Source: Microbacterium sp. No. 7
Lineage (GTDB): Bacteria > Actinomycetota > Actinomycetes > Actinomycetales > Microbacteriaceae
DNA: 64,000 nucleotides
Direction of reading: 5' to 3'
NCBI RefSeq assembly: GCF_001314225.1
Contig: NZ_CP012697.1
Span: forward strand, 992,001-1,056,000
Every line of letters starts with the position of its first letter. The stretch's first letter is position 1. The notes under the pieces were generated by a model. It worked only from the letters and a program-made list of their open reading frames with translations, ran no database searches and was not told the DNA's origin. The position numbers were made by a program, and so were the translations under genes. Positions 1 to 64,000 of this stretch are shown piece by piece.

Positions 1-300
1 GAGCGTCGCCGATGCGTAGACGAGCAGCTCGACGAGCGCGCGCACGAACGGATGCACGCGCACGACGGCGCGCGGCGAGACGAACAGGGCCCAGAGCAGG
101 ATCGCCAGGACGGGCGCGCCGATGCCGATCACGAGGCTCCACGGCATCGGCCAGGTGGCGAAGCCCCAGAAGGCGAGGGTGCCGAAGGCGACGAGCTCGC
201 ACAGGAGCGCGACGACGTCGAGGGCGGAGATCGCCGGGCGGGTCCCCGCCGCGGGCGGCTGCTCGGGTGCCTCGGGACGGACAGCGGGCGAATCGGCCAT
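1..300 (-). CDS. YrdB-family (DUF2568) membrane protein, C-terminus cut by window edge
   Basis: The first 100 codons read from an ATG at 300 down to base 1 without a stop; the rest lies outside the window. A Pro/Ala-rich N-terminus is followed by two hydrophobic segments around LLCELVAFGTLAFWGF and LVIGIGAPVLAILLWALF, then SPRAVVRVHPFVRALVEL. This pattern matches the small multi-spanning YrdB/DUF2568 membrane family, whose function is unknown. The gene lies on the same strand as the sigma-factor gene at 381 and downstream of it, about 80 bp away, so the two could be co-transcribed. The family call rests on motif memory and is moderately confident. Confidence 0.7.
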   Translation of the reverse strand, partial: MADSPAVRPEAPEQPPAAGTRPAISALDVVALLCELVAFGTLAFWGFATWPMPWSLVIGIGAPVLAILLWALFVSPRAVVRVHPFVRALVELLVYASATL

Positions 301-380
301 GGAGCCAGTGTAGGCGTGCGCGTCCGACGGCCTCGAAGCGAGCGGATTCCGGGCCGTGGCGTCCGGTCGGGACGGGTCGC

Positions 381-2816
381 TCAGAGCACGTCCTTCAGGG
401 GGATGGTCGTCGCCGGTCCGACCTCGTCGTCGGTCACGTAGCGCAGCTCGAGGTCGTAGCCGAGCGCGACCTGGAGCGCGTTCGACGAGACCGTCACGGT
501 GCCGTGGCCCGTCTCGTCGAGCGTGACGCGCGCCTTCTCGCTGCCCTGGATCGACACGACAACCGTCGCACCCGGCTCACCCGCGATCACGAGATCGGCG
601 GTGTAGAGCAGGATGCCGGATGCCGTCGACGACTCGACCGTCGGCGAGCCCTCGGGAAGCGTCGCGGGCGGCGTAGGCGTCGGGGTCGGCTCCGGTGTCG
701 GCTCCGGGGTGGGCTCGGGCGTCGGCTCCGGGGTGGGCTCCGGTGTCGGGGTGGGGGTCGGTTCCGGCGTCGGGGTGGGCTCCGGTGTCGGGGTGGGGGT
801 CGGTTCCGGCGTCGGGGTGGGCTCCGGTGTCGGGGTGGGGGTCGGCTCGGGCGTCAGCGTCGGTGTCGGCTCGGGTGTGAGCGTGGGCTCCGGTGTGAGC
901 GTCGGTGTCGGTTCCGGTGTGAGCGTGGGAGTGGGCTCCGGCGTGAGCGTGGGTTCCGGGCTCGGTTCGGGCGTGGGCGTCGGCTCGGGCGTGAGTGTGG
1001 GTTCGGGCGTGAGTGTGGGTTCGGGCGTGAGCGTGGGTTCCGGCGTGGGCGTCGGCTCGGGCGTGAGCGTGGGCTCGGGCGTGAGCGTGGGTTCCGGCGT
1101 GGGCGTCGGCTCAGGCGCGAGCGTGGGTTCCGGCGTCAGCGTCGGGACAGGAGTGGGTTCCGGCGTCGGGACGGGTGTCGGTTCCGGTGTCGGAACGGGC
1201 GTGGGCTCCGGTGTCGGAACGGGCGTGGGCTCCGGTGTCGGAACGGGCGTGGGCTCCGGTGTCGGAACGGGCGTGGGCTCCGGCGTCGGAACGGGCGTGG
1301 GCTCCGGCGTCGGAACGGGCGTCGGCTCTGGCGTGGGTTCCGGGGTCGGCTCGGGCGTCGGCGTCGGGTCGGGCCGGACCTGCGGCGTCTCCGGCTCCTC
1401 GGGCGCCGGTTCCGGCGTGGGCTCCGGGGTCGCCTCGGGCTCGGGCGTGGGCTCCGGGGTGGGCTCGGGCGTCGCCTCCGGGGCCGGTTCGGGCGTCGGC
1501 TCCGGCACGAACTCGGGCCGCGGCGTGACGGTCGGCGCCGGCGTCGGCTGCGGCGTGAGCGTGGGGCTCGGAACCGGCGTCGGCGAGAGTCCCGGTGACG
1601 GCGTGGGCGAGGGCCGCGCGGGCGGCGCGTCGCGCGGCGGCGGATCGGGCAGCACGGGCAGGTCGGAGGGCGTGATCGAGGAGCCGCCCGCGGGGGTCGA
1701 CACCTCGACGTCGATCCCCTCGCCGAACGGCGCGGCCGCGTTCGCGATGCTGTCCGAGGGCGGGTTGCCCGGTGCGGTGACGGCGATGGTCGTGGCGACG
1801 GCGGCCCCGGCGACGACGAGCCCGGCCGCGGTGAGCCCGATCATCGCACCCGCGCTGCCGAGCAGTCCGCCGCCGGCCGCTCCCGCGGCCCCGACCGCGC
1901 CGACAGCCGCTGCGCCGGCGGCGCCCACGGAGTCGACGACGTCGGCGAGCGGCGGCACGACGGCATCCGGCAGTGCGGGGGCGGCTCCGGCCGCCAGGGC
2001 CACGAGGGGGACGCCGCCGCCCTGGATCGTCGCGAGGTACGCCGTCGCGGCGCCCACGCCGATCGTGGCGGGCAGCAGCACCAGAGCGAGGCGCTGCGAG
2101 ACGTCGACCGCCTCCGAGGCGACGATCGCGCAGCGCGCGCAGTCGGCGAGATGGTCGTCGACCTTGCGCCGGTCGCGCATCCCGAGCGAACGGCGCGCAT
2201 AGGCGCCGAGCCGCTCGGTGGTCCACTGGCACGGCGAGTCGTCGTCGAGCGCGCGCAGATGCGCCTGGATCCACGCCTCGCGCAACCCCTCGCGCGCGCG
2301 GACGGCGAGCTGCGACACGGCGCCCGGCTTCATCCCGAGCAGCGGCGAGATCTCGGCGGGCTTCATCTGCTCGATCTCGGTGTACCAGAGCACCTCCTGC
2401 CAGCGCGCGGGCAGGCTGCGGAACGCCTGGTGCGTGATGCTGCGGTCGAGCGCCTCGTCGGTCGCGTGCTCCGAGGCCGCCGGGTCCTCGACGTGCTCGA
2501 GCTCGTCGATCGCGGTCTCGCGGCGCGAACGGCCCCAGCCCGCGGCGGTGTTGCGGATGCTCGTGAAGAGATAGGCGCGGAACGATCCCGTGGGGCCGCC
2601 GCCGCGGCGGATCGCCGCGAAGATGCGCGCGTAGGCCTCCTGCACCAGGTCATCGGCGTCGAACGTCTGCGTCAGGGAGGAGGCGACGGTCACGCCCGCC
2701 CGGTAGTGACGTCTCCAGAGCTCGCCGAAGGCGCCCCGATCGCCCGCGCGCGAGCGCAGCACGAGGTCGGCGTCACTGAGCGCGGTGACGTCCGTCGGGT
2801 CGCTGTCGTTGTCCAT
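381..2816 (-). CDS. ECF sigma factor fused to zinc finger, membrane region and long Pro/Thr/Glu tail
   Basis: This 811-residue protein starts with sigma region 2 (about residues 12-85, with [14 protein letters not shown]) and region 4 (about 115-170, with [22 protein letters not shown] and a recognition helix). A putative zinc finger follows (HLADCARC, about 200-212), as in anti-sigma factors. Then come one to three hydrophobic segments (about 218-360), a very long [14 protein letters not shown] repeat tract (about 390-705) and a folded C-terminal beta-rich domain ending LKDVL. Known actinobacterial ECF groups carry fused zinc finger and membrane extensions, so the protein probably acts as its own membrane-linked switch. 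I chose the ATG at 2816 because AGGAGAG lies 6 bases upstream; an in-frame ATG at 2840 has no such site. The tail may span or bind the cell wall, but topology is unclear. Confidence 0.85.
675..1600. repeat. Tandem coding repeat for the Pro/Thr/Glu tail
   Basis: Short units of 12-18 bases encode [14 protein letters not shown] and TLTPEP runs on the minus strand. Several blocks are near identical, for example TPVPTPEP repeated between about 1180 and 1330. Such tracts are prone to slippage and length variation. The plus strand of the same tract reads as long Gly/Ser/Val and Arg/Gly ORFs, which are artefacts. Confidence 0.9.
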
Positions 2817-3159
2817 GTCTCTCCTGTGGCTGCGTCGCACGACGATGCCTCTCCCTGAGAGATGCGGATGCCGGGTTTTTATGACGCGCCACTGACATTC
2901 TTACCCCTCTGCCTGAGCGCCGTCCGAAAAGATCTCAGAAAAAATTCTCAAACCCGCGTCATGAAACCCGATCTGCGCCCTCTCTTAGGTATGACTCCTT
3001 GATCGCGCTTCGGGGGAGGGGCGGTCGGAGTCGAAGGGGGATCTCTGGGGGTACGAGCGCGGGGCGGAGGGTCGGGGGACCTTCCGCCCCCCGCTATCCG
3101 CGCCGCTGGCGGAGCTATCCGCGCCGCTGGCGGAGCTGTCCGCGCCGTGGGCCGGCCCG
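2817..3159. promoter_or_regulatory. Intergenic region: sigma-gene upstream region and 21-bp direct repeats
   Basis: The part near the sigma gene (about 2870-3000) is notably A/T-rich for this genome, for example 2931-2955, and probably holds the sigma-gene promoter. No convincing -35/-10 pair can be fixed by eye. The part next to the Lrp-type gene's stop (3093-3148) holds 2.6 copies of a 21-bp direct repeat beginning GCTATCCGCGCCGCTGGCGG. No gene is seen. Confidence 0.6.
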
Positions 3160-4182
3160 TCAGGGCGCCGACTGCCAGAAGTCGAGCGGCACGATCTCGC
3201 GCACGCGCCCGTCGTCGTCGAGCACGCGGCCGGCGTGCTTGATGGTGCGGATCGAGATGGCGCGCTCGCCCACGCTCGTGTGCGGCGCCATGCGCGTGAG
3301 CAGCGCCTCGTAGTCGGGCAGGTCGGCGGTGTGGCGCAGCCACGCCATGAGCATGAGGTTGTGCGTGCCGGTGACCGACGACAGGCGGCGGATCGAGGGC
3401 GCGCCCGCGAGCGCGCGGGCCGTCTCGACCAGGGCGTCGGGCGGCACGCGCAGCCAGAACATCGCGAGCACCTCGCGGCCGGCGATGACGCGGCTCACGT
3501 CGCAGCGCACCTCGAGCTCGCCGCTGTCGATGAGGCGATGCATCCGCCGGCGCACCGTGTTGATGCTCACGCCCAGGTCGCGCGCGAGGTCGGCGGCGGG
3601 CGCGCGGCCGTCGAGGCTGAGCGCGACCATCAGGCGCTGGTCGAGGCGATCGAGCTCGCCCGCCGGCTGCAGGCTCGGCGAGGGGGCGAGCGCGCGCACG
3701 GCCCGGCTCTGCCGCGCGTCGAGCGCGTCGAGCCGCCAGCGCTGCGCGCTCGCGAACGTGCGGGTCGCCACGTGCGACTGCACGCCGCGCACGCCCGGCG
3801 TCGCGCGCAGCCCGCGCACGCACGCGTGCAGCTCGAGCACCGAGGTCGCGCGGGCGGTGGCGAGGATGTCGCGCCCGCCCGACATCTCCCACGCCGCCGG
3901 GAAGAGCGGCAGCCTCGAGATCGACGCCGCGACGTCGTCGACCGCACCGGCCTCGCACGTGATCTCGACGAAGGCCGCTCCGCCGACGCGGCGGGGGCTC
4001 GGATACGCCGAGACCCACGCGTCGCCGTTGCCGACGATGTGCTGCCAGCGGCGCGCGAGGGTCGCCGCGCTCAGGCCGAGGGGACCGGCCAGCTGACGCC
4101 ACGCGGCGCGGGGCGCGATCTGGAGGGCATGGATGATCCTCAGGTCGACCTCGTCGTACGCATCCCTCACAGAATGAAGCAT
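3160..4182 (-). CDS. Lrp/AsnC-family transcriptional regulator, double-length
   Basis: The 340-residue protein carries two copies of the Lrp/AsnC module. An N-terminal HTH (about residues 10-55, DLRIIHALQIAPRAAWRQLA) is followed by an effector-binding fold. A second HTH (about 180-230, DQRLMVALSLDGRAPAADLA, then VSINTVRRRMHRLI) is followed by a second fold. Ordinary Lrp proteins are about 150 residues, so this is the tandem type common in actinobacteria. It is divergent from the peptide-scavenging operon starting at 4297, with about 114 bp between, so it likely regulates that operon and itself in response to an amino acid or related ligand. The start at 4182 has AGGCGG just upstream; an in-frame GTG four codons later is possible. 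Confidence 0.88.
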   Translation of the reverse strand: MLHSVRDAYDEVDLRIIHALQIAPRAAWRQLAGPLGLSAATLARRWQHIVGNGDAWVSAYPSPRRVGGAAFVEITCEAGAVDDVAASISRLPLFPAAWEMSGGRDILATARATSVLELHACVRGLRATPGVRGVQSHVATRTFASAQRWRLDALDARQSRAVRALAPSPSLQPAGELDRLDQRLMVALSLDGRAPAADLARDLGVSINTVRRRMHRLIDSGELEVRCDVSRVIAGREVLAMFWLRVPPDALVETARALAGAPSIRRLSSVTGTHNLMLMAWLRHTADLPDYEALLTRMAPHTSVGERAISIRTIKHAGRVLDDDGRVREIVPLDFWQSAP

Positions 4183-4296
4183 ATATCCGCCTGGAATGGA
4201 CGTTTGCGACGATTTCCCTGCTCGATATGGGGTGCTGCCTAGGCTCTGGTCTCAATCCGGAGCCGAATGCTCCCGCACACGAAACGAGGAAGAGCA
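4183..4296. promoter_or_regulatory. Divergent promoter region between Lrp-type regulator and peptide operon
   Basis: These 114 bp separate two divergent genes, the usual place for Lrp-type binding. An A/T-rich patch (ATATAT at about 4181-4186) sits next to the regulator start. GAGGAAGAG at 4286-4294 is the ribosome site for the lipoprotein gene. Exact promoter elements could not be assigned. Confidence 0.45.
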
Positions 4297-5919
4297 ATGA
4301 CGCGTCCCTTCACCCGGACCCTTCGCACGCTGGCCGTCGCCGGCGCCCTGGCGCTCGTGACGGTCGGCTGCAGCCCCGCGGGCGGCGGCGGGACGTCGTC
4401 GGCCTCGGGACCGCCCGCCGACGCTCGTGACACGCTGCGCGTCGCGACGACGACGGAGGTCGTGAACTGGGTGCCGCTCACCTCGTCGAGCACGAGCGAT
4501 CTGTGGGTCATGCTGCAGCTGCATCCCACGCTCGTCGTTCCGCAGGCCGGCGGCGGGTCGATCCCGCACGTGGCCGAGTCGATCTCGGTCAACGACGCCG
4601 GCGACCAGATCACCATCACGGTCGACCCCGACTTCTCCTGGAGCGACGGCACGCCCATCACGGCCGACGACATCGCGTTCACGTTCGATCGGCTGCGCGA
4701 CGACAAGCTCGCCCGCGGAGCCCTCTACATCGGCAACTACGACCACGCCGAGGTGATCAGCCCCACCGAGGTCGTCATCCACGGCAAGGTCGGCTCGTAC
4801 GCCTGGTACCAGGATGCCGTGCAGACGTTCGCCGTGCTGCCCAAGCACGTCTTCGAGGACGTCGACGACATCTCGCAGTACAGCATCGAGAGCCACCCCG
4901 AGGCCTGGGTCAGCGGCGGCGCGTTCGTACTCGACGAGATCGCCGCGGGTCAGCGCTACCGCCTCGTGCGCAACGAGCACTACCCGATGTTCGCCGACGA
5001 CAGCACGCTCGAGAACGTCGAGTTCCAGATCTACCGCGACATCAACACGGCCCAGCTCGCGCTGCGCAACGACGACATCGACCTGATGGCCACGACCCTT
5101 CCGTCGTCGGCGATCACCGCGCTGTCGGGCGAGCCCGACGTATCAATCCTGGAGGTCTCCGACGCCCTCAACATGACCAAGCTGACGTTCAACGCCTCGC
5201 GTCCGCCGTTCGACCGCCCGGAGGTGCGCCAGGCCGTCTCGGGGCTCATCGACTCGGCGCAGTTCGTCGACACCGTGCTGCAGGGGCACGGGCAGATCAC
5301 GCTCGGACCCGTCCCGCCCGGGCAGGAGGAGTTCCAGCCCGACATCGAGCCCCACACCAGCACGCCCGACGAGGTCAGGGCCGTGCTCGCCGAGGCCGGC
5401 CACCCCGACCCCACGTTCCGCCTCGTGTGCGACCAGGGCAACGCCTCGCACGCCCGCAGCGCGGAGATCGTGCGAGACCTGCTGGCGCAGGCCGGCATCA
5501 CGGTGAACGTGGCGTGCATGGAGCGCGCGACGTCGCAGACGGCGGGCCGCGAGGGCGACTTCGACCTGTACATCCACCTGCTCAACCACAACTACGCGCC
5601 CGGCACGATGCTGTGGATGCAGTTCGACCCGTCGAACCCCGTCGCGGTCAACCAGACGTTCCACGACGACGCCGACACCGTCGCGGCGCTCGCCGCCGCG
5701 CGCGAGGCGACCGAGCACGACCAGTACGTCGCGGCGGTGAAGGCGGCCGCGAAGCTCGCGCACGAGAAGGCCTACACCGTGCCGCTGTTCATCTCGTCGA
5801 TCGCGAACGCCTACAACAACCGCCACTTCGAGGGCTACCTGACGGGGCCGACGGAGCAGTACGGCGTGCTGTCGCCCTACTCGCTCGCGCAGGTCGTGCC
5901 GGCAGGGGGCGCGGAATGA
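4297..5919 (+). CDS. Peptide/nickel-type ABC transporter substrate-binding lipoprotein (SBP_bac_5)
   Basis: This 540-residue protein has a signal peptide ending LVTVGC, a lipobox whose Cys becomes the lipid anchor, then a Gly/Ser-rich linker. The mature part has the class C binding-protein pattern (TEVVNWVPLTSS near the start, DDIAFTFDRLRDD, FNASRPPFDRPEVRQAVSGLID). Proteins of this family bind oligopeptides, amides, nickel or sugars outside the membrane. The start at 4297 is chosen for GAGGAAGAG just upstream; an ORF start at 4267 would spoil the signal peptide. Its stop overlaps the next ATG (ATGA), so it is co-translated with a hydrolase, yet no permease or ATPase gene follows. It must use a transporter encoded elsewhere, or act as a sensor. 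Confidence 0.9.
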   Translation: MTRPFTRTLRTLAVAGALALVTVGCSPAGGGGTSSASGPPADARDTLRVATTTEVVNWVPLTSSSTSDLWVMLQLHPTLVVPQAGGGSIPHVAESISVNDAGDQITITVDPDFSWSDGTPITADDIAFTFDRLRDDKLARGALYIGNYDHAEVISPTEVVIHGKVGSYAWYQDAVQTFAVLPKHVFEDVDDISQYSIESHPEAWVSGGAFVLDEIAAGQRYRLVRNEHYPMFADDSTLENVEFQIYRDINTAQLALRNDDIDLMATTLPSSAITALSGEPDVSILEVSDALNMTKLTFNASRPPFDRPEVRQAVSGLIDSAQFVDTVLQGHGQITLGPVPPGQEEFQPDIEPHTSTPDEVRAVLAEAGHPDPTFRLVCDQGNASHARSAEIVRDLLAQAGITVNVACMERATSQTAGREGDFDLYIHLLNHNYAPGTMLWMQFDPSNPVAVNQTFHDDADTVAALAAAREATEHDQYVAAVKAAAKLAHEKAYTVPLFISSIANAYNNRHFEGYLTGPTEQYGVLSPYSLAQVVPAGGAE

Positions 5920-7178
5920 GCGCGGCGACCGGTCCGCGCGCGGACGTCGCCGTGCGAGAGGATGCGGACATGCGAGAGGATGCGGCGGCGCTGCAGCCCG
6001 CGCTCGAGCTGCTCCGCCAGGAGCTGCACCGCACGCCCGAGATCGGCCTCGACCTGCCGCTCACGCAGGCGATCGTGCTGCGCGAGCTCGAGGGCCTCGG
6101 CCTGGAGGTCTGCACGGGCGTCGAGACGACGTCGGTCACCGCCGTGCTGCGCGGTGGGCGGCGCGACGCCGCGGAGCCGCGGACGGTGCTGCTGCGCGGC
6201 GACATGGACGCCCTGCCGATCGTCGAGGAGACGGGCCTGCCGTTCGCGGCCGACAACGGCGCGATGCACGCGTGCGGTCACGACATCCACACGGCGGCGC
6301 TCGTCGGCGCCGCACGGCTGCTGGCGGCCCGCCGCGACGAGCTGCACGGCGACGTCGTGTTCATGTTCCAGCCCGGCGAGGAGGGGTACGACGGCGCGGG
6401 CGTGATGATCCGCGAGGGCGTGCTCGACGCGGCCGGCCGGCGCGCGGACGCCGCCTACGCGATGCACGTCATGGCGTGGCAGCTGCCGCTGGGCGTGTTC
6501 TCGTGCCGTCCCGGCACGACCTCGTCGTCGTCGAGCACCCTCACGGTGCGGGTGCTCGGCCAGGGCGGCCACGGCTCGCGCCCGTACCGTGCGAAGGACC
6601 CGATCACGGCGGCCGCGCACATGATCGTCGCGCTGCAGACGACCGTCACCCGGCACTTCGACATCTGGGACCCCGTCGTGCTCACGGTCGGCCAGATCCA
6701 CGGCGGCACGAAGGACAACGTCATCCCGCCGCACGTCGACTTCCAGGCGACGGTGCGCACGCACAGCACGGCCGCGCTCGACAAGCTCGACCGGCTCGTG
6801 CACGCGTGCCTCACCGGCACGGCCGCGGCGCACGAGGTCGAGGTCGACATCGACTTCGACCGGCGCTATCCCGTCAGCTACAACGAGCCCGACGAGGCGG
6901 CGTTCAGCGCCGACGTCGTGCGCGACGTGCTCGGCGACGACGCGTTCCAGACGCTGCCGAACCCCTCGGCGGGCTCGGAGGACTTCTCGCGCGTGCTCGC
7001 CGAGGTGCCCGGCTGCTATCTCTTCTACGGCGGCCTGCTGCCCGGACGCGACCCCGAGACGGTGCCCATGAACCATTCGCCGTTCGCCGACTTCGACCCG
7101 TCGGTGCTGTCGCGCGCCGCACTCGTGTACGCGGAGCTCGCGGCGCGGCGGCTGCGGAGATTCGCGGAGGAGGGCTGA
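5916..7178 (+). CDS. M20-family amidohydrolase (amino-acylase/hippurate-hydrolase type)
   Basis: The 420-residue protein shows the M20 dizinc peptidase pattern: GDMDALPIVEETGLPF, then MHACGHDIHTAALVG (metal His near residue 118) and FMFQPGEEGYDGAG with the Glu-Glu pair near 152. GSEDF near 355 and a late HSP motif (NHSPFAD) complete the metal ligands. The family removes acyl groups from amino acids or cleaves small amide conjugates. The start ATG overlaps the stop of the binding-protein gene, and the amidase gene follows one base after its stop, so the three genes form one operon for taking up and hydrolysing amide-bonded nutrients. A Met at residue 19 could also start the protein. Confidence 0.92.
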   Translation: MSAATGPRADVAVREDADMREDAAALQPALELLRQELHRTPEIGLDLPLTQAIVLRELEGLGLEVCTGVETTSVTAVLRGGRRDAAEPRTVLLRGDMDALPIVEETGLPFAADNGAMHACGHDIHTAALVGAARLLAARRDELHGDVVFMFQPGEEGYDGAGVMIREGVLDAAGRRADAAYAMHVMAWQLPLGVFSCRPGTTSSSSSTLTVRVLGQGGHGSRPYRAKDPITAAAHMIVALQTTVTRHFDIWDPVVLTVGQIHGGTKDNVIPPHVDFQATVRTHSTAALDKLDRLVHACLTGTAAAHEVEVDIDFDRRYPVSYNEPDEAAFSADVVRDVLGDDAFQTLPNPSAGSEDFSRVLAEVPGCYLFYGGLLPGRDPETVPMNHSPFADFDPSVLSRAALVYAELAARRLRRFAEEG

Positions 7179-7179
7179 C

Positions 7180-8565
7180 ATGTCGGAGATCGCGACCATC
7201 ACGGCGGCGTCGGCGGCCTTCGCCGCCGGAACGCTCACCCCGAGCGAGGCGCTGGAGCGGGTGCTCGAGCGCATCGCCGAGAAGGACGGCATCCATCACG
7301 CGATCGCGGAGAGCAACACCGAGCGGGCGCGCGAGAGCGCCGCGCGCAGCGACGAGCGGTGGCGCGCCGGCGCGCCGATCGGCCCGCTCGACGGCGTGCC
7401 GATCACGGTCAAGGAGCGGCTGGCGGTCGCCGGCCTGCCCCAGACCAACGGCACCCTCGCGCATGAGCCGGTCGTCGCCGAAGAGAACGATCCGACGGTC
7501 GACCGGATGCTGGAGGCGGGCGCCGTCGTCGTCGCGACGACGAGCGTCCCCGACTTCAGCGCGACCGCGTCGGGCGTCTCGACGCGGTACGGCGTCACGC
7601 GCAACGCGTGGAACCCCGCGTGGAACTCGGGCGGATCGTCGTCGGGCTCGGGCGTGGCCGCCGCGCTCGGCTACGGCGCGCTGCACCTGGGCAACGACAT
7701 CGGCGGATCGATCCGCGTGCCCGCCGCGATGAACGGGGTGTTCGGCTTCAAGCCGTCGTTCGGGCGCGTGCCGATGCGCAACGTGTACTTCGGGCGCGCG
7801 GCCGGGCCGCTCGCGCGCACCGTGCGGGACGCCGCGATCGCGATGTCGTACCTGTCGCTGCCCGACCGGCGCGACTGCTGGTCGGCGCCCTACCAGGAGA
7901 TCGCGTGGCACGATCTCGACCTCGACGCGGCGTCGCTGCGCGTGGCCGTGTGCACCGATCTGCAGGAGGGCAAGCTCGTCGACCCGCGGATCGTCGAGGC
8001 CGTGCACGCGGCGGGGCGGGTCTTCGCCGCCGGCGGAGCGCACGTCGAGCACGTCGGGCCGTACCTCTCGCGGGACTACGTGTCGCAGGGGCAGGGCCGG
8101 TTCCTGTCGGCGAACCGCTGGACGATGCTGCACGACGACCCGCACGTGACCGATCTCGGCAGCGCCGACCCCGACCTCGTCGCGGCGCTGTCGTCGATCG
8201 AGTCTGCCTCGGCGATCGACCTCATCCGCTCGATCAACCAGATCATCCCGCTCGTGCGCGAGACGTGCGCCCTGCTCGACGCCTACGACATCGTGCTCTC
8301 GCCCGTCGTGGGCTTCCTGCCGGGCGCCGCGGAGAGCACGCAGATGCGCGAGGTGTCCACGCACGCCGTCTTCTCGCGGCCCGTGAGCGCCGCGGGCGCG
8401 CCCGCCGCGTCGATCAACTGCGGGTTCGCCGACGACGGCAGGCCGATCGGCCTGCAGATCGCCGCGTCGCGCTGGGAGGACCTGCGCGTGCTGCGGGCCG
8501 CGCACTGGTACGAGGCCCGCCGCGGCGCCGCCGCGACCCCCGACTGGAGCGCGCTGGATGGCTGA
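7180..8565 (+). CDS. Amidase-signature hydrolase
   Basis: This 461-residue protein has the amidase signature: catalytic Lys in ITVKERL (about residue 76), the cis-Ser in GGSSSGSG (about 151) and the nucleophile Ser in NDIGGSIRVPAAMNG (about 175). These form the Ser-cisSer-Lys triad that cleaves carboxamides to acid and ammonia. Length fits the family. It lies one base after the M20 gene's stop and would finish the operon: binding, deacylation, amide hydrolysis. The exact substrate cannot be read; GatA itself is unlikely because no gatC or gatB gene is present. It is convergent with nagA, with 42 bp between. Confidence 0.93.
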   Translation: MSEIATITAASAAFAAGTLTPSEALERVLERIAEKDGIHHAIAESNTERARESAARSDERWRAGAPIGPLDGVPITVKERLAVAGLPQTNGTLAHEPVVAEENDPTVDRMLEAGAVVVATTSVPDFSATASGVSTRYGVTRNAWNPAWNSGGSSSGSGVAAALGYGALHLGNDIGGSIRVPAAMNGVFGFKPSFGRVPMRNVYFGRAAGPLARTVRDAAIAMSYLSLPDRRDCWSAPYQEIAWHDLDLDAASLRVAVCTDLQEGKLVDPRIVEAVHAAGRVFAAGGAHVEHVGPYLSRDYVSQGQGRFLSANRWTMLHDDPHVTDLGSADPDLVAALSSIESASAIDLIRSINQIIPLVRETCALLDAYDIVLSPVVGFLPGAAESTQMREVSTHAVFSRPVSAAGAPAASINCGFADDGRPIGLQIAASRWEDLRVLRAAHWYEARRGAAATPDWSALDG

Positions 8566-8607
8566 CCCTGCGGCGGGATGCCGTGCCGATGCCGTGCGGT
8601 CGCCGGG

Positions 8608-9741
8608 TCACACCGCCCGGCGGCCGGCGCACCACACGGCGGTGACGTGCAGGGCGGCGTCGAGCACGACGGCATCCGCCGTCATGCCCGGGCGCAGGCC
8701 GCCGAGCCGGTCGCGCAGGCCCAGTGCCCGCGCGGGCACGGCCGTGAGCGCCGCGACGGCGTCGGCGAGGCCGATGCCCCACGCGACGGCGTCGCGCAGA
8801 GCGGCGTCCTGCGTGAGGGTCGAGCCGGCGATCGTGCCGTCGGCGAGGCGCGCGACGCCGCCCGACACCGTCACCGCGAGGCCGCCCAGCGCGTAGTCGC
8901 CGTCGTCGGCCGCGGCGGCGGCCATCGCGTCGGTGATGAGCGCGATGCGACCGGGAGCGCCCGCGAACGCGAGCGCGACGACGTGCGGGTGCACGTGCGT
9001 GCCGTCGGCGATGAGCTCCAGCGTGACCCGCTCGTCGCGCATCGCGGCGACGACGGGCCCGGGCGCGCGGTGGTGGATGCCGGGCATCGCGTTGAAGGCG
9101 TGCGTGATGAGCGTCGCCCCCGCGTCGAACGCGGCCGCGGCCTCGTCCTCCGTCGCGTTCGTGTGGCCGACGGCGACGGCGACGCCCGCGCCGGCGAAGC
9201 GGCGCACGGCGTCGAGGCCGCCCGGGCGCTCGGGCGCGATCGTGATCTGGCGGATCGTGCCGCGGCCGGCGTCGAGGAGCCGGTCGACGGCCCCGGCGTC
9301 CGCGGTGCGCAGCAGGCTCTCGGTGTGCGCGCCCTTGTGGCCCGGGTCGAGGAACGGACCCTCCAGGTGCGAGCCGAGCACGGTGTCGTCCTGCGCGGCG
9401 AGGTCGGCGATCGTGGCGACCCGCGCGGCGAGGTCGTCGATCGACGCCGTCACGAGCGAGAGCACGGCGCGCGTCGTCCCGTGCCGCAGGTGCGCGGCAC
9501 GGGCGACGCGGATGGCCTCGGCGCCGTCGTCGTACGACGAGCCCGCGCCGCCGTGCCCATGCAGATCGATGAAGCCGGGGGCGAGGTGCGCGCCGGCGAG
9601 GTCGACGGCATCCCGCGGATCCAGGTCTCGCCAGGTCGTGCCGGTTCCCGTCGCCGTGACCGTGTCGCCGTCGAAGGCGATCCATGCGTCGTCGGTCACG
9701 GCGCCGTCGACGAGGCGCGCGGAGTGCAGCACGGTCGTCAT
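8608..9741 (-). CDS. nagA: N-acetylglucosamine-6-phosphate deacetylase
   Basis: The 377-residue protein has the amidohydrolase pattern of NagA: HLAPGFIDLHGHGGAG for the N-terminal metal site, GSHLEGPFLDPGHKGAH, AVGHTNA and LITDAMAAA. NagA removes acetate from GlcNAc-6-phosphate in the cytoplasm, giving glucosamine-6-phosphate. The gene overlaps the stop of the upstream hexosaminidase gene by 4 bases (ATGA), so the two form an operon that releases and then processes GlcNAc from chitin, peptidoglycan or glycans. No nagB or kinase gene is next to it. Confidence 0.94.
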   Translation of the reverse strand: MTTVLHSARLVDGAVTDDAWIAFDGDTVTATGTGTTWRDLDPRDAVDLAGAHLAPGFIDLHGHGGAGSSYDDGAEAIRVARAAHLRHGTTRAVLSLVTASIDDLAARVATIADLAAQDDTVLGSHLEGPFLDPGHKGAHTESLLRTADAGAVDRLLDAGRGTIRQITIAPERPGGLDAVRRFAGAGVAVAVGHTNATEDEAAAAFDAGATLITHAFNAMPGIHHRAPGPVVAAMRDERVTLELIADGTHVHPHVVALAFAGAPGRIALITDAMAAAAADDGDYALGGLAVTVSGGVARLADGTIAGSTLTQDAALRDAVAWGIGLADAVAALTAVPARALGLRDRLGGLRPGMTADAVVLDAALHVTAVWCAGRRAV

Positions 9742-11465
9742 GCGCGCGCCCCCTCGGCGACCGGCGTGACCGGTGGAGCTGCGGCGGCGGGCGGTTCAGC
9801 GGCAGGCTCTGCGGCGGGCGGTTCAGCGGCGGACTCGGCCGGCATCGCGAATCCCTGCGCGCGCCAGCACGGCGCGAGGGCCGCGACGCGCTCGCGGAAC
9901 GACTCCCACGTGCGCTCGCCGGTGCCGTACGGGTCGCGCGACCACGCCGCCTCGGCGGCCGAGCCGATGCGCGGGAAGACGAGCGCGTCGATGTCGGCGA
10001 GCGTGCGCACGGTCTCGGTCCACAGCGGCGCCGTCACGCCCAGGACGTCGCTCTCATCCACGCCCTCGATGACGGTCGCGGGATCCCAGCGGTACGAGCG
10101 CTCCAGGCTCGTCGGTCCGTTCGCCCACGCGAGGCCGAGGGCGCTGCCGGAGTGCGGCTTCATGTCGAGGTAGATCGCGTCGGCGGGGGAGAGCACGAGC
10201 GAGCCGCCGCCGCGCACGAACGCGCGCGCCTCGGCATCCATGCCGTCGGTCGGCGTGACGAAGCCCCAGTACTGGCCGATCGTGCCCGGGGCGAGCGACG
10301 GCGCCGCCCCCGCCTCGTGCCACGCCATCGGCACCTTGCCGAGCCGCCGCACCATCTCGGTGACGCGGCCGACGAAGGCGTCGTACCTCTCGGGCGGCGT
10401 GCCGAGCGCCTCGTCGCCGCCGATGTGCAGGTAGGGGCCGGGGGTGAGACGCGCGACCTCGCCGAGCACGTCGTGCAGCAGCGCGTAGGTGCGCTCGTCG
10501 TCGATCCGCAGCGACGAGAAGCCCACGGCGATGCCGTGATACGGCTCGCCGGGCACGGGCAGCCCGCCGCCGAACAGCTCCGTCACCTCGCGCACCCGGT
10601 CGGTGACGACGGGCGGCTCGCACAGCTCGGGATGCGAGAGCGAGACGGCGTGCGTGTGCCCGGGCAGGTCGATCTCGGGCACGACCGTCAGGTGCCGCGC
10701 GACGGCGTAGGTGACGATGCGCCGGTAGTCGTCCTGCGTGAAGAAGCCGCCGGCGTCGCCGAACGCCGAGCTGCCCGCGCCGCGGGCGGTGAGCTCGGGG
10801 TGCGCGGCGATCTCGAGGCGCCAGCCCTGGTCGTCGGTGAGGTGCAGGTGCAGGCGGTTGAACTTGAGCGCGGCGGCGCGGTCGATGTACGCGAGCACCG
10901 TCTCGACGGGGTGGAAGTGCCGCGCGACGTCGAGCATGACGCCGCGGTACGGGAAGCGCGGGGCGTCGGCGATGCGCACCGCCGGGATCTCGCCCGTGGC
11001 GGCGAGCTGGCCGAGCGTCTGGATGCCGTAGAACAGGCCCGCGGCATCCGCCCCCGTCACGGTGACGCGGGCGCTCGTCACCTCGAGCACGTACGACTCC
11101 GGCGCGCCCTCGCCCCGGGCGAGGTGGATGCCGGGGGCGGCGGTCGCGGCATCCTGCGCCACGGGAGCGGCGACGAGGCTCGGAGAATCGCGCGGACCTC
11201 GGACCGTCGGGGCGGAATCCTCCGAGGCCGGTGGGATTCTCCGAGGTTCGCGGGGGGCGAGCAGGGTGTGGCGGCGGGCGAGCGCGGCGAGGAGGGCGCG
11301 GGCGTGCGGGGCGGCATCCGCATCGCCCGTGACGGGCGTGCCGGGGGTGAGGCGGAACGGGGCCTCGTCGCGCATGACGACGGATGCCGGGAAGGGCACG
11401 AGGGGCAGCGTCATCGGCGCACCGGCTTTCTCATCTCGCGAGTCTTTCACGCGTGCGGGCTTCAT
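9738..11465 (-). CDS. Beta-N-acetylhexosaminidase, GH20 family
   Basis: The 575-residue protein has an N-terminal GH20b-like domain and a catalytic barrel with RGVMLDVARHFHPVETVLAYID, LHLHLTDDQGWRLEI and HIGGDEALG, whose Asp-Glu pair (about residue 350) is the substrate-assisted catalytic pair. It cleaves terminal GlcNAc or GalNAc. No signal peptide is seen, so it may act on imported oligosaccharides. The GH20b domain holds an unusual low-complexity stretch (about residues 70-100) encoded by an inverted repeat. The ATG at 11465 has AAGGA 8 bases upstream; the ATG at 11414 (MTLPLVPFP) fits the family's usual N-terminus but has a poor ribosome site. The C-terminus is Ala/Pro/Glu rich. Confidence 0.9.
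   Translation of the reverse strand: MKPARVKDSRDEKAGAPMTLPLVPFPASVVMRDEAPFRLTPGTPVTGDADAAPHARALLAALARRHTLLAPREPRRIPPASEDSAPTVRGPRDSPSLVAAPVAQDAATAAPGIHLARGEGAPESYVLEVTSARVTVTGADAAGLFYGIQTLGQLAATGEIPAVRIADAPRFPYRGVMLDVARHFHPVETVLAYIDRAAALKFNRLHLHLTDDQGWRLEIAAHPELTARGAGSSAFGDAGGFFTQDDYRRIVTYAVARHLTVVPEIDLPGHTHAVSLSHPELCEPPVVTDRVREVTELFGGGLPVPGEPYHGIAVGFSSLRIDDERTYALLHDVLGEVARLTPGPYLHIGGDEALGTPPERYDAFVGRVTEMVRRLGKVPMAWHEAGAAPSLAPGTIGQYWGFVTPTDGMDAEARAFVRGGGSLVLSPADAIYLDMKPHSGSALGLAWANGPTSLERSYRWDPATVIEGVDESDVLGVTAPLWTETVRTLADIDALVFPRIGSAAEAAWSRDPYGTGERTWESFRERVAALAPCWRAQGFAMPAESAAEPPAAEPAAEPPAAAAPPVTPVAEGARA
11181..11247. repeat. Inverted repeat inside the hexosaminidase gene
   Basis: GGAGAATC at 11182-11189 is mirrored by GATTCTCC at 11235-11242, with CCTCGGA and TCCGAGG copies between and after. 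The segment is translated in frame as an Arg/Pro-rich insert that other GH20 proteins would not be expected to need. It has the same build as the intergenic inverted-repeat elements elsewhere in the window. Confidence 0.6.
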
Positions 11466-11480
11466 GTAAGGAGTCCTTAC
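11466..11480. promoter_or_regulatory. Palindrome at the hexosaminidase start, possible operator
   Basis: GTAAGGA and TCCTTAC form perfect 7-bp arms around one base, directly before the ATG at 11465. On the minus strand the first arm also serves as a ribosome-binding site, so the palindrome could act as an operator or as a translation-controlling hairpin. Confidence 0.45.
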
Positions 11481-11517
11481 AAAATAGGCGGCCCCAGCCT
11501 AGCAGTGCGGAATCCGT

Positions 11518-11602
11518 TATGCTCGTGACCGTCGCGACTGGCGTTGGGTGGGTCACCACCGGGGAGCGACCACAACGGCTATCGACCGCACGCCTGGGTC
11601 GG
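11518..11602 (+). ncRNA. ZTP (pfl) riboswitch upstream of glyA, with -10 element
   Basis: The region 11528-11602 carries the conserved blocks of the pfl/ZTP riboswitch in order: GCGACTGGCG, then GGGTGG, ACCACCGGGGAGCGA, and later CCGCACGCCTGGGTC. This aptamer class senses ZTP or ZMP, which build up when 10-formyl-tetrahydrofolate runs low, and it typically controls glyA, folD and purine genes. Here it precedes glyA, and folD follows. TATGCT at 11518-11523 is a plausible -10 element placing the RNA start near the aptamer's first base. This is the most certain RNA in the window. Confidence 0.93.
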
Positions 11603-11612
11603 GGTTTCGAAA

Positions 11613-11682
11613 CACCGCTGCGCGCGCAGCGGTGCTCAATCACCGAGATCACTGCCGCTGCGGCGGCACTCAACCACCGGAG
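11613..11682 (+). promoter_or_regulatory. Two hairpins between riboswitch and glyA (likely expression platform)
   Basis: A perfect 22-base palindrome (11613-11634, CACCGCTGCGC and its complement) is followed by a second hairpin, TGCCGC-TGCG-GCGGCA (11653-11668). Each is followed by a similar tail (CTCAATCACCG and CTCAACCACCG), so the second block looks like a diverged copy of the first. No U-run follows. The second tail leads into the GGAG ribosome site at 11679-11682, which suggests translational control. Confidence 0.6.
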
Positions 11683-11688
11683 AATGCC

Positions 11689-12963
11689 ATGACCGATCCC
11701 ACCTTCAACGCCCCTCTCTCCGAGGTCGACCCCGAGATCGCCGAGGTGCTCGACCGCGAGCTGAAGCGCCAGCAGACGTTCCTGGAGATGATCGCCTCCG
11801 AGAACTTCGTGCCCGTCTCGGTGCTGCAGTCGCAGGGCTCGGTGCTCACGAACAAGTACGCCGAGGGCTACCCCGGCCGCCGCTACTACGGCGGCTGCGA
11901 GGAGGTCGACGTCGCCGAGGAGCTCGCGATCGCCCGCGCCAAGGAGCTGTTCGGCGCCGAGTTCGCCAACGTGCAGCCGCACTCGGGCGCCACGGCCAAC
12001 GCCGCCGTGCTGCACGCGATCGCCCGCCCCGGCGACACCCTGCTGGGCCTGTCGCTGGACCAGGGCGGCCACCTCACGCACGGCATGAAGATCAACTTCT
12101 CCGGCCGGCTCTACGACATCGTCGCCTACGGCGTGAACCCCGAGACGTCGCTCATCGACATGGACGAGGTGCGCCGCCTCGCGCTCGAGCACAAGCCGAA
12201 GGTCATCATCGCCGGCTGGTCGGCCTACCCCCGTCAGCTCGACTTCGCCGCGTTCCGCGCGATCGCCGACGAGGTCGGCGCGTACCTGTGGGTCGACATG
12301 GCGCACTTCGCCGGTCTCGTCGCCGCGGGCGTGCACCCGTCGCCCGTGCCGCACGCGCACGTCGTGTCGTCGACCGTGCACAAGACGATCGGCGGCCCGC
12401 GTTCGGGCTTCATCCTCACCAACGACGCCGACCTGGCCAAGAAGATCAACACGGCCGTGTTCCCGGGCCAGCAGGGCGGCCCGCTCATGCATGTGATCGC
12501 GGCGAAGGCCACGGCGTTCAAGCTCGCCGGCACGCCGGAGTTCAAGGAGCGCCAGGAGCGCGTCGTGCGCGGCGCGGCGATCCTCGCAGAGCGCCTGTCG
12601 CAGCCCGACGTCGCCGCCGCCGGCATCTCGGTGCGCTCGGGCGGCACCGACGTGCACCTCGTGCTCGTCGACCTGCGCAATGCGGCGATCGACGGCAAGC
12701 AGGCCGAAGACCTGCTGCACGAGATCCGCATCACGGTCAACCGCAACGCGGTGCCGAACGACCCGCGCCCGCCGATGGTCACCTCGGGCCTGCGCATCGG
12801 CACCCCGGCGCTCGCGACCCGCGGCTTCGGCGACGCCGAGTTCACCGAGGTCGCCGACGTCATCGCCCTCGCGCTCCAGCCCGCCGCCGACCTCGACGCG
12901 CTGCGCACCCGCGTCGACGCCCTCGCCGCCGCCTTCCCCCTCTACCCCGACCTGCACCAGTAA
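11689..12963 (+). CDS. glyA: Serine hydroxymethyltransferase
   Basis: The 424-residue PLP enzyme converts serine and tetrahydrofolate to glycine and 5,10-methylene-tetrahydrofolate. It shows [21 protein letters not shown] N-terminal residues, [40 protein letters not shown] and the PLP lysine in [15 protein letters not shown] (about residue 231). Length is normal. The ATG at 11689 is preceded by GGAG 6 bases upstream. It stands directly after the ZTP riboswitch and ahead of folD, so both one-carbon genes are likely induced when formyl-folate is short. Confidence 0.97.
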
Positions 12964-13050
12964 CCCCCCGGCCCGCGCGTGTGCGCCCCCGCCCGCCTGC
13001 GCCCGCCCGCCTCCGGCCCGCGTCCGCAGGCAGCCGCGCACCCGCTGCAC

Positions 13051-13132
13051 GCCGAGTCAATCCCCGCGCGCCGAGTCAACCCCCGATCCGCGCTAGGGCG
13101 GGATTGACTCGACGAAGAAGGATTGACTCGGC
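13051..13132. repeat. 82-bp inverted-repeat element, copy 1 (GCCGAGTCAATCCC family)
   Basis: The word GCCGAGTCAA(T/C)CCC occurs twice in one direction (13051 and 13070) and then twice in the other (GGATTGACTCG at about 13101 and 13120). The ends are perfect complements. A second copy of exactly the same length lies at 31833-31914. It sits between glyA and folD, both plus strand. The rest of the gap, 12964-13050, is Pro-codon-like GC-rich sequence with no gene seen. Confidence 0.85.
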
Positions 13133-13198
13133 GGGGGTGAAATGGGCGGGGTGTAAGAGGCGGGTGGCGGGCTCCTATGACAGTGAGGAAGTGATGAG

Positions 13199-14080
13199 AT
13201 GACGGCGAAGGTTCTGGACGGCAAGGCGGCGTCGGCGGCGATCAGGGCGGAGCTGACGGAGCGGGTGGCTGCGTTGCGGGCGCGGGGCGTCGTGCCGGGG
13301 ATCGCGACCGTGCTGGTGGGTGCGGACCCGGCATCCCAGCTGTACGTCGGGATGAAGCACCGGCAGTCGCTGGCGCTCGGGATGAACTCGATCCAGCGCG
13401 AGCTGCCCGCCGATGCGACGCAGCAGGACGTCGAGCGCGTCATCGACGAGCTCAACGCCGATCCCGCGTGCCACGGTTACATCGTGCAGCTGCCGCTGCC
13501 GAAGCACCTCGACACCGACGCGATCCTCGAGCGGATCGACCCGGCGAAGGATGCCGACGGCCTGCACCCGGTGAACCTCGGCCGCCTCGTGCTCAACGTC
13601 AACGCCCCGATCACGACGCCGCTGCCCTGCACGCCGCGCGGCGTGATCGAGCTGCTGCTGCGGGGCGGCTACGACCTCAAGGGCCGGCACGTCGTCGTCG
13701 TGGGACGCGGCGTCACGATCGGCCGCTCGATCGGGCTGCTGCTCACGCGCCGCGACCTGAACGCGACCGTGACCCTCACCCACACGGGCACCGTCGACCT
13801 GCCGCGCTACCTGCGTGAGGCCGACGTGATCGTCGCCGCGGCCGGCGTGAAGCACCTCGTGCGCGCCGAGGACGTCAAGCCCGGCGCCGCGGTGCTCGAC
13901 GTCGGCGTCACGCGCGAGACCGACCCCGAGACGGGCAAGGATCGCGTCCACGGCGACGTGCATCCGGGCGTCGCGGACGTCGCGGGCTGGCTCTCGCCCA
14001 ACCCCGGCGGCGTCGGCCCGATGACCGTCGCCCTCCTCATGACCAACGTCGTCGAGGCCGCCGAGCGCGCCGCTGGCTGA
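13199..14080 (+). CDS. folD: Methylenetetrahydrofolate dehydrogenase / methenyltetrahydrofolate cyclohydrolase
   Basis: The 293-residue bifunctional enzyme converts 5,10-methylene-tetrahydrofolate to 10-formyl-tetrahydrofolate with NADP. Visible family marks are [17 protein letters not shown] (catalytic Lys about residue 54), [48 protein letters not shown] in the Rossmann part, and [27 protein letters not shown] C-terminal residues. The start has GAGGAAGTGATGAG upstream. It uses the product of glyA and may share the riboswitch response if read-through crosses the repeat element between them. Confidence 0.96.
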
Positions 14081-14114
14081 GCCTCGGCATCCGGCCCTTC
14101 GGGTCCGGGCGCCC

Positions 14115-14192
14115 GAACTCCTCCGATCCGGGTCGCGAAAGCCCGCGAGACGGGTCTTCCGCGTGTTCGTGCTCCGAATCGGAGGAGTTTCG
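14115..14192. repeat. Inverted-repeat element between folD and lipocalin gene
   Basis: AACTCCTCCGAT near 14116-14127 is complementary to ATCGGAGGAGTT at 14178-14189, with a GC-rich middle. It lies between convergent genes and could act as a bidirectional terminator. The spacing (about 78 bp) and mirrored word resemble the other intergenic elements. Confidence 0.65.
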
Positions 14193-14221
14193 ACCGCCGG
14201 ACGACCGAGCCTCGCGCCCGG

Positions 14222-14409
14222 TCAGCCGGCGAGCTGGGCGTCGGTGACCTTCGCGCCGGACTGCGCCGGGCGGATCCAGTCGTCGAGGGCGTAGCCCTGG
14301 CGGCGGGCCTCGGCCAGGTAGTCGGCCTCGACGGCATCGGGGATCCGCGGGGTGCGGCTGAGCAGCCACAGGTGCGCGCGATCGGGCGTGCCGACGAGCG
14401 CGTGCCGGT
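14222..14409 (-). pseudogene. Lipocalin gene, C-terminal part (split by IS21 element)
   Basis: Read on the minus strand, this piece gives RHALVGTPDRAHLWLLSRTP, then a helix-like tail and the stop at 14222. This is the second half of a bacterial lipocalin (Blc type), a small ligand-binding barrel. The first half is at 18321-18657. Removing the element and one copy of the 6-bp duplication joins the halves into an uninterrupted 172-codon gene, with DDYRHALVGTPDR across the junction. The last six bases, 14404-14409 (GCCGGT), are one copy of the target duplication. Confidence 0.93.
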
Positions 14410-14459
14410 TGACTATGGCAGCGTAAGTCGGACCCACCAGGGCAATCTAAGCGGAGACC
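14410..14459. repeat. IS21 left terminal inverted repeat
   Basis: Begins TGACTATGGCAGCG and includes GGCAATCTAAGCGG. It aligns base for base without gaps with the right end read on the minus strand. Confidence 0.85.
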
Positions 14460-14556
14460 ACTTGCTGCTTGACGGGGTGTCCACGGCAGCCTGAGCCGAG
14501 TCCACCTCCACCGTTGACGGAACTGTTGTTCCGGATGCTGATGGTGGAGGTTTGGG

Positions 14557-16236
14557 ATGGGATCTCGGGTGGATGTGTTCGCGGCGATTCGGCGTGATGC
14601 GCGGGTGGAGGAGCTCTCGATCAGAGAGCTTGCGCGCCGTCATCACGTTGGGCGAGCGACGGTGCGGCAGGCGTTGGCTTCGCCGGAACCGCCGCCGAAG
14701 AAGACGCGGGTGAGGTCGGCGCCGAGGCTTGACCGGTTCAAGCCCGCGATCGACGCGATGCTGCGGGAGGATCTGACGGCACCAAGGAAGCAGCGCCACA
14801 CCGCGACCCGGGTACTGGATCGTCTTATTGAGGAGCACGGAGCGACTGAATTGTCGTATTCGACTGTTCGTAACTACGTCCGCTTTCGCCGGCCCGAGAT
14901 CGACGCGGTCGCGGGCCGGCGGGTGGAGGTCTTCATCCCTCAAGACCACCAGCCAGGTGCGGAGGCTGAGGTCGATTTCGGCGAGGTGTGGGTGGTGCTA
15001 GCTGGGGTGAAGACGAAGTGCCACATGTTCGTGTTCCGGCTCTCTCACTCGGGGAAGGCGATCCACCGGGTTTATTCGACTCAGTCGCAGGAAGCATTCC
15101 TCGAGGGCCACATTGATGCGTTCGAAGAGATTGGCGGCATCCCGACCCGGCATATCCGTTACGACAATCTGACATCGGCAGTCCAGGCGGTGCTCTATGG
15201 CAACGGGCGCGGCCGGATCGAGAACGAGCGGTGGGTGCTGTTCCGCTCCCACTACGGGTTCGATTCGTTCTACTGCCAACCCGGTATCACGGGCGCACAT
15301 GAGAAGGGCGGCGTTGAGGGTGAGGTCGGGCGGTTCCGGCGAACACATTTGACACCCATGCCGGTTGTCGATTCCCTCGCAGAACTCAACGCGAGAATCC
15401 GCGCCTGGGACGCGGCGGATGACAGGCGGCGGATCGCGTCGCGGATTCGCACAGTCGGCCAGGACTTCGCCGTCGAACAGGCACTGCTGTCGCCGCTGCC
15501 GTATGAGCGATTCGATCCAGGCCTGACGCTGCATCCGCGGGTCGACAGGTCGAGTCTGATCACGGTTCGGATGGCGAAGTACTCCGTCCCCGCCCATCTG
15601 ATCGGCCGGAACGTCCGCGTCTCATTACGCGCGTCCGTGGTCGTCGTTTTCGACGGGCACCAGGAAGTTGCCCGCCATGAGCGAGTTGTCGCGCGCGGCG
15701 GACAATCAGTCGTCCTCGACCATTACCTCGAGGTGTTGCGTCAGAAGCCCGGAGCGCTCCCGGGAGCCACCGCCTTAGCGAGGGCGCGGGAGGCCGGAGT
15801 GTTTACGGCTGCCCACGATGCGTTCTGGGCGGCCGCCCGCAAGACCGATGGTGATGCCGTCGGCACGCGAGCCCTCATTGATGTTCTGCTTCTGCACCGG
15901 AGCATGCCCGCAGAGGAAGTGATCGCCGGCATCCACGCAGCACTCCAAGTCGGGGCAGTCACCGCCGATGTCGTCGCTGTCGAAGCCCGCAGACAAACTT
16001 CGACGGGTGGGCCTGGCCTGCATGGTCATCTCCGTGAACTCGCGTCTGGCCGCGAGCAACGAGTTGTCAGTCTCACCCAACGCCGTCTCGCTGATCCGGC
16101 CGCGGTGATCGCAGGTCTCCCGGCCGACACGAGACCACTGCCGAGTGTCGCCGGCTACGACGAACTCTTGGAACGTCGGGCACGCCCGACGCTCACGGAC
16201 GAAGCGATTGATCGGGAAGGAACCACGGGAACATGA
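14557..16236 (+). CDS. istA: IS21-family transposase IstA
   Basis: The 559-residue transposase has an N-terminal HTH (SIRELARRHHVGRATVRQAL, about residues 25-45) and an RNase-H-like integrase core opening EAEVDFGEVWV (about residue 136, first catalytic Asp), followed by the YDNLTSAV region with the second Asp and GAHEKGGVEGEVGR with the Glu. The C-terminal part is the Mu-type beta barrel (RSSLITVRMAKYSVP). It cuts and joins the element's ends. The ATG has GGAGGTTTGGG just upstream. Codon use is slightly less GC-rich than in neighbouring chromosomal genes, which fits a mobile origin. Confidence 0.96.
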   Translation: MGSRVDVFAAIRRDARVEELSIRELARRHHVGRATVRQALASPEPPPKKTRVRSAPRLDRFKPAIDAMLREDLTAPRKQRHTATRVLDRLIEEHGATELSYSTVRNYVRFRRPEIDAVAGRRVEVFIPQDHQPGAEAEVDFGEVWVVLAGVKTKCHMFVFRLSHSGKAIHRVYSTQSQEAFLEGHIDAFEEIGGIPTRHIRYDNLTSAVQAVLYGNGRGRIENERWVLFRSHYGFDSFYCQPGITGAHEKGGVEGEVGRFRRTHLTPMPVVDSLAELNARIRAWDAADDRRRIASRIRTVGQDFAVEQALLSPLPYERFDPGLTLHPRVDRSSLITVRMAKYSVPAHLIGRNVRVSLRASVVVVFDGHQEVARHERVVARGGQSVVLDHYLEVLRQKPGALPGATALARAREAGVFTAAHDAFWAAARKTDGDAVGTRALIDVLLLHRSMPAEEVIAGIHAALQVGAVTADVVAVEARRQTSTGGPGLHGHLRELASGREQRVVSLTQRRLADPAAVIAGLPADTRPLPSVAGYDELLERRARPTLTDEAIDREGTTGT

Positions 16237-17045
16237 CCACGAAACCCACCACCGTCACGACGACGCTGCGCCGGAGACGCGGGCTCACCGAAGAAGCAGC
16301 GATCGCGGCTGTCGATCAGGCCTGCCGGCGTCTCCGGCTCCCGACTGTCCGCGCCGTCGTTGACGAGGCCCTGGTGACCGCGAACCGAGAGCAGCTGTCC
16401 TACCAAGGGTTCCTGGCAGAGCTACTGCTCGCGGAGTGCGATGATCGCGATCGGCGCTCCTCGATTCGGCGCGTGTCTGCGGCTGGCTTCCCGCGGAGCA
16501 AGTGGCTCGGTGACTTCGATTTCGACGCGAACCCGAACATCAACCCGGCCACGATCCACCAACTCGCTACCGGTGACTGGATCCGCAAAGGCGAACCGCT
16601 CTGCCTCATCGGCGACTCCGGTACCGGGAAATCGCATCTACTGATCGGTCTGGGAACCGCGGCTGCAGAGAAGGGCTATCGGGTCAAATACACGCTCGCG
16701 ACGAAACTCGTCAACGAACTCGTCGAAGCCGCCGACGAGAAGCAGCTCGCCCGCACCATCGCTCGCTACGGCCGCGTCGACTTGCTCTGCATCGATGAAC
16801 TCGGCTACATGGAACTCGACCGCCGCGGAGCCGAGCTCCTGTTCCAGGTCCTCACCGAACGCGAAGAGAAGAACTCCGTCGCGATAGCCTCCAACGAATC
16901 GTTCTCCGGATGGACGAGGACCTTCACCGACCCGAGGCTCTGCGCTGCGATCGTCGACCGACTCACGTTCGGTGGCAGCATCATCGAAACCGGCACCGAC
17001 TCCTATCGCCTCGCCCACACCCGCCGACTCACTGACCAGGTCTGA
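16233..17045 (+). CDS. istB: IS21-family helper ATPase IstB
   Basis: The 270-residue AAA+ protein is the target-selection partner of IstA. It has Walker A in LIGDSGTGKSHLLIGLG (about residue 126), Walker B in VDLLCIDELGYMELD and sensor residues in IASNESFSGW. Its ATG overlaps the istA stop (ATGA), the standard IS21 arrangement. It ends 8 bp before the trpS stop codon on the opposite strand. Confidence 0.96.
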   Translation: MTTKPTTVTTTLRRRRGLTEEAAIAAVDQACRRLRLPTVRAVVDEALVTANREQLSYQGFLAELLLAECDDRDRRSSIRRVSAAGFPRSKWLGDFDFDANPNINPATIHQLATGDWIRKGEPLCLIGDSGTGKSHLLIGLGTAAAEKGYRVKYTLATKLVNELVEAADEKQLARTIARYGRVDLLCIDELGYMELDRRGAELLFQVLTEREEKNSVAIASNESFSGWTRTFTDPRLCAAIVDRLTFGGSIIETGTDSYRLAHTRRLTDQV

Positions 17046-17053
17046 CCGAGGTC

Positions 17054-18094
17054 CTAGTAGATCGTCCCCATTGCTTCGCGCACCTGGGCCAGTGTTGACT
17101 CCGCCGAAGTGTTCGCAGCCTCATTGCCGTGGCGAAGAATCGCCCGCACGAGATCCTCGTCTTTGGCGAAGGCTTGCCGCCTCACGCGCAACGGTTCCAA
17201 GAAGTCGTTCACGGCTGTCGCCGTCATGGCTTTCAGGGCGCTGCTGCCGCCATCACCGATCTCGTCGGCTAACTCGGCTGGCTCGACACCGCGGCACAGC
17301 GCGGCCGTCGACAACAGCGCCGAAACACCAGGCCTGTCCTCGGGATCGAAACTGATCCGCCGGTCCTGATCGGTCCGAGTCTGACGAATCACCGCAACTG
17401 TCTCGTCCGGTGTCATAGATAACGCGATCGCGTTCCCGTAGCTCTTCGACATCTTCCGACCGTCCAAGCCCGGAACCTCCGGCGTCGACGTGATCAACGC
17501 ATCCGGAACCGGGAAGACATCCCCATAGCGCTCGTTGAACCGTCGAGCGATCACGCGAGTCATCTCCACATGCGGGAGGTTGTCCTTGCCGACGGGCACG
17601 AGATTGCCTTTGCAGAACAGAATGTCGGCCGCCTGGTGCACCGGATAGGTCAAGAGCAACCCGCTCAACGCGCGCCCGGACGCCGCGAGTTCCGCTTTGA
17701 CGGTCGGATTACGATGCAGTTCCGCCTCGGTGACCAAGCTCAGGAACGGCAGCATCAACTGATTCAGCGCCGGCACCGACGAGTGGGTGAAAATGGTCGT
17801 CCGTTCCGGGTCGATGCCCGCGGCGAGATAGTCGAGCACAGCGCTATAGACGTTCTCGCGAACGTGAGCCATCGTGTCTCGGTCGGTGATGACCTGATAG
17901 TCCGCGAGCACGAGGAACATCTCGACGCCAGCCTGCTGGAGACGCACCCGTTCCCTGATGGTGCCAAAGTAGTGGCCCAGATGCAGCGGCCCAGTCGGCC
18001 GCTCACCCGTGAGGACTCGAAAGTGCTCGGGGTGCTCGGCCACGAGGACCGCGACCTCTGCCGAGCGTTGCGCGGTTGCGATGAAGGACTCCAT
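17054..18094 (-). CDS. trpS: Tryptophanyl-tRNA synthetase, auxiliary copy carried by the IS element
   Basis: This 346-residue class I synthetase charges tRNA-Trp with tryptophan. The HIGH-type motif is PTGPLHLGHYFG (about residue 38) and the KMSKS loop is GRKMSKSYGN. Length is normal, so the gene looks functional. I chose the ATG at 18094, preceded by GGGAGA; the upstream in-frame ATG at 18169 would run through the attenuator hairpin. It lies inside the IS21 ends, opposite to istAB, behind a Trp leader peptide. Streptomyces carry auxiliary TrpRS enzymes that resist the Trp-analogue antibiotic indolmycin and are under attenuation control; a resistance role here is inference. The housekeeping trpS is presumably elsewhere in the genome. 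Confidence 0.95.
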   Translation of the reverse strand: MESFIATAQRSAEVAVLVAEHPEHFRVLTGERPTGPLHLGHYFGTIRERVRLQQAGVEMFLVLADYQVITDRDTMAHVRENVYSAVLDYLAAGIDPERTTIFTHSSVPALNQLMLPFLSLVTEAELHRNPTVKAELAASGRALSGLLLTYPVHQAADILFCKGNLVPVGKDNLPHVEMTRVIARRFNERYGDVFPVPDALITSTPEVPGLDGRKMSKSYGNAIALSMTPDETVAVIRQTRTDQDRRISFDPEDRPGVSALLSTAALCRGVEPAELADEIGDGGSSALKAMTATAVNDFLEPLRVRRQAFAKDEDLVRAILRHGNEAANTSAESTLAQVREAMGTIY

Positions 18095-18137
18095 TTGTGT
18101 CTCCCGATGATTGGGAGCTACACGGAGTACTCGGGCC

Positions 18138-18222
18138 GTTCCACGAGCTGCCGTGCAGCCCGTGAACATACTTCAACCGGCTGCTATCGCAGCCACCACC
18201 AAGCGGAACGGTTGAAGTTCAT
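18138..18222 (-). promoter_or_regulatory. Trp attenuator upstream of trpS
   Basis: On the minus strand, segment 1 (GGCTGC, 18194-18189, overlapping the last Trp codon) can pair with segment 2 (GCAGCC, 18184-18179). Segment 2 can instead pair with segment 3 (GGGCTGC, 18161-18155). Segment 3 pairs with segment 4 (GCAGCTC, 18151-18145) in a strong hairpin spanning 18167-18138. Ten-base arms at 18218-18209 and 18179-18170 extend the first stem. A ribosome stalled on the Trp codons would mask segment 1, let 2 pair with 3, and stop the 3-4 hairpin forming. No U-run follows the hairpin, as is common in actinobacteria. Confidence 0.8.
18184..18222 (-). CDS. Trp-rich leader peptide MNFNRSAWWWLR
   Basis: A 12-codon ORF with three consecutive Trp codons lies 89 bp before the trpS start. 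Trp is the rarest residue, so a WWW run just ahead of a tryptophanyl-tRNA synthetase is the classic mark of an attenuation leader. No Shine-Dalgarno sequence is seen. TAGTAT at 18235-18230 ends 7 bases before the ATG, so the transcript may start at or near the ATG and be translated as a leaderless mRNA, which actinobacteria do often. Confidence 0.88.
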   Translation of the reverse strand: MNFNRSAWWWLR

Positions 18223-18270
18223 GAACGAGATACTACCGGGGCCCGGAACCAAGACCAGAAACCACAGGGT

Positions 18271-18320
18271 GGGTCCCGTTTAGATTGCCGCCCTGGGCCC
18301 AGCTGAGGTTGACATTCTCA
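18271..18320. repeat. IS21 right terminal inverted repeat
   Basis: On the minus strand it begins TGAGAATGTCAACC and includes GGCAATCTAAACGG. It mirrors the left end with 33 of 50 identities. Confidence 0.85.
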
Positions 18321-18657
18321 GCCGGTAGTCGTCGTCGATCTTGAGCACCCAGTAGTCGGCCCGCGTGAACGGGATCCAGCGCAGCGCCGCGGGCAGGAAC
18401 GACACCCGCAGCCGGCCCAGATGCTCGGCGTCGGCGACCGCCTGGCCCAACGCCTGGGTCGGCTCGCCGTCCTCGTCGAGGCACCGGTTGTCGACCCGCA
18501 CCGTGCCGTCGTCGTTCATCGTGTAGCTCGCGGTGACGTCGCGGGCGTCCCGGTCCTCGAAGCGCAGCGGCAGCCGGCCGACCTCGAACCAGTCGCCCAG
18601 GTAGCGATCGAGCTCGAGGTCGTCGACCGAGGCGGGCTCGGCATCGGTGTCGGTCAT
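18321..18657 (-). pseudogene. Lipocalin gene, N-terminal part (split by IS21 element)
   Basis: The piece starts at the ATG at 18657 and carries the lipocalin signature near DLELDRYLGDWFEVGRLPLR, then ADYWVLKIDDDY where the IS begins. The protein is a cytoplasmic Blc-like lipocalin with no signal peptide. After the insertion it would read about 13 foreign residues and stop. The first six bases, 18321-18326 (GCCGGT), are the second copy of the target duplication. Confidence 0.93.
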
Positions 18658-18694
18658 GCGCGCGAGCCTACGCGGCCCGCGGCCGGCCCGGTAG

Positions 18695-18770
18695 GGCCCC
18701 GCCCTGCGCCCGCAGCGACAGCCGCGCGAACGGCCCGCCGCCGGTGCGCGGCGCTCCGGCGGCGCCGTGC
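18695..18770 (-). pseudogene. Fragment of an ABC transporter 3' end, duplicated from 23881-23956
   Basis: These 76 bp match 23881-23956 with only about four substitutions. At 23890 the sequence is the last codons of the CydC-like gene (GGGPFARLSLRA and stop). Here the stop codon is changed from TAG to CAG and nothing else of the gene is present. Both copies lie directly after a LuxR-type regulator gene, but in opposite relative orientation. This points to a past duplication with inversion. Confidence 0.85.
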
Positions 18771-18801
18771 CCCGCCCCCGCCGCCGGGCGAGGAATGCCC
18801 G

Positions 18802-19473
18802 TCACGCGCCGTCGGGCCGCACGATGCCGTCCTCGACGGCGCGGCGGAAGAGGTCGACCTTCGTGGGAGCGGGCCGCCCGGCGGCCTCGTACTTCGCCCG
18901 GATGCGGCGGATGTGGTCGTGCACGGTCCCCCGGGAGATGAACAGCCGCGAGGCCACCTGACCGGCCGTGCGGCCGCCCGCGTAGAGGGCGAGCACCTGC
19001 CGCTCCCGTTCCGTGAGCACGACCGGCACGTTCGCGAACGCGGGCGCCTCCCGCCCCAGGGCGCCGCGTCCGTACGCGGGGTGCGCGGCCTGGCGCACGC
19101 GCCGCACGAGCTCGTCGGGCTCGTCCTGCTTCCGCACGACGCCGTACGCCGGCAGGCCTTCGGCATCGTCCGAGACGTAGAGCAGCACGCTCTGCGTGCT
19201 CGCGGAGAGGGTGGACAGCTGCGGTATCGGCACGGCCGCCTCCGCAGCCGTGCACCCCACGAGGACGACGTCCATGCGCTCGCGTCGCGCGGCGAGCGCG
19301 CTCACCGTGGGAGCGGTCGACACGACGTGCATGTCGGTCTGCGCGTTCAAGATCGCCGTGACGCCGAGCGCCAGCGCCGGATGCGGGTCGACGACGCCGA
19401 TCCGCAGGTAGGCGCGTTGCAGCGCGCGCGGGCGAATCGGTCTGCGCCAATCGTCCGATCTGTCCGTAGTCAC
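18802..19473 (-). CDS. LuxR-type regulator with phosphoacceptor-less receiver domain (copy 1)
   Basis: The 223-residue protein has a receiver-like N-terminus (LRIGVVDPHPALALGVTAIL, about residues 22-130) and a LuxR HTH (LTERERQVLALYAGGRTAGQ, then SRGTVHDHIRRIRAKYEAAG). Where a true receiver has VVLLD with the phosphorylated Asp, it reads VVLVGC, so normal phosphorylation is not possible. It closely matches the regulator at 23248, sharing TVHDHIRRIRAKY and APTKVDLFRRAVEDG. The GTG start at 19473 is chosen for GGAGG upstream. It is divergent from a Tat-exported protein gene with 312 bp between and may control it. Confidence 0.85.
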   Translation of the reverse strand: MTTDRSDDWRRPIRPRALQRAYLRIGVVDPHPALALGVTAILNAQTDMHVVSTAPTVSALAARRERMDVVLVGCTAAEAAVPIPQLSTLSASTQSVLLYVSDDAEGLPAYGVVRKQDEPDELVRRVRQAAHPAYGRGALGREAPAFANVPVVLTERERQVLALYAGGRTAGQVASRLFISRGTVHDHIRRIRAKYEAAGRPAPTKVDLFRRAVEDGIVRPDGA

Positions 19474-19785
19474 GTCGCCGGCATCCTCCGTTCCGCCTCG
19501 CTGTCGCTCTCCCCCTATGAGATGCGCGGGGCGCTCGAACGATGACACGTTCCGCCGTGCCGAGCGCGGAATCCCCCAGGGATGGGGGTGCGGCGGGGCG
19601 TGATCGCGGCGCGATCCCCCCGTCCTGGGGAAAGACGAACGTGCACATCGCTTGCGAGGCTGGAACGAGCCGAACGCGCCTGGGGGGCGCGCGTCGCCCC
19701 GATGCTCTCGTTCCCTCGGCCCGTGCGGTTTCCGAACACACCGTCGCCCCTGCCCGGGGGCGGCGATACCCGACGTTGGAGCAGA
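19474..19785. promoter_or_regulatory. Divergent intergenic region with inverted GC-box motifs
   Basis: This gap separates the LuxR gene and the Tat-exported protein gene. CCCCCAGGGATGGGGG at 19573-19588 is itself near-palindromic and is mirrored by a block around 19613-19631 (CCCCCGTCCTGGGG). Such paired dyads suit binding by a dimeric regulator. No gene is seen. Confidence 0.45.
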
Positions 19786-20472
19786 ATGTCCCAGACAGCA
19801 GATGTGCAGCCCGATGCGTTCGACCGGGGAGACGCCGGCGCGCCCGAGTCCCCGACCCGGCGGAGCGTCGTCAGGGGCGCGGCGTGGTCGCTCCCCGTGA
19901 TCGCGGCCGCGATCACGGTCCCGACGGCGGCCGCGACGACGCCGGCACCGGCGTGCCCGTCCATCACGATGGGCGACTGGAGCAGCTGGCGGAACCAGGG
20001 GCAGGCGCTCGTCCCGGCCGGCGGCGTGAACGGGCACAACGGCTGGTTCCGTTCGCACCGGGGCCTGACCGGGTTCGTGTCGATGCTCGACAGCGCGGCG
20101 TGCGCGCCGGGTTCGAACACGCCGGTCGCGTACGTCCTCACCGACGTGACGATCCCCGTCACTCCGGGCACGACCTACGTCTTCACCTTCCAGGGCGTCG
20201 GCGGCTGGGGCAACAGCAACGACAACAGGAACACCCGTTTCCAGCAGGTGGAGGTGCGGATCAACGGCATCACGATGTGGTCGGGCGACACGCGTACCAA
20301 TCTCCACCCCGACCGCGGCATCCAGTCGTACTCGTTCGTCTACGTGGCCTCGCCCGGCCAGACCGGCATCACCCTCACCTACCGGTTCGCGATCCCGCCG
20401 CGGCCGCGCTGCGACGCGCTCGGCGCCAACGACGACATCGTGCTGACGTCCCCGCTCATCACCTGCTCGTGA
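19786..20472 (+). CDS. Tat-exported protein of unknown function
   Basis: The 228-residue protein has a twin-arginine signal (TRRSVVRGAAWSLPVIAAAI, about residues 24-45) ending near AAA, so it is exported folded. The mature part is rich in Gly, Thr, Asn and Trp (DWSSWRNQGQAL, GVGGWGNSNDN, VEVRINGITMWSGD, SYSFVYVASPGQTGITLTYRF), the look of a beta-sandwich adhesive or carbohydrate-binding domain. Four Cys could form disulfides. I do not recognise a family. The ATG at 19786 is chosen for GGAG upstream and a sensible signal peptide. Its neighbours are three LuxR-type regulators. Confidence 0.82.
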   Translation: MSQTADVQPDAFDRGDAGAPESPTRRSVVRGAAWSLPVIAAAITVPTAAATTPAPACPSITMGDWSSWRNQGQALVPAGGVNGHNGWFRSHRGLTGFVSMLDSAACAPGSNTPVAYVLTDVTIPVTPGTTYVFTFQGVGGWGNSNDNRNTRFQQVEVRINGITMWSGDTRTNLHPDRGIQSYSFVYVASPGQTGITLTYRFAIPPRPRCDALGANDDIVLTSPLITCS

Positions 20473-20487
20473 GCGGAGGATGCGGGA

Positions 20488-20525
20488 GGCCGGGAGCGGC
20501 GGTCGTCGCGGCCCCGCTCCCGGCC
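20488..20525. terminator. Bidirectional hairpin terminator
   Basis: GGCCGGGAGCGG (20488-20499) and CCGCTCCCGGCC (20514-20525) form a perfect 12-bp stem between two convergent genes. No T-run follows in either direction. Confidence 0.75.
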
Positions 20526-20530
20526 GTCGC

Positions 20531-23023
20531 TCACTGACGCAGGCGCAGGCCGCGCGCGAGGTCGCGCAGCTCGTGGCGGCTCGCGACGCCGCATTTGCGC
20601 ATCGCGTGCGAGACGTGCGACTCGACGGTGCGCACGGTGACGACGAGCAGATCGGCGATCTCCCGGTTCGACATGCCGACGGCGACCAGGCGCGCGACCT
20701 CCCGCTCCCGCTCCGTGAGCGTCGGCGGCATGACCTGTGCCGCGGAGTCGAAGCGCCCCGGGGCCGACGTGATGCGCGTCGCCTGCGCGTTCGCGCGTGC
20801 CGCTGCGTCGTCGTCGCCGCGCGCGCCGTGCGCGCTCGCGAGCTCGCGCCAGACCACGACCGCGCGCATGTCCTGGCCGAGCGCCTCCAGCCGCTCGGCG
20901 CCGGCCTCGAGGGCGTCGAGGTCCTGCTCGACGCGCGCGCGGATGATCTCCCGGTGCACCTGGATCGCGTGTCCCTGCACGACGCTCACGCGCTCGGAGA
21001 GCCGCGCCGACCGCGCGGGCGCGGGGTCGGCGTCGGCGGCGATCAGATACGCGTAGGCGGCGGGCAGGCGGAGTCCCATCGCCCACTGCTCGTCTCCGAG
21101 CCGTATGAGCACGTCGGCGGCCTCCTCGGCGCTTCCCCGGGCGCGCAATCGCGACGCGACGATCCAGTCCGTCGCCATTCCCGGGAACGGCCCCCGGAAG
21201 GAGAAGCCCTCCGGCCCGACCCGCAGGATGCCCTGCGGCGTCGTTCCGCGGGTCTCGGCGATCAACGTCGCGACGGCGGCGAGCCCCAGCCGGTAGAGCT
21301 GCGGCTCCCCGGCGGCCAGATGCAGGTGGGCGACCTCCGTGATGAGATCCTCGGCGTCGTCGTAGCGGCCCGCGACGAACGCCTCGAGGGCGGCGATGTA
21401 CGTGTAGGCGTACATGTCGGCCGCGTGGAACGCCGCCCGGGCCTCCTCGTAGCCGCGTCGCGCGAGGTCTTCGACGTGGTCGAACTCGCCGCGGGCGAGG
21501 AGGAGCACGGCGGTCATCACCTCGGTGAACTGGTCCTCCTTCAGCTCCAGGCGCGCCTCGGAGATGAGACGGTCCGCCTCGTCGAGATCGCCCCGCATGA
21601 GCTGCACGAACGCGCGTGAGCGCAGGATCTGCCCCCGGGCGCCGGCCGCCATGCCCGTGGTCTCCTCGGGAAGCGCATCCGGATCGGCCGGCCCGATGAA
21701 GGACTGCTCGATGAGCGCGGCCCAGGCGAGCAGATGACCCCTCATCGCGTCGCTGCCCTCCGCCCGGGCGCGAAGCCGGGCGACCGCGAAGCCGGGCCTG
21801 TTCTCGACGGTCGTCAGATGCAGGCCGTACATGTTCTCCCACTCGAGCTCGCTCTGCTCGGAGCCCGGCAGATCGGCGCTCTCGGCGAACAGCCCGGCCA
21901 CCGTCTCGGGCGTGCCGCCGCCCGCGCGGAGGGTCGCGATGAGCTCGGCCGCCGTCCCCTTGGTCCGATCCCTGCTCCAGGCGTCCTGTGCCGCGAGGAG
22001 CCGCCGACGCGCGTGCTCGTGCACGAGCGTCACGAAGAGCGCGGCGTGCTCTTCGCCCACGGCGGCCGCGGCCGGCGCGGTCGTGCCGCTCGCGAGACGT
22101 CGCACGATGTCGTCCGCCATCAGCACGCTGCGCACGCGCCGGGGCCGATGGCGGAAGTGGTCGACCAGGATGGGATGGCGCACCGTCACGATGTGCCGGT
22201 CGCCCGTCGGGAACACCTCGATGACGCCGGCGTCGCCGAGGCGCTCCAGCACCGGACGATCCACGAGCCTCAGCGCGGTCGACATCGCCGCCGGCCCGAG
22301 GATGGCCAGGGTCTCGAGCCCTGCGCGCTCCTCGTCGTCCAGGCGAGCGATGAGCGCCTCGGCGATGCTCGTCATCGCGGGGGTCCAGATCTCGCCGGCG
22401 CCGCCGGCCGTGTCGCCGTCGACGCGGATGCGGCCGTCGCGGACGGCGGCCTCGACGAGGGCCAGTGCGATGCCGACGTTGCCGTTCGACTTCGCGTAGA
22501 CGCTCGACATCGTCGGGCCGTCGAGCGCGAACCCGAACCGCGTGACGATCAGCCGCTCCAGCTCCTCGAAGCGCAGCGGGCTGAGGCGGAGCTGGAACGT
22601 GCGGGCGAACCCGCTCAGCGCGCCGGCCCGCCCGGGGCTCGAGACCCGTCGCGTGCCGGCGAGGGAGGCGCCGGACACGTCGCGGAGACGGGCGAGCACG
22701 CCCCGCGACGCGTCGTCGAGGTCGTCGGCGTCGTCCACGGCGACGAGCGACGGCCCGTCGCCGAGCGCGGCGCGCAGCATCTCGAGCGCGACGGCGGGGG
22801 TCCTCGGATGCTCGCCCAGCCATCCGAGCGCGGCGAAGGGCACGGCACGGAAAGCCGCGATGCCGGGCACGCGCAGCACGCTCCACCGCTGCGCCTCGAG
22901 ATGCGCGCAGATCTCGCCGAGCACGTGGGACCGTCCCGATCCCGGCTCGCCGACGATGTCGAGGTCGCCGCCGCTGCGCAGCACGTCGATGCCGTGGAGC
23001 ACGACATCGAGGCGGATGCTCAT
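20531..23023 (-). CDS. Large LuxR-family regulator with AAA-type N-terminal domain
   Basis: The 830-residue protein has an AAA/NTPase-like N-terminus (IVGEPGSGRSHVLGE, about residues 24-38; Walker B SLVAVDDADDL), a long helical middle of the kind that holds TPR repeats, and a C-terminal LuxR HTH (LTEREREVARLVAVGMSNRE, about 765-825). This is the LAL/MalT-like layout. The Walker A lysine is replaced by Arg (GSGRS), so ATP use is doubtful. The ATG at 23023 follows GGAGGAG at a good distance; the longer ORF upstream is Arg/Pro junk. It is divergent from the second small LuxR regulator and convergent with the Tat-exported protein. Confidence 0.85.
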   Translation of the reverse strand: MSIRLDVVLHGIDVLRSGGDLDIVGEPGSGRSHVLGEICAHLEAQRWSVLRVPGIAAFRAVPFAALGWLGEHPRTPAVALEMLRAALGDGPSLVAVDDADDLDDASRGVLARLRDVSGASLAGTRRVSSPGRAGALSGFARTFQLRLSPLRFEELERLIVTRFGFALDGPTMSSVYAKSNGNVGIALALVEAAVRDGRIRVDGDTAGGAGEIWTPAMTSIAEALIARLDDEERAGLETLAILGPAAMSTALRLVDRPVLERLGDAGVIEVFPTGDRHIVTVRHPILVDHFRHRPRRVRSVLMADDIVRRLASGTTAPAAAAVGEEHAALFVTLVHEHARRRLLAAQDAWSRDRTKGTAAELIATLRAGGGTPETVAGLFAESADLPGSEQSELEWENMYGLHLTTVENRPGFAVARLRARAEGSDAMRGHLLAWAALIEQSFIGPADPDALPEETTGMAAGARGQILRSRAFVQLMRGDLDEADRLISEARLELKEDQFTEVMTAVLLLARGEFDHVEDLARRGYEEARAAFHAADMYAYTYIAALEAFVAGRYDDAEDLITEVAHLHLAAGEPQLYRLGLAAVATLIAETRGTTPQGILRVGPEGFSFRGPFPGMATDWIVASRLRARGSAEEAADVLIRLGDEQWAMGLRLPAAYAYLIAADADPAPARSARLSERVSVVQGHAIQVHREIIRARVEQDLDALEAGAERLEALGQDMRAVVVWRELASAHGARGDDDAAARANAQATRITSAPGRFDSAAQVMPPTLTEREREVARLVAVGMSNREIADLLVVTVRTVESHVSHAMRKCGVASRHELRDLARGLRLRQ

Positions 23024-23110
23024 GGACACTCCTCCGAGGGTCTTCGAGCACATCCTGCCACGGCGGGGGCGCAGGGGAGCCGGCCTCGCGCACGGGCGCG
23101 CGCGGCGGGA

Positions 23111-23175
23111 GCACGGAGATCGCGCTGCGCCGGCACGGAGATCCCGTCGTGCGGGCACGGACATCCCGCATCCCG
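23111..23175. promoter_or_regulatory. Three direct repeats at exact 22-bp spacing
   Basis: GCACGGAGATC at 23111, GCACGGAGATCCCG at 23133 and GCACGGACATCCCG at 23155 start exactly 22 bp apart, about two helix turns. They lie in the 224-bp gap between divergent regulator genes (23023 and 23248). This spacing suits side-by-side binding of a regulator on one DNA face. Confidence 0.6.
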
Positions 23176-23247
23176 TGCGCGTGCGGCGGAAGGGCCCGCC
23201 GAGAATCGTGGGGCACGCCGCGGACGGGCCGCGGGGCAGGGAGCGCG

Positions 23248-23877
23248 ATGGAACGGATCCGGGTGGGCATCGTCGACGGCTCGCCCGTGATCCTCATGGG
23301 GCTGGCGGCGCTTCTCGGCGCGCAGCCCGACATGCACGTCGCCGTCGCGGAGACGACCGTCGACCGCGTGGCGGAGGCCGGCCCTCCGCTCGACGTGGTG
23401 CTGCTGGAGGCCGATCCCGGAGGGGGTGCCGCGCTCCGCGCGGCGGTGCGCCGCCTCGCGCGACGGGACGCCCGGGTCGTCGCGGTCGCCGCGCGGCCAG
23501 GCGCCGGGTGGGGGCGCGAGGTGCGCGCGGCCGGAGCGGTCGCCCTGGTGCACAAGAGGGACGAGCCCTCGGCCATCGTGCACGTCGTGCGCGAGGCGGC
23601 CCGCGCGGGTCGTGATCGGTCCCGTCCTCCGCGCCGCCGCGCGGGGCTCACGGGGCGCGAGGCAGAGGTGCTCGCGCTGTACGCGGCAGGGCGCACCGCG
23701 GGCGAGGTCGCCGTGCTGCTGTACATCTCGCGCGAGACGGTGCACGATCATATCCGCCGCATCCGTGCGAAGTACGCGGCGGCGGAGCGGGCCGCCCCCA
23801 CGAAGGTCGACCTGTTCCGCCGGGCCGTGGAGGACGGCCTCATCGACGATCGCGGGCACGCCCTCGCCGACGGCTGA
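23248..23877 (+). CDS. LuxR-type regulator with altered receiver domain (copy 2)
   Basis: The 209-residue protein begins MERIRVGIVDGSPVILMG, a receiver-like start, and ends with a LuxR HTH (LTGREAEVLALYAAGRTAGE, SRETVHDHIRRIRAKY). At the phosphoacceptor position it has Glu (LDVVLLEADPG) instead of Asp, a change that can mimic the phosphorylated state. It is a paralogue of the regulator at 18802-19473. The ATG at 23248 has AGGGAG 5 bases upstream. It is convergent with the ABC exporter gene at 23890, only 12 bp away. Confidence 0.86.
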   Translation: MERIRVGIVDGSPVILMGLAALLGAQPDMHVAVAETTVDRVAEAGPPLDVVLLEADPGGGAALRAAVRRLARRDARVVAVAARPGAGWGREVRAAGAVALVHKRDEPSAIVHVVREAARAGRDRSRPPRRRAGLTGREAEVLALYAAGRTAGEVAVLLYISRETVHDHIRRIRAKYAAAERAAPTKVDLFRRAVEDGLIDDRGHALADG

Positions 23878-23889
23878 GCCGGCCCCGCC

Positions 23890-25641
23890 CTACGCCCGCA
23901 GCGACAGTCGCGCGAACGGTCCGCCGCCGGTGCGCAGCGCTCCGGCGGCGCCGTGCTCGACGACCTCGCCGCGGTCGACGACCGTGACCGTGGCGTCGTC
24001 GGGGATGACGTCGGTGCGGTGCGTGATCTCGATGACCGTCGTGCCGGATGCCGCGTGCTCGAGCCGTTCGCGCACCGTCTGCGCCGTGCCGGCGTCGAGC
24101 TGGCTCAGGGCCTCGTCGAGCACGAGCACGCGGGAGCGGGCGACGAGCGCCCGGGCGAGGGCGAGGCGCTGCAGCTGCCCGCCCGACAGCGTCGTGCCGC
24201 GCTCGCCGACCGTCGTGCGCAGGCCGTCGGCGAGCGCGTCGTCGAGGCCGACCGCGTGCAGCGCGGCGCGCAGCTCCTCGTCATCCGCCTCGGGACGGGC
24301 GAGCCTCAGGTTGGAGGCGACGGTGCCCGTGAACAGCACGGGACGCTGATCGACCACCGCGACGGCGCCGCGCACCGCGTCGAGGGGCAGGGCGGGCAGG
24401 TCGGTGCCGCCGAGCAGGATGCGTCCCCCGTCGGGATCCCAGCCGCGCACGAGGAGGGATGCCAGGGTCGACTTGCCGCTGCCCGACACCCCCGCCACGC
24501 GGTGCCAGCCGCCGCCGTCGAACCGCACCGAGACGTGCGAGAGCGCGGGCTCGTCGCGATCCGGATAGCGGAAGGTCACATCGTCGAGCTCGACCGAGAG
24601 GATGCCGTCGGCGAGCCGCGCGCGGCCCTCGTCGCGCACGAGCGGGGCGGCCTCGACGATGCGCTGCACGCGCTCGCAGGCAGAGAAGGCGGCATCCAGC
24701 CCCGTCGCGAAGTCGTCGGTGCTCACGCCCCCGAGCCAGAGGGCGACCAGCAGCGCGACGGCCGCGACGACGTCGCCCGGCGCGGCACCGCTCAGCAGCA
24801 GGGCGACGAGGCATCCGCCCCACAGCATCCGCTCGAGCAGCAGCCGCACCGCGACGGTGCGGCCCACGCGGGCGGAGCCGCGCGCGACCTCGTCGCCGAG
24901 CCGCTCCAGGCCCGCGCGGCGGGCGTCCTCGGCGGTGAAGGCGAGCACCTCGCGCAGGCCCTGCACGTCGTCGGCGACGTGCGTCGCGAGGCGTCCGCGT
25001 GCCGCGGCGGCCGAGCGCGCGGCCGCCCACGCCGTTCTCGCGCCGAGGAACGGCAGGGCGAGGGCGACCGCGAGGAACGCCGCGACGATCGCCGCGAGCC
25101 CCGCGTCGATCACGATCGCGAACCAGGTGAGCGCGACCGCGGGCACGACGACCGAGGCGACGACCGGCGGGAACGTGTGCGCGAAGAACACCTCGATGCG
25201 GTCGATGTCGCGCGTCGCGCGCTCGGTCAGCTCCGCCGAGGCGCGCCCCGTCGTCGCGGCGGGCGCCTGCGGGACGAGCCGGGCGAACAGCAGTTCGCGC
25301 AGCCGCTGCAGCGCCGTGAACGCGACCCAGTGCCCGGCGTAGTGCTCCAGATAGCGCAGCAGGGCCTTGACGAGGCTCATCGCGACGATCGCGGCGACGA
25401 GGCCCGCGACCGGGACGTCGTCGCCCGCGGCGATGCGCACCAGGCTCAGCGCCGCGAGCACGATCACGGCGACGCCGAGCAGGTGGCCGACGATGCGGGC
25501 GAGCGTGGCGAGCACGAGCGGCGGCAGCAGCCGCCGGGTGTGGCCCACGAGCCAGCGGGTCAGCTCGAGCCGGGAGGGGGCGGCGGGTCGGGAGGGCGCG
25601 GGGCGAGGGGCGGGTCCGGCGGGATGCGAGGGCGTGCTCAT
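23890..25641 (-). CDS. ABC exporter half-transporter, CydC-like (membrane domain plus ATPase)
   Basis: The 583-residue protein has six membrane helices in its first 320 residues and a C-terminal ATPase with Walker A (GVSGSGKST), signature LSGGQLQR and Walker B VLVLDEAL. The ATPase ends GGGPFARLSLRA. Its ATG overlaps the stop of the other half-transporter by 4 bases, so the two act as a heterodimer. The arrangement resembles CydDC exporters of thiols or heme-linked substrates, but no cydAB genes are near, so the substrate is uncertain. The 3' end is duplicated at 18695-18770. Confidence 0.88.
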   Translation of the reverse strand: MSTPSHPAGPAPRPAPSRPAAPSRLELTRWLVGHTRRLLPPLVLATLARIVGHLLGVAVIVLAALSLVRIAAGDDVPVAGLVAAIVAMSLVKALLRYLEHYAGHWVAFTALQRLRELLFARLVPQAPAATTGRASAELTERATRDIDRIEVFFAHTFPPVVASVVVPAVALTWFAIVIDAGLAAIVAAFLAVALALPFLGARTAWAAARSAAAARGRLATHVADDVQGLREVLAFTAEDARRAGLERLGDEVARGSARVGRTVAVRLLLERMLWGGCLVALLLSGAAPGDVVAAVALLVALWLGGVSTDDFATGLDAAFSACERVQRIVEAAPLVRDEGRARLADGILSVELDDVTFRYPDRDEPALSHVSVRFDGGGWHRVAGVSGSGKSTLASLLVRGWDPDGGRILLGGTDLPALPLDAVRGAVAVVDQRPVLFTGTVASNLRLARPEADDEELRAALHAVGLDDALADGLRTTVGERGTTLSGGQLQRLALARALVARSRVLVLDEALSQLDAGTAQTVRERLEHAASGTTVIEITHRTDVIPDDATVTVVDRGEVVEHGAAGALRTGGGPFARLSLRA

Positions 25642-27575
25642 CGGGCGGCCCCCTCGCGGGTGAGCTCGATGGTGCGGTCGGCGGCGAGGATCGCGCCGGG
25701 ACGGTGCGCGATCGTGAGCACCGTGCGGCCCCGCGCGAGCTCGGCGAGGCTGCGCAGGAACGCGGCCTCGCCCGCGAGGTCCACCTGCGAGGTCGGCTCG
25801 TCGAGGATGAGCACGGGCGCGTCGCGCAGCGCCGCCCGCGCGATCGCCAGGCGCTGGCTCTGCCCGCCCGACAGGCTCGCGCCGTGCTCGCCGACGGGGG
25901 TGTCGAGGCCGCGCGTCATGGCGCGCACCTCGTCGTCGAGGCCCGCGATCGCGAGCGCCCGCCACAGTTCGTCGTCGGATGCCCGGGGCGCCGCGATGCG
26001 CAGGTTGTCGGCGATGCTGCCGTGGAAGAGGAACGTGCGCTGCTCGACGACGGCGAGCCGGCCGCGGATGACGGATGCCGGAGTCTCCGCCGTGTCGTCG
26101 CCCGCGACGGTCACCCGGCCCCGCGCGGGGCGCAGGTGCCCCTGCAGCAGTGCCGACACGGTCGACTTGCCCACGCCGCTCGGGCCGACGAGGGCGACGT
26201 GCTCGCCCGGCTCGACGCGCAGGGTCACGTCGTGCAGCACGGGCCGCCCGGGCGTCCAGCCCGCTGTCACCCCGTCGAGCGCCAGGGCCGGGGCGGCCGG
26301 GGGTCCGGCATCCGGGGGTCCGGCATCCGGGGTGCGCAATTCAGGAAGATCGGATGCTGTGGTGTGCTGCTCGCCCGGGTTTCCGCGGTTCGCGTGCGGG
26401 TGGCCGGCGGGATTTCCTGAATTGTGAACGGTTCCGGCGGTTGTGGGGGTGGCTGCGGGGGTATGGCCCGGGCCTCGGGGGCTGCCGGTGGGGGCGGCAT
26501 CCGGGGTGCGCAATTCAGGAAGATCGGATGCTGTGGTGTGCTGCTCGCCCGGATTTCCGCGGTTCGCGTGCGGAGGGCCGGCGGGATTTCCTGAATTGTG
26601 AACGGCGCCGCCCGCGAGGTGGGCACTGAGCGCGCGCTCGGCGGCGCGGCCGCCGATGCCGATGTAGAAGAACTGCCCCACGAGGTCGACGGGGCCGATC
26701 ACGAGCAGCGCGACGAGCACCGTGGCGAGGGCCGCGCCGAGCGTCAGCGCGCCGTCGCCGAGCCGGCCGGCGGCCAGCACGATCGCGACGAGCACGATCG
26801 CGAGCGACACCGTGGCGTCGATCACCAGGATGAGCACCTGGTTGACGGCGAGGATGCGCATGAGGCCGCGCCGGTGCCGCTCGCCCTGGGCAGCGAGCCG
26901 CTCGCCCTCGCGCTGCGCGGCACGCGCCCCGACGAGCGTCGACAGCCCCTGCACGGCCTGCAGGAACGCCGCCGCGAGCCGCATCTGCTCGCGGCGGTGC
27001 GCCGACCCGGTCGGCCGCACGGCGCGCTGGGTGACACCGATGATGAGCGGCACGACGACGAGCATCGCGGCGAGGATGCCGGCGATCGCGGCGTCGGTCG
27101 TGAGCGCGTACACGGCGAGCACGACGAGCGGCGTGCTGAGCGATCCGACGATCGGTCCCAGGAACCCCGCGCGGTAGTGCGCGGCGCGCTCGACCGACCC
27201 CGTCGCGAGGGCGACGAGCGCGCCCGACCGCGGTCCCGCCGCGCGCAGCCCGCCCTCGTACAGGCGGTCCACGACGGCGCGGCGCACGACCGTCTCGGCG
27301 CGCGACTGCGCGCGGGCGCTGTGCGCTGCGATCGCCGCCGACGCCGCCGCGGCGACGAGGACGAGTCCCGCGACGGTGCCGACGGCCGGCAGCGGGCTCG
27401 CATCCGCGATCAGCAGGTCGATCGCCCACCCGACGGCGACGAACACCCCGGCGAGCGCCGCGCCCTGCGCCCAGGCGAGCACGATCGCGACGACGTGCGC
27501 GCTGCGCGGCACCGAGGCGCGCACGATCGGGTGGAGCGGGGGAGCGTCTGCAGCGCCGGGTCGCGAAGAGGCCAT
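25638..27575 (-). CDS. ABC exporter half-transporter, CydD-like, with repeat-expanded linker
   Basis: The 645-residue protein has a six-helix membrane domain (about residues 15-310) and an ATPase (about 430-645; GPSGVGKST, LSGGQSQR, VLILDEPT). Between them is a linker of about 115 residues where a few would do. It contains a motif (VHNSGNPAG, then PHANRGNPGEQHTTASDL) twice, encoded by two copies of a 98-bp mobile-looking repeat. It pairs with the CydC-like gene downstream. The ATG at 27575 gives a normal N-terminus. Whether the linker affects coupling of the two domains is unknown. Confidence 0.88.
   Translation of the reverse strand: MASSRPGAADAPPLHPIVRASVPRSAHVVAIVLAWAQGAALAGVFVAVGWAIDLLIADASPLPAVGTVAGLVLVAAAASAAIAAHSARAQSRAETVVRRAVVDRLYEGGLRAAGPRSGALVALATGSVERAAHYRAGFLGPIVGSLSTPLVVLAVYALTTDAAIAGILAAMLVVVPLIIGVTQRAVRPTGSAHRREQMRLAAAFLQAVQGLSTLVGARAAQREGERLAAQGERHRRGLMRILAVNQVLILVIDATVSLAIVLVAIVLAAGRLGDGALTLGAALATVLVALLVIGPVDLVGQFFYIGIGGRAAERALSAHLAGGAVHNSGNPAGPPHANRGNPGEQHTTASDLPELRTPDAAPTGSPRGPGHTPAATPTTAGTVHNSGNPAGHPHANRGNPGEQHTTASDLPELRTPDAGPPDAGPPAAPALALDGVTAGWTPGRPVLHDVTLRVEPGEHVALVGPSGVGKSTVSALLQGHLRPARGRVTVAGDDTAETPASVIRGRLAVVEQRTFLFHGSIADNLRIAAPRASDDELWRALAIAGLDDEVRAMTRGLDTPVGEHGASLSGGQSQRLAIARAALRDAPVLILDEPTSQVDLAGEAAFLRSLAELARGRTVLTIAHRPGAILAADRTIELTREGAAR
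26332..26429. repeat. 98-bp inverted-repeat element, copy 1, inside ABC linker
   Basis: Ends are GTGCGCAATTCAGGAA and TTCCTGAATTGTGAAC, complementary over about 14 of 16 bases. It is translated in frame on the minus strand. Copy 2 starts exactly 174 bp later, so the reading frame is kept. Confidence 0.9.
26506..26603. repeat. 98-bp inverted-repeat element, copy 2, inside ABC linker
   Basis: Identical to copy 1 except for a few substitutions (for example GGATTTCC for GGGTTTCC). It is read in the same frame on the minus strand. Confidence 0.9.
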
Positions 27576-27711
27576 CCCCCTACTGTCTCATCTGTCCGAC
27601 TCGCCGGCCCCTGCCGCCGGCCCGCTGCCGGCGTCCCGCACCGTGTCCCACGACCGGTGGCTTCTCGCCCGGCAAGCCGCCGCTGCTGAGACACGCGGCG
27701 GGGTGCGCTCT

Positions 27712-27840
27712 CTGCCGAGATGGTGGGTTCCTCGCCGAGATGGTGCCCACCATCTCGGCGAGGAAGGCACCTGCTCGGCGGACAACCCACCTGCTCGGTG
27801 AGAAATCCACCGGCTCGGCGCGAAACCCACCTGCTCGCCG
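27712..27840. repeat. 20-bp motif array, copy 1 (GCCGAGATGGTG family)
   Basis: Two forward words (CCGAGATGGTGGG, CCGAGATGGTGCC) face several reversed or diverged words (CACCATCTCGGCG, CACCTGCTCGG). The array fills the gap between the exporter gene and the amino-acid transporter operon. The rest of the 275-bp gap (27576-27711) shows no gene. Confidence 0.8.
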
Positions 27841-27850
27841 GGCGGGGGCG

Positions 27851-28585
27851 CTACGCCGTGAACCGCGACAGGAACGCGCGCGTGCGTTCCTCGCGCGGCG
27901 CGGCGAACAGCTGCGCCGGTGGTCCCTGCTCGACGATCGCGCCGCCGTCGAGGAACACGACGCGGTCGGCGACGTCGCGGGCGAACGCCATCTCGTGCGT
28001 CGCCATGAGGATCGTCGCGCCGTCCCGGGCGAGCTCACGCACGAGCTCGAGCACCTCGCCGACGAGCTCGGGGTCGAGCGCCGAGGTGATCTCGTCGAGC
28101 AGCAGCACCTCGGGGTCGGTCGCGATCGCGCGCACGATCGCGGCGCGCTGCTGCTGTCCGCCCGACAGCCGATCGGGGTGCACGCGCGCGAAGCCGTCGA
28201 GCCCGATGCGGGCGAGCAGCTCCATCGCGCGCTGCTCCGCCTCGCGCCGCGGCACGCGGTGCACGACCCGCGCGGCGAGCGTCACGTTGTCGAGCACCGT
28301 CAGGTGCGGGAACAGGTTGTAGCTCTGGAACACGGCACCGAACCGGGCGCGCACGCGGTTGGCATCCACGCGCGGATCGGAGATGTCCTGATCGCCCAGG
28401 AACACCTGGCCGTCGTCGATCGGCTCCAGCAGCCCGAGGCAGCGCAGCAGCGTCGACTTGCCCGAGCCGCTCGGGCCGATGAGCGCGACGACCTCGTGCA
28501 CCGCGAGCTCCAGCGACACGCCGCGCAGCACCTCGCGCTCGCCGAACGCCTTCCAGAGGTCGACCGCTCGCAGCACCGTCGTCAT
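27851..28585 (-). CDS. Polar amino-acid ABC transporter ATP-binding protein
   Basis: The 244-residue ATPase has Walker A (GPSGSGKST), the GlnQ-like Q-loop FQSYNLFPHLTVLDN, signature LSGGQQQR and Walker B VLLLDEITSALDPE, ending with ATHEMAFARDVADRV. This is the GlnQ/HisP group that powers polar amino-acid import. Its ATG overlaps the permease stop (ATGA). It is the last gene of a binding protein-permease-ATPase set transcribed leftward from 30528. Confidence 0.94.
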   Translation of the reverse strand: MTTVLRAVDLWKAFGEREVLRGVSLELAVHEVVALIGPSGSGKSTLLRCLGLLEPIDDGQVFLGDQDISDPRVDANRVRARFGAVFQSYNLFPHLTVLDNVTLAARVVHRVPRREAEQRAMELLARIGLDGFARVHPDRLSGGQQQRAAIVRAIATDPEVLLLDEITSALDPELVGEVLELVRELARDGATILMATHEMAFARDVADRVVFLDGGAIVEQGPPAQLFAAPREERTRAFLSRFTA

Positions 28586-29427
28586 ACGATCGCCCCCGCC
28601 TGCTCGCGCGCCCGCAGCCGCGCCGTGTACCAGTCGGTGAGCCGGATCGTGGGGATCGCGAGCAGGATGAACAGCACGCCGGCGACGACGTAGGGCGTGA
28701 AGTTGTAGGTCTGCGCGGCCACCGTCTGCGCCGCGCGCACGGCATCCACCGCCCCCAGGATCGAGATGAGGCCCACGTCCTTCTGCATCGACACGAAGTC
28801 GTTCATCAGCGGCGGCGTGACCTTGCGCAGCGCCTGCGGCAGCACGACGCGGCGCAGCGTCTGCGCGTGTCCGAGCCCGAGCGCGCGGGCCGCGAGCAGC
28901 TGCGACGGATGCACGGCCTCGATGCCCGCGCGCAGCACCTCGGCGACGTAGGACGAGTAGGTGAGCGTGACCGCGAGCGTGCCCAGCACGATCGGCGGGA
29001 TGCGGGTGTCGGCGAGCGTGGGCAGTCCGAAGCCGATCAGGAACAGCACGATGATGAACGGCAGTCCGCGGAACAGGTCGGTGTAGGCCGCCGCGAGCAG
29101 CCGCAGGGGGAAGAACACGGGGCCGCGGAGCGTGCGCAGCATCGCGAGCACGAGCGCCACGATCGCGACCGTGACGACCGAGAGCGCGAGCACCTGCAGG
29201 TTGAGCAGGAACCCCGCCCACACCCGCGGCAGCGCGCGCACGGCGATCTCCGGGTCGAAGAACGCCTTCTGCACGGCCGCCCACCCGGGGGTGTCGATGA
29301 CGAACACCCAGACGACGACGGCGACCACGACGGTGGAGGCGATCGCGACGAGCACCGACTGCTGCGCGCGCCGCTGCCGGTAGGCGCGCCGGCCCTGTTC
29401 GAGCGCGCTGGGTTCGTGCGTGGTCAC
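28582..29427 (-). CDS. Polar amino-acid ABC transporter permease
   Basis: The 281-residue protein has about five to six membrane segments and the HisM/GlnP inner-membrane pattern (LLAAAYTDLFRGLPFIIVLF, YSSYVAEVLRAGIEAV, QLLAARALGLGHAQTLRRVV with the EAA loop). It forms the membrane channel of the importer. I chose the GTG at 29427 (VTTHEPSALEQ) because upstream ORF sequence lies within the 98-bp repeat element and reads as junk; the ribosome site is weak. It is separated from the binding-protein gene by the repeat-containing gap. Confidence 0.9.
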   Translation of the reverse strand: MTTHEPSALEQGRRAYRQRRAQQSVLVAIASTVVVAVVVWVFVIDTPGWAAVQKAFFDPEIAVRALPRVWAGFLLNLQVLALSVVTVAIVALVLAMLRTLRGPVFFPLRLLAAAYTDLFRGLPFIIVLFLIGFGLPTLADTRIPPIVLGTLAVTLTYSSYVAEVLRAGIEAVHPSQLLAARALGLGHAQTLRRVVLPQALRKVTPPLMNDFVSMQKDVGLISILGAVDAVRAAQTVAAQTYNFTPYVVAGVLFILLAIPTIRLTDWYTARLRAREQAGAIV

Positions 29428-29500
29428 GAGTCGACGGTAGCGGACGAGCGCGGCCGCGCCGCCGGGCCGTGCGCGAGCGGCCGTCGCGCTCCCGAACGGT

Positions 29501-29598
29501 GTGCACAATTCAGGAAGGCCGCGCGGGCGAGCGGATGCCGTCCGCGCGATCCCGCGGTCCGCCCTCGGCCGGGCGGGCGGATTTCCTGAGTCGTGAAC
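29501..29598. repeat. 98-bp inverted-repeat element, copy 3, intergenic
   Basis: Ends are GTGCACAATTCAGGAA and TTCCTGAGTCGTGAAC. Length is exactly 98 bp, as in the two coding copies, but the middle is diverged. It lies between the binding-protein gene and the permease gene of one transporter, where it could lower expression of the membrane genes. Confidence 0.88.
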
Positions 29599-29652
29599 AC
29601 GATGGAGCCGGGCATCGACGTCGGCGGAGCGTCCGCGGAGGCCGCGGGGCGC

Positions 29653-30528
29653 CTACTTGAGCAGGGTGACGCCCTGGCCCTCGCCGAGCCACTCCTCCGT
29701 GATGCGGTCGAGCGTGCCGTTCTCGCGCAGCGCGTCGACCGCGGCGGTGACGCGCTCGGTCAGCGGGGAGTCCTTCGGCAGCAGCACGCCCCACTCGTCG
29801 GGAACGCCCGCGGCGGGCAGCTCGCCGACGATGAACGAGTTCTCGATGTACACGCCCGTCGCGTAGTAGGCCGTGGGCAGGTCGAGCACGATCGCGTCGA
29901 TCTGGTTCGCGATGAGCGCGGCCACGGCATCCTCGTTCGAGTTGTACAGCTGCGGGGCGACGTCGGGCGCGATGGCCTCGTCGATCGTCGTCGCGCTCGT
30001 CGAGCCGGCCATCGCGCCGAGGGTGAGGCCCTTCAGGCCCGCGAGCGAGTCGACGCCGTCGGCGGCGCCGCCCTCGATCGCCACGACCGCCTGGCTGGCC
30101 GCGTAGTACGGCGACGAGAAGTCAACGGCCTGCCGGCGCTCCTCGGTGATCGTGTACTGCTGGATGTTGACGTCGAAGTTCTTGGGCCCGGGCGCGATCG
30201 CGGCCTCGAAGCTCGTGCGCACCCACTCGACGTCCTCGGGCGCGAAGCCCAGCTCGCCGGCGATCGCGTAGGCGATGGCGGCCTCGAAGCCCTCGCCCGA
30301 CGCGGGGTCGTCGTCGATCACGTAGGGGTAGTACGCGATCTCACCGGTCGCGATCGTGAACTTGCCGGGCGTGAGGAAGCCCTCGTCGGCGACGCTGGTC
30401 GCGGTGTCGCCGGATGCCGGCTCCGATGACGCGGTGCCGGCGGGCGACGACGCGCAGGCGGTGAGCAGCAGCGCCGCTCCCGCGACGACGGAAGCGAGGC
30501 GCACGGTGCGCAGAACGGATCGCGACAT
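29653..30528 (-). CDS. Amino-acid ABC transporter substrate-binding lipoprotein
   Basis: The 291-residue protein has a lipoprotein signal ending LLLTAC and the SBP_bac_3 pattern: FTIATGEIAYYPYVIDDD, SGEGFEAAIAYAIAGELG, VDFSSPYYAASQAVV, GVLLPKDSPLTERVTAAVDAL and NGTLDRITEEWLG. It captures an amino acid outside the cell for the permease and ATPase encoded next. The ATG at 30528 starts the signal peptide directly; the longer ORF is unlikely. Residues that set the substrate cannot be read with confidence. Confidence 0.93.
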   Translation of the reverse strand: MSRSVLRTVRLASVVAGAALLLTACASSPAGTASSEPASGDTATSVADEGFLTPGKFTIATGEIAYYPYVIDDDPASGEGFEAAIAYAIAGELGFAPEDVEWVRTSFEAAIAPGPKNFDVNIQQYTITEERRQAVDFSSPYYAASQAVVAIEGGAADGVDSLAGLKGLTLGAMAGSTSATTIDEAIAPDVAPQLYNSNEDAVAALIANQIDAIVLDLPTAYYATGVYIENSFIVGELPAAGVPDEWGVLLPKDSPLTERVTAAVDALRENGTLDRITEEWLGEGQGVTLLK

Positions 30529-30685
30529 GGGGGACTCCGGGGGTCGGCGGGCGCCGGTCGGGACAGACGGCCCCTCCATCCTCGCGGCTCTCGCGCCGAG
30601 GGCGGCGATCCGGCGTCGCATTGTTACATCCGCCGGGCCGGTCCGCGCCGCTGCGTCCGCATGCGTGTTCGCCGGCGCGACCCGC

Positions 30686-31237
30686 TCAGCCGAGCTCGTC
30701 GAGCATGCGGCGCTGCTCGGGGGTGAGGCCGTCCTTCAGCTCCTCGCGACCGGCCGCGGCGGCGGGCGACGGCGGCGCGGCGGCACCGGGACGCGCGCTC
30801 TGACCGCGGATGCCGGCCTCGGCGCGGTCGTAGATGTCCGACGCGGCGGCCTGCACGCGGGCGTCGATGCGGGCGTAGACGAACCAGCCGATCGCGATGA
30901 TGACCGGCGGGAGCACCCACGCCCAGAACAGGCTGCCGCCGAGGCTGGCGCGCGACAGCAGCAGCGTGATGACCCAGACGATCGCCGCGACGACGAGCAC
31001 GATGCCGCCCTGCACGAGGCCCTCGCCCGCGCGCGTGCGCTGGCCGGCCGACTTCGCCGCGGCGTTCGAGAACGCGCGGTGCACGATCGGCTTCACGAAC
31101 AGCTCGGCGAGGGTCATGATGACCGCGGCCCAGATCGCGTGGAACCCGATCCGTGCCGGAGTGAACAGGCCGATGACGAGCAGCACGACGATGTTGAACA
31201 CGTACAGCGATGCGAAGCGCACGACCCAGTTCTTCAT
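30686..31237 (-). CDS. Hypothetical four-helix membrane protein
   Basis: The 183-residue protein begins MKNWVVRFASLYVFNIVVLL and has four hydrophobic segments (about residues 7-28, 33-50, 73-92 and 98-116), then a charged, Ala/Pro-rich tail ending GLTPEQRRMLDELG. It looks like an actinobacterial membrane protein of unknown role. The tail is probably cytoplasmic. The start is fixed by the first helix; the ribosome site is weak. Confidence 0.75.
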   Translation of the reverse strand: MKNWVVRFASLYVFNIVVLLVIGLFTPARIGFHAIWAAVIMTLAELFVKPIVHRAFSNAAAKSAGQRTRAGEGLVQGGIVLVVAAIVWVITLLLSRASLGGSLFWAWVLPPVIIAIGWFVYARIDARVQAAASDIYDRAEAGIRGQSARPGAAAPPSPAAAAGREELKDGLTPEQRRMLDELG

Positions 31238-31314
31238 GCATCCAGGGTACGTCGGCCGCGTCCGCGGGGCACCCCCTGCGCCCGGCGCATCGGGCACTGG
31301 GCCGGAGTGCCGCG

Positions 31315-31776
31315 TCAGAGCGTGAGGCCCGCCGCCGTCGCCGCGCCGAGCTCCCAGGCGGCCTCGCGGGCCGCGGCATCCACGGGTCCGAGCACGCTCA
31401 GCGGGTCGCGCGTGCGCCGCCACTGCAGGCCCGTCGCGATCGTCTCGACGCTGCGCACCGCGCCCGCGGCGTCGTTGTCGCCGTGCACCCACAGCGCGTA
31501 CGGCAGGCCGATCGTGGCCTGCAGCACCGGGTAGTAGATCTGGTCGAAGAAGTGCTTGAGGGCGCCCGACATGTACCCGATGTTCGCGGGCGTGCCCAGA
31601 AGGATGCCGTCGGCGGCCAGCACGTCGCTCGCACCCGCCGACAGCGCGGGACGCACGACCACGTCGACGCCCTCGATCGCGTCGTCGCGCGCGCCCTCCC
31701 GCACCGCCTCGAGCAGCGCCTGCATGCCCGGCGACGGCGTGTGATGCACGATGAGCAGAGTAGCCACCCCGCTCAT
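31315..31776 (-). CDS. Flavodoxin-like / NAD(P)H-dependent FMN reductase family protein
   Basis: The 153-residue protein starts with a flavodoxin-type beta strand and phosphate loop (TLLIVHHTPSPGMQALLEAV) and has ILLGTPANIGYMSGALKHFFDQ, typical of flavodoxin folds that bind FMN. It is short for an FMN reductase but normal for small flavodoxin-like proteins. The ATG at 31776 fits the fold's start. Substrate and partner are unknown. Confidence 0.85.
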   Translation of the reverse strand: MSGVATLLIVHHTPSPGMQALLEAVREGARDDAIEGVDVVVRPALSAGASDVLAADGILLGTPANIGYMSGALKHFFDQIYYPVLQATIGLPYALWVHGDNDAAGAVRSVETIATGLQWRRTRDPLSVLGPVDAAAREAAWELGAATAAGLTL

Positions 31777-31820
31777 GCTACGCCCGCCCACCCGTCTCCC
31801 GCCCCCGCCCACCCACCCCC

Positions 31821-31926
31821 GCACCATCGCGCGCCGAGTCAATCCCCGCGCGCCGAGTCAACCCCCGGTTCGCGCTGAGGCGGGATTGACTCGGCGAGGA
31901 AGGGTTGACTCGGCGCGCGATGGTGC
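31821..31926. repeat. 82-bp inverted-repeat element, copy 2, with extended 22-bp arms
   Basis: The 82-bp core (31833-31914) matches the element at 13051-13132 in word order and length. Here the arms extend outward: GCACCATCGCGCGCCGAGTC at the left is exactly mirrored at the right, giving 22-bp perfect arms. It lies between divergent genes, so it is not simply a terminator. Confidence 0.88.
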
Positions 31927-32022
31927 AGGGGGCGATGGCGCGATCGTGCGGGGTGCGAGGGTGCGGGCCCGGTGCGAGAGACTGGGGGTGTCACGGCATC
32001 CGTCTCGATCGAGGAGGTCCGA

Positions 32023-33246
32023 ATGCGTCACGCTCCGCTGCACGGGGTGCGGGTCGTCGAGCTCGGCAACTACATCGCCGCGCCCACCGCCGGACGGCTG
32101 CTCGCCGACTTCGGCGCCGACGTCGTCAAGGTCGAGCGCCCGCGCACGGGCGACGAGCTGCGGCGCTGGCGCCTGTACGGCGGCGACACGTCGATGCTGT
32201 ACCGCACGATCAATCGCGGCAAGCGCTCGCTGGTGCTCGACCTGCGCAGCGACGAGGGGCGGCGGATCGTGCTCGACCTGCTCGCAGACGCCGACGTGCT
32301 GTTGGAGAACTTCCGCCCCGGCACCCTCGACGCGTGGGGACTCGACGAGGCGACGCTGGAGGCCGTCAACCCCGGCCTCGTCGTCGCGCGCGTCTCGGCG
32401 TTCGGCCAGACCGGTCCGCTGTCGCCGCGGCCCGGCTTCGCCGCCGTCGCCGAGGCCTACGGCGGCTTCCGCGAGCTCGTGGGCGAGCCGGGGCGGCCGC
32501 CGAGCCGCACGGGGGTGTCGATCGGCGACTCGATCGCGGGCATCTACGCGGCCTTCGGCGTCATGATGTCGCTGTTCGAGCGCGAGCGGCATCGCGACGG
32601 CCCGCTCGCGTCGGCCCTGCGCGAGCGCTCGATCGACGTCGCGCTCAACGAGGCGATGCTCTCGGTCACCGAGTCGCTCCTCCCCGAGTGGGAGGCCTAC
32701 GGCGTGCGACGCGAGCGCACGGGCGGCCGCATGCAGGGCATCGCGCCGTCGAACGCCTACCTCTGCGCCGACGACAGGAGCATCGTCGTCGCCGGCAACG
32801 GGGATGCCATCTTCCAGCGCCTCATGGCGGTGATCGGCCGCGACGACCTGGCCCGCGATCCCGCCCTGCAGTCGAACGAGGGGCGCTGGGACGCCCGCGA
32901 CCTGCTCGACGACGCGATCGGCGCGTGGGCGGGCGCCCGCCCGAGCGCGGAGGCGCTGCGCGAGCTGGATGCCGCGGGCGTCCCCTCGGGGCCCATCTAC
33001 ACCGCCGAGGACGTGTGCGCCGACGAGCAGTACGCCGCGCGCCGCATGGTGCAGCGCTTCGACGTGCACGACGGGGAGCGGCTGCTGACGGACGTCGGCT
33101 TTCCCGGCATCGTGCCCGTCGTGGGCGGCGAGCCGCGCGAGATCGCCTCGCTCGGCCCCGACCTCGGCGCGCACACCCGCGAGATCCTGCGCGGGCTGGG
33201 CTGGGGCGACGACCGCATCGACGACTATGAGGAGAGAATGCGATGA
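32023..33246 (+). CDS. Class III (CaiB/BaiF) CoA-transferase
   Basis: The 407-residue protein has the family start (GVRVVELGNYIAAPTAGRLL, DFGADVVKVERP), INRGKRSLVLDLRSDEGRRI and the mid-protein GVSIGDSIAGIYA, where the catalytic Asp sits. These enzymes move CoA between carboxylic acids. The ATG at 32023 has GAGGAGG 5 bases upstream. Its stop overlaps the start of an HMG-CoA-lyase-like gene (ATGA), so the pair would activate and then cleave a 3-hydroxy-3-methylglutaryl-like acid. The 246-bp upstream gap contains the inverted-repeat element. Confidence 0.92.
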   Translation: MRHAPLHGVRVVELGNYIAAPTAGRLLADFGADVVKVERPRTGDELRRWRLYGGDTSMLYRTINRGKRSLVLDLRSDEGRRIVLDLLADADVLLENFRPGTLDAWGLDEATLEAVNPGLVVARVSAFGQTGPLSPRPGFAAVAEAYGGFRELVGEPGRPPSRTGVSIGDSIAGIYAAFGVMMSLFERERHRDGPLASALRERSIDVALNEAMLSVTESLLPEWEAYGVRRERTGGRMQGIAPSNAYLCADDRSIVVAGNGDAIFQRLMAVIGRDDLARDPALQSNEGRWDARDLLDDAIGAWAGARPSAEALRELDAAGVPSGPIYTAEDVCADEQYAARRMVQRFDVHDGERLLTDVGFPGIVPVVGGEPREIASLGPDLGAHTREILRGLGWGDDRIDDYEERMR

Positions 33247-34157
33247 GCGTGCAGATCCGCGACGTCACCCTGCGCGACGGGCTGCAGCTGGTCGGCCGGG
33301 GGCTGCCGACCGCGCGCAAGGTCGAGCTCGTGCGCGAGCTCTTCGCCCTCGGCGTCGACCAGATCGAGGTCGGCTCGATGGCACGGCCCGACCTGATCCC
33401 CGCGCTCGCCGACACGCTCGACGTCGTCGCGGCGCTCGAGCCCGAGGAGCGCGACCGGCTGTGGGTGTGGACCGCGACGCCGCGCCACGTCGAGCGGGCC
33501 GCGGCGGCGGGCCTGCGCCGTTTCGCGTACTGCCTCTCGGCGTCCGACAGCCACAACCGCGCCAACCTCGGCCGGCCCACCGAGACGTCGCTGGACGCCA
33601 TGCCCGACGCGATCGCCGTGGCGCGCGAGGCCGGCGGCGTCGTGCAGCTGTGCATCGCGACGGCGTTCACGTGCCCGTTCGAGGGCATCGTGCCGAGCCG
33701 GCGGCTCGCCGAGATCCTCGACGACGAGCGCACCGACGGGGCGGTCGACGTCGTGATCGGCGACACGCTGGGACAGACCCATCCCGCCGAGGCCGGCGCC
33801 CGCACGGCGCTCGTCGCCCGGCACCGGCCGGGCCTCGGCGTCGTATTCCACGGCCACGACACCTGGGGCCTGGGCGTCGCGAACGCGGTGGCGGCCGTCG
33901 ACAACGGCGCGACGGTCGTCGACGGCGCGCTCGGCGGCCTCGGCGGATGCCCGTTCGCCCCGGGCGCCTCGGGCAACACCGCGACGGAGGACCTTGCGTT
34001 CGCGCTGCGCCCCGACTGGGTCGCGCCGGAGTCGTTCGCCGCCCTCGTGCGCCTCGGCGAGGACGTCACGGGCACGCTCGACGAGCCGAACCGCGCGCGC
34101 ACCCGCGCCGGCGCCCGCAGCGACGCCCACGCCTTCCCCTGGGTCCTCCCCGCGTAG
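33243..34157 (+). CDS. Hydroxymethylglutaryl-CoA lyase-like enzyme
   Basis: The 304-residue TIM-barrel protein shows DVTLRDGLQ (metal Asp), the metal-binding HGHDTWG and GGLGGCPFAPGASGNTATED, which carries the catalytic Cys of HMG-CoA lyases. The reaction splits HMG-CoA to acetyl-CoA and acetoacetate. Overlap with the CoA-transferase gene suggests a two-step degradation of a branched dicarboxylic acid, possibly from leucine or isoprenoid breakdown. A different acyl-CoA substrate is possible. Confidence 0.9.
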   Translation: MSVQIRDVTLRDGLQLVGRGLPTARKVELVRELFALGVDQIEVGSMARPDLIPALADTLDVVAALEPEERDRLWVWTATPRHVERAAAAGLRRFAYCLSASDSHNRANLGRPTETSLDAMPDAIAVAREAGGVVQLCIATAFTCPFEGIVPSRRLAEILDDERTDGAVDVVIGDTLGQTHPAEAGARTALVARHRPGLGVVFHGHDTWGLGVANAVAAVDNGATVVDGALGGLGGCPFAPGASGNTATEDLAFALRPDWVAPESFAALVRLGEDVTGTLDEPNRARTRAGARSDAHAFPWVLPA

Positions 34158-34233
34158 CCCCCGCGCGCGGCGCCCGGCCTCCCGCGCGCCCTCGCGGCAT
34201 CCATCCCGCCGCCCGCCCGCCCGGCATCCCTCC

Positions 34234-34423
34234 CTCGCCGAGACGGTGCCCTTCTCGCCGAGATGGTGCCCTTCTCGCCGAGATGGTGCCTTCTCCGGCG
34301 AGATGGTGCCTTCTCCGGCGAGATGGTGCCTTCTCCGCCGAGATGGTGGGTTTGTCGCCGAGACGGTGGGCACCATCTCGGCGACAAACCCACCATCTCG
34401 CGGTGGAGGGCACCGTCTCGGCG
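34234..34423. repeat. 20-bp motif array, copy 2, ten words
   Basis: Seven forward words of the type TTCTCGCCGAGATGGTGCCC follow each other at about 20-bp steps, then three reversed words (CACCATCTCGGCG and CACCGTCTCGGCG). The array fills most of the 333-bp gap between convergent genes. No gene is seen in the gap. Confidence 0.88.
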
Positions 34424-34490
34424 CGGAGCGTGGCGACGGGGGTGCGGGCGGGGCGGGGCGGGGCGGATGGCGCGCGGGGCGCCGGCGGGG

Positions 34491-35963
34491 TCAGGCGATG
34501 TTGAAGTAGGTCGCCTTCTGGTAGAGGAAGCTCTCGACGTGCTCGCGGCCGCCCTTCCAGCCGTAGCCGCTCATCTTCGTGCCGCCGAAGCCGATCGCGG
34601 GATCGATCACGCCGTAGGTGTTGACCCATACGGTTCCCGACCGGATGCCGCTCGAGACGCGGTGCGCGCGTCCCAGGTTCTCGGTCCAGAGGCCGCCGGC
34701 GAGGCCGTAGGGCGTGTCGTTCGCGAGGGCGAGCGCCTCCTCCTCGGTGTCGAAGGGGATGACCGAGGCCACCGGCCCGAAGATCTCCTCGCGCGCGATC
34801 GTCATGTCGTTGCTCACGTTCGCGAACACGGTGGGCTCGATGTAGAAGCCCTTCTCGAACTCGCCGGCGAGGCGCTGGCCGCCGCTGACGAGCTGCGCCT
34901 CCCTGCTGCCGACCTCGATGTAGTGCTGCACGCGCTCGAGCTGGCGCTGCGAGATGAGCGGGCCGATCTGCACGCCGTCGGCCAGGCCGTCGCCGATCTT
35001 GACGGTCTTGGCGAACGCGCTCAGGCGCTCGACGAACTCGTCGTGGATCGAGCGCTGCACGAAGATGCGGGTGCCCGCGACGCACACCTGGCCCGAGTTG
35101 GTGAACACGCCCATGCCCGCGCCGGGCACGGCCTTGTCGAGGTCGGCGTCGTCGAAGACGATGTCGGGCGACTTGCCGCCGAGCTCGAGCTGCAGGCGCT
35201 TGACGTTGTTCGCCGAGGCGCGCACGATCGCCTGGGCCGTCGGCAGCGAGCCGGTGAACGCGATGCGATCGATCCCCATGTGCTCCGACATCGCCTGGCC
35301 GACGTCCTTGCCGTAGCCGGTGACGACGTTGATCACGCCGTCGGGCACGCCCGCCTCCATCATCAGCTCCGACACGCGCAGCGCCGCGAGCGAGGCGTCC
35401 TCGGCCGGCTTGAGCACGGCCGTGCAGCCCGTCGCGAGCGCCGGGCCGTAGATCCACCACAGGCCCATGAGGGGACCGTTCCAGGGGATGATGCCGCCCA
35501 CGACGCCGACGGGCTCGAGCGTCTTGATCGCCGTGAAGCCGGGGGCGATCGACAGCGGCGGCGTCTGCTGGATGCCGCGGAGGCCGGTCTGCCCGGCATA
35601 GAACTGCAGCAGCTGCGACAGCCATTCCTTGTAGCCGCGCGTGCGGGCGAGCGGGGCGCCCATGTCGAGGGTCTCGATCACCGCGAGCTCCTCGAAGTTG
35701 TCGACGATCGCGTCGTGCACGCTGAGCAGCAGCTTGCGGCGCTCGTGCGGCGTGTACTGGCTCCACGGGCCCTCGAACGCGCGTCGTGCGGCCGCGACCG
35801 CGAGGTCGACGTCGCGGGCGTCGCCCTGGGCGATGCGCGCGAGCACCTCGCCGTTGGCGGGGTTGACGGCGTCGATGTACTGGCCCGAGCTCGGCTCGAC
35901 CCATTCGCCGCCGATGAGCAGCTTCTTCGTGCCCTGGACGAATGCGGGGGTGGCGATTGTCAC
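34491..35963 (-). CDS. NAD(P)-dependent aldehyde dehydrogenase
   Basis: The 490-residue protein has GGIIPWNGPLMG, the catalytic Glu in LELGGKSPD (about residue 256) and the nucleophile Cys in NSGQVCVAGTR (about 292), and ends with FGGTKMSGYGWKGG. It oxidises aldehydes to acids. The GTG at 35963 has AAGGAG upstream. Its upstream region holds an A/T-rich site (36016-36045) resembling the one before the CitE-like gene at 62155, which suggests shared control with the 58-63 kb catabolic block. Confidence 0.93.
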   Translation of the reverse strand: MTIATPAFVQGTKKLLIGGEWVEPSSGQYIDAVNPANGEVLARIAQGDARDVDLAVAAARRAFEGPWSQYTPHERRKLLLSVHDAIVDNFEELAVIETLDMGAPLARTRGYKEWLSQLLQFYAGQTGLRGIQQTPPLSIAPGFTAIKTLEPVGVVGGIIPWNGPLMGLWWIYGPALATGCTAVLKPAEDASLAALRVSELMMEAGVPDGVINVVTGYGKDVGQAMSEHMGIDRIAFTGSLPTAQAIVRASANNVKRLQLELGGKSPDIVFDDADLDKAVPGAGMGVFTNSGQVCVAGTRIFVQRSIHDEFVERLSAFAKTVKIGDGLADGVQIGPLISQRQLERVQHYIEVGSREAQLVSGGQRLAGEFEKGFYIEPTVFANVSNDMTIAREEIFGPVASVIPFDTEEEALALANDTPYGLAGGLWTENLGRAHRVSSGIRSGTVWVNTYGVIDPAIGFGGTKMSGYGWKGGREHVESFLYQKATYFNIA

Positions 35964-36015
35964 GTTCGATCTCCTTCGACGACCTCGATGTCGCGCCGGA
36001 CGCGGCGACGCGAAT

Positions 36016-36045
36016 AGCTCATATATAAAATACATGATCGGTGGA
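36016..36045. promoter_or_regulatory. A/T-rich promoter/operator between aldehyde dehydrogenase and RNase-like gene
   Basis: CATATATAAAATACATGATC stands out in this GC-rich sequence. TATAAAATA is shared with the promoter at 62091-62113. On the minus strand it reads ATGTATTTTATATAT, a form that fits GntR-type operators. Confidence 0.55.
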
Positions 36046-36114
36046 AAAAGGGAAGGGCCACCCGGTCCCGCGCCGGGCCGTGCGCCGCCGGACGCCGCGC
36101 GGGAGAATGGGCGC

Positions 36115-37497
36115 ATGACCGGTCCCGCCTCTTCCGCCGACCCCCTGCGCCTCACCTTCTGGGGCGCCGTCGACACCGTGACGGGGTCGCGCTACCTCGT
36201 CGAGGCCGACGGCACGCGCGTGCTCGTGGACTGCGGCCTCTTCCAGGGCTACAAGGCGCTGCGCGATCGCAACCGCCAGCCGTTCCCGGTCGGCGCGCGC
36301 AGCATCGACGCGGTCGTGCTGACGCACGCGCACCTCGACCACACCGGCTACCTGCCCAAGCTCGTGCGCGACGGGTTCGCGGGGCCCGTCCACGCGACCG
36401 CCGGCACGACCGAGCTGAGCGGGCTGATCCTGCGCGACAGCGGCTACCTGCAGGAGGAGGAGGCCCGCTTCCGGGCGCGGCACCGCCGCTCGAAGCACAA
36501 CCCGCCGCAGCCGCTCTACACGCGCGCCGACGCGGAGCGGGCGCTCACCCGGTTCGTCTCGCACCCGATGGGCTCGGGCATCGAGGTCGGCGGCATCCGC
36601 TTCCGCTTCCTCCCCGCGGGGCACATCCTCGGCGCCGCGCAGCTGCAGGTCGAGCACGCGGGCCGCCGCATCCACTTCACGGGAGACCTCGGCCGGCCCG
36701 ACGACCCGCTCATGCTGCCGCCCGCCCCGCTCGAGCGCACCGACGTGCTCGTGTCGGAGTCGACGTACGGCGACCGCGACCACGCGCCTGTCGACCCCGC
36801 CGAGGAGCTCGCCGCGGCGATCGATCCCGTGTGCCGGCGCGGCGGCGTCGTCATCATCCCCGCCTTCGCGATCGGGCGCGCCGAGGCGATCCTGCTGCAG
36901 CTGTCGCGGCTGCGCCGGGCGGGACGCATCCCCGACGTCCCCGTCTTCCTCAACAGCCCGATGGCCGTGGATGCCGCGGAGATCTACCGCCGCTACCGCG
37001 AGGAGCACCGCATCGACGACCGCGAGTTCGCCGAGATGTACTCGTTCGCGACGCTCGTGCGCTCGGTCGACGAGTCGAAGCTGCTGAACCTGCGCGGCGG
37101 CCCGTGCATCATCGTGTCGGCGAGCGGCATGCTCGAGGGCGGGCGCGCGCTGCACCACATCGAGGTGTACGGCCGCGACCGGCGCAACGCGATCGTGCTC
37201 ACGGGCTTCCAGGCCGGCGGCACGCGCGGGGCCGCGCTGCAGCGCGGCGACCGGGTGCTGCGCATCTTCGGCGAGGACGTGCCGATCGAGGCGCAGGTGC
37301 ACTCGATCAGCGCGCTGTCGGCGCACGCCGACCGCAGCCAGATCCTCGAGTGGATGCGCGGTGCGCCCGAGCCGCCGCGCCAGACGTTCCTCACGCACGG
37401 CGAGCCGGATGCCGCCGACGTCCTGCGCCGGCAGATCGGCACCGACCTGGGCTGGGACGCCCGCGTGCCCCGGCTCGGCGAGACCGTCGTCGTCTGA
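36115..37497 (+). CDS. Metallo-beta-lactamase/beta-CASP RNA hydrolase
   Basis: The 460-residue protein has GAVDTVTGSRYLVE, the zinc motif THAHLDHTGYLPKLV (about residue 70), LPAGHILGAAQ, FTGDLGRPDDPLM and the beta-CASP marks VSESTYGDRDH and IIPAFAIGRAE. The C-terminus has SALSAHADRSQI and THGEPDAAD. These proteins cut RNA, though bacterial members of this branch are often of unknown target. The ATG at 36115 has GGGAG 9 bases upstream. It is divergent from the aldehyde dehydrogenase. Confidence 0.92.
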   Translation: MTGPASSADPLRLTFWGAVDTVTGSRYLVEADGTRVLVDCGLFQGYKALRDRNRQPFPVGARSIDAVVLTHAHLDHTGYLPKLVRDGFAGPVHATAGTTELSGLILRDSGYLQEEEARFRARHRRSKHNPPQPLYTRADAERALTRFVSHPMGSGIEVGGIRFRFLPAGHILGAAQLQVEHAGRRIHFTGDLGRPDDPLMLPPAPLERTDVLVSESTYGDRDHAPVDPAEELAAAIDPVCRRGGVVIIPAFAIGRAEAILLQLSRLRRAGRIPDVPVFLNSPMAVDAAEIYRRYREEHRIDDREFAEMYSFATLVRSVDESKLLNLRGGPCIIVSASGMLEGGRALHHIEVYGRDRRNAIVLTGFQAGGTRGAALQRGDRVLRIFGEDVPIEAQVHSISALSAHADRSQILEWMRGAPEPPRQTFLTHGEPDAADVLRRQIGTDLGWDARVPRLGETVVV

Positions 37498-37570
37498 GCG
37501 CCGCGGCCGGCCTCGGCGCTGCGGTCGTGTGCCGCGGTTATGCCTCGTGGTCTTGTGCGCCGCGGTCGTG

Positions 37571-37649
37571 CGCCGTGCAGGACGGATTCGGGATCCCGGG
37601 CGTGTCGAGCGGATGCCAGGATGCCAGACAGGATTTCTCCTGCACGGCG
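37571..37649. repeat. Inverted-repeat element downstream of the RNase-like gene
   Basis: CGCCGTGCAGGA (37571-37582) and TCCTGCACGGCG (37638-37649) are perfect complements 79 bp end to end. It lies in the 303-bp gap between two plus-strand genes. Nothing else gene-like is seen in the gap. Confidence 0.75.
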
Positions 37650-37800
37650 CACGGCGCAAGGCGCACCGGGCACCGCGCACGGGACGCGGCGCCCGCCGAT
37701 CTCGGGGACGGTCGCGGCCGGATCCGGGACTTCGGTCTCTGCCGGGCGGGACGGCGGGACGCATAGCGTCGGCTACGTCCCTCACCCCTGGAGCGCACTC

Positions 37801-39384
37801 ATGTCCCCTCGATCCCGCCGATCCGGCATCCGTCTCGCCGTCGCCCTCGCGGCGGTCACGTCCTCGCTCGCGCTCAGCGCGTGCGGCGGGCTGCCCTTCC
37901 TCCCCGGGGGCCCCGGAGGTCCCGGAGACCCCACGACCCCCGCCTCGCCCGCCGCCGACGCGAGCGGCGCCGTCGGCTTCGACGACGTGCAGTCGGCGAC
38001 GCTGCAGATCGAGGCGGTCGGCACGTTCGTCGACCCCGAGGCCGGAGGGTACGAGGCCGCGGGCTTCGGCTCGGGCTTCCTGATCTCCTCCGACGGCGTC
38101 GCCCTCACCAACAACCATGTCGTCACCGGCGCCGGCACTCTCAAGGTGTGGCGGGCGGGCGACGGGTCGAAGACGCTCAACGCGCAGGTGCTCGGCTCGT
38201 CGGAGTGCCTCGACCTCGCGGCGATCCGCCTGCAGCCCGGCGACTACCCCTACTTCGACTGGGAGCAGGGCGAGATCGGCACCGCCGACGACGTCTACGC
38301 CCTCGGCTTCCCGCTCGGCGACCCGGTCTTCACGATGACGCGCGGCATCGTCTCGAAGGCCTCGACGACGATGGACACCGCGTGGGCCTCGGTCGACAGC
38401 ATCATCGAGCACGACGCGCGCATCCGCGGCGGCAACTCGGGCGGGCCGCTCGTGAACGCCGAGGGCCGCCTCATCGGCGTCAACTACGCCGGCAGCAACC
38501 TCTACGACCAGAGCTATGCGATCCACCGCGACGAGGTGCTCGCCGTCGTCGACAAGCTGATCGCGGGCGAGAACGTGCTGAGCCTCGGCGTCAACGGCCA
38601 GGGCCTCGTCGACGAGAGCGGCGCGGGCCTGGGCGTGTGGGTCGCGTCGCTCGCGGCGGGCGGCATCGCCGACAAGGCCGGCCTCGAGCCCGGCGACGTC
38701 ATCACGCGCATGCAGGGCATCACGGTCGGCGCCGACGGCACGATGGCCGACTACTGCGACGTGCTGCGCACGCACGGCACCGACGCGACGATCGACGTCG
38801 AGGTGTACCGTCCCGTCGACGGCCTCTACTACCGCGGCCAGTTCAACGGCGATCCCGTCGAGGCGGTGACCGTGCTCGGCCAGGGCGGCGGCGGAAGCCA
38901 GGCGACCGGCGAGTTCACCCTCATCACCGACAACACGGGCGCCGTGCAGGTCGAGGTGCCGGCCGCGTGGAACCAGATCGACGGCACGCCCTTCCAGGAC
39001 GATCGCGGCAACACCTACCAGGCGATCGTCGCGAGCCCGAACCTGCAGGCGTACCAGTCGGGCTGGTCGGCGCCGGGCGTGCACGTGCTCGCCTCGCAGC
39101 AGGCCGTGGCCAACACCAGCCCGCAGGAGCTGATCGACGAGGTCGCCTCGGGGCTGCCGCAGCACGGCTGCGTCTCGACCGGAGCCAGCGACTACGACGA
39201 CGGCTACCATGTGGGTGTCTACGAGTACTGGACCGAGTGCGGTCCCGAGAAGGCGCAGTACCTCGTGGTCGGCGCGCAGTCGGTGGCGGGCGACTACCTG
39301 GTGCTCGTGGCGGTGCAGGCGGTGACGGATGCCGACCTCGACGCGATCGACCGCGTGATCGGCAGCTTCATCGCCACGTACTGA
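37801..39384 (+). CDS. Trypsin-like serine protease lipoprotein with PDZ domain
   Basis: The 527-residue protein has a lipoprotein signal (LALSACGG), a Gly/Pro linker and a chymotrypsin-fold protease with His in LTNNHVVTGAG (about residue 104), Asp in LDLAAIRL (about 137) and Ser in RGGNSGGPLVN (about 212). A PDZ domain follows (about 255-345, GGIADKAGLEPGDVITRMQG), then a C-terminal domain of about 170 residues with several Cys. It is an HtrA/DegP-like envelope protease anchored to the membrane. A second lipoprotein gene follows 20 bp later, so they are likely co-transcribed. Confidence 0.93.
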   Translation: MSPRSRRSGIRLAVALAAVTSSLALSACGGLPFLPGGPGGPGDPTTPASPAADASGAVGFDDVQSATLQIEAVGTFVDPEAGGYEAAGFGSGFLISSDGVALTNNHVVTGAGTLKVWRAGDGSKTLNAQVLGSSECLDLAAIRLQPGDYPYFDWEQGEIGTADDVYALGFPLGDPVFTMTRGIVSKASTTMDTAWASVDSIIEHDARIRGGNSGGPLVNAEGRLIGVNYAGSNLYDQSYAIHRDEVLAVVDKLIAGENVLSLGVNGQGLVDESGAGLGVWVASLAAGGIADKAGLEPGDVITRMQGITVGADGTMADYCDVLRTHGTDATIDVEVYRPVDGLYYRGQFNGDPVEAVTVLGQGGGGSQATGEFTLITDNTGAVQVEVPAAWNQIDGTPFQDDRGNTYQAIVASPNLQAYQSGWSAPGVHVLASQQAVANTSPQELIDEVASGLPQHGCVSTGASDYDDGYHVGVYEYWTECGPEKAQYLVVGAQSVAGDYLVLVAVQAVTDADLDAIDRVIGSFIATY

Positions 39385-39404
39385 CCACGCACGGAGGAAT
39401 CCGC

Positions 39405-40298
39405 ATGATCTCGCGCATCACCCGCGCCGGTGCGATGGCCGCCCTCGCGGTCGTCGCGCTGGTCGGGTGCGTGCCGGTTCCGGGCGAGCCCGTGCCGCCG
39501 GCGGGCGAGCTGACGGATGCCGTGGCCGGCGGCGAGCGGGCCGGCGACTGGCGCACGCAGATCGACGTCGTCGACGCCCGCGTCGACGAGCTGCTCGCGC
39601 TGGCCGCCCGGCATCCCTCCGTCGGGGGCGCCGACCCCGGCGCCGCGGATGCCGGCGTGCTCGCGTTCAGCGAGCCGGGCCCGACCTCGCTCGGCGAGAC
39701 GCTGCTCAGCGGCGCCGCGGCCGTGCGCGTCGGCGACGGCGTCGCGGAGGTCAGCGCGGAGCGGGCCATCGCGGTCTTCGACGACGGGCACGGCGAGCGC
39801 TGGCACCGCGAGGCGACGCTGCGCGTGCCGCATGGCGCGGCGGCGTCGATCGTGCTCGCCGGCATCGACGAGCACCGGCGACCGGGCGGCGGATCGCTCG
39901 AGGTGCAGGCCTCCGCGTCGGGCACGGCGACGCCCCGCGGCACGCGGTACGACGTCGAGCTGCGCGTGAGCCTGGAGCTCGTCACGAGACCCGAGGACCG
40001 GACGGATGCCGGATCGGCCCGCCGCGCGCGGGCGCAGGCGTCGGTGACGCTCGCCGACGTGCCGCTCTCGGGCACCGCGCTCGAGCGGGCGGTGCGCGCG
40101 CTCGCCGCCGACGGCGCCCTGCGCGTGCAGAGCGACGACGAGCGGCTGCACGCGATGAGCGGCACGCTCATCGCCGACCTCGTCTCGGCGCTGCCGAACG
40201 TCGAGCTCCTGGCCGACGCCAAGCTCCTGGGCGACGCGGAGCACGCCCCTCGCACGGCCTCCCGCGACCCCGCGGCGCACGACGAGAGCGGCCCGTGA
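39405..40298 (+). CDS. Hypothetical lipoprotein
   Basis: The 297-residue protein has a signal peptide ending ALVGCVPVPG, a lipobox. The mature part is Ala/Asp/Glu rich with no motif I recognise. The ATG has GGAGG 7 bases upstream. Its stop overlaps the GTG of the following histidine kinase, and the protease gene precedes it, so it could be an envelope sensor partner for the kinases. That link is inferred only from the gene order. Confidence 0.78.
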   Translation: MISRITRAGAMAALAVVALVGCVPVPGEPVPPAGELTDAVAGGERAGDWRTQIDVVDARVDELLALAARHPSVGGADPGAADAGVLAFSEPGPTSLGETLLSGAAAVRVGDGVAEVSAERAIAVFDDGHGERWHREATLRVPHGAAASIVLAGIDEHRRPGGGSLEVQASASGTATPRGTRYDVELRVSLELVTRPEDRTDAGSARRARAQASVTLADVPLSGTALERAVRALAADGALRVQSDDERLHAMSGTLIADLVSALPNVELLADAKLLGDAEHAPRTASRDPAAHDESGP

Positions 40299-42340
40299 CC
40301 GCGCCCGTGACGACGGGCGCAGAGAGCAGCGCGCGGCCTCCCGCGCGCCGCTCGGCGCTGTCGCTCGCGGGCCTCGTCGTCGCGGTGGGATGGGTGCCCG
40401 CGCTCGCCGCCGTGGTCGTCATCGTCGCGACGGGGCAGACGTGGTCGGTCGCCGGGCGGCTCATCGTGACGGCGCTCGTCTACGCGCCCGTCGCGGGCGT
40501 GCTGTTCGCGTGGCGGCGCGGCACGATCGCGCTCATCGTGGCGGCGCTCGCGATCACCAGCGCGGTCTCGTCGCTGCTGCTCGTGACACGGCCCGACGGC
40601 ATCGGCGTCGACCCCGTCGTGCAGGTGTCGCTCACCCTCGGGCGCCAGGCCGAGATCGCGATGCTCGCGATCCTGCCGTGGCTGCTGCTGCCCCGGCGCC
40701 TGCGGCCCGTGGGCGTGATCGCCGGGTTCGTCGCGATCGTCGTCGACGTCACGGTGTGGATCGTCGTGCTGGGCGGCACGCCGGCGCCGACGGCCGTGCG
40801 GCTCACGCCCGCGATGATCGCCCTGAGCGGCTTCGCGGTGGCGTCGGTGCTGCTCGTGCGCGACCGCCTGCGCCGCAGCAGCGCCGAGCGGGCCGCGCTC
40901 GGCTGGTTCCTGCTCGGCGCCGGCCTCACGGTGCTGAGCTACGGCCTGCGCCTCGCCGGGCCGGTGCCCGACCTCGTGCTCGCGTTCAGCGACGCGGTCT
41001 TCGTGCTCGCGCAGGGGGTGCTGCCCACGGGCTTCCTCGCGATCGTGTTCGCCGGGTCGGGCGCCGTCGTCGGCCCGCGCCTCATCGACGGCCTCGTCTG
41101 GGCCCAGTCGATCGCGGTCGCGGTGAGCGCGTACCTGCTCGTCGTCGCGCTCGGCGTGGAGTTCGGCATCCCCGCCGCGGTCTCGGGCGCGATCGGCGCG
41201 GCGCTGCTCGCGCTGGCCTTCACGGCGATGCTGCGCGTCGTGCGCACGCAGATCGTGCGCGCCTTCTTCGGGCCGGGCGCCGACGTACGCGCCGTGCTCG
41301 CCGCGGTCGGCGACCGCATCGACACCGCCGCGCCCGAGGAGACCCTGCGCGGCATCGCCGCGTCGCTGCGCGACATCTGGCACCTGCGCTCGGTCGAGCT
41401 GGAGCCGAGCGGCGGCGCGGGCGTGCGCGCCGGCACGCCCGGCGCCGCGGTGCTCGAGCACGACCTGCCCGCCTCGGGGAACGTCGTGTGCCGCCTGCGG
41501 CTCACGGCCGACGACCCCGCCGTGCTGCGTCGCATCGTCGCGCCGATGCTCGACGAGGTCGGACCGCTGCTGGCGGTCGCGGTGCTGCTCGCCGAGGCCA
41601 ACGAGGAGGTCGCGGCCGCGCGCGGTCGCACGATCGGCATCCGGCGTCAGGAGCGGAGGATGCTGCACCGCGAGCTGCACGACGAGCTGACCCCCGCGCT
41701 CGCCGGCATCGGCTTCGGCCTGGCGGCGGCGCGGCGCTCGATCGCGGCGGGCGACCCCGGCGCCGCCCGCGCCGTGGAGTCGCTGCGGGCCGATCTCGCG
41801 GCGCGCGCCGAGGACGTGCGCCGCCTCGCGCGCGCGATGCTGCCCGCCGCGCTCGACGCGGGCGACCTCGAGGGCGCCCTGCGCGACCTCGCCCACCGCC
41901 TCGCGGGCACGGGCGTGCGGCTCGACGTGCGGGCGCGCGGCGCCGACGTGCTCGAGGCCGAGACGCAGATCGCCGTGTACCTCGTGGTCGTCGACGTGCT
42001 CGACGCGATGCTCCCCGCCGCGTCGCGGCGGCCGCTCGTCGCCGACGTGCGCAGCGTCGGCGAGCGCGTCGCCGTCGGCATCCGCTTCTCGCGCGACGCG
42101 CCGGGCGCGGCGGGGGCGCCCGGCGTGCGGGATGCCGCGGGCGGGACCGGCGTGCCGGGCGTGCTGGGCGTGCCCGGCGTCCTGCGCGGGCCGGGCACCC
42201 CGGGCGCGCCCGGTGCCGAGGCCCCCGGCCCCGACGTGCTCGGCGCGATCGACGAGATGGTGCGCCGTCGCTGCGCCGCCGCGGGCGGCACCGTCACGGG
42301 CACGGCGGCCACGGGCTTCGAGATCGAGCTGCCGCGATGA
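40295..42340 (+). CDS. NarL-type sensor histidine kinase with degenerate ATP-binding domain
   Basis: The 681-residue protein has an N-terminal region with about eight to ten membrane helices, a GAF-like linker and a HisKA_3 motif (LHRELHDELTPALAGIGFGL, His near residue 462). After it, the expected ATPase boxes are missing: no N-box Asn and no GIGL-type loop are seen. A Gly/Pro/Val-rich collagen-like stretch (GVPGVLGVPGVLRGPG) sits in that place. It may be phosphorylated by the next kinase instead. It starts with GTG overlapping the lipoprotein stop and its own stop overlaps the next kinase gene. Confidence 0.85.
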   Translation: MTAPVTTGAESSARPPARRSALSLAGLVVAVGWVPALAAVVVIVATGQTWSVAGRLIVTALVYAPVAGVLFAWRRGTIALIVAALAITSAVSSLLLVTRPDGIGVDPVVQVSLTLGRQAEIAMLAILPWLLLPRRLRPVGVIAGFVAIVVDVTVWIVVLGGTPAPTAVRLTPAMIALSGFAVASVLLVRDRLRRSSAERAALGWFLLGAGLTVLSYGLRLAGPVPDLVLAFSDAVFVLAQGVLPTGFLAIVFAGSGAVVGPRLIDGLVWAQSIAVAVSAYLLVVALGVEFGIPAAVSGAIGAALLALAFTAMLRVVRTQIVRAFFGPGADVRAVLAAVGDRIDTAAPEETLRGIAASLRDIWHLRSVELEPSGGAGVRAGTPGAAVLEHDLPASGNVVCRLRLTADDPAVLRRIVAPMLDEVGPLLAVAVLLAEANEEVAAARGRTIGIRRQERRMLHRELHDELTPALAGIGFGLAAARRSIAAGDPGAARAVESLRADLAARAEDVRRLARAMLPAALDAGDLEGALRDLAHRLAGTGVRLDVRARGADVLEAETQIAVYLVVVDVLDAMLPAASRRPLVADVRSVGERVAVGIRFSRDAPGAAGAPGVRDAAGGTGVPGVLGVPGVLRGPGTPGAPGAEAPGPDVLGAIDEMVRRRCAAAGGTVTGTAATGFEIELPR

Positions 42341-44562
42341 CCCGCCGTGTCGCCGCGCTGGCCGTCTGGGCCGCCTCGTGGGCGCTCGCCCTCGCGGCGG
42401 TCGGGCTGCGCGTCGCCGCGGGCCTGCCGGGCGAGCCGCTGCCGGGCGTCTTCCTCGCCGCCGCGCCCGACCCGATCCGCGCCGGCTTCGCGACGATCGG
42501 CGTCGTCGTCGCCCTCGTCTACGGCCCCGTGGCGGCCCTCGTCATCTCGCGCCGGCCGCACCCCGTGGGGATCGTGCTCGCGGTGCACGCCGTCGGCTCG
42601 GGCATCACCGCGTTCGGCGTGCAGTGGGGGCTGCTCGGCGCACAGGTCCCCGGCCTGCCGCTGTGGGGCCTCGGGGCGTATGCGGCGGGCTGGGGGTTCG
42701 TGCCCGGCACGTTCCTCACCGCCGTGCTGCCGATCCTCGTGACCTCGCGCCGCCTCTCCCGGGCCCAGCGCGGCCTCGTCGCGCTCGGCGTCGCGGCGGC
42801 GGCCCTCGCCTTCGCGGCCGCCCTGGTGCAGGACGGCCGCGGCGTGCGGCAGGGGGCGCCCGCGCTGCCCCGCAACCCCCTCGCGATCCCCGCCGTGCAG
42901 CCCGTGCTGCCGCCGCTGTACACGTCGCTGACGTTCGTCGCGCTCGCGCTCTCCGTCACCTCGTGCGTCATCCTGCTCGTCCGCTGGCGCCGTGCCCAGG
43001 GACGGCGGCGCACAGGCCTCGCGTGGCTCGGCATCGGCCACGTGATGCTCACCGTGACGTACGGCATCCTCGTGATCCCCGAGGGCGTCGCCGTGCCGCG
43101 GCTCGTCACCGACCTCGGCATCGTCGGACCCGTGCTCGGGCAGGCGATCTACCCCGCGGCGCTCCTCGTCGTCGTGCTCGGCCAGCGCCTGTGGGGCGTC
43201 GAGCTGGTCGTCGACCGCATCGTGCTGTGGGTGCTGCTCTCCCTCGGCGGCCTCGCCGTCTACCTCGTGGTCGTCGTCGTGGCCGGCCTGCTGCCCGGCA
43301 CGGCGGGCGGCGCGCGCGACGCATGGGTGTTCGTGCCGCTCGCGGTCGCGCTCGCCGTGCTGCCGCTGCGCCGCTGGCTGCAGCGCCGCATCGACCTGCT
43401 CGTCTACGGCGAGGGCGCCGATCTCGCCGCCGTGCTCGCGCGCCTCGGCGAGCAGATCGGCGAGCTCGAGCCGGGCGAGGCGGGCCTGCGGTCGCTGTGC
43501 GCGGCCCTGCGTCGCGTGCTGCGCCTGGGGCACGTGGGCGTGCGCTCGGCGGGCTCGCCGCTGGCCGCGTCGTCGGGGCCGCCGCCGCGGCATCCCCTCG
43601 TCATCCCGCTGCGCCCCTCGCATCCCGGCGGGGAGCCGTTCGGCGAGCTCGTCGTGAGCCCGCCCGCGGGCCAGCGGCTCGACGGCCGCACGATCGGGGT
43701 GCTCACGGCGGTGTCGGGCCTCGTCGGCGCCGCGGTGCGGCTCGCCGAGGCGAACGCCGTGCTGGACGCCGCCCGCACCGAGCTGCTCGCCCGTCGCGCG
43801 GCCGAGCGCCGCCGCATCCAGCGCGAGCTGCACGACGGCCTCGGTCCCGCGCTCGCGGGCATCGGCTTCGGCCTCGCCGCCGTCGGCAACCTGCTGCCGC
43901 ACCGGCCCGACGAGGCGGGAGAGCTGCTGCAGGAGCTCGCCGACGACCTCGGCCGGCGCGTGCGCGCCGTGCGCTCGCTCGCGGGGGAGGTGTCGGCGTC
44001 GCCGCTCGACGGCGCGTCGCTGCGCGTCGCCGTCTCGGAGCTCGCCGAGCGGTTCACGACGCCGGCGCTCACCGTCGCGCCGCACATCGACGCCGGCGAC
44101 GACCTGCCGCAGGCGGTGCGCGACGCCGCCTATCTGATCGTCGCCGAGGCGATGAGCAACGCGGCCCGGCACGCGGGCGCGACCCGCGTCGACGTGCGCG
44201 TGACGCGCGCGCGGGATGCCGTCGTCGTCGAGGTCGTCGACGACGGGAGCGGCATCGCGGTGGAGCACCGGCCCGGCATCGGCCTCGTGTCGATGCGCGA
44301 GCGGGCCGCGGCGCTCGGCGGGCGGCTGCGGATCGACGGGTCGCCCTCCGGCACGCGCATCCGCGCGGACCTGCCGCTCGCGGCGCCGGGGCCGGCATCG
44401 GAGGGGCCGGCGGCGCGGGGGCGGGATGCGGTGGCGGCCGGGTCGGGCGCGGCGGGACAATCCGCTCTGGCGGGCAGGGACGCCGGGACGGGCAGCGTGG
44501 GGGAGGAGACGCCTCGCGCCCGCGGCGCGTGGAATGATGAGCCCGAGACGGAGGACGCATGA
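42337..44562 (+). CDS. NarL-type sensor histidine kinase
   Basis: The 741-residue protein has many membrane helices in the first 350 residues, a HisKA_3 motif (RRIQRELHDGLGPALAGIGF, His near residue 498) and an intact ATPase domain with N-box EAMSNAARHAG (about 604), DDGSGIAVEHRPGIGL and the C-terminal GTRIRADLPL. It autophosphorylates and passes the phosphate to the response regulator encoded next. A Gly/Ala-rich tail follows the ATPase. Both ends overlap neighbouring genes by 4 bases, so two kinases and one regulator are translated together. Confidence 0.92.
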   Translation: MTRRVAALAVWAASWALALAAVGLRVAAGLPGEPLPGVFLAAAPDPIRAGFATIGVVVALVYGPVAALVISRRPHPVGIVLAVHAVGSGITAFGVQWGLLGAQVPGLPLWGLGAYAAGWGFVPGTFLTAVLPILVTSRRLSRAQRGLVALGVAAAALAFAAALVQDGRGVRQGAPALPRNPLAIPAVQPVLPPLYTSLTFVALALSVTSCVILLVRWRRAQGRRRTGLAWLGIGHVMLTVTYGILVIPEGVAVPRLVTDLGIVGPVLGQAIYPAALLVVVLGQRLWGVELVVDRIVLWVLLSLGGLAVYLVVVVVAGLLPGTAGGARDAWVFVPLAVALAVLPLRRWLQRRIDLLVYGEGADLAAVLARLGEQIGELEPGEAGLRSLCAALRRVLRLGHVGVRSAGSPLAASSGPPPRHPLVIPLRPSHPGGEPFGELVVSPPAGQRLDGRTIGVLTAVSGLVGAAVRLAEANAVLDAARTELLARRAAERRRIQRELHDGLGPALAGIGFGLAAVGNLLPHRPDEAGELLQELADDLGRRVRAVRSLAGEVSASPLDGASLRVAVSELAERFTTPALTVAPHIDAGDDLPQAVRDAAYLIVAEAMSNAARHAGATRVDVRVTRARDAVVVEVVDDGSGIAVEHRPGIGLVSMRERAAALGGRLRIDGSPSGTRIRADLPLAAPGPASEGPAARGRDAVAAGSGAAGQSALAGRDAGTGSVGEETPRARGAWNDEPETEDA

Positions 44563-45218
44563 GCGAGGGACGAGCGATCACGGTGGCGGTCGTCGACGAC
44601 CACCCGCTGTTCCGCCGCGGCATCATCTCGCTGCTGGAGACCCTGCCCGACGTGCGGGTGGCCGGCTCGGCCGCGACGGCCGACGAGGCGCTCGCGCTCG
44701 TCGACGAGCACGCGCCCGACGTCGTGCTCATGGACCTCGACCTCGGCGAGCAGTCGGGCATCGACGCGACGCGCGCGATCCTGCGCCGCCGCCCCGACAC
44801 GGCCGTGCTCGTGCTCACGATGCTCGGCGACGACCGGTCGCTGCTGTCGGCGCTGTCGTCCGGCGCCCGCGGATACCTGCTCAAGGTCGCCTCGCCGCGC
44901 GAGGTGGAGCGCGCCATCCACGCCGTCGCCGACGGCGAGGTGCTCTTCGGCGCCGACATCGCCGCGCGCGCCGTCTCGTTCCTCGGCCGCGGCGAGACGT
45001 CGGCGACGCCGTTCCCCGAGCTGACCGAGCGCGAGGTCGAGGTGCTCGACCTCGTGGCCCGAGGCCTCGACAACGGCTCGATCGCGCGCACCCTCGTGCT
45101 CACGAGCAAGACGGTGCGCAACTACGTCTACAGCATCGTCACGAAGCTCGGCGCCCCCGACCGCAGCGCCCTCATCGTCATGGCCCGCGAGGCCGGCTTC
45201 GGCTCCGGCCACCGCTGA
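44559..45218 (+). CDS. NarL/LuxR-type response regulator
   Basis: The 219-residue protein has a complete receiver: VAVVDDHPLFRRGI, the phosphoacceptor Asp in VVLMDLDLGEQ (about residue 58) and Lys in YLLKVASP. The HTH is LTEREVEVLDLVARGLDNGS with SKTVRNYVYSIVTKLG. It overlaps the kinase stop (ATGA). Targets are unknown; the upstream protease and lipoprotein genes are candidates. Confidence 0.94.
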   Translation: MSEGRAITVAVVDDHPLFRRGIISLLETLPDVRVAGSAATADEALALVDEHAPDVVLMDLDLGEQSGIDATRAILRRRPDTAVLVLTMLGDDRSLLSALSSGARGYLLKVASPREVERAIHAVADGEVLFGADIAARAVSFLGRGETSATPFPELTEREVEVLDLVARGLDNGSIARTLVLTSKTVRNYVYSIVTKLGAPDRSALIVMAREAGFGSGHR

Positions 45219-45268
45219 CCGCTCTCTCCCGACGACGGCACCTCGGGGGAGACGCCACCCCGGAGGAG

Positions 45269-45970
45269 GTGGGCGCTCGTGGTCGCCTTGCACCCCGGCA
45301 TCCGGCATCGACTGCCCACTGTCTCGGCGGGGATGGAAGTTGTGGTCGTCTGGGAGGCCGGGATGCGGCAGCGACTGCCCACTGTTTCGGGTCCGGGGGA
45401 GGTGGGCGCTTGTGGTCGCCTTGCACCCCGGCATCCGGCATCGACTGCCCACTGTCTCGGCGGCGGCGGATGAGGTGGGCGCTTGTGGTCGTCTGGGAGG
45501 CCGGGATGCGGCATCGGCTGCCCACTGTTTCGGATCCGGGGGAGGTGGGCGCTTGTGGTCCTCTCGGGGTCCGGGATGCGGCAGCGACTGCCCACTGTTT
45601 CGGGTCCAGAAGACGTGGGCGCTTGTGGTCGCCTCACACCCCGGCATCCGGCATCGACCGCCCACTGTCTCAGCGGCGGCGGACGAGGTGGGCGCTCGTG
45701 GTCGTCTGAGGGTCGGGGATGCGGCAGCGGCTGCCCACTGTTTCGGGTCCAGAGGAAGTGGGCGCTTGTGGTCGCCTTGCACTCCGGCATCCGGCATCGA
45801 CTGCCCACTGTCTCGGCGGGGATGGAAGGGGATGGAAGTTGTGGGCGCTTGTGGTCATCTCGGGGTCCGGGATGCGGCAGCGACTGCCCACTGTTTCGGG
45901 TCCGGGGGAGGTGGGCGCTTGTGGTCGCCTTTTGCCCGGGGATGCCGCAACAACCGCCCACTGCTTCGGG
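45269..45970. repeat. Tandem array of ten hairpin-forming units, about 70 bp each
   Basis: Each unit runs from GTGGGCGCTTGTGGTCG to GACTGCCCACTGTTTCGG, so GTGGGC and GCCCAC can pair. The CCCACTG word recurs at 45315, 45378, 45448, 45521, 45591, 45661, 45734, 45804, 45887 and (as CCCACTGC) 45957, steps of mostly 70-73 bp. Two subtypes alternate, one with GGCATCCGGCATCGAC and one with GGGATGCGGCAGCGAC. It lies in the 897-bp gap after the response regulator. ORFs in several frames cross it but are repeat artefacts. The last 145 bp before the next gene show nothing else. Confidence 0.9.
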
Positions 45971-46115
45971 GGATGCGTGCGGGGCTGGGCGCCCTGCCGC
46001 CCGGGCGCGTCCCAGGACAAGAGGGGACGCGCGGCTCTGGGCGGCCGGGACGACCGGCGACGAAGGTGGATGACGGTCACGACCGTGATCATTCCCCCGA
46101 TGAAAGCGAAGGGTC

Positions 46116-46868
46116 ATGTCCACTTCCCCCGACATCCGCGGCGCCGCCGCATCATCCGTCACCCGGCGCCGCGTGCACCTCTGGCCCCTCTGGGCGACCG
46201 TCGCCGGCCTGCTCGGATTCGCCGGCACGATCGTGTTCGAGTCGCGCCCCGCCGCCGAGCGCGAGGCCTTCGAGAAGGGCGTCGAGTACACCGTCATCTC
46301 CGCCGACGTGCTGGGCCTCGACGCGTTCACGAGCAGGCTCGGCTGGACGGCCGGCGTGCTGTCGGTCGTCGCGCTGCTCGTCTTCGTGGGCGTGTGGCAC
46401 CGCAACGTGCTGCGCCGCGTCGACTCCGCGGCCGCGGCCGTCGTCGCGGCGGGCGTGCTCGCCTCGGCCGCGGCGCTCACGCTCGGCTACGGCTGGAAGG
46501 GCGCGCTCGCCAACTACCTCGGCACCGAGTCGGGCTACTACGACCAGGAGGGCCTGTTCATCTACTACATGCTCACCGACTTCGGCGCCTACCTGCCCTG
46601 GCTCGGCGTGCTCGTGGCAGCGTTCGCCGTCGCCTGGATGGCGTTCGCCGAGCGGCACGTCTCGCGCATCCTGGGCGGCGTGAGCGTGACGTTCGCGGTC
46701 GGCCTCGGGGCGTTCATGCTCATCAGCGGCGTCCCCGGCATCCCCGGGACGCTCATGCCGGCGTGGCTCGCGATCCTCGGCGTGTGGCTCGCCGTGGGAC
46801 GCAGTCGCGTCATGCAGCCGGTCGTGCCGGCGCTCGACCCGGCGTTCGTGCGCGGGACCGACCGGTGA
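46116..46868 (+). CDS. Hypothetical multi-spanning membrane protein
   Basis: The 250-residue protein has about six membrane helices (for example LWPLWATVAGLLGFAGTIVF, LGWTAGVLSVVALLVFVGVW and VSVTFAVGLGAFMLISG), separated by short charged loops. No family is recognised. AAGGG lies just before the ATG. Its stop overlaps the GTG of a lipoprotein gene (GTGA), so the two are probably co-translated. Confidence 0.78.
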   Translation: MSTSPDIRGAAASSVTRRRVHLWPLWATVAGLLGFAGTIVFESRPAAEREAFEKGVEYTVISADVLGLDAFTSRLGWTAGVLSVVALLVFVGVWHRNVLRRVDSAAAAVVAAGVLASAAALTLGYGWKGALANYLGTESGYYDQEGLFIYYMLTDFGAYLPWLGVLVAAFAVAWMAFAERHVSRILGGVSVTFAVGLGAFMLISGVPGIPGTLMPAWLAILGVWLAVGRSRVMQPVVPALDPAFVRGTDR

Positions 46869-47413
46869 GGCACCGGCTGGTCGGCGCCGCGGTGCTCGCG
46901 GCGCTGTGGATGTGCACGGGCTGCGCCGCCTCCGACGACCTGGGCGATGCCGCCGACGGCCTCAGCGGCGGCGTGCCCGTCGGCGGCCTGGACGCGCCCG
47001 CCGATCCCGACGTCGATCCCGGAGCGGATGCCGACGTGCCCGACGATCGCGGAGACGTGCCGCCCGAGTGCCTCGCGGCTCTGCCCTACCTGCTGGGGCC
47101 CGCCGACTTCGCCGACATGGACGCGCCCGCCGGCTGGCCCGACGCGCCGGCCGACGCGACGCTGTGCATGACGGCGAGCGGCGACGTGGCCTCCGCCACC
47201 TTCGTCACGGAGCTGCCGTTCACCGACGTCGCCGCCCACTACGAGCGCGCGCTCGCGGAGACCGTGCACGCCGACACCTACGAGGTGTACCGCACGAGCG
47301 GCGAGGAGAACGGCACGGGCTACGACGCGCTCGACGGCATCGGCCCGGAGGGCGTGATGTTCCAGGTGCGCGAGCACGACGCCGGCTTCGTCCTCGTCCT
47401 CGACCGCACCTAG
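46865..47413 (+). CDS. Hypothetical lipoprotein
   Basis: The 182-residue protein starts with GTG and has a signal ending WMCTGCA, a lipobox. An Asp/Ala/Pro-rich spacer follows, then a compact domain with PPECLAALPYLLGPADF, TLCMTASGDVASATFVTELP and DVAAHYERALAET. The pattern is common in actinobacterial surface lipoproteins of unknown role. It shares 4 bases with the preceding membrane gene. Confidence 0.75.
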   Translation: MRHRLVGAAVLAALWMCTGCAASDDLGDAADGLSGGVPVGGLDAPADPDVDPGADADVPDDRGDVPPECLAALPYLLGPADFADMDAPAGWPDAPADATLCMTASGDVASATFVTELPFTDVAAHYERALAETVHADTYEVYRTSGEENGTGYDALDGIGPEGVMFQVREHDAGFVLVLDRT

Positions 47414-47445
47414 CCGCACCGCCGGACTTCGCCCCACCCCGCTGG

Positions 47446-47537
47446 CCGCGAGAGTGCATCTGACGGACGAGACAGCGCCGCCGCGGTGCATTCTCGTCCG
47501 CCCGTTGCACTCTCGTCCGCCGGATGCGCTCTCGCGG
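47446..47537. repeat. 92-bp inverted-repeat element before the esterase gene's 3' end
   Basis: CCGCGAGAGTGCATC and GATGCGCTCTCGCGG are complementary at 14 of 15 bases. Inside, the word CTCTCGTCCGCC recurs in both directions. It lies between convergent genes. Confidence 0.8.
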
Positions 47538-47577
47538 GGCGCGGGCGGGGCGCGGACGGGTGCGCGCGCGGGCGGGG

Positions 47578-49002
47578 TCAGGGGTGCGAGGCGGCGAGCG
47601 AGTCGAGCAGGGACGCGCGCCGCTGGGGCTCGGTGCGCGAGGAGACATCGAGCACGCGCGTGAGGCGGCGCTGGTCGTAGCGCTCCCAGCCGGGATCGCC
47701 CGTCCGGACGAAGCGCACCCACGCGCCGTGCATCTCGCTCGCCAGGGCGGCCGGGGCCGTCGTTCCCGAGAGGGCGACGGCCCCGGCCGTCTCGAGCCCG
47801 TCGAAGACGAAGGCGATCTCGACGGCGTGCGCCGCCCGCAGGTCGCGCACGGGGCTCGGCCACGCGAACTCGTACACGTACGTCGGCGCGGATCGGGCGC
47901 GGGCGACCGCGGATGCCGGGGCGCGCAGCAGCCGGTCGGTCACGATCTGTCCCAGCCGCTCGCCCGGCGACGCGCCCGGCAGCGCGGCGCGGGCCGCCGT
48001 CGCCGCCGCGCGGGGCACCTTCATGGCGCGCTGGGCGAGCCACGCCTTGACCGGCCCGATCGCGGCGAGCTCGGCGGGCGTGAGCCACAGCCGGTACTCG
48101 TCGGTGTTCGTGCCGATCAGCAGCGGCAGGTCGACGCCCGCGAGGGCCGTGTGCGGCGAGACCGGCAGCACCTCGCCGTCGGCGGTGAGGCCGAACCCGG
48201 GCACGCCGCCGAGCGGCGACGAGCCGCGCGCGATGTCGCCGCGCACGCGCACGAGCTCGTCCGGCGGCACCGCCGCGAACGCGTCGCGCGTGGCGGGGAT
48301 GCCGAGACGCTTCGCGATCGCGAGCGTCGGGCGCGCCGCGCGCTCGCGCGTGAACGCCTCCAGGGGTCCCGACTGCACGATGCCGCCGCGCACGAGGGCG
48401 CGCGTGGCCGGCCGGGAGAGCAGGGCCGCGACGAGCGACCCGCCCGCCGACTCGCCCATGAGCGTGATGCGGCCGGGGTCGCCGCCGAACGCCGCGATCT
48501 CGCGGTGCACCCACTCCACGGCGAGGGCCGCGTCGGCGAGGCCCAGGTTCGCCGGCGCCCCGTCGAGCACGGCGAAGCCCTCGACGCCGAGGCGGTAGCC
48601 GATCGAGACGAACACGACGCCGTCGCGGGCGAAGCTCGTGCCGTCGTAGCCCCCGAGCGCGGCGGCGCCCCGCTCGAACGCGCCGCCGTGGATCCAGACG
48701 ACGACCGGCGCGTCGGCGGCATCCTCGGGCGCCCACACGTTGACCGTGAGGATGTCGTCGCCCGCGATCGTCACCGACGGCAGCAGCTCGCCGAGCGGGC
48801 CCTCGTACGGGCGCTGCGGCGGCGTCGCGCCGAACGCGGTCGCGTCGCGCTCGCCCTGCCACGCGGGCGCGGGCTCGGGCAGGGCGAACCGGCGTTCCCC
48901 GAACGGCGGGCGGGCATAGGGGATGCCGAGGAACCGGCGCACCCCGTCGCCACGGGTGCCGCGGAGCAGGCCTGTCGAGATGCGCACGTCATCGGATCGC
49001 AT
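47578..49002 (-). CDS. Type B carboxylesterase
   Basis: The 474-residue alpha/beta hydrolase shows GIPYARPPFGERRF, the oxyanion motif VVWIHGGAFERG and the nucleophile elbow MGESAGGSLVAAL (Ser near residue 183). Family members split esters of small alcohols. Length is slightly short of animal enzymes but usual for bacteria. The ATG at 49002 is the natural start. It ends convergent with the lipoprotein gene and lies 20 bp downstream of the RamB-like gene on the same strand. Confidence 0.92.
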   Translation of the reverse strand: MRSDDVRISTGLLRGTRGDGVRRFLGIPYARPPFGERRFALPEPAPAWQGERDATAFGATPPQRPYEGPLGELLPSVTIAGDDILTVNVWAPEDAADAPVVVWIHGGAFERGAAALGGYDGTSFARDGVVFVSIGYRLGVEGFAVLDGAPANLGLADAALAVEWVHREIAAFGGDPGRITLMGESAGGSLVAALLSRPATRALVRGGIVQSGPLEAFTRERAARPTLAIAKRLGIPATRDAFAAVPPDELVRVRGDIARGSSPLGGVPGFGLTADGEVLPVSPHTALAGVDLPLLIGTNTDEYRLWLTPAELAAIGPVKAWLAQRAMKVPRAAATAARAALPGASPGERLGQIVTDRLLRAPASAVARARSAPTYVYEFAWPSPVRDLRAAHAVEIAFVFDGLETAGAVALSGTTAPAALASEMHGAWVRFVRTGDPGWERYDQRRLTRVLDVSSRTEPQRRASLLDSLAASHP

Positions 49003-49022
49003 GCCTGCATCCTATGGGCATC

Positions 49023-50504
49023 CTATGAGCGTGCGTCTCCCGCGATCTGGCCTCCGGGGGCGTGCCGGTCGAGGAACGCGTACACCTCGCCGTCGTCGAC
49101 GCCCGGGAAGGCGCCGCGGGGGAGCGGCGTGAACATCTGCATGTGCACACGCGCGCTCGGCCACGCCCTGCCCGCCCAGCGCTCGGTGAGCGCGGCGTCG
49201 GGCCGGCGGCAGCAGGAGTCGTCGGGGCACGTCGACGTCGCCCGCTTCGCCGTCTCGCGCCCGCGGAACCAGCGGGCGTCGTCGAAGGGCACGCCGACGG
49301 TGATGGAGAACTCGCCGTCGAGCGTCGAGCCCGTCTGCGTCGAGCACCAGTACGTGCCGGCGGGGGTGTCGGTGTACTGGTAGTGCTCGGTCGTGCGGTT
49401 GCGCTCCGAGAACGCGGCGCGCGCCGAGAACCGGCGGCACACCACCTGGCCCTCGATCGAGCCGGTGATGTCCATCGGCAGGGGCAGCGCGTCGTTCTCG
49501 TAGACGCGGTTGATCGCGCCCACGCCGTCGACCCGCAGGAAGTGCAGCGTGATGCCGAGGTGCTCGGTGAGCAGGTTGGTCATGCGCATGGCCGCGGCCT
49601 CGTGGGTCACGCCGAACGCGTCGCGGAAGTCCTCGACGGCGAGGTCGCGGTCCTTGCGGGCCTGCGCGAGGAAGGCGACCGACGCCGTCTCGGGCATGAG
49701 GCAGCACGCCGCGTAGTAGTTGATCTCCAGGCGCTGCTGCAGGAAGTCGGCGTAGTCGGTGGGCGGGGCGTGCCCGAGCAGCCGGTGCGCCATCGCCTGC
49801 AGCGCCATCGAGCGCAGCCCGTGACCGCCGGGGATCGACGCCGGCGGAAGGTAGATGCGCCCGTTGGCGAGGTCGGTGACCGACCGGGCGGAGTGCGGCA
49901 GGTCGTTGACGTAGAGCAGCTCGAAGCCGAGCTGCTCGGCCATGATGCTCACGGTGCGGTGCGTGACGGCGCCGCTCGTGTGGCCGGCCGCTTTGAGCTG
50001 CTTCTCGGCGAGCCTCTCGATCTCGGAGAAGTAGTTGTTGCGCTCGCGCTGCCGCAGGCGCAGCTCGGTGTTGGCGCGCCGGGCCTCCTCGGGCGTCGCG
50101 ATGGCCTCGCGCTCGCGCCGGTGCAGCTCGCGGTGCAGCCCCAGGATCGCCTCGAGCGTCGCGTCGCTCATCGACTTGGTGACCCGCACGGGCGGCACGC
50201 CGAGGCGCCGGAACACGGGGCTCGACTGCGCGCTCTCCAGCTCGAGCTCGAGCGCGGCGCGCCGGTGCGGCGGCTCCGGCGAGAGCAGGTCGCCGACGTC
50301 GGTGCCCGTCGCGCTCGCGATCGCCTGCAGCAGCGACAGCTTGGGCTCGCGCTTGCCGTTCTCGATGAGGCTCAGGTGGCTCCCCGCGACGCCGACGAGG
50401 CCGCCGAGCTCGTCGAGGGTGAGCCCGCACTCGACGCGTCGGTGGCGGATGCGATGGCCGAGCGTGGCGAGTTCGAGGGCTCCTGTGGGCATGGTCTTGA
50501 TCAT
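49023..50504 (-). CDS. RamB/PrpR-like regulator (XRE HTH plus short-chain fatty acyl domain)
   Basis: The 493-residue protein has an XRE HTH at the N-terminus ([40 protein letters not shown]), an ImmA/IrrE-like middle ([16 protein letters not shown]) and a C-terminal domain with several Cys ([14 protein letters not shown]). The layout and length match RamB of Corynebacterium and PrpR of Mycobacterium, which control acetate or propionate metabolism; PrpR binds acyl-CoA and an iron-sulfur cluster. It is divergent from pckG, whose product sits at the acetate/gluconeogenesis branch. An in-frame ATG at 50492 is an alternative start. Confidence 0.9.
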
Positions 50505-50509
50505 AGCGA

Positions 50510-50525
50510 AAGAATTGCGATTCTT
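50510..50525. promoter_or_regulatory. Inverted repeat AAGAAT-TGCG-ATTCTT, likely RamB-type operator
   Basis: Perfect 6-bp arms around TGCG lie just before the regulator's start and 112 bp before pckG. The site is A/T-rich in a GC-rich background. Its position suits autoregulation and control of pckG. Confidence 0.6.
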
Positions 50526-50636
50526 ATCCGACTATATTCGGCGAAGGAAGCGAAGGTTCAGGCATTCTGGATAACGATCCCCCCTGCGCGACACCCGCAT
50601 CATCTCGCCGCACCATCTCTCAGAAGGAGTGCATCC

Positions 50637-52532
50637 ATGGCCATCGCCGACGTCTTCTCCCGCTCGTCCACGACCACCGGTCCCGGGGCGGCGGTCACGC
50701 CGCTGTCGGCGTTCGGCGAGCGGCCCGCCCGCGAGGGCGAGCACGTCGAGGCGCTGTACGCCTGGGTCGACGAGATCGCCGCGCTCACGACCCCCGACCG
50801 CGTGCACTGGGTCGGCGGATCGCGACTGGAGAACGAGGCGCTGCTGCGCGAGATGGTCGACGAGGGCCGCCTCATCAAGCTCAACCCCGAATGGCGGCCG
50901 GGCTCGTACCTCGCCCGCTCGCACCCCGGCGACGTCGCCCGCACCGAGGGGCGCACCTACATCGCGAGCGAGCGCGAGGAGGATGCCGGACCGACCAACA
51001 ACTGGGTCGCCCCCGACGAGATGCGCGCGACCCTCACGCCCCTGTTCGCGGGGTCGATGCGCGGCCGCACGATGTACGTCGTGCCGTTCTCGATGGGCAC
51101 CGTCGGCGGCCCGCTCTCGCACATCGGCGTGCAGATCACCGACAGCGCGTACGCCGTGGCATCCATCGGCATCATGACCCGCGTCGGCGTCGACGTGATC
51201 GACCAGATCGCCGCGGGCAAGCCGTGGGTCAAGACGGTGCACACCGTCGGCGCGCCCCTCGCCCCGGGCGAGCAGGACGTCGCGTGGCCCTGCAACGACG
51301 AGAAGTACATCGTGCACTACCCCGACACGCTCGAGGTGTGGTCGTTCGGCTCGGGCTACGGCGGCAACGCCATCCTCGCCAAGAAGTGCTTCGCGCTGCG
51401 CATCGCCTCGGTCATCGGCCGCGACGAGGGCTGGCTCGCCGAGCACATGCTGCTCATCCGCGTCATCAGCCCCGAGGGCAAGAAGTACCACATCGCCGCC
51501 GCGTTCCCGTCGGCGTGCGGCAAGACCAACCTCGCGATGCTGCGGCCGACCATCCCGGGCTGGCGCGTCGAGACCCTCGGCGACGACATCTCGTGGATCC
51601 GCCCCGGCGACGACGGCCGGCTCTGGGCGATCAACCCCGAGGCGGGCTTCTTCGGCGTCGCGCCCGGCACCGGCGAGTCGACGAACGTCACGGCCGTCGA
51701 GACGCTGTGGGGCAACACCATCTTCACCAACGTCGCGCTGCGCCCCGACGGCGACGTGTGGTGGGAGGGCCTGACCGACGAGACCCCCGCCGAGCTCACC
51801 GACTGGGAGGGCAACCCCTGGACGCCCGCGAGCGGCCGCCCCGCGGCGCACCCCAACTCGCGGTTCACCGTGAGCGCCGGCCAGTGCCCGCAGATCGCGG
51901 ACGACTGGGAGGCCCCCGAGGGCGTGCCGCTCGACGCCATCCTGTTCGGCGGTCGTCGCGCGACCAACGTGCCGCTCGTCGTCGAGGCCACCGACTGGTC
52001 GCACGGCGTCTTCATCGGCTCGAACATCTCGTCCGAGCGCACCGCCGCGGCCGAGGGCACCGTCGGCGAGCTGCGCCGCGACCCCTTCGCGATGCTGCCG
52101 TTCTGCGGCTACAACATGGCCGACTACTTCGCGCACTGGCTGCGCGTGGGCAAGGCGCTGCACGTGAGCAAGCGGCCCCGCGTCTTCCAGGTCAACTGGT
52201 TCCGCAAGGGCTCGGACGGCCGCTTCCTGTGGCCCGGGTTCGGCGACAACTCGCGCGTCATCGAGTGGATCGTGCGCCGCCTGGAGGGTGCCGTCGACGC
52301 GGTCGACGCGCCCATCGGCCGCCTGCCCCGCATCGAGGACCTCAACCTCGAGGGCATCGACGTGCCGCAGCAGGACCTCGAGGAGCTGTTCGCGGTCGAC
52401 CCCGAGAGCTGGCTGCACGAGGCCGACCTCACCGAGCAGTTCTACTCGACCTTCGAGGGCAAGGTGCCGCCGCGCCTGTACGCGGAGCTCGAGGCCCTGC
52501 GCTACCGCCTGAAGCGCGCGCAGCAGGCCTGA
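50637..52532 (+). CDS. pckG: Phosphoenolpyruvate carboxykinase (GTP)
   Basis: The 631-residue enzyme converts oxaloacetate and GTP to phosphoenolpyruvate, the first step of gluconeogenesis. Marks include [20 protein letters not shown], the kinase P-loop [13 protein letters not shown] (about residue 290), [14 protein letters not shown] and the C-terminal [11 protein letters not shown]. Length is normal. AAGGAG lies 8 bases before the ATG. The divergent RamB-like regulator next to it suggests carbon-source control, with high expression on acetate or propionate. Confidence 0.97.
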
Positions 52533-52537
52533 CGCGC

Positions 52538-52624
52538 GGTTCGTTCCCGAGGGCCTGATCGTTCCCGAGGAGGATGCCGCCGGCATCCGCCCTCGGGAAC
52601 GCGCGTCCTCCTCGGCAACGAACC
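52538..52624. repeat. 87-bp inverted-repeat element between pckG and ABC exporter gene
   Basis: GGTTCGTTCCCGAGG (52538 on) is mirrored by CTCGGCAACGAACC ending at 52624, with one mismatch. An inner pair, CGTTCCCGAGG and CCTCGGGAACG, is perfect. It lies between convergent genes and may double as a terminator. Confidence 0.8.
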
Positions 52625-52649
52625 CCGCCCCGCCGGGGCGCGCCGCCCG

Positions 52650-54545
52650 TCACACGAGCAGCTGGTGCTTCGCGAGGTCGCGATAGAGCGGAACGGATGC
52701 CACCAGCTCGGAGTGCGTGCCGATGCCCGCGACCTCGCCGCGGTCGAGCACGACGATCACGTCGCTGTCGACGACGGTCGACAGGCGGTGCGCGATCACG
52801 ACGAGCGTGCGGCCCTCGGCGACCGCGTCGATCGCCTCGCGCATGCGCTGCTCGTTGAGGCCGTCGAGCGACGACGTCGACTCGTCGAGCAGCAGGATCG
52901 GGGGAGCGGCCAGCAGCGCGCGGGCGATCGCGAGGCGCTGGCGCTCGCCGCCCGACAGCAGCACGCCCGACTCGCCCACGGGGGCGTCGAGCCCGAGCGG
53001 GCTGCGCTCCAGCACGGAGGTGAGGTTGACGGCGTCCAGCACGCGGCGGCAGTCGTCGTCGGTCGCCTCGGGCGAGGCGAGGCGCAGGTTGTCGGCGATC
53101 GTGCCGGCGAGCGTCGGGGCGTCCTGCTCCACGTAGCCGAGCCGCGCGCGCAGCGCGTCGCGGTCGAGGTCCCGCACGTCGACGCCGTCCACGAGGATCG
53201 CGCCGTCGGTCGGCTCGTAGAACCGCTCGATGAGCGCGAGCGTCGTCGACTTGCCGGCGCCCGACGGGCCGACGAGGGCGACGCGGGCGCCATGCGGCAC
53301 GCGGAACGAGACGCCGCGCAGCACCTCGCCGCGGTGCCCGTCGGGATCGTGCGCGTCGCGCGTCTGCAGCGGGGCGGTGTCGGCGTGTGCGTCGCTGAGC
53401 GTCCGCACCGCCTCGGCCTCCGCGGTGCGGCGGGCCTGCACGACGGCATCCGGGTACGCGAAGCGCACGTCGCGGAACTCGATCGCGGGGGCGTCCGCGA
53501 CGGGCGCCGGAGAGGCCGGGGCGTCGCCCTCGGTCTCGGTCGGCAGGTTCAGCACCTCCTGGATGCGGCCGAGCGCGCCGAGCGCCTGCCCGACCGACGT
53601 GATCGCCCCGAAGAAGGTGCCGAGCGGCTGCACGAGCAGGAACAGGAACATCACGAACACGATGAGGTCGGCGACCGTGATCGCCCCGGACGCCACGCGG
53701 AACCCGCCGACGCCCAGCACCGCGAGCAGCGAGAGCTGCAGCGCGATGCCCGCGATCGGCACGACGAGCGCCGAGGCCTTCGCGACCCGCACGCCCGCGT
53801 CGTACGCCTCGCGCGCGGTCGCGGCGATCGCCGTCTCCTCGCGCTCGGCGGCGCGGGACGCACGGATGGTGCGGATCGAGCCGACGGCCCGCTCGACCCC
53901 GGATGCCAGGGCGCCGACCTTCTCCTGCTGGACGGCGGTCGCGCGGCGGATGCGGGTGCTGAGGCCGCCGACGGCCGCCATCGAGCCGCCGATCACGACG
54001 AGCACGAGCACGAGCAGCAGGGGGTCGACGATCGCCATCGCGACGAGCGCGCCGAGGAACAGCAGGGCGTTGCCGAGCGAGTCGACGAGGCCCTGCGTGA
54101 GCACGGCGTAGAGCAGGGTCGTGTCGGTGCCGACGCGCGAGACCAGGTCGCCGGTGCGGCGCGCGTCGTACTCGGGGATCGGCAGGCGCAGCAGGCGCGC
54201 GATGAGGCGGCGGCGTGCGGAGTAGACCACGGCGGTGCCCGTGCGCTGCAGCAGGTAGTGCTGCAGCGCGCCGATGAGCGACGACACGATCACGAGCACG
54301 ACGATCGCCCAGACCAGCATCCCGAGCGCGTCGCCGAGCTGCACGCGCTCGATCACCTGGCCGACGAGCAGCGGCTGCGCGAGCGTCGTGACGGCGGCGA
54401 GCACGCTGAGCACGGTCGCGACGACGAGCACGCCGCGGTGCTCGAGCAGGTAGGGCAGCAGCTCGCGCACGTGGGCGCGCGGGCCGTCGTCCCGCGATCG
54501 GCCGAAGCGTCGCCGGGACGGGGCGGAGGTGCGCGGTGCAGACAT
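52650..54545 (-). CDS. Multidrug-type ABC exporter (fused membrane and ATPase domains)
   Basis: The 631-residue protein has six membrane helices (about residues 35-320) and a C-terminal ATPase with GPSGAGKST, LSGGERQR and LLLDESTSSLD. A stretch of about 30 residues near the start of the ATPase (RTLSDAHADTAPLQTRDAHD) is longer than usual. It likely works as a homodimer exporting lipids or drugs. The small HTH gene lies 27 bp upstream on the same strand and two matching operators lie before that, so expression is probably inducible. Confidence 0.92.
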   Translation of the reverse strand: MSAPRTSAPSRRRFGRSRDDGPRAHVRELLPYLLEHRGVLVVATVLSVLAAVTTLAQPLLVGQVIERVQLGDALGMLVWAIVVLVIVSSLIGALQHYLLQRTGTAVVYSARRRLIARLLRLPIPEYDARRTGDLVSRVGTDTTLLYAVLTQGLVDSLGNALLFLGALVAMAIVDPLLLVLVLVVIGGSMAAVGGLSTRIRRATAVQQEKVGALASGVERAVGSIRTIRASRAAEREETAIAATAREAYDAGVRVAKASALVVPIAGIALQLSLLAVLGVGGFRVASGAITVADLIVFVMFLFLLVQPLGTFFGAITSVGQALGALGRIQEVLNLPTETEGDAPASPAPVADAPAIEFRDVRFAYPDAVVQARRTAEAEAVRTLSDAHADTAPLQTRDAHDPDGHRGEVLRGVSFRVPHGARVALVGPSGAGKSTTLALIERFYEPTDGAILVDGVDVRDLDRDALRARLGYVEQDAPTLAGTIADNLRLASPEATDDDCRRVLDAVNLTSVLERSPLGLDAPVGESGVLLSGGERQRLAIARALLAAPPILLLDESTSSLDGLNEQRMREAIDAVAEGRTLVVIAHRLSTVVDSDVIVVLDRGEVAGIGTHSELVASVPLYRDLAKHQLLV

Positions 54546-54572
54546 GGGGATTCCTCGCGAGACGTCGGGGGC

Positions 54573-54782
54573 TTATGTACGACCGTACTTCTTGTGCGCC
54601 GCCTGTTTGGACACGCCGAGCGCGCCGGCGATCGCGAGCCACGAGTATCCGGCGTTGCGCGCGCGCCGCACGGCGGTCTCCTCCTCGCGCTCGAGCGCGC
54701 GCCGGCGCTCCACGACGTCGCGGATCGCGCGCAGCGGCGGGTCGTGCTCGTCGGAGCCGATGGCGGTGCGGGTGTCGTTCAC
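54573..54782 (-). CDS. Small HTH regulator, 69 residues
   Basis: The protein is a charged N-terminal helix (VVERRRALEREEETAVRRAR) followed by a compact HTH (AGYSWLAIAGALGVSKQAAHKKYG). Such small actinobacterial HTH proteins usually sit beside a transporter or Clp gene. It is the first gene of the operon with the ABC exporter. Two GTCAAC-N4-GTTGAC palindromes upstream are the likely binding sites, which would make it an autoregulator. Confidence 0.82.
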   Translation of the reverse strand: MNDTRTAIGSDEHDPPLRAIRDVVERRRALEREEETAVRRARNAGYSWLAIAGALGVSKQAAHKKYGRT

Positions 54783-54814
54783 GATGCCTCCCTGGATGGA
54801 TGCCCTGGCACAAC

Positions 54815-54830
54815 GTCAACGATAGTTGAC
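54815..54830. promoter_or_regulatory. Operator palindrome 1, GTCAAC-GATA-GTTGAC
   Basis: Perfect 6-bp arms with a 4-bp spacer, 33 bp upstream of the small HTH start. Confidence 0.78.
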
Positions 54831-54842
54831 CGTCTCCCGCAC

Positions 54843-54858
54843 GTCAACCCGAGTTGAC
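54843..54858. promoter_or_regulatory. Operator palindrome 2, GTCAAC-CCGA-GTTGAC
   Basis: Same arms and spacer length as operator 1, with 28 bp between the two starts. The arms are conserved while the spacers differ, which is what selection on a binding site produces. Confidence 0.78.
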
Positions 54859-54897
54859 CCTCCTGGTCCCCCGTCATCCCTCCACGCCTCTCCCGTC

Positions 54898-54984
54898 CGC
54901 GAGATGGTGGGTTTCTCGCCGAAACGGTGCCCACCATCTCGGCGAGAAACCCACCATCTCGGCATAGAGGTCACCGTGTCGGCG
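54898..54984. repeat. 20-bp motif array, copy 3
   Basis: Two forward words (GAGATGGTGGG, CCGAAACGGTGCCC) and three reversed words (CACCATCTCGGCG twice, CACCGTGTCGGCG). It lies between divergent genes, in a 352-bp gap that otherwise shows only the operators and GGGAAGG-type simple repeats at 55060-55100. Confidence 0.85.
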
Positions 54985-55134
54985 ACGATCCCATTGTTCG
55001 ACCGCGGCATTCTGCGGGTGGGAGTGGCCAGGACCCGCGCTTTGCCGCGGTCGAAGCGGGGAAGGGCGGGGAAGGGTAGGGAAGGGCGGGGGAGGGCGGG
55101 GCGGCGTGTCGGGGGCCGGGGTTAGGGTGGTGCG

Positions 55135-56076
55135 GTGTCTGAAGCCGTGATCGCCGCCCGTGGCCTGCGCAAGACGTATCGGGTGAAGGGGAAGCCCGAC
55201 TTCGTGGCCGTGGACGACCTGAGCTTCGAGGTCGCGCCGGGGGAGTCGTTCGGGCTGCTCGGCCCCAACGGCGCGGGCAAGTCGACGACGATGAAGATGA
55301 TCGGCGCCGTGTCGACGCGCACGGCCGGCGAGCTCCGCATCCTCGGCCTCGATCCCGATCGGTACGGGCCCGAGATCCGCTCGCGCCTGGGCGTCGTGCC
55401 GCAGCAGGACAACCTCGACGGCGAGCTCAACGCCCGCGAGAACCTCTACATCTACGGCCGCTACTTCGGCCTGCCGGGCAGCGTGTGCCATCAGAAGGCC
55501 GACGAGCTGCTCGCGTTCGCGCAGCTGGAGGACCGGGCGAAGCACAAGGTCGACCAGCTCTCGGGCGGCATGAAGCGCCGCCTCACGATCGCGCGCGGCC
55601 TCATCAACGACCCCCGCATCCTGCTGCTCGACGAGCCGACGACGGGCCTCGACCCGCAGGCGCGGCACGTGCTGTGGGACCGGCTGTTCCGGCTCAAGGA
55701 GCGCGGCACGACCCTCGTGCTCACGACGCACTACATGGACGAGGCCGAGCAGCTGTGCGACCGGCTCATCGTCGTCGACAAGGGGCGCATCATGGCCGAG
55801 GGCACGCCTGCCTCGCTCATCCGCGCGCACTCCAGCCGCGAGGTGCTCGAGGTGCGCTTCGGCTCCGACCGCAACGCGCAGGCCGCCGAACGGCTCGCGG
55901 GCGTCGGCGACCGCCTCGAGGTGCTGCCCGACCGCGTGCTCGTCTACGCCGACGACGGCGAGGCCGCGCTGGAGCGCGTCGCGGCCGCGGGCCTGCAGCC
56001 GATCACGAGCCTCGTGCGCCGCTCGAGCCTCGAAGACGTCTTCCTGCGGCTCACGGGAAGGTCGCTGATCGAATGA
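55135..56076 (+). CDS. ABC-2 exporter ATP-binding protein (DrrA/NodI-like)
   Basis: The 313-residue ATPase has GPNGAGKSTTMKMIG, signature LSGGMKRR and Walker B ILLLDEPTTGLDPQ, followed by TTHYMDEAEQLCDRL and the C-terminal extension typical of DrrA-type proteins. Start is GTG. It overlaps the first permease gene (ATGA). With the two permeases it forms an exporter for a small lipophilic compound or polysaccharide unit; the substrate is unknown. Confidence 0.93.
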   Translation: MSEAVIAARGLRKTYRVKGKPDFVAVDDLSFEVAPGESFGLLGPNGAGKSTTMKMIGAVSTRTAGELRILGLDPDRYGPEIRSRLGVVPQQDNLDGELNARENLYIYGRYFGLPGSVCHQKADELLAFAQLEDRAKHKVDQLSGGMKRRLTIARGLINDPRILLLDEPTTGLDPQARHVLWDRLFRLKERGTTLVLTTHYMDEAEQLCDRLIVVDKGRIMAEGTPASLIRAHSSREVLEVRFGSDRNAQAAERLAGVGDRLEVLPDRVLVYADDGEAALERVAAAGLQPITSLVRRSSLEDVFLRLTGRSLIE

Positions 56077-56945
56077 GCGAGGCGCGCACGACGGATGCCG
56101 CGCACGCGCACCCCACGCTCGACGAGCTGCGCGCCGAGGCGATGGAGTGGGGGCGCAGGCCGCGCCGCCACGGCACCTGGTACGTCACCGAGCACATGGT
56201 GCGCGCGATGCGCGCGTACGGCTGGACCATCGTCGTCGGCGCGCTCGGCCAGCCCGTCATGTACCTGCTCGGCCTCGCGGTCGGCCTCGCGGCGCTCATC
56301 CAGGCGCCGATCGTCGACCACGGGCGCGAGGTGAGCTACCTCGTCTTCGTCGCGCCGGCGCTGCTCGTGACGGCCGCGATCTCGGTGGCATCCGAGGAGA
56401 TGACCTACCCCGTGATGGCGGGGTTCAAGTGGCGCCGCTACTTCTACGGGTTCAACGCGTCGCCGCTGCAGAGCCCGCAGATCGCGAACGGCGTCATCGC
56501 GGGCGCGAGCGCGCGCATGCTCGTCGCCGTCGGCGCGTACTACCTGTTCGTCTGGGCCTTCGGCGCCGTGCCCGACCCCGCGACGGGGTGGCTCTCCATC
56601 CTCGGCGGCCTGCTCGCGGGGCTCGCCTTCGGCATTCCGCTCATGGCGTACGCCGGGTCGCTCGAAGACGACAAGGGCCAGTTCGCGCTCGTGCAGCGCT
56701 TCGTGTTCATGCCGATGTTCCTGTTCTCGGGCACGTTCTACCCGCTCGACACGCTGCCCGTGTGGCTGCAGTGGATCGGCTGGGTCTCGCCGCTGTGGCA
56801 CGGCGCCGAGCTCGGCCGCGTCGCGACCTACGGCGCCGCCGTCGACCCCGCGATGACCGCCGTGCACCTCGCCTACCTTCTCGCGCTCGTCGTCGCCGGC
56901 TACGCGTGGGGACGCCGCGTGTTCGTGCGGAGGCTCGCGCGATGA
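56073..56945 (+). CDS. ABC-2 transporter permease 1
   Basis: The 290-residue protein has six membrane helices (GWTIVVGALGQPVMYLLGLA, VAPALLVTAAISVASEEM, LSILGGLLAGLAFGIPL, and the late FMPMFLFSGTFYPLDTLP motif common to ABC-2 permeases). The last segment is WVSPLWHGAELGR. It overlaps both neighbours by 4 bases. The N-terminal soluble tail is longer than in permease 2. Confidence 0.92.
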   Translation: MSEARTTDAAHAHPTLDELRAEAMEWGRRPRRHGTWYVTEHMVRAMRAYGWTIVVGALGQPVMYLLGLAVGLAALIQAPIVDHGREVSYLVFVAPALLVTAAISVASEEMTYPVMAGFKWRRYFYGFNASPLQSPQIANGVIAGASARMLVAVGAYYLFVWAFGAVPDPATGWLSILGGLLAGLAFGIPLMAYAGSLEDDKGQFALVQRFVFMPMFLFSGTFYPLDTLPVWLQWIGWVSPLWHGAELGRVATYGAAVDPAMTAVHLAYLLALVVAGYAWGRRVFVRRLAR

Positions 56946-57787
56946 GCGGGCGGGCGCAGACCGTGCGAGGGGATGCCGTGCCGGCCGGCACCGCGCGCCG
57001 CGGCGGCGTGCGCGCGCTCTGGGCGGGCAACCCGGGCGCCGTCGTGCAGCGCGGGCTGCTCGCGGCGCGGTCGTCGAGCTGGGTCGTCGTGCTGTCGGGG
57101 TTCTTCGAGCCCGTCTTCTACCTGGCATCCATGGGCATCGGCCTCGGCGCCCTCATCGGCGACGTGCAGACGTCGCAGGGCGTCGACGTGCCCTACGCGG
57201 CGTTCATCGCGCCCGCGCTGCTGGCCGTGTCGGCGATGAACGGGGCGATCTACGACTCGACGTGGAACGTCTTCTTCAAGCTCAACTACGGCAGGCTCTA
57301 CGAGGGGATGCTGGCGACCTCGCTCGGCCCGCTCGACGTCGCCCTCGGCGAGATCCTCTACGCGCTGCTGCGCGGGCTGCTCTACGCCTCGGGGTTCATG
57401 GTCGTCATGCAGCTGTTCGGGCTGAACCTCGCGCCCACGGCGATCCTGGCCCTCCCGGCGGTGCTGCTCGTCGCCTTCGGCTTCGCGAGCCTCGGCATGG
57501 CCGTCACGAGCTACATGAAGACGTTCCAGCACATGGACTGGATCAACTTCGTGCTGCTGCCGATGTTCCTGTTCTCGGCGACGTTCTATCCGATCGACGT
57601 GTACCCCGAGTGGGTGCAGCACGTGGTCATGGCCCTGCCGCTGTGGCACGGCGTCGAGCTCGTGCGCGGGCTCACCACGGGCGCGGTCGGCATCGGGATG
57701 CTCTGGCACGTGCTCTACTACGTCGTCATGATCGCGATCGGGCTCGTCTTCACGACGCGGCGCCTGCGCGCCCTGTTCCTGGATTGA
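56942..57787 (+). CDS. ABC-2 transporter permease 2
   Basis: The 281-residue protein resembles permease 1: LLPMFLFSATFYPIDVYPEW and MALPLWHGVELVRGLT near the end, plus six helices. The two permeases likely form a heterodimer with the DrrA-like ATPase. It ends the operon; a small hairpin (57962-57991) lies before the convergent SDR gene. Confidence 0.92.
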   Translation: MSGRAQTVRGDAVPAGTARRGGVRALWAGNPGAVVQRGLLAARSSSWVVVLSGFFEPVFYLASMGIGLGALIGDVQTSQGVDVPYAAFIAPALLAVSAMNGAIYDSTWNVFFKLNYGRLYEGMLATSLGPLDVALGEILYALLRGLLYASGFMVVMQLFGLNLAPTAILALPAVLLVAFGFASLGMAVTSYMKTFQHMDWINFVLLPMFLFSATFYPIDVYPEWVQHVVMALPLWHGVELVRGLTTGAVGIGMLWHVLYYVVMIAIGLVFTTRRLRALFLD

Positions 57788-57961
57788 GACCGTGGCCGGG
57801 GCGGGTGCGCCGGACGGCCTCCGGCGACCGGTTCGTCGGGTGAGCGCACGGGACGAGGAGTCGAGGTGCCGCCGAGCGCGGGGCCGGCGGCACCTCCCCC
57901 CTGCATCGACCGAGGCGTGTGCCGTCACCGGTCGCGGCCGTGCGGACCGTTCGCCGGTGGT

Positions 57962-57991
57962 GTCTCGGACGACGGGGCGGATGTCCGAGAC
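57962..57991. terminator. Hairpin between convergent exporter and SDR genes
   Basis: GTCTCGGAC and GTCCGAGAC form a perfect 9-bp stem with a 12-base loop. It lies close to the SDR stop. The rest of the 226-bp gap shows nothing recognisable. Confidence 0.65.
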
Positions 57992-58013
57992 GGGTCGCCT
58001 CTTCTTGCTCGAA

Positions 58014-58916
58014 TCACTCGAACAGGTCGAGCAGGGTGGCTCCGCCGGGCGTGCCGATGATGCCGAGGGGCTTGGCCGTCGAGTCGTCGGTGATCTCGTC
58101 GATGTGCGCCTGGATGTCCTCGGGGGTCGCATCGGGGTTCGCGTAGCCGTCGTTCATCGCCAGCGAGAAGCGCTGCATGAGCCCGCCCTGCGTCAGCCAG
58201 GTCTCGCCCGTCACGGCGCACTCCTCGTGCGCGAAGTAGGCCACCATCGGCGAGACCATCTCGGTGAGCATCGTCGTCTTGAGCGTCTCCTTGAGCGAGT
58301 CGGGGATCTCGGCCGCCTCGGCCATGCGCGTCCATGCGGTCGGCGCGATCGCGTTGACCTTGATGCCCTGCTTGAGCGCCTCGATCGACAGGGTGCGCGT
58401 GTACGCGAACACCGCGCCCTTCGACGCGACGTAGGGCGTCTGGCCCTCCCAGCCGCTCAGCGTGGGCGAGGCCGTGTTGATGACGCGGCCGGCGCCGCTC
58501 GCGACCAGGTGCGGCCACGCGGCGGCGGTCACGGCGACGGTGCCGTTGTAGTTGACGTCGATGTGGCGGCGGATGATCTCGACGTAGTTCTCCTCGCTCG
58601 CGAACGCCGGCACGTTCATGCCGGCGCTGTTGATCACGATGTCGAGGCGTCCGAACGCGTCGATCGCCGCCTGCACGATGGCCTCGGCGTCGGTGGTCAC
58701 GTCGCCGTAGTTGGCGACGGCCTGGCCGCCGGCGGCGACGATCTCCTCGACGACCGCGTCGGCGGCCGAGTGACCGGGGTTCTCGCCCTTGAGCCCGCCA
58801 CCGAGATCGTTGATCACGATCGACGCTCCGCGCGACGCGAGCAGCAGAGCGTGGGACCGGCCGAGACCGCGACCGCCGCCCGTGATCAGCGCCACTTTTC
58901 CGTCAAAACGCAACAT
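58014..58916 (-). CDS. Short-chain dehydrogenase/reductase
   Basis: The 300-residue protein has the NAD(P) loop LITGGGRGLGRSHALLLASRG, NYGDVTTD, INSAGMNV, the active-site pair in TPYVASKGAVFAY and a C-terminal tail as in the multifunctional-protein type of SDR. Start ATG 58916 has AAGG at a usable distance; a GTG two codons earlier (58922) is possible. It is divergent from the MmgE/PrpD gene and separated by an operator-bearing region, so it probably belongs to the same catabolic regulon, oxidising an alcohol or hydroxyacyl intermediate. Confidence 0.92.
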   Translation of the reverse strand: MLRFDGKVALITGGGRGLGRSHALLLASRGASIVINDLGGGLKGENPGHSAADAVVEEIVAAGGQAVANYGDVTTDAEAIVQAAIDAFGRLDIVINSAGMNVPAFASEENYVEIIRRHIDVNYNGTVAVTAAAWPHLVASGAGRVINTASPTLSGWEGQTPYVASKGAVFAYTRTLSIEALKQGIKVNAIAPTAWTRMAEAAEIPDSLKETLKTTMLTEMVSPMVAYFAHEECAVTGETWLTQGGLMQRFSLAMNDGYANPDATPEDIQAHIDEITDDSTAKPLGIIGTPGGATLLDLFE

Positions 58917-59012
58917 GTTCACTCGCCTTCATTGAGTGCAGGCGACGGCTCCACAATCCGAGGGCTCCGTCGCATTTCGGATGGTGCTCTGAGCCTACGG
59001 CGCGTGCCCGCT

Positions 59013-59046
59013 CGGGAACAGGGGTCAGATTCCTCCCATGTTCCCG
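59013..59046. promoter_or_regulatory. Inverted repeat in the SDR-PrpD divergent region, possible operator
   Basis: CGGGAACA (59013-59020) and TGTTCCCG (59039-59046) are perfect 8-bp arms separated by 18 bp, in the 219-bp gap between divergent catabolic genes. The layout suits an IclR- or GntR-type dimer. Confidence 0.55.
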
Positions 59047-59060
59047 GTGGCCCAGGGCTC

Positions 59061-59090
59061 GTTATTGTCGATAATATATTGATACTATGC
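59061..59090 (+). promoter_or_regulatory. A/T-rich promoter before the MmgE/PrpD gene
   Basis: TTGTCGATAATATATTGATA is the most A/T-rich stretch in the gap and lies about 45 bp before the gene. It resembles the A/T-rich sites at 36016 and 62091. Exact -35 and -10 boxes are unclear. Confidence 0.5.
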
Positions 59091-59135
59091 CCGGCTACGG
59101 CGCCGGATGCAGAGGAGCAAGGGAGCGTCCTTACC

Positions 59136-60563
59136 ATGCCCACCATCGTCGACCAGCTCGCCGAGTTCGCCGCGTCGGCGGCGTACGACACCCTGCCCGC
59201 GGACGTCGTGTCGGAGTCGAAGCGCATCCTGCTCGACTCGATCGGCTGTGCCGTCGCCTCGCTCGGCGACGAGGGCGCCCGGCGCGGCGTCGCCTACGCC
59301 CGCACGCTGGGCGGTGCGGCGGGAGACGCCACGATCCTCGGCACCGGGGAGCGCACGAGCGTCCCGGCTGCCGCCTTCGCCAACGCCGAGCTCATCAACG
59401 CGCTCGACCAGGATGCCGTCCTGCCACCCGGTCACGTGACCCCGTATGTGCTGCCCGGCGCTCTCGCCGCGGCCGAGGGCGTGCGCGCGAACGGACGTCG
59501 CCTGCTGGAGTCGATCGCCGTCGCGCACGAGATCTCGTTCCGCATCGGCAAGGCGACCGACTACCTGCGCGACATCGTCGACGGCGTCGTCACGATCCCG
59601 GCGGTGCTCGGCTACAGCAGCACGCAGTTCGGCGCGGCGGCCGCCGTCGGCGTCATCCGGGGATTCTCGGCCGACACCCTCGCCGACGCCCTGGGCATCG
59701 TGGGCTCGACCGCCCCGGTCAACTCGCAGCGGGCGTGGATGATGCACGCTCCCGCGACGACCATCAAGTACCAGCTCGCGGGGGGCCTCGCCCTGAACGC
59801 CGTGACGGCCGCGAGCCTCGCCGAGCTCGGGCACACGGGCGACCGGGAGATCCTCGACGACCGCGAGTACGGCTTCCCCCGCTTCATCGGCACGCGGCGC
59901 TGGGAGCCGGCGCCCATCACCGACGCCCTCGGCGAGGCCTGGACGTTCACGCCGTTCCAGTCGTTCAAGCCCTACCCGCACTGCCGCGTGATGCACGCGA
60001 TCTTCGACCGGCTCATCGGCATCGTCGAGGAGAACGACCTGCGTCCCGACGAGATCGAGTCGATCGAGGCCTGGGGCGAGAGCTTCGTGCAGCAGCCCGT
60101 GTGGGTCAACGAGCACATCCGCAACCCCCGTGACGCGCAGTTCTCCATGACGCACGGGCTCGCGATGGCCGCGAGCCGCATCCCCGTCGGCCCCGCGTGG
60201 CAGGCGCCCGCCGCGGTGCACGACCCGGGCGTGCTCGCGCTCATGGAGCGCTCGACGTTCAGCCCTCACCCGGACCACGCGGCCGCGCTCGCGAAGGACC
60301 CTGCGGCGCGCACCTCGCGCGTCGCGGTGCGGGCGCGCGGCCAGGTGTGGACGGCCGACAGCAACTATCCGAAGGGCAGCCCCTCGCCGGAGGAGTGGAG
60401 CTACATGACCGACGACGAGCTGGCCGCCAAGTTCCGCCGCAACGTCGAGGGCGTCGTCTCCGACGCCGACGCCGAGGCGATCATCGAGGCCGTGCGGCAC
60501 CTCGAAGACCTCGACGACGCCGTCGCGCTCACCGCGCTCGTGCGCCCGACCGCGACGGACTGA
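59136..60563 (+). CDS. MmgE/PrpD-family protein
   Basis: The 475-residue protein has the family N-terminus (VDQLAEFAASAAYDTLPADV, KRILLDSIGCAVASLG), ALDQDAVLPPGHVTPYVLPG, and FQSFKPYPHCRVMHAIFD in the second half. Family members include methylcitrate dehydratase, cis-aconitate decarboxylase and iminodisuccinate epimerase. None can be chosen from motifs. It heads an operon with an aldehyde dehydrogenase and a CitE-like lyase. The ATG at 59136 has a distant GGGAG. Confidence 0.92.
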   Translation: MPTIVDQLAEFAASAAYDTLPADVVSESKRILLDSIGCAVASLGDEGARRGVAYARTLGGAAGDATILGTGERTSVPAAAFANAELINALDQDAVLPPGHVTPYVLPGALAAAEGVRANGRRLLESIAVAHEISFRIGKATDYLRDIVDGVVTIPAVLGYSSTQFGAAAAVGVIRGFSADTLADALGIVGSTAPVNSQRAWMMHAPATTIKYQLAGGLALNAVTAASLAELGHTGDREILDDREYGFPRFIGTRRWEPAPITDALGEAWTFTPFQSFKPYPHCRVMHAIFDRLIGIVEENDLRPDEIESIEAWGESFVQQPVWVNEHIRNPRDAQFSMTHGLAMAASRIPVGPAWQAPAAVHDPGVLALMERSTFSPHPDHAAALAKDPAARTSRVAVRARGQVWTADSNYPKGSPSPEEWSYMTDDELAAKFRRNVEGVVSDADAEAIIEAVRHLEDLDDAVALTALVRPTATD

Positions 60564-60605
60564 CCCGGCCCGCGCGCCGAAGAGAACACCAACAAGGGAG
60601 TGTCA

Positions 60606-62051
60606 ATGACGAACACCATCAACCTCGATCCGACGCACCTCGTCATCGGCGGCGAGGCGCGCCCCGCGCACTCGACCGCCCGCATCCCGCTCGTCAATCC
60701 TGCCACGGAGGAGCAGTTCGGCTCCGCCGTCGACGGCGACGCGCAGGACGTCGACGCCGCCGTGCGCGCGGCGCAGGAGGCGGCGCCCGCGTGGGCGGCG
60801 CTCACGCCGGTCGAGCGGGCCGGTCACCTGCTGCGGCTCGCCGACGAGCTCGAGGCGCGCGCGGAGGACATCGCGCAGCTGCTCACGAAGGAGAACGGGC
60901 TGCCGATCAGCATCGCCCGGGGCCATCTGGCGGCGACGCCGCGCGAGTACCGCTACTTCGCCTCCCTGGCCGAGAGGATCGTGCCCGAGGAGCACATCGA
61001 GACGGCGAACGGCGACGCGCTGATCCGTCGGGTGCCCGTCGGCGTCACGGCGATCGTCGTGGCGTGGAACGGGCCGCAGCCGCTCGTGGCGCGCAAGCTC
61101 GGCCCCGCGCTCGTGGCCGGCTGCACGGTCGTCATCAAGCCGGCCGCCGAGACGTCGCTCGACGCCTACCCGCTCATGGAGGCGATCGAGGCCGCCGGCA
61201 TCCCCGCGGGCGTCGTCAACCTCGTCACGGGCGGGCGCGAGACCGGGGCGGCGCTCGTCGCCCACCCGGGCGTGCGCAAGATCGCCTTCACGGGATCGAC
61301 GCGGGCGGGCGCGGCGATCGGCGAGGAGGGCGCGCGGCAGTTCAAGCGCGTCACGCTGGAGCTCGGCGGCAAGTCGGCCGGCATCCTCCTCGACGACGTC
61401 GACCTGGAGACGTTCCGCCCCTGGATCTTCGGCGCGTGCCTGCCCCAGTCGGGCCAGGTCTGCCGTTCGCTCACGCGCATCCTCGCGCCCGCGTCGCGGT
61501 ACGACGAGATCGTGTCCTTCGTCGCCGACACGCTCTCGTCGGCGACGGTCGGCGATCCCACGGAGCCGACCACGGTCTTCGGCCCGATCGTCAACGCCTC
61601 GCAGCACGAGCGCGTGACCTCGTACATCCGGCTGGGCGTCGAGGAGGGCGCGAAGCTCGTCATCGGCGGCCCCGACCGTCCCGAAGGGCTCGACCGCGGC
61701 TACTACGTGGCGCCGACGGTGTTCCGCGATGTCACGAACGACATGCGCATCGCCCGCGAGGAGATCTTCGGGCCGGTGCTGACGGTCATGCCCTACGAGA
61801 CGGTCGAGGAGGCGATCGCGATCGCGAACGACTCGGAGTACGGCCTGGCGGGCGGCGTGTTCTCGCCCGACCGCGAGCGCGCGACCGAGGTCGCCCGCCG
61901 CATCGAGGCGGGCAGCATCGGCGTCAACACTGCGGCGATGCCGGTGGAGGCGCCGTTCGGCGGCTTCAAGAACAGCGGCATCGGCCGGGAGCTGGGGCCG
62001 CACTCGGTGGACCCGTACCTGGAGTACCAGACGGTCTACCGCGCTCCGTGA
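60606..62051 (+). CDS. NAD(P)-dependent aldehyde dehydrogenase
   Basis: The 481-residue protein has VAWNGPQPLVARKLGPALVA, catalytic Glu in LELGGKSAG (about residue 251) and Cys in SGQVCRSLTR (about 285). The end, PFGGFKNSGIGRELGP, is typical. AAGGGAG lies just before the ATG at 60606; a GTG two codons upstream is less likely. It lies 42 bp after the PrpD-family gene, so they share a transcript. It likely oxidises an aldehyde made in the same pathway. Confidence 0.94.
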   Translation: MTNTINLDPTHLVIGGEARPAHSTARIPLVNPATEEQFGSAVDGDAQDVDAAVRAAQEAAPAWAALTPVERAGHLLRLADELEARAEDIAQLLTKENGLPISIARGHLAATPREYRYFASLAERIVPEEHIETANGDALIRRVPVGVTAIVVAWNGPQPLVARKLGPALVAGCTVVIKPAAETSLDAYPLMEAIEAAGIPAGVVNLVTGGRETGAALVAHPGVRKIAFTGSTRAGAAIGEEGARQFKRVTLELGGKSAGILLDDVDLETFRPWIFGACLPQSGQVCRSLTRILAPASRYDEIVSFVADTLSSATVGDPTEPTTVFGPIVNASQHERVTSYIRLGVEEGAKLVIGGPDRPEGLDRGYYVAPTVFRDVTNDMRIAREEIFGPVLTVMPYETVEEAIAIANDSEYGLAGGVFSPDRERATEVARRIEAGSIGVNTAAMPVEAPFGGFKNSGIGRELGPHSVDPYLEYQTVYRAP

Positions 62052-62057
62052 TGCGCG

Positions 62058-62088
62058 GCGGTCCCCGCTCCGCACGAGCGGGGACCGC
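62058..62088 (+). terminator. Strong hairpin after the aldehyde dehydrogenase
   Basis: GCGGTCCCCGCTC and GAGCGGGGACCGC form a perfect 13-bp stem with a 5-base loop. No T-run follows. It separates this operon from the CitE-like gene, which has its own promoter right after. Confidence 0.85.
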
Positions 62089-62090
62089 GG

Positions 62091-62113
62091 CTATAATGTA
62101 TAAAATAGGATCA
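62091..62113 (+). promoter_or_regulatory. Promoter of the CitE-like gene with TATAAT box
   Basis: A perfect TATAAT at 62092-62097 is followed by GTATAAAATAGGATC. TATAAAATA is shared with the site at 36016-36045. The ribosome site AAGGAG lies at 62140-62145. Confidence 0.65.
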
Positions 62114-62154
62114 CCGGGCGCGCCTGCTTGCATCCGATGAAGGAGAACCACCAC

Positions 62155-63027
62155 ATGAAACTCATCCGCTCTCTGCTGTTCGTGCCCGGCAACAAGGAGT
62201 CCATGATCGACAAGGGAGCCAACGCTGGCGCCGACGCGATCATCCTCGACCTCGAGGACTCCGTGCCGCACGCCGAGAAGGAGGCCGCTCGCGCGCTCGT
62301 CGCGAGCCGTATCCCCGGCCTCGTCGCCGAGGGCAAGCGCGTGTGGGTGCGCATCAACCGCACGGCCCACATCTACGACCTCGACGACATCCTCGCCGTC
62401 GTGCAGCCCGGCGTCGAGGGCCTCGTGATCTCGAAGCCGTGGGGCCCCGAGGACGTGCACACGGCGTCGTGCATGATCGCCGAGGCCGAGGCGCGTGCGA
62501 ACATCGAGATCGGCACCGTCAAGCTGATCCCGCTGCTGGAGACGGCGCGCTCGATGCAGCTGTGCTACGAGATCGCCCAGCACCCGCGGGTGGCGGGCAT
62601 CGTGGGCGCGACCGCCAAGAACGCCGACATGGCGCGCGCCCTCGGCTTCGTCTGGACCGCGCAGGGGCGTGAGTCGGACTACCTCAAGTCGCGCGTCGTC
62701 ATGGCGGCGCGCGCGGCCGGAAAGCAGCCGATCGGCGGCATCTGGCAGCAGATCAAGGACCTCGAGGGCCTCGCCGCGGCCTCGAAGGTCGACCGCCAGC
62801 TCGGCATGGCCGGCGAGCTCGCCCTGCACCCGATGCAGGTCGAGACGATCAACCGCACCTACACGCCGGATGCCGACGAGGTCGCGTACTACCAGGGCAT
62901 GATCGACGCGCTCGACGCCGCGATGGCGCAGGGCCGGGCGTCGGTCATGTACGACGGCGAGCACATCGACATCGCGCACGCCAAGACGGCGCGCGACATC
63001 ATCGCGCTGGCCGGCTCGTTCGAGTGA
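62155..63027 (+). CDS. HpcH/HpaI-CitE family CoA-ester lyase
   Basis: The 290-residue protein starts KLIRSLLFVPGNKESMIDKG and has ADAIILDLEDSVPHAEKEAA, where the metal-binding and catalytic acids sit, VWVRINRTAHIYDLDD and IGTVKLIPLLETARS. Relatives cleave citramalyl-CoA, malyl-CoA or similar esters. The ATG at 62155 matches the family N-terminus and has AAGGAG 9 bases before it; an in-frame TTG at 62128 is unlikely. It has its own promoter but lies with the PrpD and dehydrogenase genes, so the pathway probably ends in cleavage of a CoA ester. Confidence 0.92.
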   Translation: MKLIRSLLFVPGNKESMIDKGANAGADAIILDLEDSVPHAEKEAARALVASRIPGLVAEGKRVWVRINRTAHIYDLDDILAVVQPGVEGLVISKPWGPEDVHTASCMIAEAEARANIEIGTVKLIPLLETARSMQLCYEIAQHPRVAGIVGATAKNADMARALGFVWTAQGRESDYLKSRVVMAARAAGKQPIGGIWQQIKDLEGLAAASKVDRQLGMAGELALHPMQVETINRTYTPDADEVAYYQGMIDALDAAMAQGRASVMYDGEHIDIAHAKTARDIIALAGSFE

Positions 63028-63053
63028 GCTGAGCGTCCGCGCGTCGCGCTGAC

Positions 63054-63088
63054 CGACGGAGCCCTCCGCGATGCGGGGGGCTCCGTCG
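63054..63088 (+). terminator. Hairpin terminator after the CitE-like gene
   Basis: CGACGGAGCCC and GGGCTCCGTCG form a perfect 11-bp stem; a third partial copy (CGGCTCCGTCGG) follows at about 63092. It lies between convergent genes. Confidence 0.82.
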
Positions 63089-63121
63089 CGTGCGGCTCCG
63101 TCGGCGGGGTGCGTCGAGCGG

Positions 63122-63997
63122 TCAGGCGGAGGCGCGGAAGGCGGGCGCGACGTCGCGCAGCCATGCGCCGACGCGCTCGAGCGCTCCGCGCGCGCCGGCC
63201 AGGCGCGGCGCGAGCGCATGCCACACGTGGATCATGCCGTCGAAGACGTCGACCGTGACGTCGGCGCCCTGCGCGCGGGCGGCCTCCAGCAGCCGTCGCG
63301 CATCCTCGCGCAGATACTCGTGCGTGCCCGCCTGTGCGAGCACCGGCGGCAGACCGGTGAGGTCGCCGTACAGCGGCGACGCCGCCGGATCGTGCGGGTC
63401 GGCACTGCCCAGGTAGGCGTCGGAGAACAGCGCGAGCAGCGTCGGCGTGACCTGCGGATCGACGCGCTGCGCCGCGTCGGCGGGCCCGCCGGCAAGCGCC
63501 AGGTCCAGCCACGGCGACAGGCCGATGACGGCCGCCGGCCGCTCGCCGCCCGTGTCGCGCAGGCGCATCGCGGTCGCGAGCGCGAGACCGCCGCCCGCGG
63601 AGTCGCCGGAGATCGCGACGAGGCGCGCGTCTCCCGCCTCGTCGGCGAGGGCGCGGAAGGCGGACACCGCGTCGTCGAGCGCCGCGGGGAACGGGGCCGC
63701 GGGGGCCAGCCGGTAGTCGAGGCTCGCGACCGCCGTGTCGGTCGCGAGCGACAGCCCGGCTGCGACCGCGCGGGTCGTCGCGGGGGAGCCCAGCACGTAG
63801 CCGCCGCCGTGCAGATGCAGCACGCGTCGCGGCCGGGCGAGCTGCGCGGGGGTGCCGACGATCTCCGCGTCGAGCCCGCCGAGCCGCACGGCCCGTACCT
63901 CGTGCCCCTCCGGCACGGTCACGTTCGCCGTCGCGGCGACGAGCTGCGCGTCGCGCTCGGCCATCGTCGCCGAGTCGGGCAGCGCATACCGGCGCAT
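63122..63997 (-). CDS. Alpha/beta hydrolase, HSL-type esterase (may extend past the window edge)
   Basis: The protein shows the oxyanion motif VLHLHGGGYVLGSP (about residue 63), the nucleophile elbow SGDSAGGGLALA (about 131) and the late DVFDGMIHVW with the catalytic His. These mark hormone-sensitive-lipase-type esterases. Reading from the ATG at 63997 gives 291 residues, slightly short for the group, and the true start may lie beyond 64000 or at 63964. Its substrate is unknown. It is convergent with the catabolic operon. Confidence 0.88.
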   Translation of the reverse strand: MRRYALPDSATMAERDAQLVAATANVTVPEGHEVRAVRLGGLDAEIVGTPAQLARPRRVLHLHGGGYVLGSPATTRAVAAGLSLATDTAVASLDYRLAPAAPFPAALDDAVSAFRALADEAGDARLVAISGDSAGGGLALATAMRLRDTGGERPAAVIGLSPWLDLALAGGPADAAQRVDPQVTPTLLALFSDAYLGSADPHDPAASPLYGDLTGLPPVLAQAGTHEYLREDARRLLEAARAQGADVTVDVFDGMIHVWHALAPRLAGARGALERVGAWLRDVAPAFRASA

Positions 63998-64000
63998 CGC

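Follow-up and report, generated by a model that had tools for sequence, protein, structure and literature searches.

An IS21-family element of Microbacterium sp. No. 7 that carries an auxiliary trpS gene behind a putative, probably co-captured Trp attenuator

Does a transposable element of Microbacterium sp. No. 7 carry, along with a tryptophanyl-tRNA synthetase gene, the RNA switch that controls it? The question arises in a 64,000-nt stretch of this genome (hereafter the window, to which all coordinates refer unless a contig is named), where a preliminary description had placed a Trp attenuator upstream of trpS within a transposable element. Attenuation of auxiliary trpS genes is already known in Streptomyces; Vecchione and Sello reportedly described it for trpRS1 in 2010. 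For the window we consider it quite likely that an auxiliary trpS, its promoter region and its attenuator were acquired as a unit by an IS21 element and today travel with it as passenger cargo, with a ribosome on the leader as the switch.

The trpS gene and its leader lie in an IS21-family element of 3,911 bp (14410-18320) with termini TGA...TCA, which bears out the placement in a mobile element. The genome holds eight copies of this trpS-carrying element, identical from end to end over exactly this span. Contig C1 holds five of them, C2 two and C3 one, and the flanks differ at each; C3 also has a 922-bp fragment of the right end. The G+C content of the element is 63%, compared with 73% for the window. 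istA (14557-16236, plus strand) encodes the 559-aa IS21 transposase (NCBIfam transpos_IS21, 246.5 bits, cut-off 160) and istB (16233-17045, plus strand) the 270-aa helper ATPase (NCBIfam IS21_help_AAA, 251.9 bits, cut-off 200). Convergent with istB, tail to tail, is trpS (17054-18094, minus strand), which encodes an auxiliary tryptophanyl-tRNA synthetase of 346 aa (Pfam tRNA-synt_1b, E 3e-53; NCBIfam trpS, above cut-off) and is open and full length in 8/8 copies. IS21 elements end in a terminal CA, generate short target duplications and carry repeated transposase sites, several at each end. The window element has istA and istB, the terminal CA and duplications of 5-6 bp at 5/8 copies, and GGCAATCTAA is present at both of its ends.

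Three copies, including the one on C3, lack a target duplication. The two C2 copies (G000:C2, 17621 and 38620), which lie 21 kb apart, share the duplication CACGCT split between them, which suggests a past exchange or rearrangement. The window copy is flanked by GCCGGT on the left (14404-14409) and on the right (18321-18326). Joining its flanks at the duplication yields the empty site, a single 172-aa lipocalin ORF. The interrupted host gene (18321-18657, minus strand; Pfam Lipocalin_2) has its 3' part to the left of 14410. Because duplications flank five copies and the empty site restores the lipocalin ORF, the element has clearly transposed.

The leader ORF encodes MNFNRSAWWWLR in 12 codons plus a stop codon (18184-18222, minus strand), with three adjacent Trp codons (WWW) at 18201-18193, as the preliminary description had it. 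The minus strand from 18222 to 18184 reads ATGAACTTCAACCGTTCCGCTTGGTGGTGGCTGCGATAG. A -10-like hexamer, TAGTAT (18230-18235, minus strand), ends 7 nt upstream of the leader ATG with no consensus -35, and a strict scan for consensus sigma-70 promoters was negative throughout the element. Since a TAnnnT hexamer ends 6-7 nt upstream of the start in 54/56 leaders of related loci, compared with 2.2% of shuffled upstream sequences, the leader mRNA is probably leaderless and starts at or near the ATG, in agreement with what had been suggested.

Among distinct related trpS loci from the genus and the family, 56/58 had a leader with at least two Trp codons. This count derives from 60 rows, 58 with a leader and two without (L205 and L227), after removal of the duplicates L179 and L208. 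A Trp leader was present at 6/6 further family loci (L239-L244) and absent at 10/10 Bifidobacterium loci examined, which encode this type of enzyme. In another set of 35 rows, L245 ends before the leader start and L251 and L252 yielded no leader. Two loci of the window's genus (L225 and L226, trpS 55-57% identical) have a second, distant type of trpS with WWWPT leaders and other hairpins. An Rfam search around the leader with E up to 5 returned three weak matches, the strongest on the opposite strand and all to unrelated families, which were taken as chance. The only Rfam match in the window above its gathering score was a ZMP/ZTP riboswitch (11524-11606, plus strand), about 1.6 kb upstream of a folD-like gene (13199-14080; Pfam THF_DHG_CYH).

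Downstream of the leader start, on the minus strand, the segments pair 1-2, 2-3 and 3-4 as first described. Segment 1 has the core GGCTGC (18189-18194) and the outer part CTTCAACC (18217-18210). Segment 2, with the core GCAGCC (18179-18184) and the outer part GGTTGAAG (18178-18171), pairs with segment 1 or segment 3. Segment 3, GGGCTGCACGG (18151-18161), can pair with segment 2, with segment 4, GCAGCTCGTGG (18151-18141), or with a fifth segment considered below. Hairpin 3:4 (18141-18165) is a terminator-like stem without a U-tract. The 131-nt leader folds with a z-score of -3.9, and 1/200 shuffles folded as well. In its best fold the free window RNA forms 1:2 and 3:4. The RNA from segment 2 on, which mimics a ribosome on the Trp codons, forms 2:3, and when segment 2 is masked too, as by a ribosome at the stop codon, 3:4 returns. 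The folding with and without a ribosome on the Trp codons that had been proposed as a check thus gives the expected switch.

Conservation of the pairings was examined over 54 aligned leaders, from which L225 and L226 were left out as too distant. The proportion of cells paired was 99.7% for the 1:2 core, 52.3% for the outer part of 1:2, 98.8% for 2:3 and 93.9% for 3:4. The covariation score of 3:4 exceeded all 500 shuffles; three of the five measures stood at 0/500, and shuffles reached the other two in 115 and 98 of 500. In the same leaders the 1:2 helices showed covariation no higher than shuffles, and the 2:3 pairs were barely variable and on a par with shuffles. Among the relatives, the best fold of the free RNA contained 1:2 in 46/54 and 3:4 in 40/54, and masking of segment 2 gave 3:4 in 41/54. 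Masking segment 1 gave 2:3 as the best equilibrium fold in 14/54 and 3:4 in 35/54, and by itself failed to make 2:3 the best fold in 40/54. Since only 14/54 fold 2:3 under this mask, the switch in most relatives would need folding kinetics. The leader has the short ORF with adjacent Trp codons and the mutually exclusive 1:2, 2:3 and 3:4 pairings of a classical attenuator; an intrinsic terminator with a U-tract was not found, there being no T-run after 3:4 and no terminator call there in the scan. Of the claim that trpS is governed by ribosome-mediated attenuation, the attenuator logic is upheld by the folds and the conserved leader, and termination at 3:4 is not established.

Where did the cassette come from? 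A trpS relative at E 1e-60 occurs in 49/366 genomes of the genus, the window's genome included; one match, in G711, was left out of the locus set. The enzyme tree comprised 68 rows, without L155, which contains one stop, and without the relic L153/L209. In it the window trpS does not group with its own genus and falls in a clade of nine rows (support 99/88), all the rest of which belong to other genera within the family; support is weak at the forks closest to the window. L180, where the 5 kb examined shows no istA or istB, has the same -10 region TAGTATCTCGTTC and the same leader. Because of this clade of other genera and the identical -10 region and leader at a locus without istA and istB, trpS was most likely captured together with its control region, and the attenuator, judged by sequence comparison, predates the element.

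Related elements were also found outside the eight copies. L228, on contig C7 of G1037 (another genus of the same family), keeps both element ends (91% and 87% identical), and a deletion that fuses element positions 722 and 2466 has removed most of istA and istB. Its trpS is full length and 92% identical, with the start codon TTG, and its leader is the same as in the window; the locus is possibly a non-autonomous derivative of the element. In G688, of the window's genus, L153/L209 is a 95% relic of the element in which trpS is frameshifted and a short tail of istB is left. The absence of the Trp codons from homologous elements had been named as a finding that would speak against the attenuator; both L228 and L153 keep the leader. 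A related IS21 copy (75%) elsewhere in the window's genome has no trpS in the stretch examined.

Of 29 genus loci examined with as much as 1.5 kb of flank (L108-L111 and L153-L177), only L168, the G464 locus, showed istA and istB. In G464, L208, with istA, istB and trpS in a row (72%), was considered as a second element of this kind and was discounted because its right end was not found. Similarity to an IS21 copy stops near the end of istB, which is frameshifted, and the trpS cassette is 88% identical to that of L232, a locus without istA or istB in 11 kb. L208 may be an insertion sequence adjoining a trpS.

In a set of 72,556 plasmid records, from which close relatives of the window's genome may be missing, none covered 80% of the element. 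A trpS of 72% identity was found on two Rhodococcus plasmids, and the one examined (L233, Rhodococcus sp. DN22 plasmid p1) has a WW leader. L233 also shows complementarity at 9/10 positions between segments 3 and 5 and no annotated IS21 gene in 11 kb. A pattern scan of a viral collection found four trpS relatives of 30-43% identity and no exact match to the leader, and the best trpS relative in 33 phage records was 57.6% identical. In 7/20 related IS21 copies (L027 1-1473, L188, L189, L191, L192, L193 and L195) a MerA-like frame lies behind istB, so the slot occupied by trpS in the window may accept resistance cargo. The one frame checked scored 359.5 bits to MerA, below the cut-off of 454, and is truncated by the end of its locus. 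L027 also has a MerR-like frame, recognized by eye and without an NCBIfam match.

How might the leader control trpS? Transcription would begin at or beside the leader ATG, and ribosomes would load onto the leaderless ORF. With ample Trp-tRNA a ribosome would reach the stop codon and mask segment 2, and hairpin 3:4 would form; trpS would then be kept low by termination, by a closed ribosome-binding site, or by both. When charged Trp-tRNA is low, a ribosome stalled on the Trp codons would mask segment 1, 2:3 would replace 3:4, and trpS would be expressed. A possible second step involves the region ahead of trpS. The start of trpS had been placed 44 bp past the last hairpin, and it is indeed at 18094; the gap is not empty, and its 44 nt hold a further hairpin over the trpS ribosome-binding site. 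Segment 5, TCCGTGTAGCTCCC (18113-18126, minus strand), is complementary both to segment 3 and to the Shine-Dalgarno (SD) and start region of trpS, and its role is putative. The ribosome-binding site GGGAG (segment 6; 18101-18105, minus strand) pairs in the folds with CTCCC at 18117-18113. In the second step segment 5 would pair with segment 3 instead of with the trpS start region, which would be freed. Such a two-step model, in which segment 3 draws segment 5 off the trpS start, is possible, and control of trpS may be partly or wholly translational.

The arrangement could also work without termination. If the long RNA is always made, segments 3 and 6 would compete for segment 5, and in this way the ribosome on the leader would determine whether the hairpin that covers the AUG and ribosome-binding site of trpS stays closed; we regard this purely translational scheme as rather unlikely. 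It would account for the missing U-tract, which is absent after 3:4 in the window and its aligned relatives, whereas TTTT follows the hairpin in the Streptomyces plasmid relative L234 and in several genomes of the class (e.g. L260 and L267). The available excerpt on S. lividans trpL2 (PMC8079986) describes that leader as likewise without a U-rich stretch, so the missing U-tract is also compatible with termination. In 60/62 leaders 9 or 10 of 10 positions of segment 5 are complementary to segment 3, the best place being taken, and a 9-nt match is unusual against shuffled downstream sequence (p at most 0.05) in 47/54. The covariation of this pair is suggestive only: changes are mostly one-sided wobbles, two-sided changes are rare (one pair each in L168, in a Rhodococcus leader and in the similar leaders L241 and L243), and shuffles equalled the 3:5 score in 398/500. 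The SD core is paired in 57/62 leaders, compared with 60% when upstream sequences are shuffled. Against this, shuffles exceeded the covariation score of the SD and start helices in 498/500 and the alignment counts were not above shuffles; a fully paired start codon was seen in 41/54 local folds, the window not among them, its start codon being incompletely paired. In transcripts ending before the SD, 3:5 was favoured over 2:3 in 42/54, but 3:4 was also favoured over 2:3 in 41/54, and the window lies outside the 42 (-29.2 for 3:5, -29.3 for 2:3). In transcripts through the SD, 3:5 was favoured in only 5/54. Equilibrium folding gave no state in which the trpS start site is opened by stalling. 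When 2:3 is forced the SD hairpin remains shut, and in the preferred reading this would work against expression, barring a further step that frees the SD. A bolder version of the IS21 passenger reading, which we think rather improbable, makes the element a self-insulating stress cassette. Its leader would be read only on transcripts from its own ATG; a transcript reading in from a host promoter at the insertion site would leave the leader untranslated and folded OFF by default (1:2 and 3:4, with the SD closed). Because read-in transcripts would default to OFF, the cassette would bring both a sensor and insulation to each new site and host. In it the two-step attenuator would link antitermination with access to the trpS start: stalling would release segment 3 from 3:4, and segment 3 would then take over segment 5, uncovering the ribosome-binding site and start codon of trpS.

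What the passenger offers its host is a further point on which readings diverge. An ordinary-type trpS lies at C1:1157360, 33% identical to the element trpS and without a Trp leader; by its sequence the element enzyme is therefore an auxiliary TrpRS, a second and divergent one beside the ordinary enzyme. The passenger may make its host resistant to indolmycin or another TrpRS inhibitor, with the shortage of Trp-tRNA merely the signal sensed. We put this at about an even chance, and among the possible benefits, inhibitor resistance sensed through falling charging of Trp-tRNA appears the most likely. The best solved-structure matches of the enzyme, although distant (E 3e-68), are 1yi8 and 2a4m, the latter named TrpRS II, and presumably of Deinococcus origin. 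We take the histidine of the VDLHALT motif in the host enzyme to occupy the position of Bacillus His43 (H43). At this position the element enzyme and all 155 aligned loci of at least 48% identity have Gln (of 158 such loci three were unaligned at the position, and some places are represented twice), and 18/22 more distant loci have His. The substitution H43N is described as conferring indolmycin resistance in the excerpt available of PMC4899734, and Streptomyces TrpRS1 is indolmycin resistant according to that of PMC9437257. The MerA-like frames behind istB in related IS21 copies point in the same direction. Conversely, Gln differs from the Asn that was tested, and the 10/10 Bifidobacterium loci carry this type of enzyme without the Trp leader, so that Gln occurs independently of an inducible auxiliary role. 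It could also be that the attenuator is a relic, the enzyme being expressed to no effect and the passenger simply hitch-hiking. Copy number would then reflect the transposase, and one relic trpS (L209) is indeed frameshifted; trpS is nevertheless intact in all eight copies and in L228, which has lost istA and istB, and the leader, the pairings and the -10 hexamer are conserved across divergent loci. We hold this to be very unlikely.

The reading we prefer, an IS21 passenger governed by its own captured leader, bears on how a mobile gene is regulated after a move. Control that uses the ribosome and RNA polymerase alone is an economical form of regulation for a mobile gene in a new host, and the eight natural copies at eight sites make the idea of control in a new site testable. 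In segments 3, 5 and 6 Actinobacteria may have an attenuator that acts on transcription and translation together. Among the matches listed in a search of the open-licence literature, none showed an insertion sequence with trpS or another synthetase gene as cargo, or an IS21 element with an attenuator-controlled aminoacyl-tRNA synthetase. To our knowledge, the combination of an insertion sequence and an amino-acid-sensing attenuator captured with its synthetase gene is new.

As an attenuator the leader is of a known class; what is unusual is the downstream layer. Candidate trpS attenuators are described in Streptomyces, e.g. for S. avermitilis trpS2 in the excerpt available of PMC1262725. For S. 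lividans, the excerpt cited above (PMC8079986) describes a leaderless trpL2 with one Trp codon before trpS. The window shares with these auxiliary trpS systems the leader with Trp codons, a probably leaderless start (as in S. lividans), the competing hairpins and the TrpRS gene downstream. It differs from trpL2, as there described, in having three adjacent Trp codons, the U-tract being absent in both, and from the Streptomyces systems in general in having a segment 5 whose sequence could pair either with segment 3 or with the start region of trpS, and a transposable carrier. Compared with IS21 insertion sequences that consist of istA and istB, the element is alike in both proteins, in its TGA...TCA ends and in its 5-6 bp duplications, and is unlike in the stretch of about 1.27 kb from istB to the right end, which houses trpS and its control region. 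The plasmid-borne, mupirocin-insensitive IleRS, in the account available from PMC9437257, is likewise a mobile auxiliary synthetase; that enzyme is encoded on a plasmid, in an account that mentions neither an insertion sequence nor an attenuator, whereas the auxiliary TrpRS of the window travels in an IS21-family element.
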